Assembly: GCA_016931415.1 (NCBI GenBank)
Contig: JAFGEW010000067.1
Coordinates: 1-34,917, forward strand
DNA from: Verrucomicrobiota bacterium
Lineage (GTDB): Bacteria > Auribacterota > JABMQX01 > JAFGEW01
Length of the DNA stretch: 34,917 nucleotides
Direction: 5' to 3'
Numbering within the stretch: the stretch's first letter is position 1; each line of letters opens with the position of its first letter. Shown here piece by piece: positions 1 through 34,917 of this stretch. The notes under the pieces are model-generated. The model made no database searches. It saw only the letters and a list, made by a program, of their open reading frames with translations, and was not told the origin of the DNA. Both the position numbers and the translations under genes were made by a program.

Positions 1-137
1 ACGGCCAGGTTGCTCATGCCGACGTGGTATGAGTTCGGAAACACGAGCGCGACGCCGAGTCGCCCGAACGCCGAACGCACCGCGCCGCGCTCGGCGGCGA
101 TCAACTCGGCCCTCGACCTGTGGTGTGGGCGCGGCAT
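1..137 (-). CDS. Radical SAM / B12-binding domain protein, N-terminal fragment (cut by window edge)
   Basis: Only the first 45 codons are inside the window. The ATG at 137 lies 2 nt after the RecO stop codon, with AAGG in the recO 3' end as a ribosome site, so the two are probably translated together. The peptide begins MPRPHHRSRAELIAAERG and continues into GVALVFPNSYHVGMSNLA. The block ALVFPNSYHVGMSNL is what I expect at the N-terminus of the cobalamin-binding radical SAM family, where it forms the first strand and loop of the B12-binding fold. The CxxxCxxC cluster motif would lie outside the window, so the assignment rests on one motif. The substrate is unknown. Confidence 0.6.
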   Translation of the reverse strand, partial: MPRPHHRSRAELIAAERGAVRSAFGRLGVALVFPNSYHVGMSNLA

Positions 138-139
138 CG

Positions 140-895
140 TCACGCCTTCGGCGCCCTGAGCCGGCGGATGAGCGCGACGACGGCGAGCTTCTTCTCGAGA
201 AGGGTCTCGAACACGAGCTCGAAGAGCGTGGCCAGTTCGTCGATCTGAGCCGGCGAGAGCTTGATGCGCTCGACGGAGTTGAGCGCGGCCTCGTCGAGAC
301 GCCGGAGCAGGCCGAGCACACCGGGCGATATCTGGCGCACCTTGAGCCCACTCGCGCACGCGCGGCAGAGCAGCCCCTTGTGCGCCGCCGAGTAGAACGC
401 CGTCGTGCCGAGCGCCGCCTCGTCGGCGGCACACCGCGCGAGATCGAGCCGGTAGCCGCTCAGCTCGATAAGACGAAGTTGGACGGCGAAGAGCACCATC
501 GGCAGGTTCGCAGTGGTCTCGATGCGTTCGAGGGCTGAGACGAGCAGGTCGAACACCTCCGGCTGCGGATCGTCGTCGATCTGCGTCTCGTCAACGAGCG
601 CGAGCACAAAGAGCGCGGCGGAAAGCCGGTCGAGGTCGTCGTGCACCGCGGGTGCGCCGAGGGCGGCGCATTCCTTGAGCGTATGGAGTCCGTCGCGGCC
701 GGGGATGAGGATCAGCTCGACGCGGGTAAGCGGCTCGAGCAGGCCGCCGAACGGGCTCTTGGCGCGCCGTGCGCCTTTGGCAAGGAAACGCACCTTGCCC
801 GCCTCACGCGCAAACGCGGTGACGAGACGGCTCGTCTCCGAGTAGTCGCGGCCCTTAAGGATAACGGCCTGGGTCGTGATGAAGCGCGCGGTCAC
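140..895 (-). CDS. recO: DNA repair protein RecO
   Basis: RecO works in the RecFOR pathway: it helps load RecA onto SSB-coated single-stranded DNA and anneals complementary strands. The N-terminus reads VTARFITTQAVILKGRDYSE, the family's OB-fold opening, followed by TRLVTAFAREAGKVRFLAKGAR. The C-terminal helical half contains CAADEA and CRAC, remnants of the zinc-binding cysteines seen in many RecO proteins. I start it at the GTG at 895, which has GAGGA about 9 nt upstream and gives 251 residues, the usual family length. An upstream ATG at 982 would add 29 unconserved residues and overlap the DUF502 gene. It sits between the DUF502 gene and the radical SAM gene in the long minus-strand run. 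Confidence 0.93.
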   Translation of the reverse strand: MTARFITTQAVILKGRDYSETSRLVTAFAREAGKVRFLAKGARRAKSPFGGLLEPLTRVELILIPGRDGLHTLKECAALGAPAVHDDLDRLSAALFVLALVDETQIDDDPQPEVFDLLVSALERIETTANLPMVLFAVQLRLIELSGYRLDLARCAADEAALGTTAFYSAAHKGLLCRACASGLKVRQISPGVLGLLRRLDEAALNSVERIKLSPAQIDELATLFELVFETLLEKKLAVVALIRRLRAPKA

Positions 896-947
896 GGGTG
901 GGGTTCCTCGGGTCGTTCGCGCGAGTCGGGCCGACACCGCCGGGGTG

Positions 948-1733
948 TCACGCTTGCTGCTTCCCCTCGGTGGTGGGTGCAAGCGGCGGCGCCTCCGTCT
1001 TGCTGCGCTTGTAGTGCTCGAGCAGCTTGCGCGGCTCGGGCAGCACGGCGCCGCCCGAGATGACCATCTTCATGCCTTCCTCGACGCTCATGTCGAGGCG
1101 GTCGAACTCGTCCTCGGTGGCCATAATCATGTACCCGCTCGTCGGGTTGGGCGAGGTCGGCACAAACAGCGTGTAGACGTCGCCCTGGGTCTTGTCCTGG
1201 ATCTCGCCTTTGCTCCGGCCTGTGATGAAAGCCAGCGAGCGCAGACCGGGACGCGGGAACTCGACGAGGACGACGGCTGAGAACATCTCGCTCTTCTCGC
1301 TGAGCACCGACTGGCTGATCTGGCGCAGCACAATGTAGATGCGGTTGAACAGGGGGATCTTCTCGAGAATCATGTCGCCAAACCGGATCAGGTGACGGCC
1401 GAGCATGTTTCTCGCCACCCAGCCGATGGAGATCGTCGCGACGATCATCGCCACCAGGATCACCACACGCAGGAAGAACTTGTCGACACGCCTGAGCTTA
1501 CTCGAGTCCCGCGGTGTGCCGTCTGTGTCGGTCGTCTTTGTCTGCACGGTGTCGCTGGACTCGCCGTCCTTGGGGGTCTTGTCGATGCCGAACCAGCTCT
1601 CGGTGATGATATCGGAGACACGGCCAGTGATGGTCTCGACGATCCAAACGAACAGGAAGATCGAGAGCACGACGGGCAGCACGACGGCAAGTCCGGCAAG
1701 GAAATTGTCGCGCACCCAGCGCTGCGGCTTCAT
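948..1733 (-). CDS. DUF502 family inner-membrane protein
   Basis: 261-residue protein of the DUF502 family, whose role is unknown. Residues about 10-34 (FLAGLAVVLPVVLSIFLFVWIVETI) and 87-110 (VVILVAMIVATISIGWVARNM) are membrane helices. Between them is a 30-residue Asp/Thr/Ser-rich insert (around DKTPKDGESSDTVQTKTT) that is longer and more polar than I expect for this family. The C-terminal half has the family blocks IPLFNRIYIVLRQISQSVL, FPRPGLRSLAFITG and FVPTSPNPTSGY. The ATG at 1733 is 12 nt after the stop of the CBS-domain gene, so the two are co-translated or co-transcribed. The tail is charged and ends in a Lys/Gln-rich stretch. Confidence 0.88.
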   Translation of the reverse strand: MKPQRWVRDNFLAGLAVVLPVVLSIFLFVWIVETITGRVSDIITESWFGIDKTPKDGESSDTVQTKTTDTDGTPRDSSKLRRVDKFFLRVVILVAMIVATISIGWVARNMLGRHLIRFGDMILEKIPLFNRIYIVLRQISQSVLSEKSEMFSAVVLVEFPRPGLRSLAFITGRSKGEIQDKTQGDVYTLFVPTSPNPTSGYMIMATEDEFDRLDMSVEEGMKMVISGGAVLPEPRKLLEHYKRSKTEAPPLAPTTEGKQQA

Positions 1734-1745
1734 CGGTCATGGCCC

Positions 1746-3032
1746 TCAGCCATTGATGTCGTCGGGCTCGATCTGACCCGCGTCGATGGGCGTCACGCGC
1801 ACCTTGTAGATGCGGCGGCCATCGGCCTCGAGCACGGTGAGCTCGACGCCGTTCTCGCGGAGCACGTCGCCGGGCTCCGGCACTTTGCCCAACCGGGCGA
1901 AGAGGAATCCTCCAAGGGTATCGTATTCCTCTTCCTCGGGCAAGGTGATGCCGAGATCGTCCTCGATCTCGCCGATCGAGATCTTGGCGTCGACGACGTA
2001 ACCGCCGTGGCCGTCGGGCTCGTAGAGCGGCGGCTCCGTGTCGTACTCGTCCCGGATGTCGCCGACGATCTCCTCGAGCAAGTCCTCGATAGTCACCAAG
2101 CCCGAGGTGCCGCCGTACTCATCCACGACGATGGCCAGGTGCAGGCGCGCCTTCTGGAATTCGCGCAGCAGCTCGGCTACCCGCTTGGTCTCCGGCACGA
2201 ACATCGGCTCGTGGAGCACCTCGCCGACTCGGCGCTCGGAGAACGCCCCTTGGCCAAGCGAGGCGAGCAGATCCTTGGTGAACAGCACGCCGACGATGTC
2301 GTCCAGATTATCGCGGTAGACGGGGACGCGCGAGTGGCCCTTGTCGACAACAAGCCGATGGGCCTCCTCGAGCGTTGCCTGTTGGTCGATGCAGACCATG
2401 TCGACGCGCGGCACCATGACCTCCCGTACAATGGTGTCGCGAAACTCGAAGATCGAGGTAATGAGTTCGCGGTCGTCCTCCTCGAGCTTGCCGTTCTCCT
2501 CGGTCGCTTCGATCAGCTCGAGCAGCGCGTGCGGCGTCTGGGGCAGCGGGAAGATCGAGCCTTCGATGCCGTAGGCGCGCTTGAGCCAGCGCACGACATG
2601 CCTGGTGGCCCACCCCAACGGGTAGAACACCACGTGCAGCAAGCGGACAAACCAACCCAACCGGTCGAACCACACCACGGGGTGCGCCCGCGCGACATGG
2701 CGGGGGATCAGTTCGGTCACGAGCAGGATCACCAGGGAGCCGGTCACGAGCGCGAGCACAAGCTGCAGGGCCTCGCTCGAAGTGACCGCGCGGAACGCGA
2801 GGAACAGCAGGCAGACGCTGGCGAGCTTGGCCATGCTGTTGACGATCAGAATGGTGAGGAGATACTCGTCGTCGCGCTCGGGCGACAGGCGCTGTGTTGC
2901 CGCGCGGCCTTGGCTGCCGCCGGTCCGGCCGCCGGCGCGCAGCGCCAGAAGCGATTCGCGCGCGAGGCCGGCCGCGGTGCTCAGCAACACGAGCACCGCG
3001 TAGATCGCCAGTAACTCCGCTTCTCCCAACAA
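1746..3032 (-). CDS. CorC/HlyC-type membrane protein with CNNM (DUF21), two CBS and transporter-associated domains
   Basis: 428-residue member of the CNNM/CorC family, linked elsewhere to Mg2+ or Co2+ efflux. The N-terminal part has about four hydrophobic segments (LLAIYAVLVLLSTAAGL; LILIVNSMAKLASVCLLFLAF; LVLALVTGSLVILLVTELIP; FVRLLHVVFYPLGWA). Two CBS motifs follow (DTIVREVMVPRVDMVCI and VGEVLHEPMFVPETKRVAELL), with the nucleotide-binding signature HLAIVVDEYGGTSGLVTIEDLLEEIVGDI. The C-terminal CorC_HlyC domain has DTLGGFLFARLGKVPEPGD. I place the start at TTG 3032, because GGAAGGAG lies about 10 nt upstream. An in-frame ATG at 3080 would overlap ybeY and lacks such a site. It lies 26 nt after ybeY, a pairing common in many phyla. 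Confidence 0.9.
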   Translation of the reverse strand: MLGEAELLAIYAVLVLLSTAAGLARESLLALRAGGRTGGSQGRAATQRLSPERDDEYLLTILIVNSMAKLASVCLLFLAFRAVTSSEALQLVLALVTGSLVILLVTELIPRHVARAHPVVWFDRLGWFVRLLHVVFYPLGWATRHVVRWLKRAYGIEGSIFPLPQTPHALLELIEATEENGKLEEDDRELITSIFEFRDTIVREVMVPRVDMVCIDQQATLEEAHRLVVDKGHSRVPVYRDNLDDIVGVLFTKDLLASLGQGAFSERRVGEVLHEPMFVPETKRVAELLREFQKARLHLAIVVDEYGGTSGLVTIEDLLEEIVGDIRDEYDTEPPLYEPDGHGGYVVDAKISIGEIEDDLGITLPEEEEYDTLGGFLFARLGKVPEPGDVLRENGVELTVLEADGRRIYKVRVTPIDAGQIEPDDING

Positions 3033-3058
3033 AACTCGGACACTCCTTCCGGGCGCTT

Positions 3059-3601
3059 CTAGGCGCCCGGCCCCTGACACCCGGGCTCAGTATGCACCAC
3101 GCGCCCGCGCAGCACAATGCCGGACTCGGCTGCGTGGCGCAGCAGCTCGGCCTGACGCCCGTGCATGCGCACGTACTCGGACCCTGTAAGGTCATCATAG
3201 CCAAGCAGATGGAGCAAGCCATGCACAAGGTAAACGGCCGTCTCCTCGATTGGATCGCCACCGTGGTCGCGGCAGTACGCGATCGCCCGCTCGGTCGAGA
3301 CCACCACGTCGCCCAACAGGGCCGGCTGGTCCAGCGCGGGGTCGGTGTCGGCATGCTCGTTCACGGCGAACCGGGGCGGCGCCTCATCGAGAGGGAAGGC
3401 GAGCACGTCGGTCGGCCCGTCGTGGCCAAGGTGGCGCACGTTAAGCTCGGCTATCGCCGCGTCGTCGACGAACACGATGCTCGTCTCGATGGCCTCGGGG
3501 GCGCCCTCGGCATCGAGCACAAAATCGACGAGGGCGCGTATGCTCTCGGGGTCGAGATCGAGGGCGGTCTGGGGATCGCTAATCAGCAAGCTTCGTGACA
3601 C
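3059..3601 (-). CDS. ybeY: Endoribonuclease / rRNA maturation factor YbeY
   Basis: YbeY is a metal-dependent RNase needed for 16S rRNA 3'-end maturation and ribosome quality control. The diagnostic block HGLLHLLGYDD (residues 127-137) is present. The first two zinc-ligand histidines are H127 and H131. The usual third ligand of HGxLHLxGYDH is Asp137 here, a substitution compatible with metal binding that I believe also occurs in other phyla. Upstream, FVDDAAIAELN and TDVLAFP are also family blocks. The GTG start at 3601 overlaps the 3' end of the HD-phosphodiesterase gene by 23 nt, with no clear ribosome site, so translational coupling is likely; a TTG at 3589 is the alternative. The phoH / 7TM-HD / ybeY order is a known conserved neighbourhood. 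Confidence 0.95.
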   Translation of the reverse strand: MSRSLLISDPQTALDLDPESIRALVDFVLDAEGAPEAIETSIVFVDDAAIAELNVRHLGHDGPTDVLAFPLDEAPPRFAVNEHADTDPALDQPALLGDVVVSTERAIAYCRDHGGDPIEETAVYLVHGLLHLLGYDDLTGSEYVRMHGRQAELLRHAAESGIVLRGRVVHTEPGCQGPGA

Positions 3602-5975
3602 CGGTCGGTTCGGGCGCTTCGGCCCCCTCGTCGGCCTGTTCCCCCTCGGACGGTTCGCCCTCCTTCGGGTACTTCACGCGCTGGTGGAACGTGCCGAGGA
3701 TGATGTGGGTAAATGCTTCCTGGATGCGGTGCAGATCGCGGAGCGTCAGTTCGCTCTCGTCGAGCTGGCCGTCGTTGAAGCGGGCGAGCATCAGCTCGCG
3801 GATCAGCGTGCGCATCTTGCTCGCCGTCGGCTTGTCCATGGCGCGGGCGGCAGCCTCGACCGCGTCGGCAAGCATGATGATGGCGGACTCCTTGCTCTGG
3901 GGCTTGGGGCCGGGGTAGCGATAGTCGGCCTCGTCGACGGCGGGCGGGCGGCGCTCGCCGCCAGTCGCCTTGCCGTTGCCCTGCTCGGCGGCTGCCGTGG
4001 CCGCTGCGCGCTTGTAGAAGAAGTACACGAGCGAGGTGCCGTGGTGCTCGCGGATGATGTCGAGAATGGCCGGCTTGAGCCGGTATTTGTAGCCCAAGTC
4101 GATGCCGTCCTTGACGTGACTGGTGATAATCAGGCTCGACATCGACGGGATAAGTGTGTCGTGGCGGCTGCGGGCCTGCTGCTCGTTCTCGCTGAAGTAG
4201 TCGGGTTTCTTGAGCTTGCCAATGTCGTGGTAAAGCGCCCCGACGCGCGCCAGCAGCGGGTTGGCGCCGATGGCCTCGGCGGCCGCCTCGGCCAGGTTGC
4301 CCACGATGAGCGAATGATGATACGTGCCCGGCGCCTCCATCACCATGCGCTTAAGCAGCGGGTGATTCGAGTCGCCCAGCTCGATGAGACTCACGTTGGT
4401 CGTCAGGTGGAACACCGTCTCGACCGCCGGCAGCAGGACCCAGGCCAGCGTCGTGGCCAGGATGCCTGCGCCGAGCCCGCCCAGCCCCTCGCGCAACAGC
4501 ACGTCCTGGCTCACGCCGCCGAACATGCCAAGCAGGGCGGTTACAAAGAAGCTGAGCAGCCCGATCATCGCCCCGGTGCGGACAAACTCCTTGCGGTAGC
4601 GGATCGTGCGCGCGTAGAGCGCCGCGGCGCACCCGCCGACGAGCCCAAGCAGCACGTACGTCGGGTGGATAGTCATTCTCGCCAACAAGGCGTGATACTG
4701 TATGCCCGAGAGCACCGAGAGCATCACGGTGAAGAAGAACGCGGCCCGGGTCGGCAGCGTCATGGCGATGACGAGCACGGGCAGCGCCACGAGCACCGGG
4801 AACCGCAGCACGTCGCGCCACCACTCGCTGTCCGTCTCGATGCGGCCAATGCCCACGGTGAGCCCCACGGCGAGGAGCGAGAGCCCGCCGATGAGGATAA
4901 GCTTCGAGTTGTAGGCGAATACCCTCGGTTCGAACCGCCACAGGTACAGAGCGGTCATCCCGACAAACAGCGCGCCGACGAGCGCCACGAGCGCCTGATA
5001 CGACAGCCTCGTCTCGCGCGCCACGGCCACGTCGAGCTCCTCGAAGTAGGCGCGGATCTGCGCCCGGTGCGCCGGCGTGATCTGCTCGCCCTCGTGGATG
5101 AGCGTCGTGCCGCGCGGCACGGTCGTGTACTGCGTCCCGACACTGGCCGCGCGGCGCTCGCGCAACTGGAGCGTCGTCACGCCGTCATCGACGAACACAA
5201 CCGCGTTGGCAGCCATCGCCTGGAGAGCCGTCAACGTACCGGCGTCCACGCCATCCGCCCGGAACGCACCCTCGACGGCATCGGGCAGCCGCCTCGTCAG
5301 GAACTGGTCGCGGCTGATGCACTCGAAACCGAGCGCGGGCGGGCGGTAGCCCGGCGCAGTGTAGGTGCGCACGGTGGCCAGCCCGAGCACGGTCTGGCGC
5401 AGCTTCTGGACGCGCGCGGCGCTTGCAGGATCCGAGAGCAACTCATCGCGCTGCCCGGCGCTGAGGAAGGCCAGCTTCGCAGCCACCTCCTGCTCGAGAA
5501 GCTCGCGCTCCGTAAGCGTCGGCACGGCGCCGGAGGTCGCGTCGACGGCTGTCGTATCTTCGCCGGCCAGCGTGCCCTCGGCGGCTTCCCTGGCTGTTAG
5601 CTCGGCGGCGCGGACAAGCAACTTGTCGTACTCGGCAAATCGTTCGGTCGCCTTCGTCTCATCGAGCCGCGAGATTGCCGGCACCTCGGCGCGGACCCGT
5701 TCCATCTCCTCGAAGCGCCTCGCGTCATCGGCATAGCTGAACGGGCGAGTCGCGATAATGTCCTGCCTCGCCTTCTCGCCCACGTACGGCAGCCCGAGAT
5801 CGCGCGCCTTTGAGACAACGAAGGTCAGCGCGACGAGCACGAGCAGACCGGTGAGTGCCCGAGGCAGCACGCCGGCCTCGAGATAGACGAGGGCACGGTG
5901 GCGGTGACCGCTCGCGCGCTTGACGGCCGAGGTCAGCCCTTTCTTGACGAGCCGGCGGCGCTTGAACAGCCTCAT
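3579..5975 (-). CDS. 7TM receptor with intracellular HD hydrolase domain (PgpH-like, probable cyclic-di-AMP phosphodiesterase)
   Basis: 798-residue membrane protein of the 7TMR-HD family. In Listeria the homologue PgpH degrades cyclic di-AMP. An N-terminal helix (ALTGLLVLVALTFVV) precedes a ~270-residue extracytoplasmic region. A block of about seven membrane helices follows (from YQALVALVGALFVGMTALYLW to GLGAGILATTLAWVLLPAVETVF). The cytoplasmic HD domain has H553-H554 in YHHSLIVGNLAE, the HD pair H583-D584 in ALYHDIGK, and IIREHHGTSLVYFFY. All expected metal ligands appear intact. A 60-residue charged tail ends the protein. The ATG overlaps the phoH stop as ATGA, so the two are translationally coupled. 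The substrate is inferred from family only. Confidence 0.9.
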   Translation of the reverse strand: MRLFKRRRLVKKGLTSAVKRASGHRHRALVYLEAGVLPRALTGLLVLVALTFVVSKARDLGLPYVGEKARQDIIATRPFSYADDARRFEEMERVRAEVPAISRLDETKATERFAEYDKLLVRAAELTAREAAEGTLAGEDTTAVDATSGAVPTLTERELLEQEVAAKLAFLSAGQRDELLSDPASAARVQKLRQTVLGLATVRTYTAPGYRPPALGFECISRDQFLTRRLPDAVEGAFRADGVDAGTLTALQAMAANAVVFVDDGVTTLQLRERRAASVGTQYTTVPRGTTLIHEGEQITPAHRAQIRAYFEELDVAVARETRLSYQALVALVGALFVGMTALYLWRFEPRVFAYNSKLILIGGLSLLAVGLTVGIGRIETDSEWWRDVLRFPVLVALPVLVIAMTLPTRAAFFFTVMLSVLSGIQYHALLARMTIHPTYVLLGLVGGCAAALYARTIRYRKEFVRTGAMIGLLSFFVTALLGMFGGVSQDVLLREGLGGLGAGILATTLAWVLLPAVETVFHLTTNVSLIELGDSNHPLLKRMVMEAPGTYHHSLIVGNLAEAAAEAIGANPLLARVGALYHDIGKLKKPDYFSENEQQARSRHDTLIPSMSSLIITSHVKDGIDLGYKYRLKPAILDIIREHHGTSLVYFFYKRAAATAAAEQGNGKATGGERRPPAVDEADYRYPGPKPQSKESAIIMLADAVEAAARAMDKPTASKMRTLIRELMLARFNDGQLDESELTLRDLHRIQEAFTHIILGTFHQRVKYPKEGEPSEGEQADEGAEAPEPTGVTKLAD

Positions 5976-6967
5976 GGCTCCTGGTCTCCCGCATCGGCGC
6001 GGCGCCGGACATGGTGCTGTTCGTAGGCGTGGACGATCTTCTGCACCAGCCCGTGGCGAACGACGTCATGCTGCGTGAGCCGGCAGAACCGGATACCCTC
6101 GATGCCGTCAAGGATGCGGCTCACCTCGATGAGACCTGACGGCTTGGAGGCCGGCAAGTCGATCTGGGTGATGTCGCCGGTGACGACCACCTTCGAGCCA
6201 AACCCCATCCGGGTCAGGAACATCTTCATCTGCTCGCTCGTGGTGTTCTGCGCCTCATCGAGGATGATGAACGAATCGTTGAGCGTCCGCCCGCGCATGA
6301 AGGCGAGCGGGGCAACCTCGATCACGCCACTGTCGAGGTACCGCTTGATCTTGGGGATATCCATCATCTCGTAGAGCGCGTCGTAGAGCGGCCGCAGGTA
6401 GGGCGAGACCTTCTCGTACATGTCGCCGGGCAGGAAGCCGAGGCTTTCGCCGGCCTCGACGGCGGGCCGCGCCAGGATCAGACGCGCCACCTCGCCGCGC
6501 GTGAGCGCGCGCACGGCCATCGCCATGGCGAGGTAGGTCTTGCCCGTGCCGGCCGGCCCGATGGCAAAGGTCATATCGTGCTCGCGCATGGCGCGCACGT
6601 AGACCTCCTGCCCGTCGGTGCGCGGGACCACGACACGGCGCCGCGAGGGCACCTCGATGCGCAGAACCTGGTCATCGCTCTGGTCCGCTTTGGCCGGCAC
6701 GGCGCCGTTGCCGGCGATCTGACGTAGCGCGGCCTCGAAGGCGACGTGGTCGACGGGCCGGCCGCGGCGCTTCTCCTCGAAGAGCCGCCGGAACAGCGCT
6801 TCAGCGCGTTCGACGTTCTCGGGTTCCCCGATGACGCGCAGCACGGTGCCGCGGGCGACAAGCTGCACACTGAGCCGCTGCTCGGCCAGCCGCAGGCGCT
6901 CCTCGCCCGGGCCGAACAGCTCGCGCGCCCAATGGTGGTCTTCGAATCCGATCTCCGCTTTCGCCAT
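5972..6967 (-). CDS. PhoH family ATPase (YbeZ/PhoL type)
   Basis: 331-residue P-loop ATPase of the PhoH family, associated with YbeY and RNA metabolism. Walker A is GPAGTGKT at residues 137-144. Walker B reads FIILDEAQN, with D237-E238. The family block [10 protein letters not shown] follows, then [24 protein letters not shown]. The N-terminal ~110 residues resemble the small alpha/beta (KH-like) domain of PhoL. I start at ATG 6967, because [13 protein letters not shown] matches the family's N-terminus and length. An in-frame ATG at 7105 overlaps the upstream stop as ATGA, but its extra 46 residues look non-coding and span a perfect GC hairpin. The coupled start cannot be fully excluded. Confidence 0.92.
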
Positions 6968-7035
6968 CGTGCTTCTCACCGCGTCCGTCGCGACCGCCTC
7001 GTGTCCCAAGACAACGCAACTCCTGGGCAAGAGTG

Positions 7036-7054
7036 CCGGCCCACGGTGGGCCGG
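7036..7054 (-). terminator. GC-rich hairpin between zinc-ribbon bactofilin and phoH
   Basis: A perfect 8-bp inverted repeat (CCGGCCCA / TGGGCCGG) with a 3-nt loop lies in the 134-nt gap before phoH. No T-run follows in the minus direction, so it may attenuate transcription or protect a transcript end rather than fully terminate. Confidence 0.35.
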
Positions 7055-7101
7055 ATACCCAAGAGCTTTCAGTCGGCCGGCTCGGGGGCCATCCGCCAAT
7101 G

Positions 7102-7836
7102 TCATGTTCGCTCGGTCGTGTGCAGCAGCTCCTCGTTGAGCCGCACCGCCCCGATCAGCACGGCGCCGTGCTCAACTTGCAGCGCTCGGGCTACCACCTC
7201 ACCGTAGCAGCGCCCCGTGGCGTTCACAACGAGGCCTGATCCGCTCGTGACAGGGCCGCGCACTTCGCCATCGATGACGACGTGGCTCGCGTTGATGCAG
7301 CCCTCGAGCAAGCCGTCCTTCGCCACATGCACGTGGCCGCAGGTGAGCATGTCCTGTTGCCGGTGGGCCTTCACCTCGAGGTTGCGCAACTCGACGCGCC
7401 GGCCGCACTTGGGGCACATGGTCGAGAGCGCTTCCTCGGCCGCGGTGAGCTCGGCGCCGCACGAGTAGCAGCGGTACACCTGCGCACGCGCCCCCTCAAC
7501 GCGCCCGCCACGTTTGGTGCGGCCCTCGGGCCGCCCCTTGCGCAGCGGAATGAGCTCGTGGCAGTGGCGGCACTTCGCGTTGATGGCCGCCTTCGGCACC
7601 GGCGTCTCGCGGCCGCAATGGATGCATGTAATATCGACCATCGGCGCCGCGGAGGTGTCGAAAACCGGCACCGGCGACGACGAGGTGGGCCCTGAAGGCT
7701 CTTCAACCGACAGTCGCCGGTGACAGTGCTTGCAGAAAGCCGACAGAACCCCCTTGTCGAGTTCCTGCTGCCGGCCGCAACTCGGGCACTCGACAAGCCG
7801 GGCCTCGGCATGGCGTTGTCTGAGCCTACCGAACAT
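7102..7836 (-). CDS. Triple zinc-ribbon / bactofilin-like protein
   Basis: 244 residues. Three zinc ribbons occur in a row, each with the same spacing CxxC-x14-CxxC: C17/C20/C35/C38, C71/C74/C89/C92 and C123/C126/C141/C144. They are separated by Ser/Pro-rich or Gly/Arg-rich linkers. Residues about 160-235 (LTCGHVHVAKDGLLEGCINASHVVIDGEVRGPV...ARALQVEHGAVLIGAV) have the short beta-strand repeats of bactofilins, the polymer-forming cytoskeletal proteins. This bactofilin core is shorter than the normal ~110-residue fold. The gene starts 51 nt after a canonical bactofilin gene, so the two products may co-polymerise, with this one carrying a zinc-dependent interaction module. That role is inference. 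The first ribbon directly follows a basic N-terminus (MFGRLRQRHAEAR). Confidence 0.8.
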   Translation of the reverse strand: MFGRLRQRHAEARLVECPSCGRQQELDKGVLSAFCKHCHRRLSVEEPSGPTSSSPVPVFDTSAAPMVDITCIHCGRETPVPKAAINAKCRHCHELIPLRKGRPEGRTKRGGRVEGARAQVYRCYSCGAELTAAEEALSTMCPKCGRRVELRNLEVKAHRQQDMLTCGHVHVAKDGLLEGCINASHVVIDGEVRGPVTSGSGLVVNATGRCYGEVVARALQVEHGAVLIGAVRLNEELLHTTERT

Positions 7837-7887
7837 CAGGCTGTGACCACGAAAGCATGGACCCCGAGCCGGGGCCGGAAGGGCCCG

Positions 7888-8463
7888 CTAGGCGCCGAGG
7901 CCGACCTCGATCTCGGACTGCGACGCAACGTGCTCTTTCCTCTTGCCGCTTTCGGCGTTTGTCGACGACACACGTGCCTTGTCGGAGCTGACTTCGCAGT
8001 GGCCGACAAACACCACGCCTTCCTCAACGACGAGCTTGGCCGCCTTGATATCGCCAACCATCTGCGCCGTCGAGCGTAGCTCGATGCGGTCGCTCGCGTT
8101 GATGTTCCCGTTGACCTTGCCCTCGACCACGGCGTTGCCGACGTTCACGTCGGCTCTCACATCTCCCTGCGGGCCAACATGAACCGTGCCGTCGCTGGAG
8201 AGCTCGCCCTCGAACTTGCCGTTGATGCGCAGCTGGTCCTTGAACTTGAGGGACCCTTTGAACTCGACGTCGGCACCCAGAAAAGTCCCTCCGCTCTCCG
8301 CAGGCATAGCGGTCGAGCGATCTCTGTCCAACATAGGCTCCTCCCTGATCGTGTGCTGTGGTGGTGGCACGTTGCCCGCAGGATCGGCCGCTCTCGGAAC
8401 CTCCGGTTGTATCGGACGCTCCGGTTCCGGCCGGCCCGTGGTCTGTTTGCTCTTCCGAAACAT
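7888..8463 (-). CDS. Bactofilin (polymer-forming cytoskeletal protein)
   Basis: 191 residues. Bactofilins form filaments that organise cell-wall and shape enzymes at the membrane. Residues about 58-165 have the right-handed beta-helix pattern: GTFLGADVEFKGSLKFKDQLRINGKFEGELSSDGTVHVGPQGDVRADVNVGNAVVEGKVNGNINASDRIELRSTAQMVGDIKAAKLVVEEGVVFVGHC. The N-terminal ~57 residues are Pro/Arg-rich and disordered, as usual, and the C-terminal tail is short and polar. The ATG at 8463 has GAGGG about 7 nt upstream. It is the first gene of the minus-strand run and lies behind a TTGACA promoter, so it may lead a transcript extending through phoH, ybeY and recO. Confidence 0.92.
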   Translation of the reverse strand: MFRKSKQTTGRPEPERPIQPEVPRAADPAGNVPPPQHTIREEPMLDRDRSTAMPAESGGTFLGADVEFKGSLKFKDQLRINGKFEGELSSDGTVHVGPQGDVRADVNVGNAVVEGKVNGNINASDRIELRSTAQMVGDIKAAKLVVEEGVVFVGHCEVSSDKARVSSTNAESGKRKEHVASQSEIEVGLGA

Positions 8464-8513
8464 GCCGTTCCCTCTGTCCTCGTCAACGAACTCAACGGGC
8501 CTGCACGGCCGAA

Positions 8514-8542
8514 ACGCTACCGAAGCCCTGCTCGGGTGTCAA
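8514..8542 (-). promoter_or_regulatory. Putative sigma-70 promoter of the bactofilin-to-recO run
   Basis: On the minus strand TTGACA (8542-8537) is followed after 17 nt by TAGCGT (8519-8514). The -35 is perfect and the -10 is moderate. The predicted start of transcription is about 45 nt before the bactofilin ATG. Confidence 0.5.
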
Positions 8543-8711
8543 GCAAAAGCCCGGCCAGAATGGAGGCGGACGGGACCATGGTGCGATCCCGCGCGAAAAA
8601 GACGCACCTCAACATGAATGGTGCGCACACTGGTGACGGAAAACCAAAGCGTTCCGCTGACCGGCGCCCTTTACCGCGTTCGACAAAACGGTCCCAGAGG
8701 ACAACGCCTGC

Positions 8712-8727
8712 ATACAAGATTTTGTGA
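8712..8727 (+). promoter_or_regulatory. Upstream NrdR-like box
   Basis: ATACAAGATTTTGTGA matches the NrdR box consensus acaCwAtATaTwGtgt at 12 of 16 positions. Its centre is 31 bp from the second box, the spacing of about three helical turns used by NrdR, the ATP/dATP-sensing repressor of ribonucleotide reductase genes. Confidence 0.6.
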
Positions 8728-8736
8728 AGAATCCGC

Positions 8737-8764
8737 TTGACACCCCAATATCTTGGGTTATGAT
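8737..8764 (+). promoter_or_regulatory. nrdJ promoter (sigma-70 type)
   Basis: TTGACA (8737-8742), a 16-nt spacer, then TATGAT (8759-8764). It is the best promoter match in the window. Transcription would begin near 8771, giving a 73-nt leader. The spacer is entirely occupied by the second NrdR-like box, so repressor binding would block polymerase directly. Confidence 0.8.
8743..8758 (+). promoter_or_regulatory. Downstream NrdR-like box inside the promoter spacer
   Basis: CCCCAATATCTTGGGT matches the NrdR consensus at 12 of 16 positions and contains the inverted repeat CCCAA-TATC-TTGGG. It fills the space between the -35 and -10 elements of nrdJ. Confidence 0.6.
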
Positions 8765-8843
8765 CGGCTCTGCGCCGCTGAGGTGCACTTAAGGGTCTTC
8801 ATTCATTCTTTCATACATAGCTTGCGCTCAAGGGGAGGGTAGC

Positions 8844-11141
8844 GTGCAGGAGTCTCTACCCAACAGCAGGGGTCTCCGCCCGGCGGACGAGGCAGTGGAC
8901 AGCTTGCTGTTGACTGAGAACGGACGCCGGGTTCTGGAGCGGCGGTACCTGATCCGCGATGAGAAAGGCCAGCCGGTCGAGCAGCCGTGCGTGATGTTCC
9001 GGCGTGTGGCCCGCAACATCGCCGAGGCCGACTTCAAGTACGATCCCAACGCCGACGTCGAAGCCGTGACGGAGGAGTTCTACGGCCTGATGACGCGGCT
9101 CGAGTTCATGCCGAACTCGCCCACGCTGATGAATGCGGGCCGGGCGCTGCAGCAATTGAGCGCCTGCTACGTCGTGCCGATTGACGACTCGATGGAGAGC
9201 ATCTTCAAGGCGGTGCGCGACGCGGCCATCATCCACAAAAGCGGCGGGGGTACGGGCTTCAGCTTCTCGCGTCTGCGGCCCAGGAACGACGTCGTCTCGA
9301 CCACCTACGGGCTCTCGAGCGGGCCGGTGTCGTTCATGCACGTCTTCGACGCCGCCACCGACGCGGTCAATCAGGGCGGGTTCCGCCGCGGCGCCAACAT
9401 GGCGATCATGGACTACACCCACCCCGACATCCTCGGGTTCATCGGCTGCAAGCGTTCGAACGACCGGATCACCAACTTCAACATTTCGGTCGGCATCGAC
9501 GAGCAGTTCATGCGCATGGTCGCCGACGACGATTCGTACAGCACCATCAACCCGCGCGGCGGCGAGCCGGTTGCCACGGTTCGCGCGCGTGAGGTTTTCG
9601 AGGCCATCGTCGAAAACGCCTGGCACAACGGCGACCCCGGCATCGTGTTCCTCGACCGGATCAACCGCGACAACCCGACGCCGGCCCTCGGCCGCATCGA
9701 GAGCACCAACCCGTGCGGCGAGCAGCCGCTGCTGGGCTACGAGGCGTGTAACCTGGGCTCGATCAACCTGGCCCGATTCGTCGACGAGACCGGCATCATC
9801 TGGGAACGGCTGCGCGAGGCGGTGCGCACCGCGGTGCACTTCCTCGACAATGTCATCGACCAGAGCCGCTTCCCGCTGCCCGAGATCACCGAGATGGTGC
9901 ACGGCAACCGCAAGATCGGTCTCGGGATTATGGGCTGGGCCGACCTGCTCATCGCGCTCGGAGTGCCGTACAACTCGCAGGAGGCCATCGACCTGGCCGG
10001 CCAGCTCATGCGCTTCATCCGCGACGAGGGACACCGCGCCAGCCAGGACCTTGCCGAGGAGCGCGGTGCGTTCCCCAACTTCAAGGGCAGCATCTACGAC
10101 ACGCCCGGGGCGCGCCCGATGCGCAACGCGACCGTGACCACGATCGCCCCGACAGGCTCGATCAGCATCATCGCCGGCTGTTCCAGCGGCATCGAGCCGC
10201 TGTTTGCCGTCTCGTTTGTACGCAACGTCATGGATAACACCGAGCTGATCGAGGTCAACCCCGCCTTTGAGCGCGTCGCGCGCCAGCGGGGCTTCTTCTC
10301 GGACGAGCTCATGCAGCGCATTGCCCACGAGGGCAGCGTTGCCCATATCGACGAGGTTCCTGACGAGGTGCGCCGCGTGTTTGCCACGGCGCACGACATC
10401 AGTCCGGAGTGGCACCTTCGGATGCAGGCCGCCTTCCAGCGCTACACCGACAACGCCGTCTCCAAGACGGTCAACTTCCCGCGCGAGGCCACGCGCGACG
10501 ACGTGAGCCGCGTCTTCACCCTCGCGCACGAGCTGGGCTGCAAAGGCGTCACGATCTACCGGGATGGCAGCCGCGAGCAACAGGTCCTCTCCACCGGCAA
10601 GACGACCCAAGGACCCGGAGCGAAGGTGGATCCGAACGGCGGAAACGGCACCGGCGCCGGTGAACAGACTCACCCCCCCAAGCCTGTTCATAAGCGGCGC
10701 CCCCTCATTCTGAGCGGCAAGACAATCCACATGGAGACGGGGTGCGGATCGCTGTACGTGACGATCAACGAGGACGAAGAAGGCGTCTTCGAAGTCTTCA
10801 ATACCATGGGGAAGGCCGGTGGCTGCGCGGCGAGCCAGTGCGAGGCGATCGGCCGGCTCATCTCGCTCGCCTGGCGCAGCGGCGTTGACGTCGAGCGCGT
10901 CGTCAAACAACTGCGCGGTATCCATTGCCAGAAGCCGTTCGGCTTCGGCGACAACCGGGTCAATTCCTGCGCCGACGCCATCGGGCGGGCGATCCAGATC
11001 TTCTTGAAGCAGAACGGCGGCCGCGTCACCGAGGTGCGCAACATGCGCAACGGCGAAGCGTGCCCGGCCTGCGGCGGCACCGTCGAGCACGAGGGCGGCT
11101 GCTCCGTCTGTCACGACTGCGGTTACTCGGACTGCGCCTGA
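8844..11141 (+). CDS. nrdJ: Class II adenosylcobalamin-dependent ribonucleoside-diphosphate reductase
   Basis: 765 residues. It makes deoxyribonucleotides from ribonucleotides using a radical generated from coenzyme B12, with or without oxygen. The first redox cysteine is C108 (LSACYVVP). The radical site N289-P-C291-G-E293 (STNPCGEQPLL) is intact, with the second redox cysteine C302 (EACNLGS) eleven residues after C291, as in the Thermotoga enzyme. HKSGGGTGFSFSRLRP and NQGGFRRGANMA are further family blocks. No N-terminal ATP cone is visible. The C-terminal ~130 residues form the TSCPD-type domain (KTIHMETGCGSLYVTINEDEEG) and end in a cysteine-rich tail, CPACG...CSVCHDCGYSDCA, that probably re-reduces the active site. 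The GTG start at 8844 has AGGGGAGGG a few nt upstream. The gene stands alone with its own terminator. Confidence 0.97.
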   Translation: MQESLPNSRGLRPADEAVDSLLLTENGRRVLERRYLIRDEKGQPVEQPCVMFRRVARNIAEADFKYDPNADVEAVTEEFYGLMTRLEFMPNSPTLMNAGRALQQLSACYVVPIDDSMESIFKAVRDAAIIHKSGGGTGFSFSRLRPRNDVVSTTYGLSSGPVSFMHVFDAATDAVNQGGFRRGANMAIMDYTHPDILGFIGCKRSNDRITNFNISVGIDEQFMRMVADDDSYSTINPRGGEPVATVRAREVFEAIVENAWHNGDPGIVFLDRINRDNPTPALGRIESTNPCGEQPLLGYEACNLGSINLARFVDETGIIWERLREAVRTAVHFLDNVIDQSRFPLPEITEMVHGNRKIGLGIMGWADLLIALGVPYNSQEAIDLAGQLMRFIRDEGHRASQDLAEERGAFPNFKGSIYDTPGARPMRNATVTTIAPTGSISIIAGCSSGIEPLFAVSFVRNVMDNTELIEVNPAFERVARQRGFFSDELMQRIAHEGSVAHIDEVPDEVRRVFATAHDISPEWHLRMQAAFQRYTDNAVSKTVNFPREATRDDVSRVFTLAHELGCKGVTIYRDGSREQQVLSTGKTTQGPGAKVDPNGGNGTGAGEQTHPPKPVHKRRPLILSGKTIHMETGCGSLYVTINEDEEGVFEVFNTMGKAGGCAASQCEAIGRLISLAWRSGVDVERVVKQLRGIHCQKPFGFGDNRVNSCADAIGRAIQIFLKQNGGRVTEVRNMRNGEACPACGGTVEHEGGCSVCHDCGYSDCA

Positions 11142-11160
11142 TCCGTGAACTAAGGACCCT

Positions 11161-11235
11161 ATGACACGCGATCAACACAACACGTCCCTGGAGAACACAC
11201 GCTTCGACGCCGCGGCGCGCCCGCGCTGCGGATAA
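11161..11235 (+). CDS. Possible 24-residue peptide after nrdJ
   Basis: ATG at 11161 follows AAGGA by 5 nt and opens a frame of 24 codons (MTRDQHNTSLENTRFDAAARPRCG) ending in TAA at 11235, between nrdJ and its terminator. The ribosome site is good but there is no homology or composition evidence, so it may be a chance frame. Confidence 0.2.
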   Translation: MTRDQHNTSLENTRFDAAARPRCG

Positions 11236-11323
11236 CCTACCCTCGTCCGGGTGGGCCTGAGGCCTCCCCCCGAAGGAGCTGAGAGACGGCTCTCCCGGAC
11301 TGCCTCCCCGATTGTTGTGCACC

Positions 11324-11362
11324 GGGGGGCGGTGGCTGCACACACCGCCCCCCACATTTTTT
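11324..11362 (+). terminator. Rho-independent terminator of nrdJ
   Basis: A perfect 11-bp stem (GGGGGGCGGTG, 11324-11334; CACCGCCCCCC, 11343-11353) with an 8-nt loop is followed by six T residues at 11357-11362. Only the plus direction has the T-run. It sits between two converging genes and ends 20 nt before the stop of the PLP enzyme gene. Confidence 0.9.
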
Positions 11363-11382
11363 GTCCAGGCGGTGGCGGCGAC

Positions 11383-12486
11383 TCACTCGAAGAAGCGGTG
11401 GAAGGCTTGCGGCAGATCGTGCCAGTCCACGCGCTCGGCGGCAGCGGAGAGCTCGACGGAGTTGAAGGTGTTCCAGAAGAGCACGGGACCGTCGAGGGTG
11501 CCAGCTCGCACATGGTCGATGAGCGCACCGAGGGCTTTGCCGGTGTAGGTCAGGTCGAGCGTGAGGCCCTCGGTCTCGCGCACGACGCCAATGGCGGCGC
11601 GGGCCGAGTCGGTCGGGTGGCCGTAGCCGGGGCCGAAGTGGCCTGTGTCGAGCACGAAGTCGTCCAGCGAAAGCTCGACGGGTGGGAGGCTCGCGTCGAG
11701 ACTGCGCAAGTGTGACAGCGTGGCCGCTGCGAGACCGAGGGCCGCTTGCGCATTGGCGAAGACGGGCGCTGTCACTTGCAAGCCGACGACGCGCGTCGCC
11801 AATCCGCCGAGCTTCAACCCGACGCAGAGCCCCGCAAGCGTTCCGCACGTGCCGGTCGCCACGTAGACGGCGCGCGGCATTGGGCAGTTGCCTTGCTCGA
11901 CCTGTCGAGCCAACTCGAGGCCGGCGTCGACGAAACCGAGCGCGCCGACGGCATTCGAGCCGCCCATTGGAATGGAGTACGCGTTCCCACGCGCCGCGTT
12001 CCCACGGGCCGCGTTCCCACGCGCCGCGTCCGCCCGCGCGGCGTGCTCGTCCTCGAAGCGGCGGATCGCCTCGATACCGCTCCCGGCATAGATCATCTCG
12101 GCACCGTGCGCGTGGTAGAGGCGCAGGCTTCGTCGGACGTGGTCGGTTACCGGCTGCTCGAACAGCCCGAGCACGACGCGCAGCCCGAGCCGCCGGCCGT
12201 GGATGGCCGTGGCTAGCCCGTGGTTGGTGCCCAGGCCGCCGAGCGTGACGACCGTCGAGAAGCCCCCTGCGCGCGCGGCGGCGAGCAGGAACTCGAGCTT
12301 GCGCGGCTTGTTGCCGCCGTAGACGGGCGAGGTGAGATCGTCTCGCTTGATCCACACCTCGACGCCGAGGCGCTCACTCAGCCCCGCGAGCCGTGCAACC
12401 GGGGTGGGCGCGTCTACGAGCGGCAGCCACGGCAACTGCTCGCGTAGCCGGAGAGACATCTCGAACAGCAACGGCGCGTTTCGCAT
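11383..12486 (-). CDS. PLP-dependent ACC deaminase / D-cysteine desulfhydrase family protein
   Basis: 367 residues of the fold-type II PLP family that includes 1-aminocyclopropane-1-carboxylate deaminase and D-cysteine desulfhydrase. The catalytic lysine is K60 in the family block VYGGNKPRKLEFLL. GGLGTNHGLATAIHGRRLG and the phosphate-binding region ATGTCGTLAGLCVGLK are also present, and GPGYGHPTDSARAAI follows. Which amino acid is the substrate cannot be told from these motifs. An Ala-Arg-Gly-Asn repeat (three AARGN-type units, around residues 155-170) is inserted just before the PLP-region block AYSIPMGGSNAVG and is encoded by a 15-bp minisatellite. The ATG at 12486 has GAGGA about 7 nt upstream. 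The gene is monocistronic and converges on nrdJ. Confidence 0.88.
   Translation of the reverse strand: MRNAPLLFEMSLRLREQLPWLPLVDAPTPVARLAGLSERLGVEVWIKRDDLTSPVYGGNKPRKLEFLLAAARAGGFSTVVTLGGLGTNHGLATAIHGRRLGLRVVLGLFEQPVTDHVRRSLRLYHAHGAEMIYAGSGIEAIRRFEDEHAARADAARGNAARGNAARGNAYSIPMGGSNAVGALGFVDAGLELARQVEQGNCPMPRAVYVATGTCGTLAGLCVGLKLGGLATRVVGLQVTAPVFANAQAALGLAAATLSHLRSLDASLPPVELSLDDFVLDTGHFGPGYGHPTDSARAAIGVVRETEGLTLDLTYTGKALGALIDHVRAGTLDGPVLFWNTFNSVELSAAAERVDWHDLPQAFHRFFE
11981..12025. repeat. In-frame 15-bp minisatellite (three units)
   Basis: Three tandem 15-bp units (GCGTTCCCACGCGCC, the middle one with one change) followed by a decayed partial unit. The period is a multiple of three, so each unit adds five residues (Ala-Ala-Arg-Gly-Asn) to the PLP enzyme without shifting frame. 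Copy number could vary by slippage. Confidence 0.9.
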
Positions 12487-12616
12487 CCGCGATCCTCGTG
12501 TGTGCTCGTATGATGGTCGTCAGGCTAGAGCCAAGTGATGGCGCTCCAGCATCCAGGCGCAGTCTACCACAGCGCGCATCGTTCGTGCGGCCAGGCACGA
12601 CCGGCTCGTCTGGCGG

Positions 12617-12802
12617 GAACGAACACTCGACGGACTCTGTTTGCATCTTGAAGAGCCAACAACAGGGCGACAAGTCGGGCGGCGGCGAGATGAGTACATC
12701 AGGATGAAGGCAGCGCCGCCATGAAGTCCACACCAGGCGGGATAATGCGGACAGCGAGAGACATGAGGATATGCCTTCTGGTCCTGTCCGGCGTCGCCCT
12801 GC
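12617..12802 (+). repeat. Copy A of a ~185-bp diverged repeat, spanning the 5' end of the DsbD-like gene
   Basis: This stretch aligns collinearly with 14460-14645. Shared blocks in order are GGGAACG, TCGACGG, CAACAGG, GCGAC-AG-CGG, AGATG-G-ACATC, GAAGG, CGCCGCCA, CGGACAGC, GCCTTC, CCTGTCCG and TCGCCC-GC. I estimate roughly 70% identity by eye. It covers about 100 bp upstream of, and about 80 bp into, the DsbD-like reading frame. Confidence 0.7.
12663..12801 (+). ncRNA. Candidate structured RNA element, copy A (leader of the DsbD-like gene)
   Basis: The plus-strand transcript can close with CAGGGCGAC (12663-12671) against GTCGCCCTG (12793-12801). The stem continues as GTCGGGC (12674-12680) against GTCCGGC (12786-12792), which includes two G-U pairs. 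Inside are a 4-bp tetraloop hairpin GATG-AGTA-CATC (12689-12700) and GAAGGCA (12706-12712) pairing with TGCCTTC (12772-12778). A CCGCC/GGCGG stem (12716-12720, 12736-12740) brackets the first ATG. The same fold exists in copy B with compensatory changes. The G-U pairs would be A-C mismatches in the opposite strand's RNA, which favours a plus-strand RNA. No known riboswitch motif is recognised; the function is unknown. Confidence 0.5.
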
Positions 12803-13641
12803 TTTCCGGCGTTCGGGCAGCTCGAGAGCCTGCGGCCGGCCACGCTGAGGTCAAGCTCGTGGCGGAGGCAAGTTCCGTCCGGCCCGGCCATCCCATCGAG
12901 GTGGCCGTCTTGTTTGACGTCGAACGTGGATGGCACGTGTATTGGCGCAACCCGGGCGACGCGGGGCTCGGTCCGAGCATCACCTGGGCCTTGCCGCCGG
13001 GCTGGAGTGCAGGCGAGATCCAGTGGCCGTATCCCGAGCGGATCTCGACGCCCGGGGTCACGACCTACGGTTACCGCGACGACTTCATGCTGCTCGTCGA
13101 GCTGACACCGCCCGACGCGCTGGAGATCGGCGCCACGATCACACTACGCGCCGACGTTGACTGGCTCGCCTGCGACGAGGCGTGCGTGGCCGGCAACGCC
13201 AAGGTCGGGCTGGCTCTTCCCGTGGCCGCCGAGGTCCCGGCGTGCGACGAGCACTGGGCCGAACGGTTTGCTGAGGCCCGAGCCCGGCTCCCGATCGAGC
13301 CGCCGGGCTGGCGCGTTCGCGCGAGGGCCGACAGCGATCACGTCGTTCTCGAACTGACCCCGCCTGACGGTTTCGATACGGCGCTCGACGGGGTGCAGTT
13401 CTTCCCGTACGACGGCCATCTCATCGATCACGGCGCGAAGCAGGTGCTCTCGGCGACCGATGACGGGTTCCGCCTCAGCATCCGCCGCGCCCGATCCGGC
13501 CGCGACATACCGGCCCGCGTCGTGGGGATCCTCGTGTCGCCGAACGGATGGGGCGACGACTCGAGCGCCGCCGCGATCGAGGTCGACGTACCCTTCGAGG
13601 AGGTGCCCTTGTCGAGGAAAGAATCTGAACGCGCGCTCTGA
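12721..13641 (+). CDS. Secreted DsbD N-terminal (alpha) domain-like protein
   Basis: Up to 306 residues, numbered from ATG 12721. It resembles the periplasmic alpha domain of the thiol:disulfide interchange protein DsbD/ScsB, which passes electrons to partner thiol proteins. Diagnostic blocks are HVYWRNPGDAGLGPSITWALPPGW, QWPYPER and the redox site DVDWLACDEACVAG with C151 and C155. The DsbD membrane (beta) and thioredoxin (gamma) domains are absent. The start is uncertain: ATG 12745 (MRTARDMRICLLVLSGVALLSGVRA) or ATG 12763 gives a normal signal peptide with likely cleavage after the Val-Arg-Ala at residues 31-33. The first ATG lies in a predicted RNA loop. The redoxin gene follows 47 nt later, probably in the same transcript. 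Confidence 0.82.
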   Translation: MKSTPGGIMRTARDMRICLLVLSGVALLSGVRAAREPAAGHAEVKLVAEASSVRPGHPIEVAVLFDVERGWHVYWRNPGDAGLGPSITWALPPGWSAGEIQWPYPERISTPGVTTYGYRDDFMLLVELTPPDALEIGATITLRADVDWLACDEACVAGNAKVGLALPVAAEVPACDEHWAERFAEARARLPIEPPGWRVRARADSDHVVLELTPPDGFDTALDGVQFFPYDGHLIDHGAKQVLSATDDGFRLSIRRARSGRDIPARVVGILVSPNGWGDDSSAAAIEVDVPFEEVPLSRKESERAL

Positions 13642-13688
13642 AGAGGAGAACGACACAGCGGCGCGCGTGGATCGAAGGAGAAAGACTG

Positions 13689-14405
13689 ATGAAGGCAAAC
13701 GCCGTCTTCTACATCATCGCGATCGTCATGATCGGCGCCGTCTTTTTCACGGCGATGCTTGTCGAGCGGAACAAAGGAAGCAGCGCGCAGGGCCCCAGGC
13801 AGTCAGGCGAGGGCGATGACCCAGCCCGATCGCCCCAGCCGGACGGTGACCCGCAAGCGGCCGAGACGGCCGAGGTTGGCAAACCGGCACCCGACTTCAC
13901 GGCGACCGACGCCCAAGGCAACACGCACACCCTGTCGAGCTATCGCGGCAAGTACGTCGTACTCGAGTGGTTCAACGCCCAATGCCCGTTCGTACGCAAG
14001 TACTATGACTCGGGCGCCATGCAGGAGCTCCAGCAGGCCTGCGGCGACAAGGGCGTCGTCTGGCTCACGATCTGCTCATCGGCCAAGGGCAAGCAGGGCT
14101 ACTACGAGGGCGAGGCGCTGACGAACCTGATCGAGAAAGAAAAGTCGAACGCGACCTCCTATCTCGTCGACACCGACGGGACGGTGGGCCGGCGCTATGC
14201 AGCCAAGACAACGCCGCACATGTTCGTCATCAGCCCCGAGGGCCTGCTGCTCTACGCCGGCGCGATCGACAACAGGCCGTCGGTGCGCCCGTCGGATATC
14301 GAGGGCGCCGCGAATTACGTCGTGCAGGCGCTCGACGCCGCCATGGCCGGGCGCGAGATCGAAACCACATCGACGAAGTCCTACGGCTGCTCGGTCAAGT
14401 ACTGA
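13689..14405 (+). CDS. Membrane-anchored redoxin / AhpC-TSA family thiol protein
   Basis: 238 residues. An N-terminal helix (AVFYIIAIVMIGAVFFTAML, residues 5-24) anchors it, then a Pro/Gly/Gln-rich linker to about residue 62, then a thioredoxin-fold domain beginning VGKPAPDFTATDAQGNTHTLSSYRGKYVVLEWF. The active site NAQCPFVRKYY has one cysteine, C99, where thioredoxins have CxxC. TTPHMFVISPEGLLLYAGAIDNRPS and the C-terminal YGCSVKY (C234) are typical of a redoxin subgroup, and C234 could act as a resolving cysteine. GAAGGAG lies about 9 nt before ATG 13689. Pairing with the DsbD-alpha-like gene suggests an extracytoplasmic thiol relay or peroxide defence. Its substrate is unknown. Confidence 0.88.
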   Translation: MKANAVFYIIAIVMIGAVFFTAMLVERNKGSSAQGPRQSGEGDDPARSPQPDGDPQAAETAEVGKPAPDFTATDAQGNTHTLSSYRGKYVVLEWFNAQCPFVRKYYDSGAMQELQQACGDKGVVWLTICSSAKGKQGYYEGEALTNLIEKEKSNATSYLVDTDGTVGRRYAAKTTPHMFVISPEGLLLYAGAIDNRPSVRPSDIEGAANYVVQALDAAMAGREIETTSTKSYGCSVKY

Positions 14406-14459
14406 GCCGCGCGGCGTGGGCGCCCCCGAGCGCCTACGCTCCGCGTTGCCCGCCCTGCA

Positions 14460-14645
14460 GGGAACGTTCGACGGCACGTTGCTGTTGTCAAGATCGAAGG
14501 CAACAGGCGGGGCGACTAGACGGACAGGGCAAGATGCGAACATCGACGCCGAAGGGCTCGCCGCCAAGGAAATCACCGAGGCAGGACACACGGACAGCCG
14601 ATAGCGCGACGAGAGCCTTCAGAGCCCTGTCCGTCTTCGCCCCGC
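14460..14645 (+). repeat. Copy B of the ~185-bp diverged repeat
   Basis: Collinear with copy A at 12617-12802, 1.84 kb away, flanking the DsbD-like/redoxin pair. The part matching the DsbD-like signal peptide has no start codon and no open frame here. So either this is a relic of a duplicated gene 5' end, or the conserved entity is the RNA rather than the peptide. Confidence 0.7.
14507..14645 (+). ncRNA. Candidate structured RNA element, copy B
   Basis: Closing stem: GCGGGGCGA (14507-14515), a CT bulge, then AGACGGACAGGGC (14518-14530), pairs perfectly with 14624-14645, 22 bp in all. Inside are the hairpin GATG-CGAA-CATC (14533-14544) and GAAGG(G)CTC (14551-14559) pairing with GAGCCTTC (14613-14620) with one bulged G. 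Compared with copy A, a T-A pair in the closing stem is C-G here and an A-T pair in the inner stem is T-A here. A strong hairpin lies 78 nt downstream. It could be a free-standing RNA, a 3' UTR element of the redoxin transcript, or a leader element of the ABC-F gene. Confidence 0.5.
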
Positions 14646-14722
14646 GCACCTTGTTCTGGCCTTGCGCCGGATCCGGGAGCAGTGCGTGTGTTCATCCCAT
14701 AGAATAGACAGCTCTCAGGGAA

Positions 14723-14756
14723 AAGGGCGACGGTAACCGGGGATACCGTCGCCCTT
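14723..14756. terminator. Perfect 13-bp hairpin upstream of the ABC-F gene
   Basis: AAGGGCGACGGTA (14723-14735) and TACCGTCGCCCTT (14744-14756) form a perfect stem with an 8-nt loop. The plus strand continues ACTGCTTTCC, without a real T-run; the minus strand continues TTCCC. It may end the transcript carrying redoxin and RNA copy B, but it is not a classic terminator. Confidence 0.45.
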
Positions 14757-14807
14757 ACTGCTTTCCGGTGTCCCGCAAACCTGCCGTCCTGTGCTACCCT
14801 GCGCCCC

Positions 14808-14836
14808 TTGACTCAAGGAAACTCTCTCGATATCGA
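14808..14836 (+). promoter_or_regulatory. Putative promoter of the ABC-F gene
   Basis: TTGACT (14808-14813), 17 nt, TATCGA (14831-14836). Transcription would begin about 22 nt before the ATG at 14865, leaving a very short leader with no clear ribosome site. Confidence 0.5.
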
Positions 14837-14864
14837 CAGGTACCACTGAGTTGTCTGATGCCCG

Positions 14865-16835
14865 ATGATCCGCGTTGACGACATCCACATCCGGCTCGGG
14901 GCGCGCGAGGTGCTGCGCGGCGTGAGCCTCAACATCCGCGACGGCGAATGCCTTGCCGTCGTGGGGCCGAACGGCTGCGGCAAGACGACGCTGCTGCGCC
15001 TCATCGCCGGGCGCATGCGACCCGACCGCGGCACGATCACGATGCCGAACGCGTGGACGGTCGGCTACCTGCCGCAGGAGGCCGACGTGACCGCGGAGCA
15101 CTCGCTCATGGACGAGCTGCGCGACGCATTCGCCGAAGCCCAAGCTGCCCTCGACGAGATGACCGTGCTCGAACACGAGATGGCCGTCGTTGACCCCACA
15201 TCTGCCGAGCACGACCGCATTCTGCATCGCTACGGCGAGTGCCAGCACCTCGTCGAGCATTACGACAGCCACACGATCGAGCCTCGCATCCGGCGCGTCG
15301 CCGCGGGGCTCGGGTTTCGCGAGACCGACCTCGCGCGATCGTGCCGCGAGTTCAGCGGCGGCTGGCAGATGCGCATCCTGCTCGCCAAGCTGCTGCTGCG
15401 CGACCCCGACGTGCTGCTGCTCGACGAGCCGACGAACCACCTCGACCTGGAGACGACGCTCTGGCTCGAGCAGTGGATCGCGCGCTGCGGCCGCACGGTG
15501 GTGATGGTCTCGCACGAGCGCGCCACGATGGACCGGCTCGCTCACCGCATCGTATGCCTTGAGCAGGGCCGCGCCGACATCTACACGGGCGACTACTCGA
15601 GCTACCTTGTCCAGAGCGAGGCGAAGCGCGCGCAGCACTGGGCCGCCTACGAGGAGCAGCAGAAGCAGATCGCCTCGATGGAGGCGTTCATCCGCCGTTT
15701 CCGCGCCACGGCGAGCCGCGCGCGGCTGGTGCAGAGCCGTATCAAGCAGCTCGAGCGCATGGAACGCATCGAGCAGCCGTTCCACCCGACGGCCATCCAC
15801 TTCAACTTCCCGCAGCCGCCGCACAGCCACCACGACGTGATCAAGCTCCGCAACCTTGGCCACGCCTATGGCGACCTCCGAGTCTTCTCGGGACTTGATC
15901 TGACGATCTGCCGCGGCGAACGGGTCGGCCTCGTCGGCGTCAACGGTGCTGGCAAATCGACGCTCCTACGCCTGATCGCCGGCCGCGAGCAGCCGACCGA
16001 GGGCGAGTGCACGATCGGCGGCAAGGTCGAGCTCGCCTACTTCGCCCAGTACGACGCCGAGACGCTGACGAGCACGATGACCGTGCTCGAGGCGCTCCAG
16101 TCCACCGCACCGTTCGGCCAGGCGCAGAAGGCGCGCAACGTCGCCGGTGCGTTCCTTTTCAGCGGCGACGACGCCGAGAAACCGCTCGCGGCGCTTTCGG
16201 GCGGCGAGCGCACTCGGCTGCGCCTCGCCCGCATGCTGTTCAGCCCGGTCAACCTGCTGCTCCTCGACGAACCGACCAACCACCTCGACGTCTCGTCGCG
16301 CGCCACCGTCGAGCGCGCGCTCGAGAAGTACACCGGCACCGTCATCGTCGTCTCGCACGACCGCGTCTTCATGGACCGTGCGACCGACCGCATCATCGAG
16401 CTTGACCGCGGGGTCGCCCGCACGTATCCCGGCACGTACAGCGATTACCTCGCCTGGAAGGAACGCGTGCTCGCCGAGCAAGCGGACACGGGCGAGGAGT
16501 CCGGGCCACAGCCCGCTGTGCATGCTCGTCCGATACACCAGCCCGCAACGAAAGAAGAGCGCGTCCGCCAGCGCCAGGAACACAAGGCGACGGCACGGAA
16601 GCGCCGCGCGCTCGAGCGCCGCGTCGAGTCGCTCGAAGGCGACATTGGGCAGCACGAGGCCCGTCTCTCCGAGCTTGACGCCGCGATGGCCGACCGCGCC
16701 TTGGCCACGGACCACGACGAGCTGGCCCGGCTGGCGGCCCAACGCACGGCGGCCGCCGAGAAGCATAACCGGCTGCTTGCCGAATGGGAGAAGACGCAGG
16801 AGCAGATCGAGGCGCTCGGCAACGGCGAGGGTTAG
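14865..16835 (+). CDS. ABC-F family ATPase (Uup/YheS-like)
   Basis: 656 residues with two ATP-binding cassettes and no membrane segment. ABC-F proteins act on ribosomes, for example resolving stalls or protecting against antibiotics. The first cassette has Walker A GPNGCGKT (34-41), signature FSGGWQMR (from 163) and LLLLDEPTNHLD. The second has GVNGAGKST (about 357), LSGGERTR (about 443) and LLLLDEPTNHLD. Between them is the family's charged linker (WAAYEEQQKQIASMEAFIRRFRATASRARLVQSRIKQLERME). A C-terminal ~80-residue coiled coil rich in Arg and Glu resembles the Uup C-terminal domain. The subfamily is not certain. Its TAG overlaps the TAA of the converging glycosyltransferase gene. Confidence 0.93.
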   Translation: MIRVDDIHIRLGAREVLRGVSLNIRDGECLAVVGPNGCGKTTLLRLIAGRMRPDRGTITMPNAWTVGYLPQEADVTAEHSLMDELRDAFAEAQAALDEMTVLEHEMAVVDPTSAEHDRILHRYGECQHLVEHYDSHTIEPRIRRVAAGLGFRETDLARSCREFSGGWQMRILLAKLLLRDPDVLLLDEPTNHLDLETTLWLEQWIARCGRTVVMVSHERATMDRLAHRIVCLEQGRADIYTGDYSSYLVQSEAKRAQHWAAYEEQQKQIASMEAFIRRFRATASRARLVQSRIKQLERMERIEQPFHPTAIHFNFPQPPHSHHDVIKLRNLGHAYGDLRVFSGLDLTICRGERVGLVGVNGAGKSTLLRLIAGREQPTEGECTIGGKVELAYFAQYDAETLTSTMTVLEALQSTAPFGQAQKARNVAGAFLFSGDDAEKPLAALSGGERTRLRLARMLFSPVNLLLLDEPTNHLDVSSRATVERALEKYTGTVIVVSHDRVFMDRATDRIIELDRGVARTYPGTYSDYLAWKERVLAEQADTGEESGPQPAVHARPIHQPATKEERVRQRQEHKATARKRRALERRVESLEGDIGQHEARLSELDAAMADRALATDHDELARLAAQRTAAAEKHNRLLAEWEKTQEQIEALGNGEG

Positions 16836-18388
16836 TCCCGCTCGATCAGCCGGCGAAGATCGAAGATCACGTAATCGTCCGTGCGCACCAGCGCCGGGTA
16901 GCCGTTCGTCAGGAGCTCGCGCAGCTCGGGCTGCAGATCGTACGCCGCCATATCGGTGACGATGAAGTACTCCGGCGCCTCCGAGGCGATCACCCGCCGC
17001 AACCGCTCCGCCGCAGTCCACTGCGGCTGGCCGCGAAGCTCCCGGGCCCGCAGGTCGGCCTCGACGGGCCACGCGCTGCCCTCGATCTCCCCGTAGTAGA
17101 GGAGCCACTTGCCGTGCCCGCTCGACAGGAACACGGTGCGTCGGCTGTGCTCGACGAGCTCGCCGACCTGCCGGCCGATCGCGGGCAGCCGCCGGAAGTC
17201 CTCTGCGCGCAGCGTCCAGACCACCTGCCCCGCGCCGAGGCCGATGGCGAGCACGCCGAGCGCGTTGACGAGCGCACGCCGTGGCCAGCGCACTCCCATC
17301 CCGCCCAGCGCGCGAAGCACGACGTCGAACAGCGAGCCCAGCGACAGCGCGACGATCGGTACGAGCTGAAGGCTCCAATAGTCGTGCGTGTGTACCGTGT
17401 AGCTGAATATGAGCGCGAAGACGACGTAACCGAGCCACAGCCCCACGACGAGGCCCCGGTACAGGGCATCACGAATCAGCAGCACGCCGACAAGCGCGCC
17501 GAGAAAGGCGCCGTAACCAACCACCTGCTGGACGATGGCGGCGCAGCCGCTCCAGTAGGAGACCTGCACGAGCAGGTGCGGCAGGATCTTCTTGCCCGCC
17601 ATGCCGGACAGCGATCCGCTGATGAACACCGTGTAGCTGTAGTAGACCGCTGCCGGCAACAGGGCGATCGCCATGAACGCGATCGGCCCCGGCCGGATCA
17701 CCAGCCGCCGTGCCTCCCGCGTGGCGAGGATCAGGCATGCGAACGCGCCCAGGATCATGAACAAACCGATCGGCTTGACGAGCACCGCGAGCGCCGCGAC
17801 ACCCGCGCCCACGAGCAGTCGCCGGAGCGACGGCGCGTCGAGATACCGCACCATGGCGTCAAGCGCCCAGAGCGTGAGCATGAACATCAACGGCTCGGGC
17901 ATGAAGGTGCGACTGGCCCGAATGCCAAATGGAAGAAACAGATAACACCCCAAGGAAAGCACCGCTGCATTGGCCGACACCCCACGCCGCGCGATCCGGT
18001 AGAGGAACACGCCGCCCGTAATCCAGAACAGGCACGACAAGACACGGGGAATCACCAGGGCCTCGCCCCCAATGAGCCGGTAGCTCAGGGCCGCAATCCA
18101 CTCCATGACCGGCGGTTCCCAGATCCCTTGCCGGTTCTTGTTCTCGCCGGCGATCTCGCGGCGCCACTCAGGCACCGACCGCACCATATCGAAGTAGTAG
18201 GCCCGCGCGATCAGCGCCGAACGGTACTGACGGTACGCATGGAACTCGAGCGGCGGCTCGTCGATCCGGTAGAGGCGAACGCCGAATCCCACGACGAGAA
18301 GCGCTGCCACGAGCAGCGCATGAGCCCACGGCTCCTGTCCGAAAAGCCGCGCCGTGCTGCGCTGTTCACCTGCCGATGTCGATGGCAT
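16832..18388 (-). CDS. Membrane glycosyltransferase, GT39/ArnT-like
   Basis: 518 residues with about ten hydrophobic segments (e.g. HALLVAALLVVGFGVRLY, LLVGAGVAALAVLVKPIGLFMIL, FMAIALLPAAVYYSYTVFI). The N-terminal periplasmic loop RIDEPPLEFHAYRQYRSALIARAYYF has the acidic pair and Arg-rich context of lipid-linked sugar transferases of the dolichyl-phosphate-mannose/ArnT superfamily, and ASRTFMPEPLMF fits the later loop. It would move a sugar from a polyprenyl carrier to a lipid, glycan or protein; the acceptor is unknown. The ATG at 18388 has AAGGAG about 6 nt upstream, and longer in-frame starts would run into the upstream gene. The gap to the GT4 gene is 10 nt, so the two are co-transcribed. 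Confidence 0.8.
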   Translation of the reverse strand: MPSTSAGEQRSTARLFGQEPWAHALLVAALLVVGFGVRLYRIDEPPLEFHAYRQYRSALIARAYYFDMVRSVPEWRREIAGENKNRQGIWEPPVMEWIAALSYRLIGGEALVIPRVLSCLFWITGGVFLYRIARRGVSANAAVLSLGCYLFLPFGIRASRTFMPEPLMFMLTLWALDAMVRYLDAPSLRRLLVGAGVAALAVLVKPIGLFMILGAFACLILATREARRLVIRPGPIAFMAIALLPAAVYYSYTVFISGSLSGMAGKKILPHLLVQVSYWSGCAAIVQQVVGYGAFLGALVGVLLIRDALYRGLVVGLWLGYVVFALIFSYTVHTHDYWSLQLVPIVALSLGSLFDVVLRALGGMGVRWPRRALVNALGVLAIGLGAGQVVWTLRAEDFRRLPAIGRQVGELVEHSRRTVFLSSGHGKWLLYYGEIEGSAWPVEADLRARELRGQPQWTAAERLRRVIASEAPEYFIVTDMAAYDLQPELRELLTNGYPALVRTDDYVIFDLRRLIERD

Positions 18389-18398
18389 CCTGGGCTCC

Positions 18399-19604
18399 TT
18401 ACCGAGCACCGTTCGAGGGTGCTCCAACGAGTCCGAACCGGCGCATGGCCGTCTCGAATCGCTCGAGGCACTTCGACCACGAAAGCTCGTTGCGCACATA
18501 GGCCCGCCCGTTTCGGGCGAGCGCGTCGGCGGCGTCGGGCCGTTCGAGGAGCAGGTTGAGGATCTCCTCGAACTCGAAGTAGGTGCCGAACGCGAGCCCG
18601 CCCTGCGAGCGGTGCGCGTGGTCACGCGTGACGGCGCACCCGGCGTGCACGACGACGGGCCGACCCGCCAGCCACGACTCCATGATGACAATCGAGAGGC
18701 TCTCGTTAACCGACGGCTGCACGAATGCGAGCGCCGCCGCGCACGCGTCGTGCTTGGTCTGCTCGCTCACGTAACCGAGGTCGGTCACGTACTTGCGATC
18801 GATGGGCTGGAGCTCGACGGGCCCGCTGCCGAGCAGCACAAGCCGGAGGTCGTTCTTGGCGTAGCGCTTATAGGTGCGGAAGTACTCGAGGAGCAGCGGC
18901 GTGTTTTTCCCGTGCTCGCGCCGGCCCGAGTAGAGAATGAACGGCTCCTTGATCCTGTGGGCGCGACGGAAGCGCTCGCCGTCGTACTCGGCCGCAGGCT
19001 CGAAGCCCATGCCGACGACACTCGTCTTGTAGTCGGGCAGGTCGAACATCCTGATGCCGAGGTCGCGCTCGGGCTCCGTGTTGAAAAGCACGCCCTTGAC
19101 GTTGTCGAACAGCTCCCTGAAGATCGACAGCGCCGCGTACGGCTCGTCGTGCAGGCATGGGATCAGCACCGAGCGCTCCGAGACGATCTGCGCGCCCCAG
19201 TATGTCGTGCCGAACAGGTACGGGATGAACAGGAACGCGTCGAACTCGCTGCGCACGGCCTGGAGGTGGCGGTAGAGCGCCTCGCTGTTGACGCCGTTGG
19301 CGATCCAGCGTTTCTCCTCATCGTGGCTCAGTTCTTCGAACGCGAGGATGCGCTCCTGGATCTCGACGAGCTTCGCGATGTCGCGGTGCTCGTTGACGTG
19401 GAAGCGGCGCACCGTGATCCCGTTGACGCCGGTCACGCCCGGTTCGAACTCGTTTGCCCACGTCGCGTGATTGCGTGCGCACGTGGTGAGAACCTCGATC
19501 GTGTGCCCCGCCCCGGCGAGGTGCTCGAGCAGGTCCTTGGCAAGCACCTCGGCCCCGCCGGCGCTTGCCGGATCGTAACGTGGTATGGTCAACGCGAGTT
19601 TCAT
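18399..19604 (-). CDS. Glycosyltransferase family 4 (GT-B fold)
   Basis: 401 residues. The N-terminus MKLALTIPRYDPASAGGAEVLAKDLLEHLAGAGHTIEVLTT is the acceptor-binding Rossmann domain with the GGAE loop typical of GT4 enzymes. The donor domain starts near FILYSGRREHGKNTPLLLEYF, has LVLLGSGPVEL, and carries the E-x7-E motif in VQPSVNESLSIVIMESWLAGRPVVV. It probably adds an activated sugar to a surface glycan or lipid intermediate. The start at ATG 19604 has AGGTGG about 10 nt upstream; an earlier ATG at 19631 adds nine unconserved residues. It is followed at once by the membrane glycosyltransferase gene, suggesting the same glycan pathway. Confidence 0.88.
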   Translation of the reverse strand: MKLALTIPRYDPASAGGAEVLAKDLLEHLAGAGHTIEVLTTCARNHATWANEFEPGVTGVNGITVRRFHVNEHRDIAKLVEIQERILAFEELSHDEEKRWIANGVNSEALYRHLQAVRSEFDAFLFIPYLFGTTYWGAQIVSERSVLIPCLHDEPYAALSIFRELFDNVKGVLFNTEPERDLGIRMFDLPDYKTSVVGMGFEPAAEYDGERFRRAHRIKEPFILYSGRREHGKNTPLLLEYFRTYKRYAKNDLRLVLLGSGPVELQPIDRKYVTDLGYVSEQTKHDACAAALAFVQPSVNESLSIVIMESWLAGRPVVVHAGCAVTRDHAHRSQGGLAFGTYFEFEEILNLLLERPDAADALARNGRAYVRNELSWSKCLERFETAMRRFGLVGAPSNGAR

Positions 19605-19671
19605 GAGGAGGAATCCACCTCCGATCTGCACCGATCGGACGGATCAACACTGATCTGTGAGCATCTGTGGC

Positions 19672-20370
19672 TCATGTCTTCTGTTCCTGTTGCGCTGAAA
19701 GCTCGGCGAACGACGGGCGCAGGTAGTACGGCTCGATCGTTGCGAAGCGTTCGCCGGGCGCCGCATCCTCGATGAGCTGCCCGGCGCGCAAGGCCGTGTA
19801 GCTCGCGTCGGGATGCGCTTGACGGAACTCGGCCTTGGCAAAGCCGGCGCCGAGCTTCCGCATCACGCCCTCATCGGGCCCGGCGAAGAGCAGCGGCCCT
19901 TCGACGGTGAGCGTGAACGCGCCCTCCTTGCTCACCCACGGCGCGCGGACAACTCCGACGGCGTCGCCCTTCACTCTGTACAGCCCCGCGTAGATGCCGC
20001 CCATGCGCGCGTCGACGAGCGCGCAGACCGTCCCCTCGAAGCCGCGGCAGGCATACGCCGCTGCCTCGAAGGACGGCACGCCGACAAGCGGCATGCGCAG
20101 GCCGAACTCAAGGCCCTTGGCAAACGCCACGCCGACGCGCAACCCCGTATACGAGCCCGGCCCCAGGCCGACGCCAATGCCGCGCACCTCGTCGAGCCTC
20201 GCGCCGTAGCGCGCGAGCAGCCGGTCAAGCGCGGGCCCGAGCTCGGCCGAGTGCGCCGCACTCCCGCACGCAACGTCCTCGATGATGGTCTCGGCGCCCA
20301 GCACGGAGCCGTCGCGCGCCAGTGCGAGCGAGCCAAGCGTCGTCGCCGTTTCGATGCCGAGCGCGAGCAT
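19672..20370 (-). CDS. tsaB: tRNA threonylcarbamoyladenosine biosynthesis protein TsaB
   Basis: 232 residues, normal for TsaB. It is the partner that pairs with TsaD (and TsaE) to make t6A37 on tRNAs reading ANN codons. Family blocks are LALGIETATTLGSLALARDG, GIGVGLGPGSYTGLRVGVAFAKGLEFGLRMPLVGVPSFEAAAYA and ALVDARMGGIYAGLY. No RimI acetyltransferase fusion is present. The ATG at 20370 lies 2 nt after the stop of the lipoprotein gene, so the two are tightly coupled. It is cytoplasmic, and its neighbours are envelope genes, so the grouping probably reflects shared transcription rather than function. Confidence 0.93.
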   Translation of the reverse strand: MLALGIETATTLGSLALARDGSVLGAETIIEDVACGSAAHSAELGPALDRLLARYGARLDEVRGIGVGLGPGSYTGLRVGVAFAKGLEFGLRMPLVGVPSFEAAAYACRGFEGTVCALVDARMGGIYAGLYRVKGDAVGVVRAPWVSKEGAFTLTVEGPLLFAGPDEGVMRKLGAGFAKAEFRQAHPDASYTALRAGQLIEDAAPGERFATIEPYYLRPSFAELSAQQEQKT

Positions 20371-20372
20371 CG

Positions 20373-21041
20373 TTACTCGAAGCCCGGTGGGGGGCCGAGC
20401 TCGTCGCCCGGCGCCGTACTGACGCGGAGCACCTCGAAGGTCTGGCGGTCGACCTCGATGATGACCGCCGGGCCGATGCTCTCCTCGGGCTCGTAGAGCA
20501 GCCGGTCCACAGACCCGCCTTCCGCCGTGCGGGCCTCCTCGAAACGCGTGGGAGGGCCCATGATTCTGAGGGCCTCGGCGACGCTCATACCCGGCGTGAT
20601 GCGCAGGCTGAACACCTCGGCACGCGTCACGAGCACCTCGATGCCGATGTTCGTGTCATCCTCAACGACGATGACGTTCTGCACCAGTTTCGCGCGGCGG
20701 TCGTACACGACATAGAGCGTCGTTGACCGCGTCTGCCAATAGGCGGCGCGTGCCCCCTTGGTGCGGTTGAAGCGCCGCAGGATCACCATGTCGCCCAGCT
20801 CGCCATGGGGCGGGCCGAGGATCTCGATCGCCTCATCGATCGGCATCCCGTAGTAGATGGGCGTCCCCGCACGGACCGTGCGGGCGAGGCCCTCGTCAAC
20901 CCGGTCATCGGGGACCGGTCCCGGCCGCACGAGCGGGCGCGGCGGGGGCGACGTCGACATGCACGACGTGAGCAGCACGGCCACCGCACACACGTTGATC
21001 GCGGCGACAGCGGCAATACGAAACAGCCCGAGCGTTCTCAT
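20373..21041 (-). CDS. Lipoprotein with two BamE/SmpA-like motifs
   Basis: 222 residues. The signal sequence ends in the lipobox LTSC with Cys27, followed by a Pro-rich linker. Two similar units follow: GTPIYYGMPIDEAIEILGPPHGE (59-81) and ITPGMSVAEALRIMGPPTRFEE (148-169). Each has the GM..xEA..ilGpP pattern seen at the start of BamE/SmpA domains, and each is followed by a short beta meander (LYVVYDRRAKLVQNVIVVE; VIIEVDRQTFEVLRV). The role is unknown, possibly outer-membrane protein assembly. ATG 21041 has GGAGG about 10 nt upstream. It leads the minus-strand group with tsaB and the two glycosyltransferases, behind a good promoter. Confidence 0.75.
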   Translation of the reverse strand: MRTLGLFRIAAVAAINVCAVAVLLTSCMSTSPPPRPLVRPGPVPDDRVDEGLARTVRAGTPIYYGMPIDEAIEILGPPHGELGDMVILRRFNRTKGARAAYWQTRSTTLYVVYDRRAKLVQNVIVVEDDTNIGIEVLVTRAEVFSLRITPGMSVAEALRIMGPPTRFEEARTAEGGSVDRLLYEPEESIGPAVIIEVDRQTFEVLRVSTAPGDELGPPPGFE

Positions 21042-21070
21042 AAGTCTCTTGCCTCCGTTCCGTCGCGGTA

Positions 21071-21099
21071 CAGATAGCATGTTCCGGTGCGCCGGGCAA
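21071..21099 (-). promoter_or_regulatory. Putative promoter of lipoprotein-tsaB-glycosyltransferase group
   Basis: On the minus strand TTGCCC (21099-21094), 17 nt, TATCTG (21076-21071). The predicted transcript starts about 23 nt before the lipoprotein ATG. Confidence 0.5.
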
Positions 21100-21112
21100 G
21101 ACGGAGCCGCCG

Positions 21113-21141
21113 TTGACAGCGCCTTCTTCGGGCGGTAGAAA
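21113..21141 (+). promoter_or_regulatory. Putative promoter of the BtuF-like gene
   Basis: TTGACA (21113-21118), 17 nt, TAGAAA (21136-21141). The leader to ATG 21175 would be about 27 nt, which leaves no room for a cobalamin riboswitch. It is divergent from the lipoprotein promoter. Confidence 0.6.
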
Positions 21142-21174
21142 GGCTCTCCAGGCAACGGCATTGAAGAGATCCTC

Positions 21175-22152
21175 ATGCGACGTCGGACGACAGGAAACGT
21201 GTATCGTAGGATGCTGGGCCTCCTTGTGCTCGCCATCGCCCTCGGCGGCTGCTCGTGCCGCACCGAGGCGCCGCGCACTAACGCGAGGGACAACGAGCGC
21301 TGGCTCGTCGAGGAGACTGACGCGCTGGGTGGGACGCTGCGTCTCAAGGCGTACCCACGACGCATCGTGACGACCGCCCCGAGCAACACAGACCTCATCC
21401 TCCAGCTCGGATGCCGCGACCGGCTCGTCGGCGTGAGCAACTACTACGGCTACCCCGAGCTGGTCGAGGGCATCGCGCGAGCCGGCACCTTCGACCAGCC
21501 CAGCCTCGAGACGATCCTGGCGCTCAAGCCTGACCTCGTGCTCGTCGCGCGCGGCATCCGGATGGAGATCCTCGAACGGATGCGCGGGTTCGAGCTGCCC
21601 GTGTTCTGCCTCGATACGGTGAGCATGGAAGACCTCTACCGCGACTTGGCCACGGTGGGCCGGCTGCTCGGCGTCGAGGACCGCGCCACGACCCTCGTTG
21701 AGCGCATGCGGGGCGAAATCGGCGCCATCACGGAGACGCTCGCCGATCTCGACGAACGCGCGCGGCCGCGTGTGTTCTGGCTCGCCCAGGAGGAGCCGAT
21801 CAAGACGGCGGGGCCCGGCAACCTCGTCGATACCATGATCACGCTTGCCGGCGGGCGCAACATCGCCGCCGACGCACGGGGCGATTGGATCGACTACTCA
21901 CTCGAGACGCTGCTCGTCAAGGATCCCGAGGTCATCCTCGTCTGCGCCGACATGGGGTCGGGCCGCGTCCCGAACGACGAGGAGGTTTTGCATCGACTGC
22001 GCGCCGATCCCACATGGTCGCAGATCGCGGCGGTCAGCACCGGCCGCGTCCACGTCGTGCCGACCGACCTGATCGGCCAGCCGACGCCGCGCGTCGTCGA
22101 CGGCCTGCGCCTCCTCGCCCGCCTGTTCCATCCCGAGCTCTTCATCGAGTAG
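21175..22152 (+). CDS. BtuF/FepB-like periplasmic binding lipoprotein
   Basis: 325 residues. The lipobox LGGC (Cys26) follows MLGLLVLAIALGG, so this is a membrane-tethered solute-binding protein. The fold is the BtuF/FhuD type: PRRIVTTAPSNTDLILQLGCRDRLVGVSNYYGYPE, ETILALKPDLVLVARG, a long linking helix (YRDLATVGRLLGVEDRATTLVERMRGEIGAI), then ITLAGGRNIAADARGDWIDYSLETLLVKDPEVILV. The ligand would be a corrinoid, haem or iron chelate, and a corrinoid fits the B12-dependent nrdJ in this window. No permease, ATPase or TonB receptor gene lies beside it. The ATG at 21175 has GAAGAG upstream; ATG 21211 would give a shorter signal peptide. Confidence 0.85.
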   Translation: MRRRTTGNVYRRMLGLLVLAIALGGCSCRTEAPRTNARDNERWLVEETDALGGTLRLKAYPRRIVTTAPSNTDLILQLGCRDRLVGVSNYYGYPELVEGIARAGTFDQPSLETILALKPDLVLVARGIRMEILERMRGFELPVFCLDTVSMEDLYRDLATVGRLLGVEDRATTLVERMRGEIGAITETLADLDERARPRVFWLAQEEPIKTAGPGNLVDTMITLAGGRNIAADARGDWIDYSLETLLVKDPEVILVCADMGSGRVPNDEEVLHRLRADPTWSQIAAVSTGRVHVVPTDLIGQPTPRVVDGLRLLARLFHPELFIE

Positions 22153-22226
22153 TCCCCGTGTTCCCGTGCTTGTTTCTCTTCCTCAGCCACGGCGACCCGG
22201 CGAATGCGGGAGAGGCAATTCGCCCC

Positions 22227-22255
22227 TTGCGGGCGGACGCGGATGGGCGCATACT
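22227..22255 (+). promoter_or_regulatory. Possible promoter of CxxC protein / AsmA-like pair
   Basis: TTGCGG (22227-22232), 17 nt, CATACT (22250-22255), about 45 nt before the ATG at 22307. Only a moderate match. Confidence 0.35.
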
Positions 22256-22306
22256 CTGTTCCAGGAACAACGTATCCGAGTCCTGTTCCCGTCGGGGGAT
22301 GGCACC

Positions 22307-22639
22307 ATGATCAAGACCTTCTGCGACCGGTGCGGCCGCGAGATCAAATCGAAGACGATCCATTACGAGCTCAAGATCGAGGTGAAGGCCGCCTACGAGA
22401 CGCTCGAGATCAACCTGGCCGACCTGCTCAAGGACCACGCCGCCGAGATCGAGGCGCTTATGGATGAGGTCGAGCACGCCGACCCGCAGCAGCTCCAGGA
22501 CGATGTCTACAAGGTGTTCCACTTCCACCTCTGCCGCTCGTGCCAGCAGCACTACATCCGGGCGCCGCTGCCCTCAACGAGGCCGCCGGCTGCCCGCGAT
22601 CGGTTTCGTCGCCTGCCGCTGCCCGAGCTTGACGATTAG
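22307..22639 (+). CDS. Small CxxC...CxxC protein, probable zinc-binding
   Basis: 110 residues, family not recognised. The N-terminus MIKTFCDRCGREIKSKTIHYELKIEVKAAYETLEINLADL has CxxC (C6, C9), and FHFHLCRSCQQHY has the second CxxC (C76, C79). So one zinc site is split by a ~65-residue acidic, mostly helical insert. The tail is Pro/Arg-rich. The pattern resembles cytoplasmic proteins annotated only as hypothetical. ATG 22307 has GGGGGA about 7 nt upstream; longer in-frame starts look non-coding. It lies 9 nt before the AsmA-like gene and is surely co-transcribed with it. No function is proposed. Confidence 0.7.
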   Translation: MIKTFCDRCGREIKSKTIHYELKIEVKAAYETLEINLADLLKDHAAEIEALMDEVEHADPQQLQDDVYKVFHFHLCRSCQQHYIRAPLPSTRPPAARDRFRRLPLPELDD

Positions 22640-22648
22640 CACCGGACC

Positions 22649-24934
22649 ATGAAGCGCGCCCGACGTCTCATCCGCCGTCTGCTCATCGTGGCGCTTGGGC
22701 TTGGCGTGCTCGGCGTGCTCGGGCTTGCCGTCCTGAACTACCTCGTTCTCCCCCACTACGGCGCCGACTGGGTGCGCACCGAGCTCGAGCGCGCGCTCGG
22801 GCGCCCGGTGCAGCTCGGCGACATCGACTGGCGCGTTCCGCGCGGCGCGACGATCACCGACCTTGTCGTGCAGCACGGCGATGACGTGCAGAGCAACGAG
22901 CCGTTCCTCGAAGCCGAGCACGTCGAGGTGGGATTCCGTATCACGCGCCTCCTGCCGCTGCGCATCGAGATCCGGCCCGACCTCGACTCGGTCACCGTGC
23001 GCCTGATCAAGGAGGCGAGCGGCGAGTGGAGCATCGCCGACCTCGTCAACCGGCTCATGGAGAAGCCCAAGAAGACGCCACGCACGCGCATCGGCCGGCT
23101 CGGTTTCTCGCGGATGACGATCCTCATCACCGACCGCTACACGGACCTGCCGGCGCAGTCGGTCGAGGACGTCACCTGCATCCTCACCGCACCCGCGCAC
23201 GGGCTGAATGAGATCCAGATCTCCGGCCGCTGGCCCGGTGAGGGCGGCGTACGCCTCAGCGCATCCTTCGGCCCGGACGACCAACCCGTGCTGCGCCTGC
23301 GTCTCGACGGCCCCGTCGTGCGCGACCTGCAGCACCTCCTTGCACCTGACAGCCCGCTCATCGTCCACGACCTCGACGGGCCCGTGATTGTCCGCCTGCG
23401 GCAGACCGACGACGGTGCGTTCGCCGGTCACGCCGAGCTTGACTTCGCCCGTGCCCAGCTCGAGATCGAAGGCTTCCACGTCGACGGACCGCTCACGGGC
23501 ACGGTGAGCGAGATCACGTTCAGGCCCGGCAGGGACGCCGCCATCGCCATCACGAGCAGCGTGCGGCTCGTCGGCGGCCACGTCGAGTACGTGCCGCCCA
23601 CGACGCCGCTCGACCGGGCCACCGGCGATTCCGCACCGCTCGCCAACGTGCGCGACGTCGAGCCGCACGAGGTCGCTGCGCCACTCGCCGAGGCGGCCGT
23701 CCCGCAGATGGTCTTCGACGGCGACGGCCGCGTGAACGTGCTGCTCGCCGGCACGGCAGGTGACCGGCTGTCGGTCACGATTTCGTGCCGGGTCGGGCAC
23801 GCGCAGGTCACCACACCTGCGGTGCACGCGCCGTTCAACGTGCTGCGCGGCACGATCACCTACGACGGCACGGGCCTCAAGTACGAAGAGGTCGTTGGCG
23901 AGATCATCGGCGCCGTCGTCACCGTTGACGGCGCCATCGACGCCTTCGGCGAGCCGAACATCACCTTCGACGTCGACGGCGAGCGCCTCGGTGGCCACGC
24001 GCTGCTCAAGGTGCGCCGCGTCGCCGGCCAGCGGCTGCCGGCCTTCCAGGTCGACGGCGCAATGTGGATGGACGCCGCGCTCGCCCGGCTTGTCGTGCCG
24101 GATAATGTCGCCGCCGCCCTCGACCGGCTCCAGGTCACCGGCATGCTGTCGTTCGAGGGGCGCGTCGCGCGCGTCGAACCGGGGCTGAGCAACGTGCGCG
24201 CGCGCGGCGCGATCGGCGGCGCCGACCTCGGCGTGCGCCGCTTCGGCTTCGGCGGGCTGAGCGGCACGCTGTTCATCGAGCGCGGCATGGTCAAGATCTA
24301 CGACCTCGACGGCCGGCTCTACGACGGCACGTTCACGGGCGCTTACGAGACCGACTTCGCCGCCGAGGGTATGCCGTACAAGCTCGACGCCCGCCTCGAC
24401 CAGGTCGACATCGCCCGGATGCCGCTGCTCACCAATGTACAGGACCGCCGCCTCCAGGGCCGGCTCGGCGCGTCGGTCGGCGTGAACGGCAACCTCGACG
24501 ATCTGACCACCTCGTTCGGCAACGGCCGCGTCCGCGTCAGGGACGGCTACATCTGGGAGTTCAGCGTCTTCGACGAGTTGTTCAGCGTCCTCGCCGTCCA
24601 CACCCCAGGCCTGACTAAGGTCGTCTTCGACGAGGTGCGCGGCGACTTCCACGTCGAGGGCCTCGCCCTGCGCACTGACAACTTCTACTGCAGAAGCACA
24701 CTCTTGCGCCTGCTCTTCGAGGGGCGTATCGATCTGAACGGCAACCTCGACTTCGTCGTCGACCCACTGTTTTTCCGCGAGCGTGGCGGCCCCATCCGCC
24801 GCCTTGTGGCCGGCGTCGTCAACATCGCCGCTAACGTCATCCCCCGCGCCTTGGTGAAGGGCACCGTCAACGACCCGGTGGTCAAACCCTATCTCCGCCC
24901 ACGCCTGCCCATCCTGAAGGAGATCATACGGTAA
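22649..24934 (+). CDS. AsmA-like / DUF748-type membrane-anchored protein
   Basis: 761 residues. One N-terminal helix (LLIVALGLGVLGVLGLAVLNYLVL, residues about 12-35) anchors a very long periplasmic part. It opens with the AsmA-type block YGADWVRTELERALGRPVQLGDIDWRVPRGATITDLVVQ. The rest is dense in alternating beta strands, ending in a C-terminal AsmA-like region (MLSFEGRVARVEPGLSNVRARGAIGGADLGVRRFGFGGLSGTLFIERGMVKIYDLDGRLYDGTF...). The chorein-like AsmA proteins (AsmA, TamB, YhdP) are thought to bridge the two membranes for lipid transport or outer-membrane assembly. The N-terminal helix and overall size fit. This supports a two-membrane cell. Confidence 0.78.
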   Translation: MKRARRLIRRLLIVALGLGVLGVLGLAVLNYLVLPHYGADWVRTELERALGRPVQLGDIDWRVPRGATITDLVVQHGDDVQSNEPFLEAEHVEVGFRITRLLPLRIEIRPDLDSVTVRLIKEASGEWSIADLVNRLMEKPKKTPRTRIGRLGFSRMTILITDRYTDLPAQSVEDVTCILTAPAHGLNEIQISGRWPGEGGVRLSASFGPDDQPVLRLRLDGPVVRDLQHLLAPDSPLIVHDLDGPVIVRLRQTDDGAFAGHAELDFARAQLEIEGFHVDGPLTGTVSEITFRPGRDAAIAITSSVRLVGGHVEYVPPTTPLDRATGDSAPLANVRDVEPHEVAAPLAEAAVPQMVFDGDGRVNVLLAGTAGDRLSVTISCRVGHAQVTTPAVHAPFNVLRGTITYDGTGLKYEEVVGEIIGAVVTVDGAIDAFGEPNITFDVDGERLGGHALLKVRRVAGQRLPAFQVDGAMWMDAALARLVVPDNVAAALDRLQVTGMLSFEGRVARVEPGLSNVRARGAIGGADLGVRRFGFGGLSGTLFIERGMVKIYDLDGRLYDGTFTGAYETDFAAEGMPYKLDARLDQVDIARMPLLTNVQDRRLQGRLGASVGVNGNLDDLTTSFGNGRVRVRDGYIWEFSVFDELFSVLAVHTPGLTKVVFDEVRGDFHVEGLALRTDNFYCRSTLLRLLFEGRIDLNGNLDFVVDPLFFRERGGPIRRLVAGVVNIAANVIPRALVKGTVNDPVVKPYLRPRLPILKEIIR

Positions 24935-25015
24935 GCCAATTGAATGGCTCTGCTGCTTACCCGCGCGCCACGGCTCCTTGGCTGCTCCGGGTGAGGCAGA
25001 ACGCGGCAGCGCGTC

Positions 25016-25044
25016 TTGACCTCTGCAGAGACCCCGCGTATAGT
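25016..25044 (+). promoter_or_regulatory. Promoter of the MBL hydrolase gene
   Basis: TTGACC (25016-25021), 17 nt, TATAGT (25039-25044). Transcription would start near 25051, about 34 nt before ATG 25085. The in-frame TTG at 25016 is the -35 element itself, which rules it out as the gene start. Confidence 0.7.
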
Positions 25045-25084
25045 CACGGGCGAGGCACGGACGGACACTGAGCGGGATTGTTGG

Positions 25085-25867
25085 ATGGAAGGGCTGGTCG
25101 TACTCGGGAGCGGGAGCCGCGGGAACGCAATCTACCTGGGCGGGGCGCGCACGCGGCTGCTGGTCGATTGCGGGCTGAGCGCGCGGCAGGTGGCGCTGCG
25201 GCTCAAGGCGATCGGCGTTGATCCCGCCTCGATTGATGCGGTGCTCATCAGCCATGAGCACCGCGACCACATCGGCGGTCTCGGGCTGCTCAAGCGCCTG
25301 CATCATACGACGTGCTACGCCAACCGGCTCACGGTCGAGGCGATGGACGGCGTGCTCGGCGAACGGCCCGAGCGGCTGCGCGTCTTCACGACGGGCGAGC
25401 CGTTCGAGATCGGCGACTTCCGGGTCAACCCGTTCCCCGTGCTGCACGACGCGATCGACCCGGTCGGCTTCGAGATCCGGCTCAACGGCGCCAAGATCGG
25501 CGTCACGACCGACCTGGGGCACGCGACCACACTTGTCCGGGAACGTCTCAAGGATTCCTGCGTCTTAGTGGTGGAGACGAATCACGACGAGAATCTTCTG
25601 CGCAACAACATGCGCCGCCCCTGGCCGCTCAAACAACGCATCCTGGGCAAGACCGGTCACCTTTCGAATACAGCCGCCGCGAAGCTTTTGGCCGACGCAG
25701 CCACCGGGGCGACGCGGCAGATCGTGCTGGCTCACCTGAGCCGGGAATGCAATACGGAGGCGCTCGCGCTCCAGGCCGTGCTGGCCCACCTCGATCTGGT
25801 GGGCCTCGGCGACGTACCGATCGAAGTAGCGCGCCAGGACGAGATCAGTTCTCATATTTCGTTCTGA
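25085..25867 (+). CDS. MBL-fold metallo-hydrolase, YycJ/WalJ-like
   Basis: 260 residues. Metallo-beta-lactamase fold with the metal site SHEHRDHIGG (H57, H59, D61, H62) and later ligands in PFPVLHDAIDPVGFEI and TTDLGHAT. The opening VVLGSGSRGNAIYLGGARTRLLVDCGLSARQVALRL is typical of the YycJ (WalJ) group, predicted exonucleases linked to DNA replication or cell-wall signalling in other bacteria. NHDENLLRNNMRRPWPLKQRILGKTGHLSN and VLAHLSRECNTEALA complete the family pattern. The start at ATG 25085 follows a strong promoter. The TPR/peptidase gene lies 64 nt downstream with no terminator between. Confidence 0.9.
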   Translation: MEGLVVLGSGSRGNAIYLGGARTRLLVDCGLSARQVALRLKAIGVDPASIDAVLISHEHRDHIGGLGLLKRLHHTTCYANRLTVEAMDGVLGERPERLRVFTTGEPFEIGDFRVNPFPVLHDAIDPVGFEIRLNGAKIGVTTDLGHATTLVRERLKDSCVLVVETNHDENLLRNNMRRPWPLKQRILGKTGHLSNTAAAKLLADAATGATRQIVLAHLSRECNTEALALQAVLAHLDLVGLGDVPIEVARQDEISSHISF

Positions 25868-25931
25868 CCCCTTGGGGCGGCACACGCCACAGGGGGCTTG
25901 GTCCCGGCAACGCACGAAGAGGACGTCGCAC

Positions 25932-27485
25932 GTGAACGACCGCCTCAGCTGCTCGGCCCGTCGGGTCGTGGCCCTTCTCGTCATGCTCGCGGCCATCCGC
26001 TGTGCTGCGCCGGCGGTGGCCGCCGGCGCAGACTCCATGCCGCCGTCGAGCACGACGCCCGACCCGCTTCTCTCCGCTGTCAGGAGCTACGCCGACGAGG
26101 ACGCCGAATATTGGCGCCGGGTGGACGAGTACCTCGCCGCGCGCGCCGAGGGCCGCACACTGAGCGACCGCGACGCGCGCCGTTACGCCAACGCCTACGT
26201 CTACTACGGTGCCATGTTCTACCGCCGCGGCGACGCCCGCTCGGCCGCCCGCTGCTTCACGGCGGCCATCGAGATCGACCCACGAAACGCGTTGCCGCAC
26301 TACTGCCTCGGCCTGCTCTGCCGCCGCGCCAACAGCCACGCCCCCGCGATCGACCACCTGCACGCGGCCGCCACGCTCGGCGGCCCGCTCAAGGCCTCGT
26401 GCACGCGCCAGCTCGACGAGATCGCCCGCTCGCTCGAGGAGCAGGCGAGAGCGCTCACCGCCCGTGGCAGTTTCCTCGACGCGGCGCGCTGCTACGAGTT
26501 CCTCGCCGGGCACTTCGACGGCGCCGTCAAGGACCGCGCCCGCAAGCAGCTCCAGGCCGCCGAGGATGAGGTAAGCGCCGAGCACATGCTCGTCGAGGCC
26601 CGCCGCCTGTTCAGCACCGGCCGCGAGATCGAGGCCCGCAAGCTGCTCAAGCAGCTCATAACGTCCTACTCGTGGACGCGCGCCGCCGAAGCGGCCAAAC
26701 GTCTCACGCGCGGCAAAGACACCCTCGAGGTCAAGGTCAAGAGCGACTCGCCCGCCGGCGAGTACGCCGCGCGCGAGAAGTGGATCGACCTCGAGACGGC
26801 CAACTGCATCGTCTACTACAGAAACAACGACCAGGCGAAGCTCGTCGCCAAGCGCGTCGAGGACACGCTCGCCCGCGTCAGTTCCCAGCTCGAGGTGACG
26901 CGCCTCGACTGGCACAAGGACAAGTGCAAGGTGTTCGTCTTCGACGACCCGGTGGCTTGGCGCGAGTTCGTCACCAAGTCGGGCGCCTCGACCGAGTGGG
27001 CCGATGGCTTCGCCTACGGGCCGCTGCGCGAGATCTACCTGCACGCCGGCGATACGACAGCCATGCTCGACTGCGTGCTGCCGCACGAGCTGACCCACAT
27101 CGTGCATCGCGAGGTTGTGCGCGACGACACCTTTCTGCCGCTCTGGCTGCTCGAGGGGCTCGCGTGCGCCAATGAGTTCTCGGGCAAGGAAACGAGGTAC
27201 ACGCTCGTGCGCGGCGCGCAGGCCTCGGCTCGCCTCATCCCGCTTACCCAATTGACCGCCTACCGCAGCTACCCCCGCGGCGCGAAGGTTGATCTCTTCT
27301 ACGCCGAGTCACTTACCGTCGTCGAGTTCATCCTCGACCGCTTCGGCCACGAGGGGCTCGCCGAACTCCACAAGCGGCTGCGCCGGGAGACCGAGTTCGA
27401 CAAGCTCGTCAAGCGCGTCTTCAAGATGGATGTCGAGGACTTCGAGCGCCAGTGGCTCGAGTACATCGGGAAGAAGAAGACGTGA
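25932..27485 (+). CDS. Exported TPR protein with peptidase MA-like metallopeptidase domain
   Basis: 517 residues. The signal peptide (VNDRLSCSARRVVALLVMLAAIRCAAPAVAAGA) is followed by TPR-like helices (ANAYVYYGAMFYRRGDARSAARCFTAAIEIDPRNALPHYCLGLLCRR and later repeats to about residue 260). A C-terminal gluzincin domain then has LPHELTHIVHREVV with the zinc ligands H385 and H389 and catalytic E386. The third ligand is E408 in LPLWLLEGLACANEF. All catalytic residues are present. The substrate is unknown. GTG 25932 has GAGGA about 10 nt upstream; an upstream ATG at 25872 gives a non-signal-like start. Probably co-transcribed with the MBL gene. Confidence 0.82.
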   Translation: MNDRLSCSARRVVALLVMLAAIRCAAPAVAAGADSMPPSSTTPDPLLSAVRSYADEDAEYWRRVDEYLAARAEGRTLSDRDARRYANAYVYYGAMFYRRGDARSAARCFTAAIEIDPRNALPHYCLGLLCRRANSHAPAIDHLHAAATLGGPLKASCTRQLDEIARSLEEQARALTARGSFLDAARCYEFLAGHFDGAVKDRARKQLQAAEDEVSAEHMLVEARRLFSTGREIEARKLLKQLITSYSWTRAAEAAKRLTRGKDTLEVKVKSDSPAGEYAAREKWIDLETANCIVYYRNNDQAKLVAKRVEDTLARVSSQLEVTRLDWHKDKCKVFVFDDPVAWREFVTKSGASTEWADGFAYGPLREIYLHAGDTTAMLDCVLPHELTHIVHREVVRDDTFLPLWLLEGLACANEFSGKETRYTLVRGAQASARLIPLTQLTAYRSYPRGAKVDLFYAESLTVVEFILDRFGHEGLAELHKRLRRETEFDKLVKRVFKMDVEDFERQWLEYIGKKKT

Positions 27486-27531
27486 CGCGGCGGGCCCCTT
27501 GCCGGAACCCGAAGCACCTGAGGCAGCAGAA

Positions 27532-27561
27532 GGCCCTGCAGGATGATGCGCCTACAGGGCC
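27532..27561. terminator. Hairpin between converging genes
   Basis: GGCCCTGCAGG (27532-27542) and CCTACAGGGCC (27551-27561) pair with one mismatch around an 8-nt loop. It lies between the converging peptidase and EF-hand genes, so it could serve both strands, but neither side has a T-run. Confidence 0.4.
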
Positions 27562-27595
27562 GTAGCTGTATGGGATTGGGGGGCAAAATTCGAGC

Positions 27596-28135
27596 TTACT
27601 GACCGCCGCCTTGACCTCCTCCGTTGCGAGGGCCGGGACCTTGGCCGCCTCCTTCGCCGTCGCGCTGGCGATCCCGGCGCCACTGCCGCATTTGCTGCTG
27701 CGCCTCCTCCAACTCCTCTTTGGAGAGCTTGCCGTCGCTGTTGGTATCCATCCGGTTGAAGCCTTGTTCGCGGCCCGGCCATTCCTCTTTCGAGATCGAG
27801 CCATCGCCGTCCTTGTCGAGGTTCTTCCAGTAGTTCTGGCGCTGTTCCTCGGCGAACTTCTGCAGTTCGTCCTGGGTCACGACACCGTCCTCATCAGCGT
27901 CGAGCTTCTTGAAGGCGTCGGTCCACTCCTCCTCGCTGATCTGGCCATCGCCGTTCGCGTCAAACTGGTCCAGGAACTGGGCGCCGGGCGCCCGGTCTGC
28001 GCGAGGGCCGCGGGGGCCGGGGCCCTGGTCGGGCGGCCCGCCGGGGCCGGGCCCTGGATCCGCATCCTGGGCGATGACCGCCACTGAGATCGCCGCCAGC
28101 GCCGCGACCAGAACGATCCACATACCGTATCGCAT
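27596..28135 (-). CDS. Secreted EF-hand calcium-binding protein
   Basis: 179 residues. The signal peptide MRYGMWIVLVAALAAISVAVIAQ ends near residue 23. A Gly/Pro-rich stretch (24-50) leads to four EF-hand loops: DANGDGQISEEE (59-70), DADEDGVVTQDE (79-90), DKDGDGSISKEE (107-118) and DTNSDGKLSKEE (130-141). All have Asp at position 1 and Glu at position 12, so all should bind Ca2+. The tail is Arg/Gln, then Gly-rich. Such small exported EF-hand proteins are frequent in Planctomycetota. ATG 28135 has AGAGGAG about 8 nt upstream. Its role is unknown. Confidence 0.9.
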   Translation of the reverse strand: MRYGMWIVLVAALAAISVAVIAQDADPGPGPGGPPDQGPGPRGPRADRAPGAQFLDQFDANGDGQISEEEWTDAFKKLDADEDGVVTQDELQKFAEEQRQNYWKNLDKDGDGSISKEEWPGREQGFNRMDTNSDGKLSKEELEEAQQQMRQWRRDRQRDGEGGGQGPGPRNGGGQGGGQ

Positions 28136-28284
28136 TGGTGTGACTCCTCTATCCTGTGTTTGTCGTGTTTTCCCGTGCGTTCGAGGTTCATCGCTTCAAC
28201 GCTCAGCGGCGCGGGAAGGTTTGAGGCACGGCAGGAGACGAGTCACAACAGACGGGGGACAAGGCGCTTCGAGTATTGAATTAC

Positions 28285-28314
28285 GTGCGGCTCGGTTTGG
28301 ATCGAGCCTTGCAC
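28285..28314 (-). terminator. Hairpin after the SH3-like gene
   Basis: GTGC-GGCTCG (28285-28294) pairs with CGAGCC-TT-GCAC (28303-28314), a 10-bp stem with a 2-nt bulge, 40 nt past the stop of the SH3-like gene on the minus strand. AT-rich GTAATTCAATAC follows. A plausible but imperfect terminator. Confidence 0.4.
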
Positions 28315-28354
28315 GCGGGGACAAACATCGTATCGGGATGTGGCCGCCCGGCCA

Positions 28355-29365
28355 TCACCCCTGCTGGACGGGCGGTGCGTTCTCTTCGAACAGGGCGAGC
28401 AGGAAGCCTCGCCAGAATACCTGGACACGATAGCCGTGGTAGTGCTCGCCGACCCGGAGGTTTGGCAGTGTCTTGCCCACCGCCGGCTGGTCGGGGCCGA
28501 CGATCTGGTCTTCCCAAGCGAACGTGACGAACTGCGTCGGCAACGTTACGGAACGCGAGTCGACCTGCCCGCGCGGTCTCAGCACGCCGCTCTTGGCCTC
28601 GACAATACTGCTCTGCCCAGACTGGTCGGAAACCTCTTTGAAGATCTGATAATCCACCTGGACGCCCGTGACAGGTGTCCTCGAGGCCAGGACTACATCG
28701 AGCCAGACGGTCTCCTTGCGGCTGACGATCTCGACGACCGTCTTCTCCTTGCCGAACGTCTTGGGTCGACGCTGCTCGAAGCCGGCCGCATGTCGCACGC
28801 GCACGAGGCCCTCGAAGCCGTCCTTGACCTGCCGGGCGAGGTCGGCGGTGCGCGCGTCGATCATATCGGCCTTGATCACGAGCCCTTCCGCTGGCTCGCC
28901 GTTGGGCACCTCGACGAGCACGCGCAAATGGATCGCCTGCACTTCGAGCAACTCGGCGCGGTCACCCTGATGCAGCGTGAGGATTTCCCGCCGCTGGCGG
29001 TCGAGTAGCACCGTGTCGCGCAACGCCTCGACCTGTTCGGCCAACTTGCGGAAGCTGGCCGTGCGTGACCAGCCCTCGATGGGTCGGCCCTGGGCGGGCG
29101 TATAGCGCACCCGGCACCAGACGTCACGCGTGGCGAGGAGCTCAACCTGTGCGCCTTTCGGCACCGTGGCAAGCACCTGTGCGTTCTGGCCGTACAGCGG
29201 CGCATCGCCCTCAGCCTCGAGCATGGTGCCAAACGCCGGCGCGGCGAGGCCCAGGAGCCCGGCGGCAGCGAGGCACGCGGCCAAGCAGCGCCAGGCGGCG
29301 CAACGGCCCCGCATGAGTGGAATCCGGAACCCCTTTTCTTTACCCAACGGGCTACCGCCTGGCAT
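28355..29365 (-). CDS. Exported protein with bacterial SH3-like N-terminal domain
   Basis: 336 residues, family not recognised beyond the first domain. A long basic N-terminus leads to the signal sequence CLAACLAAAGLLGLAAPAFG. Then comes an SH3-like beta domain (LEAEGDAPLYGQNAQVLATVPKGAQVELLATRDVWCRVRYTPAQGRPIEGW), which usually binds cell-wall peptides. A helical region (FRKLAEQVEALRDTVLLDRQRREILTL) and a beta-rich C-terminal domain (VWLDVVLASRTPVTGVQVDYQIFKEV...) follow. The start at ATG 29365 has AGGAGG about 9 nt upstream. ATG 29314 would give a shorter signal peptide but has no ribosome site. A good promoter precedes it, and it is divergent from the ABC permease. Confidence 0.7.
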   Translation of the reverse strand: MPGGSPLGKEKGFRIPLMRGRCAAWRCLAACLAAAGLLGLAAPAFGTMLEAEGDAPLYGQNAQVLATVPKGAQVELLATRDVWCRVRYTPAQGRPIEGWSRTASFRKLAEQVEALRDTVLLDRQRREILTLHQGDRAELLEVQAIHLRVLVEVPNGEPAEGLVIKADMIDARTADLARQVKDGFEGLVRVRHAAGFEQRRPKTFGKEKTVVEIVSRKETVWLDVVLASRTPVTGVQVDYQIFKEVSDQSGQSSIVEAKSGVLRPRGQVDSRSVTLPTQFVTFAWEDQIVGPDQPAVGKTLPNLRVGEHYHGYRVQVFWRGFLLALFEENAPPVQQG

Positions 29366-29413
29366 CGCGCGCCCTCCTGATTGTCGCCCGAAGCTGTGTC
29401 TGCTGTTCGGGGC

Positions 29414-29442
29414 AGTATCGCAGCAGGGCCTCCGGGTGTCAA
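29414..29442 (-). promoter_or_regulatory. Promoter of the SH3-like gene
   Basis: On the minus strand TTGACA (29442-29437), 17 nt, GATACT (29419-29414); the leader would be about 42 nt. Confidence 0.6.
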
Positions 29443-29515
29443 CGAATGCGGAACGGCCGACCGTATTCCGCGGCGCCGAAGGGTGTTTCGGCGTGCCTGC
29501 GCCTGCTCTTGCTGC

Positions 29516-29521
29516 TATACT
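29516..29521 (+). promoter_or_regulatory. Possible -10 element for the ABC-2 permease gene
   Basis: TATACT lies 26 nt before the GTG at 29548. No good -35 is visible at 16-18 nt upstream, so this would be a weak or activator-dependent promoter. Confidence 0.35.
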
Positions 29522-29547
29522 GTGACCAACGTGGTGAGGACCGCGAC

Positions 29548-30522
29548 GTGAACCGGATCTGGGCGATCGGCAGGAATACACTGACCGAGGTGATGCGCAT
29601 GCCGGCCTATGCCATCGTGCTGGCCGTGGGCGTCTGCCTCATCGCGCTCTCGCCGTGGTTCACCATGTTCAGCCTCGGCCACAACACCAAAATCGTCAAA
29701 GAGATGGGGCTGGCCACCGTCCAGCTCGCCGGCCTGCTCATCGCGGCGCTGTCGGCTTCGGCGTCGGTCTCGCGAGAAATCGAGAGCCGCACGGCCACCA
29801 CCGTGTTGAGCAAGCCCGTCGGCCGCATCGAGTTCATTCTCGGAAAATACGCCGGGCTTGTGATGGCGCTCGGCGTGGCGTTCTTTGTGCTCACCGTGGT
29901 CTTGCTGCTCGCAGGGCGGCACGGCACGCTCGACACGGTGCGCGAGACCTACGACTGGCCTATCGTCGTACTTGGCGTGCTGGCGCTCGTGCTGGTGCTC
30001 ACCATGGGGTTCGTCGGCAACTACTTCCTGGGCTGGCACTTCGGCGCAACCTGCGTCTGGACCGCCGTGCCGCTGTTCGGCCTGACGATCTTCGCCGTCT
30101 CGTTCGTGGACAAGAACTGGCACGCCCAGCCGTTCGGCGCCCGCATGGATGCGCAGCTCGTTATCGGCGCCGTGCTCATTCTGTTCGCCATCATGGTGAT
30201 CACCGCAGTAGCGCTCGCGGCCTCGACGCGGCTCAAAGTCGTCGGCACGCTGCTCGTGTGCGTCCTTGTGCTGATGGCCGGGCTGCTCTCGGACTATTTC
30301 TTCAAGCAGGCGGCGGTCAGACCCGGCGTCGCCGGCTGGGCCGCGTGGATCGCGCACGCACTGCTGCCCAACTTCCAGCACTTCTGGGTGGGTGATGCCA
30401 TCATTGGAGAGCGGACGGTGCCGCTCGGCTATCCGCTCATGGCATTGGCCTACGCGGCCCTGTATTCGGTTGGCGCGCTGGCGTTCGCGCTCATGCTGTT
30501 CCAGGAACGCGAGCTGGCGTAG
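29548..30522 (+). CDS. ABC-2 type transporter permease
   Basis: 324 residues with about seven membrane segments (AYAIVLAVGVCLIALSP; VQLAGLLIAALSASASV; AGLVMALGVAFFVLTVVLLLA; IVVLGVLALVLVLTMGFVGNYFLG; TCVWTAVPLFGLTIFAVSF; LVIGAVLILFAIMVITAVALAAS; VVGTLLVCVLVLMAGLLSDYFF). The cytoplasmic loop SREIESRTATTVLSKPVGRIEFILGKYAGL is the ABC-2 coupling motif. Its substrate is unknown. GTG 29548 has GAGGA about 8 nt upstream. Its ATPase is probably the one at the right edge, encoded on the other strand, since the cluster converges here. The TAG stop lies inside the inverted end of a palindromic element. Confidence 0.87.
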   Translation: MNRIWAIGRNTLTEVMRMPAYAIVLAVGVCLIALSPWFTMFSLGHNTKIVKEMGLATVQLAGLLIAALSASASVSREIESRTATTVLSKPVGRIEFILGKYAGLVMALGVAFFVLTVVLLLAGRHGTLDTVRETYDWPIVVLGVLALVLVLTMGFVGNYFLGWHFGATCVWTAVPLFGLTIFAVSFVDKNWHAQPFGARMDAQLVIGAVLILFAIMVITAVALAASTRLKVVGTLLVCVLVLMAGLLSDYFFKQAAVRPGVAGWAAWIAHALLPNFQHFWVGDAIIGERTVPLGYPLMALAYAALYSVGALAFALMLFQERELA

Positions 30523-30671
30523 CGCCGGCGTCCCGCCGGCTGTCGTGCGGGCATCTTGCCCGCACTCCTCGTCAGCCGCGCGCGATACATGCGACGTAGC
30601 TTGCCTCCGGGGGCGGGACGCCCCCGAGACAGCCGGCGAACCCGCCCTTGGCGGGCAAGATGCCGGCGCTA
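30520..30671. repeat. Palindromic (REP/MITE-like) element bridging two converging genes
   Basis: The ends are a perfect 10-bp inverted repeat, TAGCGCCGGC (30520-30529) and its complement (30662-30671). Inside are hairpins at 30524-30540 (GCCGGC/GCCGGC), 30545-30565 (GTGCGGGCA-TCT-TGCCCGCAC), 30608-30626 (CGGGGGCG-GGA-CGCCCCCG) and 30641-30655 (CCCGCC-CTT-GGCGGG). CCGGCTGTC and GACAGCCGG form a further nested pair. The TAG of each end is the stop codon of the permease gene (plus) and of the 538-residue gene (minus). It probably also blocks read-through. Confidence 0.8.
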
Positions 30672-32285
30672 CATTTCCGGCGCGGTGGGCGCTTCTTCTT
30701 CCGGCGGCAGGCCGAGGATGCGGCGCAACTCGTCGCGCAGCGGTTTGGGCATCCCCTCCTCGCTAAGCGCGAAGTCGCGCGCCGCCCTTTTCACGTTATC
30801 CCACGATCCGACGGCCTTGAGGAACCGTTCGGGCGCCCTCTCAACAAAGAGGCGGTGGAACTGCTGCGCCATGATCTCGTGGCCGGCAGCCGCCTCCGCC
30901 TCCCCATACGCCAGCCAGTAGTAGCTCTGGAGCATAAAGCCGACGATGTTGGAGGCGACCTGTTCGTACATCTTGTCATCGAGGTCCTGCTTGACCTGGA
31001 GCAGGACGAATTCCTCGACGGGAAGCTTGTACTCGGGGCGGCCGTACTCGTCGGCGAGGGACTTGAGGTACTCGGCCGCCTTGGCTTTTTCGTTGTAGAT
31101 GTAGAGCGTCACGATCGCGTTGTGCATCCAGTGACGGTAGGCCGAATCGACGCCGCCCTCCTGCTGCTCAGGATAGGTCTCGAAGATCTGGGCAAAATGG
31201 TCGCGCACCCAGTCCGAGAACCGCAGGTCAATGCGGCGATCGAAAAGGCCGCGTGCCGGGTCATAGTAGAGCCGACCGCTCTCGTAGATCTGCACGAGGG
31301 CGAAGTAGACCATCCGCTCGCCGAACATCCGGTTGTCCGTGGGCCGCACGTGCTCGAGCGACTTCGCGCCCCAGTACAGCCCGTGCGCCTCGGGCTGGCG
31401 GAAATCAAGCGGACCGTACTGGTCGATGAGTTGTTTGGCATAGGCCGGGTCGATGCTCCACCTGTCGCGCAACGCACGCGCGCGCAGAAAGGCATCGAGC
31501 GCATCGAGCTCGGGAGAGCCTTCCTTGGCCTCGACAACCGGCTTGACGCCGTCGGGAAGCGCGGCGTGGGCGTTGAGCCAGTCGAGGCCTCTGGCGAGCG
31601 GATCGAACCCGGCGGCGCGCATCGCCTCGACAAGCGCGACCACGGCCCTGTCCTTCATCGGATCGTTGTCCGGGTCGAGCGCGCGGGCGAGCCGACCGTA
31701 GTCGGGCGTCGGCCCGCCCAGAATGGGGTGAAGCGCCGCAGCCATCTGCTGCTTGTAATACCAGTGCGCCTCGTCGGAGTCGCGGCCGACCTTGTGGAAG
31801 TAGATCCACGCCAATTGATGGTGCAGCAGGTAGCTGCTCGGCAAGTAGAGCCGGACGCCGCGATCTCGAAGCTCGGCCAGCCCGTTCTGCACCCAGCGCC
31901 AACGCTCCTCGTAGCCCGTCGGCGTATCGAGCGAGAACGCAACCGAGACGTTGTAGGCCATGTTCCAGGCCGAGAAAACCCACACGTCCTCGATGCCCGG
32001 CTCGAGCTGGGTGATCCAGTTGTAGAGCTGCACGAGCTCGAAGTAGCGCCCCTCGTCCTGCAGCGTCTGGGCCCGCATCCAGAGCCCCATGACGAGCATG
32101 CCGCGAAACGACCCAAGCATCTGGGTGCCCAGCACGATCGAGGGCGGGAAGCTCGCACCCGCCGGTCCGCGCGACCAGGTATCGCGCACCGTCGTGAGCG
32201 AGGTGTGCAGCAAGCTGCTCGAGAGCACCAGCACGACGGCGAGCACAAGGTAGATCGTCCGGCGCCAACGGGTCGGGCTTACCAT
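30669..32285 (-). CDS. Uncharacterised membrane-anchored helical repeat protein of the ABC cluster
   Basis: 538 residues. One N-terminal helix (TIYLVLAVVLVLSSSLLHTSL) is followed by a largely helical soluble part with TPR-like pairs (GRYFELVQLYNWITQLEPGIEDVWVFSAWNMAYNVSV; LRDRGVRLYLPSSYLLHHQLAWIYFHKVGRDSDEAHWYYKQQMA). The segment FRGMLVMGLWMRAQTLQDEG follows the membrane anchor. I recall proteins of this pattern beside ABC-2 transporter genes in Planctomycetota-type genomes but know no function. The tail is acidic and Pro-rich (PPEEEAPTAPEM). ATG 32285 has AGGAGG about 8 nt upstream. It follows the ATPase and permease genes, so it is likely an accessory subunit of that transporter. Confidence 0.7.
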   Translation of the reverse strand: MVSPTRWRRTIYLVLAVVLVLSSSLLHTSLTTVRDTWSRGPAGASFPPSIVLGTQMLGSFRGMLVMGLWMRAQTLQDEGRYFELVQLYNWITQLEPGIEDVWVFSAWNMAYNVSVAFSLDTPTGYEERWRWVQNGLAELRDRGVRLYLPSSYLLHHQLAWIYFHKVGRDSDEAHWYYKQQMAAALHPILGGPTPDYGRLARALDPDNDPMKDRAVVALVEAMRAAGFDPLARGLDWLNAHAALPDGVKPVVEAKEGSPELDALDAFLRARALRDRWSIDPAYAKQLIDQYGPLDFRQPEAHGLYWGAKSLEHVRPTDNRMFGERMVYFALVQIYESGRLYYDPARGLFDRRIDLRFSDWVRDHFAQIFETYPEQQEGGVDSAYRHWMHNAIVTLYIYNEKAKAAEYLKSLADEYGRPEYKLPVEEFVLLQVKQDLDDKMYEQVASNIVGFMLQSYYWLAYGEAEAAAGHEIMAQQFHRLFVERAPERFLKAVGSWDNVKRAARDFALSEEGMPKPLRDELRRILGLPPEEEAPTAPEM

Positions 32286-32333
32286 CGCTCGTGCCTCCTG
32301 CCTGTCAGTCTCACGCGCCGCATCATAGCGTCC

Positions 32334-33890
32334 TCACTCGGCCTGCTCGAGCTCGCGCGCCCGGAAGTACAGGCAGCCGAGCAGCATGACGATCCCCCCG
32401 TAGATGATCGCGATGCGCGCCAGCCCCTTGAGCAGGAGGTCCCAACTCACGAGCCGCCCCGTGGCGAGGCCCGTCGAGCCGTCGTAGCGGCCCAGGTTGG
32501 GGATCGCTACCGACAACGCCTTGAACACGACCCGGTAGGCGGGCGAACCGATTTCGTAGAACGGGTGCTCCTCCGAACCGGCGATCGGCGCCGAGAACGC
32601 GGCGAACTGGTTGACGAGCAACGTGCACATGAAGACGAACACGACAAACATCGTCGCCACGGGGAACGAGAGTAGCGCGGCCGCTGCCAGAGCGAGCGCG
32701 CTCAGAAACGCCAGCCGGACAAGCACGAGCAGCACGGTGCGCAGGAAGTTTCCCTCGAACGTCCCGGCCTCGTAGAGCAACGTGATTCCGTCGTCCGGAG
32801 GAAAAGCCGCGTAGACGTTGCGCACCGGCATGTCCGGGTAACTTGTCATGTTGACCACTTCGATAATCATCCGGCCATCGGCCCCGGCCACGTCGCCCGG
32901 GATCCTCAGCTCGTGGTAGTCGTCCATCGTGACCGGATCGAGATCCTCGTCGAACCACTCTCGCGCGCCGACGGCATGCCAAGCGAGGACCACGCGCGGC
33001 TTCTCGCCCGTGGGCTGCTCGCTCGGGCCGACGCTGATGAGCTTGTAGCGGAGAAACAGCGTCTGCCCGGGACGGGCAGGCCGGACGTTCTCGAAGATAT
33101 AGCCCACGCCGGCGCCCGGCGGCAGCGTGTTGTAGCCCGCCCAGAGTTCCTTGCGCCGCTTGGCCCGGTGGGCCGTCTCGTTGAAGGTCTGCGCGAAGCC
33201 CGGGTTGTCCTTGTTGACTTGGCGCAGGTGGGCGATCTCCTTGGTGATCGCTTCCTCGATCTGCGCGTCGAACCGCAGCGGCTTGACCATGTGACGCGCC
33301 GTGTAGACCTCGTTGACAAGCTGCGTGCGCTCCTCGTCGTCCTTGGCCTTGGACAGCGGGCCGATGACGAGCCGCGCGAGCCCGTAAACGACAAGCGCGC
33401 TCGCCACGAGCAGCACGGTGTTGAGCGTCATCACGGCGAGCCACTTGCCCAGCAGCACCTGCGAGCGCGGGATCGGCTTCGTGGCGATCGTCTCGATGCG
33501 CTTGTCGCGCAAGTCGGTCGAAAGCGTCGAGGCCGAGAGGAAGATCGTCAGCACGGAAAGGAGAAACCCGACGGCCGTCATCGAGTAGGTGAGCACGAGC
33601 TGGATGCGGTCGGCCAGCTTGCCCGTGCCCTGGAGCACAAACGGTCCGCCGACAATGACAAGCGCCAACACAATGGCCATGACGGCCACGGTACGCGTGC
33701 GTACTGCCTCGCGCAGTGTCGTGCGCGCGATGGCCCACGCGCGCCGCAGCGCGCCGCGCCGTAGCGCGAGGTCACGTCCGATGACAAACAGCACCCCCTC
33801 GCCCACGGCAATGACCAAGGCAAGCTCGGCGATCCGCAGAAAGGCCGCCCGGGCCACGAGCGCATGCGTGACGGCCCCCAGCTCAGGCAC
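32334..33890 (-). CDS. Large ABC-2 type transporter permease with extracytoplasmic domain
   Basis: 518 residues. The first helices (FLRIAELALVIAVGEGVLFVIG; VAVMAIVLALVIVGGPFVL; SMTAVGFLLSVLTIFLSASTL) are followed by the coupling loop TDLRDKRIETIATKPIPRSQVLLGKWLAVM. A further helix precedes a ~200-residue non-membrane region (around EERTQLVNEVYTARHMVKPLRFDAQIEEAITKEIAHL to NVYAAFPPDDGITLLYEAGTF) predicted outside the membrane. At least three helices end the protein. The large insert sets it apart from the 324-residue permease nearby. Its ATG overlaps the ATPase gene's 3' end by 8 nt, with GTGAGG upstream, so the two are translationally coupled. Confidence 0.85.
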   Translation of the reverse strand: MPELGAVTHALVARAAFLRIAELALVIAVGEGVLFVIGRDLALRRGALRRAWAIARTTLREAVRTRTVAVMAIVLALVIVGGPFVLQGTGKLADRIQLVLTYSMTAVGFLLSVLTIFLSASTLSTDLRDKRIETIATKPIPRSQVLLGKWLAVMTLNTVLLVASALVVYGLARLVIGPLSKAKDDEERTQLVNEVYTARHMVKPLRFDAQIEEAITKEIAHLRQVNKDNPGFAQTFNETAHRAKRRKELWAGYNTLPPGAGVGYIFENVRPARPGQTLFLRYKLISVGPSEQPTGEKPRVVLAWHAVGAREWFDEDLDPVTMDDYHELRIPGDVAGADGRMIIEVVNMTSYPDMPVRNVYAAFPPDDGITLLYEAGTFEGNFLRTVLLVLVRLAFLSALALAAAALLSFPVATMFVVFVFMCTLLVNQFAAFSAPIAGSEEHPFYEIGSPAYRVVFKALSVAIPNLGRYDGSTGLATGRLVSWDLLLKGLARIAIIYGGIVMLLGCLYFRARELEQAE

Positions 33891-34917
33891 CGGGCCTCAC
33901 CCCCTTGTCGTCTTCGGCGCTATCGCCGGCACCATCCTCGCCCTTCACCAGACCCTCAAGCACGGAACGCTTGACCCGGCGAGCCGGCGTCGGCGTTCCG
34001 TCGGGTGACGAGCCCTCGTCATCGGCCGGCTTCGCCTTGGTATCGGCGGTCAGGCCGGGTTCCGAGACATAGCGATCGAGGACGTCGCGGCGCTTCTCGT
34101 CAACCGCGAGGCTCGGTTCGGAAGACGCCGCGGAGGCCGGGCTGGCATCCGGCTCCGGTTCGCCGGAGACAAGCTTGTCGAGCAACGCCCGGCCTTGGGC
34201 CGGCTCGGCGCCCAGGTGCAGCTCGCGTGCGGCGATGCCGGCTTCGGCGCCGGACGTTGCCTGGCGCGCTTGACGCGCCTCCTCGACGATGCGCAGGAAC
34301 AGCGCCTCGAGCCGCTCGCGCGGCGCCTCGACGCGGACCTTGACGCCCGGCTGCGCGGCCGCGATGGCCTCGCGCACGCGGGCCGTAACACCCTCGCCGA
34401 GCCGACCGCTCGCGGTAATCTGAGTCACGTCGCCTCGCTTGAGCAGCTCGTCGACGCGCCCCTGGGCCTGGAGCGAGCCGCCGTACAAGATGGCGATCCG
34501 GTCGCAGACGTCCTCGACGTCGGCGAGCAGGTGGCTGCACAGGAGCACCGTCTTGCCTCGGCGTTTGAGCTCGACAATGAGGTCCTTGAACTCCCGCGTG
34601 CCGATCGGGTCGAGGCCGGCCGTCGGCTCGTCGAGAATGAGCAGTTCCGGATCGTTCACGAGCGCCTGGGCAAGCCCGATGCGCCGCGCCATGCCCTTGG
34701 AGTACTCGTGGAGCGCGCGGCGCCGCTCCTTGCGCAGCCCGACGAGGTCGAGCAGCGCCTCGGTGCGCCGCTTGCGATCGGCCGCGCCGAAGTTGAACAG
34801 CCGCCCGTAGAAATCGAGCGTCTCCTCGGCGTTGAGGAAACGGTACAGGTTGGACTCCTCGGGCATGTAGCCGATCTGCGCTTTGACGCGCACCTCGCGC
34901 GGCGAACGGCCGAGCAC
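33883..34917 (-). CDS. ABC transporter ATP-binding protein with repeat-bearing C-terminal tail (N-terminus cut by window edge)
   Basis: 345 residues are in the window; the N-terminus with Walker A lies beyond the right edge. Seen are the Q-loop region QIGYMPEESNLYRFLNAEETLDFYGRLF, the signature YSKGMARRIGLAQAL, Walker B LLILDEPTAGLDP and the switch His in VLLCSHLLADVEDVCDRIAILYGG. It energises export with the overlapping permease gene. After the cassette is a ~150-residue acidic, Ser/Pro-rich tail, unusual for this family. It has three short related motifs: GRALLDKLVSGE (34157-34195), RRDVLDRYVSEP (about 34060-34100) and KRSVLEGLVKGE (about 33940-33985). The tail's role is unknown. Confidence 0.92.
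   Translation of the reverse strand: MLGRSPREVRVKAQIGYMPEESNLYRFLNAEETLDFYGRLFNFGAADRKRRTEALLDLVGLRKERRRALHEYSKGMARRIGLAQALVNDPELLILDEPTAGLDPIGTREFKDLIVELKRRGKTVLLCSHLLADVEDVCDRIAILYGGSLQAQGRVDELLKRGDVTQITASGRLGEGVTARVREAIAAAQPGVKVRVEAPRERLEALFLRIVEEARQARQATSGAEAGIAARELHLGAEPAQGRALLDKLVSGEPEPDASPASAASSEPSLAVDEKRRDVLDRYVSEPGLTADTKAKPADDEGSSPDGTPTPARRVKRSVLEGLVKGEDGAGDSAEDDKGVRPGA

Follow-up and report, generated by a model that had tools for sequence, protein, structure and literature searches.

Head-to-head GTAG-tagged REP dimer with outward TAGs in use as the stop codons of two converging genes

The 154-bp palindromic element that separates two converging genes in the window (the whole analysed stretch of 34,917 nucleotides) is an ordinary, well-formed dimer of GTAG-tagged REPs, a described class of element, in which both tags happen to be stop codons. 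REPs are a common kind of bacterial repeat, and TAG is the amber codon. Very probably, the element is a BIME/REPIN-like pair of REPs joined head to head, whose TAG triplets have replaced the stop codons of the two genes, with the end of the permease remaining essentially ancestral. The features are listed below by window coordinates.

30519-30672, no strand: whole element, a head-to-head REP dimer of 154 bp with GTAG outward (from the sequence, the inverted-pair search and a plan matching other copies).
30519-30540, plus strand: left REP of 22 nt, GTAG tag followed by the palindrome CGCCGGC-GTCCC-GCCGGC (from the sequence, the inverted repeat and the genome copies).
30520-30522, plus strand: TAG of the left GTAG, the stop codon of the permease gene.
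30545-30565, no strand: inner hairpin with a 9-bp stem and a 3-nt loop (from the inverted-repeat search and the fold).
30608-30626, no strand: inner hairpin with an 8-bp stem and a 3-nt loop (from the inverted-repeat search and the fold).
30635-30653, no strand: 19-nt stretch splitting the right REP, without counterpart in the copy at C132:10310-10444; its exact edges are ambiguous.
30651-30672, minus strand: tag and arm of the right REP (GTAGCGCCGGCATCTTGCCCGC), with the variant loop ATCTT, the palindrome being interrupted by the 19-nt stretch.
30669-30671, minus strand: TAG of the right GTAG, the stop codon of the 538-aa gene.
29548-30522, plus strand: ABC-2 type permease gene, as called by the codon model; the longest ORF starts at 29317.
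30669-32285, minus strand: 538-aa gene, an ORF preceded on that strand by genes for an ATPase and another ABC-2 permease.

The terminal repeat reported in the first-pass annotation was recovered at both ends in opposite orientation (TAGCGCCGGC at 30520-30529 on the plus strand, with its inverted copy at 30662-30671), and is in fact one base longer at each end, running from GTAG to CTAC over 30519-30672. The element opens with GTAGCGCCGGCGTCCCGCCGGC, and its opposite-strand end is GTAGCGCCGGCATCTTGCCCGC, which matches the degenerate REP pattern with 0 mismatches. In the inverted-pair search the terminal arms, of 22 nt each, were 82% complementary; an unpaired GTAG tag is present at both ends of the element, and shuffles of the window gave an expectation of 0 chance matches to the end motif. 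The annotation did not name the element as a GTAG-tagged REP dimer. It had counted at least four strong hairpins, and the predicted fold contains four (30519-30540, 30545-30565, 30608-30626 and 30641-30655), together with long-range pairing between the ends of the element. The two inner hairpins are short and perfect, and the hairpin at 30641-30655 lies in the 19-nt stretch that splits the right REP. The minimum free energy of the element strand was -112.6, whereas shuffles averaged -81.0 (z -6.95) and none of 200 was as good. No match was obtained in an Rfam scan of the window, which thus contains no described RNA family by that measure.

The permease gene on the plus strand and the 538-aa gene on the minus strand converge on the element, and the terminal TAG on each side is an in-frame stop codon (30520-30522 and 30671-30669, respectively), just as the annotation had read it. 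That both ends of the dimer serve as stops results from its location between the converging genes. The permease ORF (29317-30522, plus strand) matches ABC2_membrane_2 (PF12679), and a later start is likely, the coding call covering 29548-30522. For the 538-aa protein no Pfam match was found at E 0.001.

The repeat is present in many copies. In the host genome (4.06 Mb in 134 contigs), the 22-mer end occurs 31 times at ≤3 mismatches, versus a single occurrence for the reversed-pattern control, and the search for further copies that the annotation had proposed thus gave a positive answer. A looser pattern, which also covers a second type of stem (GTAGCACGGGC...GCCCGT), produced 124 genome matches versus 31 for its control. 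Stem columns covary among the 28 distinct 22-mers, with paired changes between both stem types: the position pair 6-22 is GC in 14, AT in 12 and AC in 2 of them, and the pair 8-20 is CG in 12, GC in 12 and otherwise composed in 4. The composite plan of REP, hairpin, spacer, hairpin and inverted REP recurs elsewhere (e.g., L003 1486-1619 and L005 1501-1635), the inner parts of the dimers differing from copy to copy. In the alignment, the copy at C132:10310-10444 agrees with the right end of the window element but is without its 19 nt. REPs of the second type (GTAGCACGGGC / GTAACACGGGC) were also seen clustered at short spacing, at G000:C48:10643-10895, G000:C128:22379-22606 and G000:C133:27685-28170.

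Beyond the host, an exact-pattern scan of the species collection returned at least 120 stretches. Among the 80 matches listed, 79 were from named Acidobacteria (Terriglobia, Acidobacteriales etc.), part of the genus names being ones that we take to be acidobacterial, and one was from a Hydrogenophilales MAG. In a set of 59 genomes, comprising the host and its nearest relatives, the REP core at ≤1 mismatch was confined to the host and one genome of the same class. Among the dimers counted (18 rows from the own genome, including the window, and 37 in the loci fetched from the species-collection scan, with L014 entered twice), only that of the window has a stop codon at both ends.

The use of the REP TAG as a stop codon was counted in two sets of loci, namely those of the own genome, which are part of the 124 looser-pattern matches, and the fetched loci, which are mostly from Acidobacteria. 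Genes were called with a home-made codon model trained on the retrieved loci, not with a standard gene finder. Copies were left out if they had no exact GTAG, if they lay <250 nt from the upstream end of the locus or <320 nt from its downstream end, or if their 70-nt context was a repeated one. In the own genome (54 REPs), the TAG was the stop codon in 12 cases, no coding-like frame was near in 29, the stop was upstream in 13, and no REP was read past; the corresponding numbers for the 158 REPs of the fetched loci were 15, 83, 58 and 2. Control GTAG tetramers outside REPs were stops in 25 of 936 cases in the own genome and in 104 of 3390 in the fetched loci, and the excess in REPs over these controls carries Fisher p values of 1.3e-7 and 2e-4, respectively.

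A coding-like stop was found within -200 to +300 of the REP for 25 of the 54 own-genome copies and 75 of the 158 fetched ones. With such a gene end close by, the excess persists in the own genome (12/25 for REP TAGs versus 25/104 for non-REP GTAGs) and vanishes in the fetched loci (15/75 versus 104/580). The notion that TAG coincides with a stop by mere chance, as it might for any GTAG, is thus rejected by the non-REP control unconditionally, and conditionally in the own genome only. What stands out clearly in the fetched loci is that REP TAGs are unconditionally in excess as stops and that read-through is almost absent. Where a frame ends or lies at a REP GTAG, the TAG is its stop in 12 of 12 cases in the own genome (p 1.9e-6) and in 15 of 17 in the fetched loci (p 4.5e-6), as compared with the one third predicted by random phase. 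Since frames that enter a REP stop at its TAG in this manner, read-through insertions appear to be rare or removed.

The first-pass annotation further held that the element defines both C-termini. Judging from aligned protein ends, it does not define that of the permease, because the orthologues in G006, G014 and G021 (36-39% identical), three genomes in which no match to the REP core was found, all stop at the residue at which the window permease stops (RELA/REIA/REIS), two with TGA and one with TAG. The permease C-terminus is thus essentially ancestral, and the element would have exchanged the stop codon letters while leaving the protein end as it was. For the 538-aa protein, no relatives were recovered when the species collection was scanned; its three full-length orthologues (28-31% identical) end nearby, with tails that are not conserved and last residues that are not alignable. 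The annotation had also named an outcome that would speak against its view, a single-copy element combined with orthologues ending at the same residue in its absence; the latter half was observed for the permease, the former was not. At the nucleotide level no empty site was found for the window copy, the nearest full-length orthologues being 28-39% identical.

Two mutually congeneric genomes, G059 and G061, provided ten sites at which the REP TAG is a stop (8 and 2, respectively); for nine of these an orthologue was present in the partner genome, L315 being the exception. Two of the nine share the REP. The seven REP-lacking counterparts differ in length by 0, 0, 0, 0, +1, +2 and -3 residues, and five of them end in TAA or TGA. 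In the -3 case (L299 versus L332), the REP shortened the protein; the +2 case (L270) is a weakly called 126-aa frame, and in one equal-length case (L287/L344) a rearranged REP remnant lies further downstream in the other genome. A route by which REPs insert exclusively 3' of a GTAG already in place was considered and rejected, as it fits one empty site (L336, CTGTAGTCG), while the three other equal-length sites end in TAA. In the same pair of genomes, a different repeat was encountered in the Acidobacteria genome G059 as a palindromic pair of 76 nt, with GTAG tags pointing inward (L247, compared with L125, reverse strand 4434); the pair directly follows a TAG stop, and the corresponding stop in G061, without the pair, is a nearly clean empty site.

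These comparisons bear on the proposal that the element inserted into both coding ends, cutting away the earlier C-termini and setting new ones in their place, which we regard as very unlikely. One of the seven congener comparisons does show a REP shortening a protein, and the unconserved tail of the 538-aa protein would permit a short truncation or extension at that end; against this, the three permease orthologues without the element end at the same residue, as do four of the seven REP-lacking congener sites, and all seven lie within three residues. The coincidence of TAG and stop might also have arisen after insertion, by a deletion that merged the GTAG at a TAG stop already present with that of a REP lying just 3' of it. 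One congener site has the appearance of such an event: G059 reads GTAGCGGTTCTTGTAGCGCCGG, in which the first GTAG is the stop and precedes the REP by 12 nt, versus a single merged GTAG in G061 (GTAGCGCCGG). A small deletion can therefore also yield the coincidence. However, at the remaining sites the REP-lacking relatives have TAA or TGA as the stop more often than TAG, so merging cannot explain most sites without extra changes, and we consider it a rather unlikely general origin.

A different proposal, made in part by the annotation, which had expected probable termination of both transcripts, concerns function, i.e., that the element acts as a bidirectional transcription terminator or as a stabiliser of mRNA 3' ends and is retained between the converging genes for that role. 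The abstract of PMC3733652 puts forward both roles as hypotheses for REPs, and the very stable fold and the placement where two converging genes end are in keeping with them. The stems within the element are, however, not followed by a T-run: a search for intrinsic terminators (GC stem plus T-run) found none inside 30519-30672, its one match (30679-30693) being outside the element. Moreover, the 19-nt stretch is absent from the close relative copy, and the inner parts vary between copies. Such a role, and with it any effect on the transcripts, may exist, yet we view it as doubtful. It is likewise a speculative suggestion, and on balance an improbable one, that REP insertion is aimed at the stop codon or selectively kept there, such that GTAG REPs replace stops in place and leave protein length unchanged. 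If true, these REPs would be stop-codon-replacing elements across species, not random gene-end insertions.

Under the preferred reading, that of a REP dimer whose TAGs replaced the stops of both genes, a REP-associated Y1 tyrosine transposase would presumably act in trans to move the short non-coding REP, whose insertions would be tolerated mainly at gene 3' ends. Where a REP landed within about a codon of a stop, with GTAG pointing out, its TAG could become the in-frame stop. Candidate transposases are encoded in the host genome, in which five matches to PF01797 (Y1 transposase) were detected; among the three of these proteins that were scanned, one passes the cut-off of the NCBIfam model REP_Tyr_transpos NF047646 (113.5 bits versus 80). 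In the fetched flanks of the five genes, several of which lie at contig ends, no REP copy at ≤3 mismatches was found. The 3' end of the best RAYT-type transposase gene (WWDQHLARQREG; L054, position 117, minus strand) is REP-like, with 4 mismatches.

The stop-codon habit of GTAG REPs has already been published. As described in the available text of Di Nocera, De Gregorio and Rocco 2013 (PMC3733652), the ends of GTAG REPs often provide TAG stops, there termed opal, to flanking ORFs; the REPs form head-to-head dimers with structured spacers, and prefer the space between converging or co-directional genes. The window dimer is a clear, doubly loaded example of this published, little quantified donation of stop codons. 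The new contribution is a modest one, consisting of the counts of TAG as a stop with their controls and the evidence that proteins mostly retain their ends. The congener numbers on kept ancestral ends are relevant to the choice between targeted insertion of REPs and a selective filter on their insertions, and the host genome and many Acidobacteria MAG records, among the matches listed, are added to the carriers of the REP core.

The window repeat carries the tag and, next to it, a short palindrome with paired stem changes (the left REP has 22 nt, against 20-40 bp for the palindromes of the class), is multicopy, and occurs mostly outside genes near their 3' ends. In common with the GTAG-tagged REPs of the available text of PMC3733652, the window element thus has the GTAG tag, the short palindrome, the head-to-head dimer with a structured spacer, the location at gene 3' ends and the TAG stops; it differs in that a 19-nt hairpin-forming stretch interrupts its right REP and in that both ends of the dimer act as stops. 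That source sorts GTAG REPs into 24 families. With BIMEs and REPINs, which are mobilised by RAYTs, the element shares two inverted REPs, a short spacer, a dispersed distribution and a RAYT-type transposase encoded in the genome; in the fetched flanks, several of them at contig ends, no RAYT gene with an adjoining REP at ≤3 mismatches was found, and the mobility of the window element is presumed. The SMAG repeats of Stenotrophomonas maltophilia (GTAG families 6 to 9 in the available text of PMC3733652) differ from the window REP in stem and loop. They share its GTAG tag, and one S. maltophilia REP, GGTAGCGCCGGGCCATGCCCGGCG, as given in the available text of PMC2817692, is close to the window REP over the tag and the opening bases of the stem.
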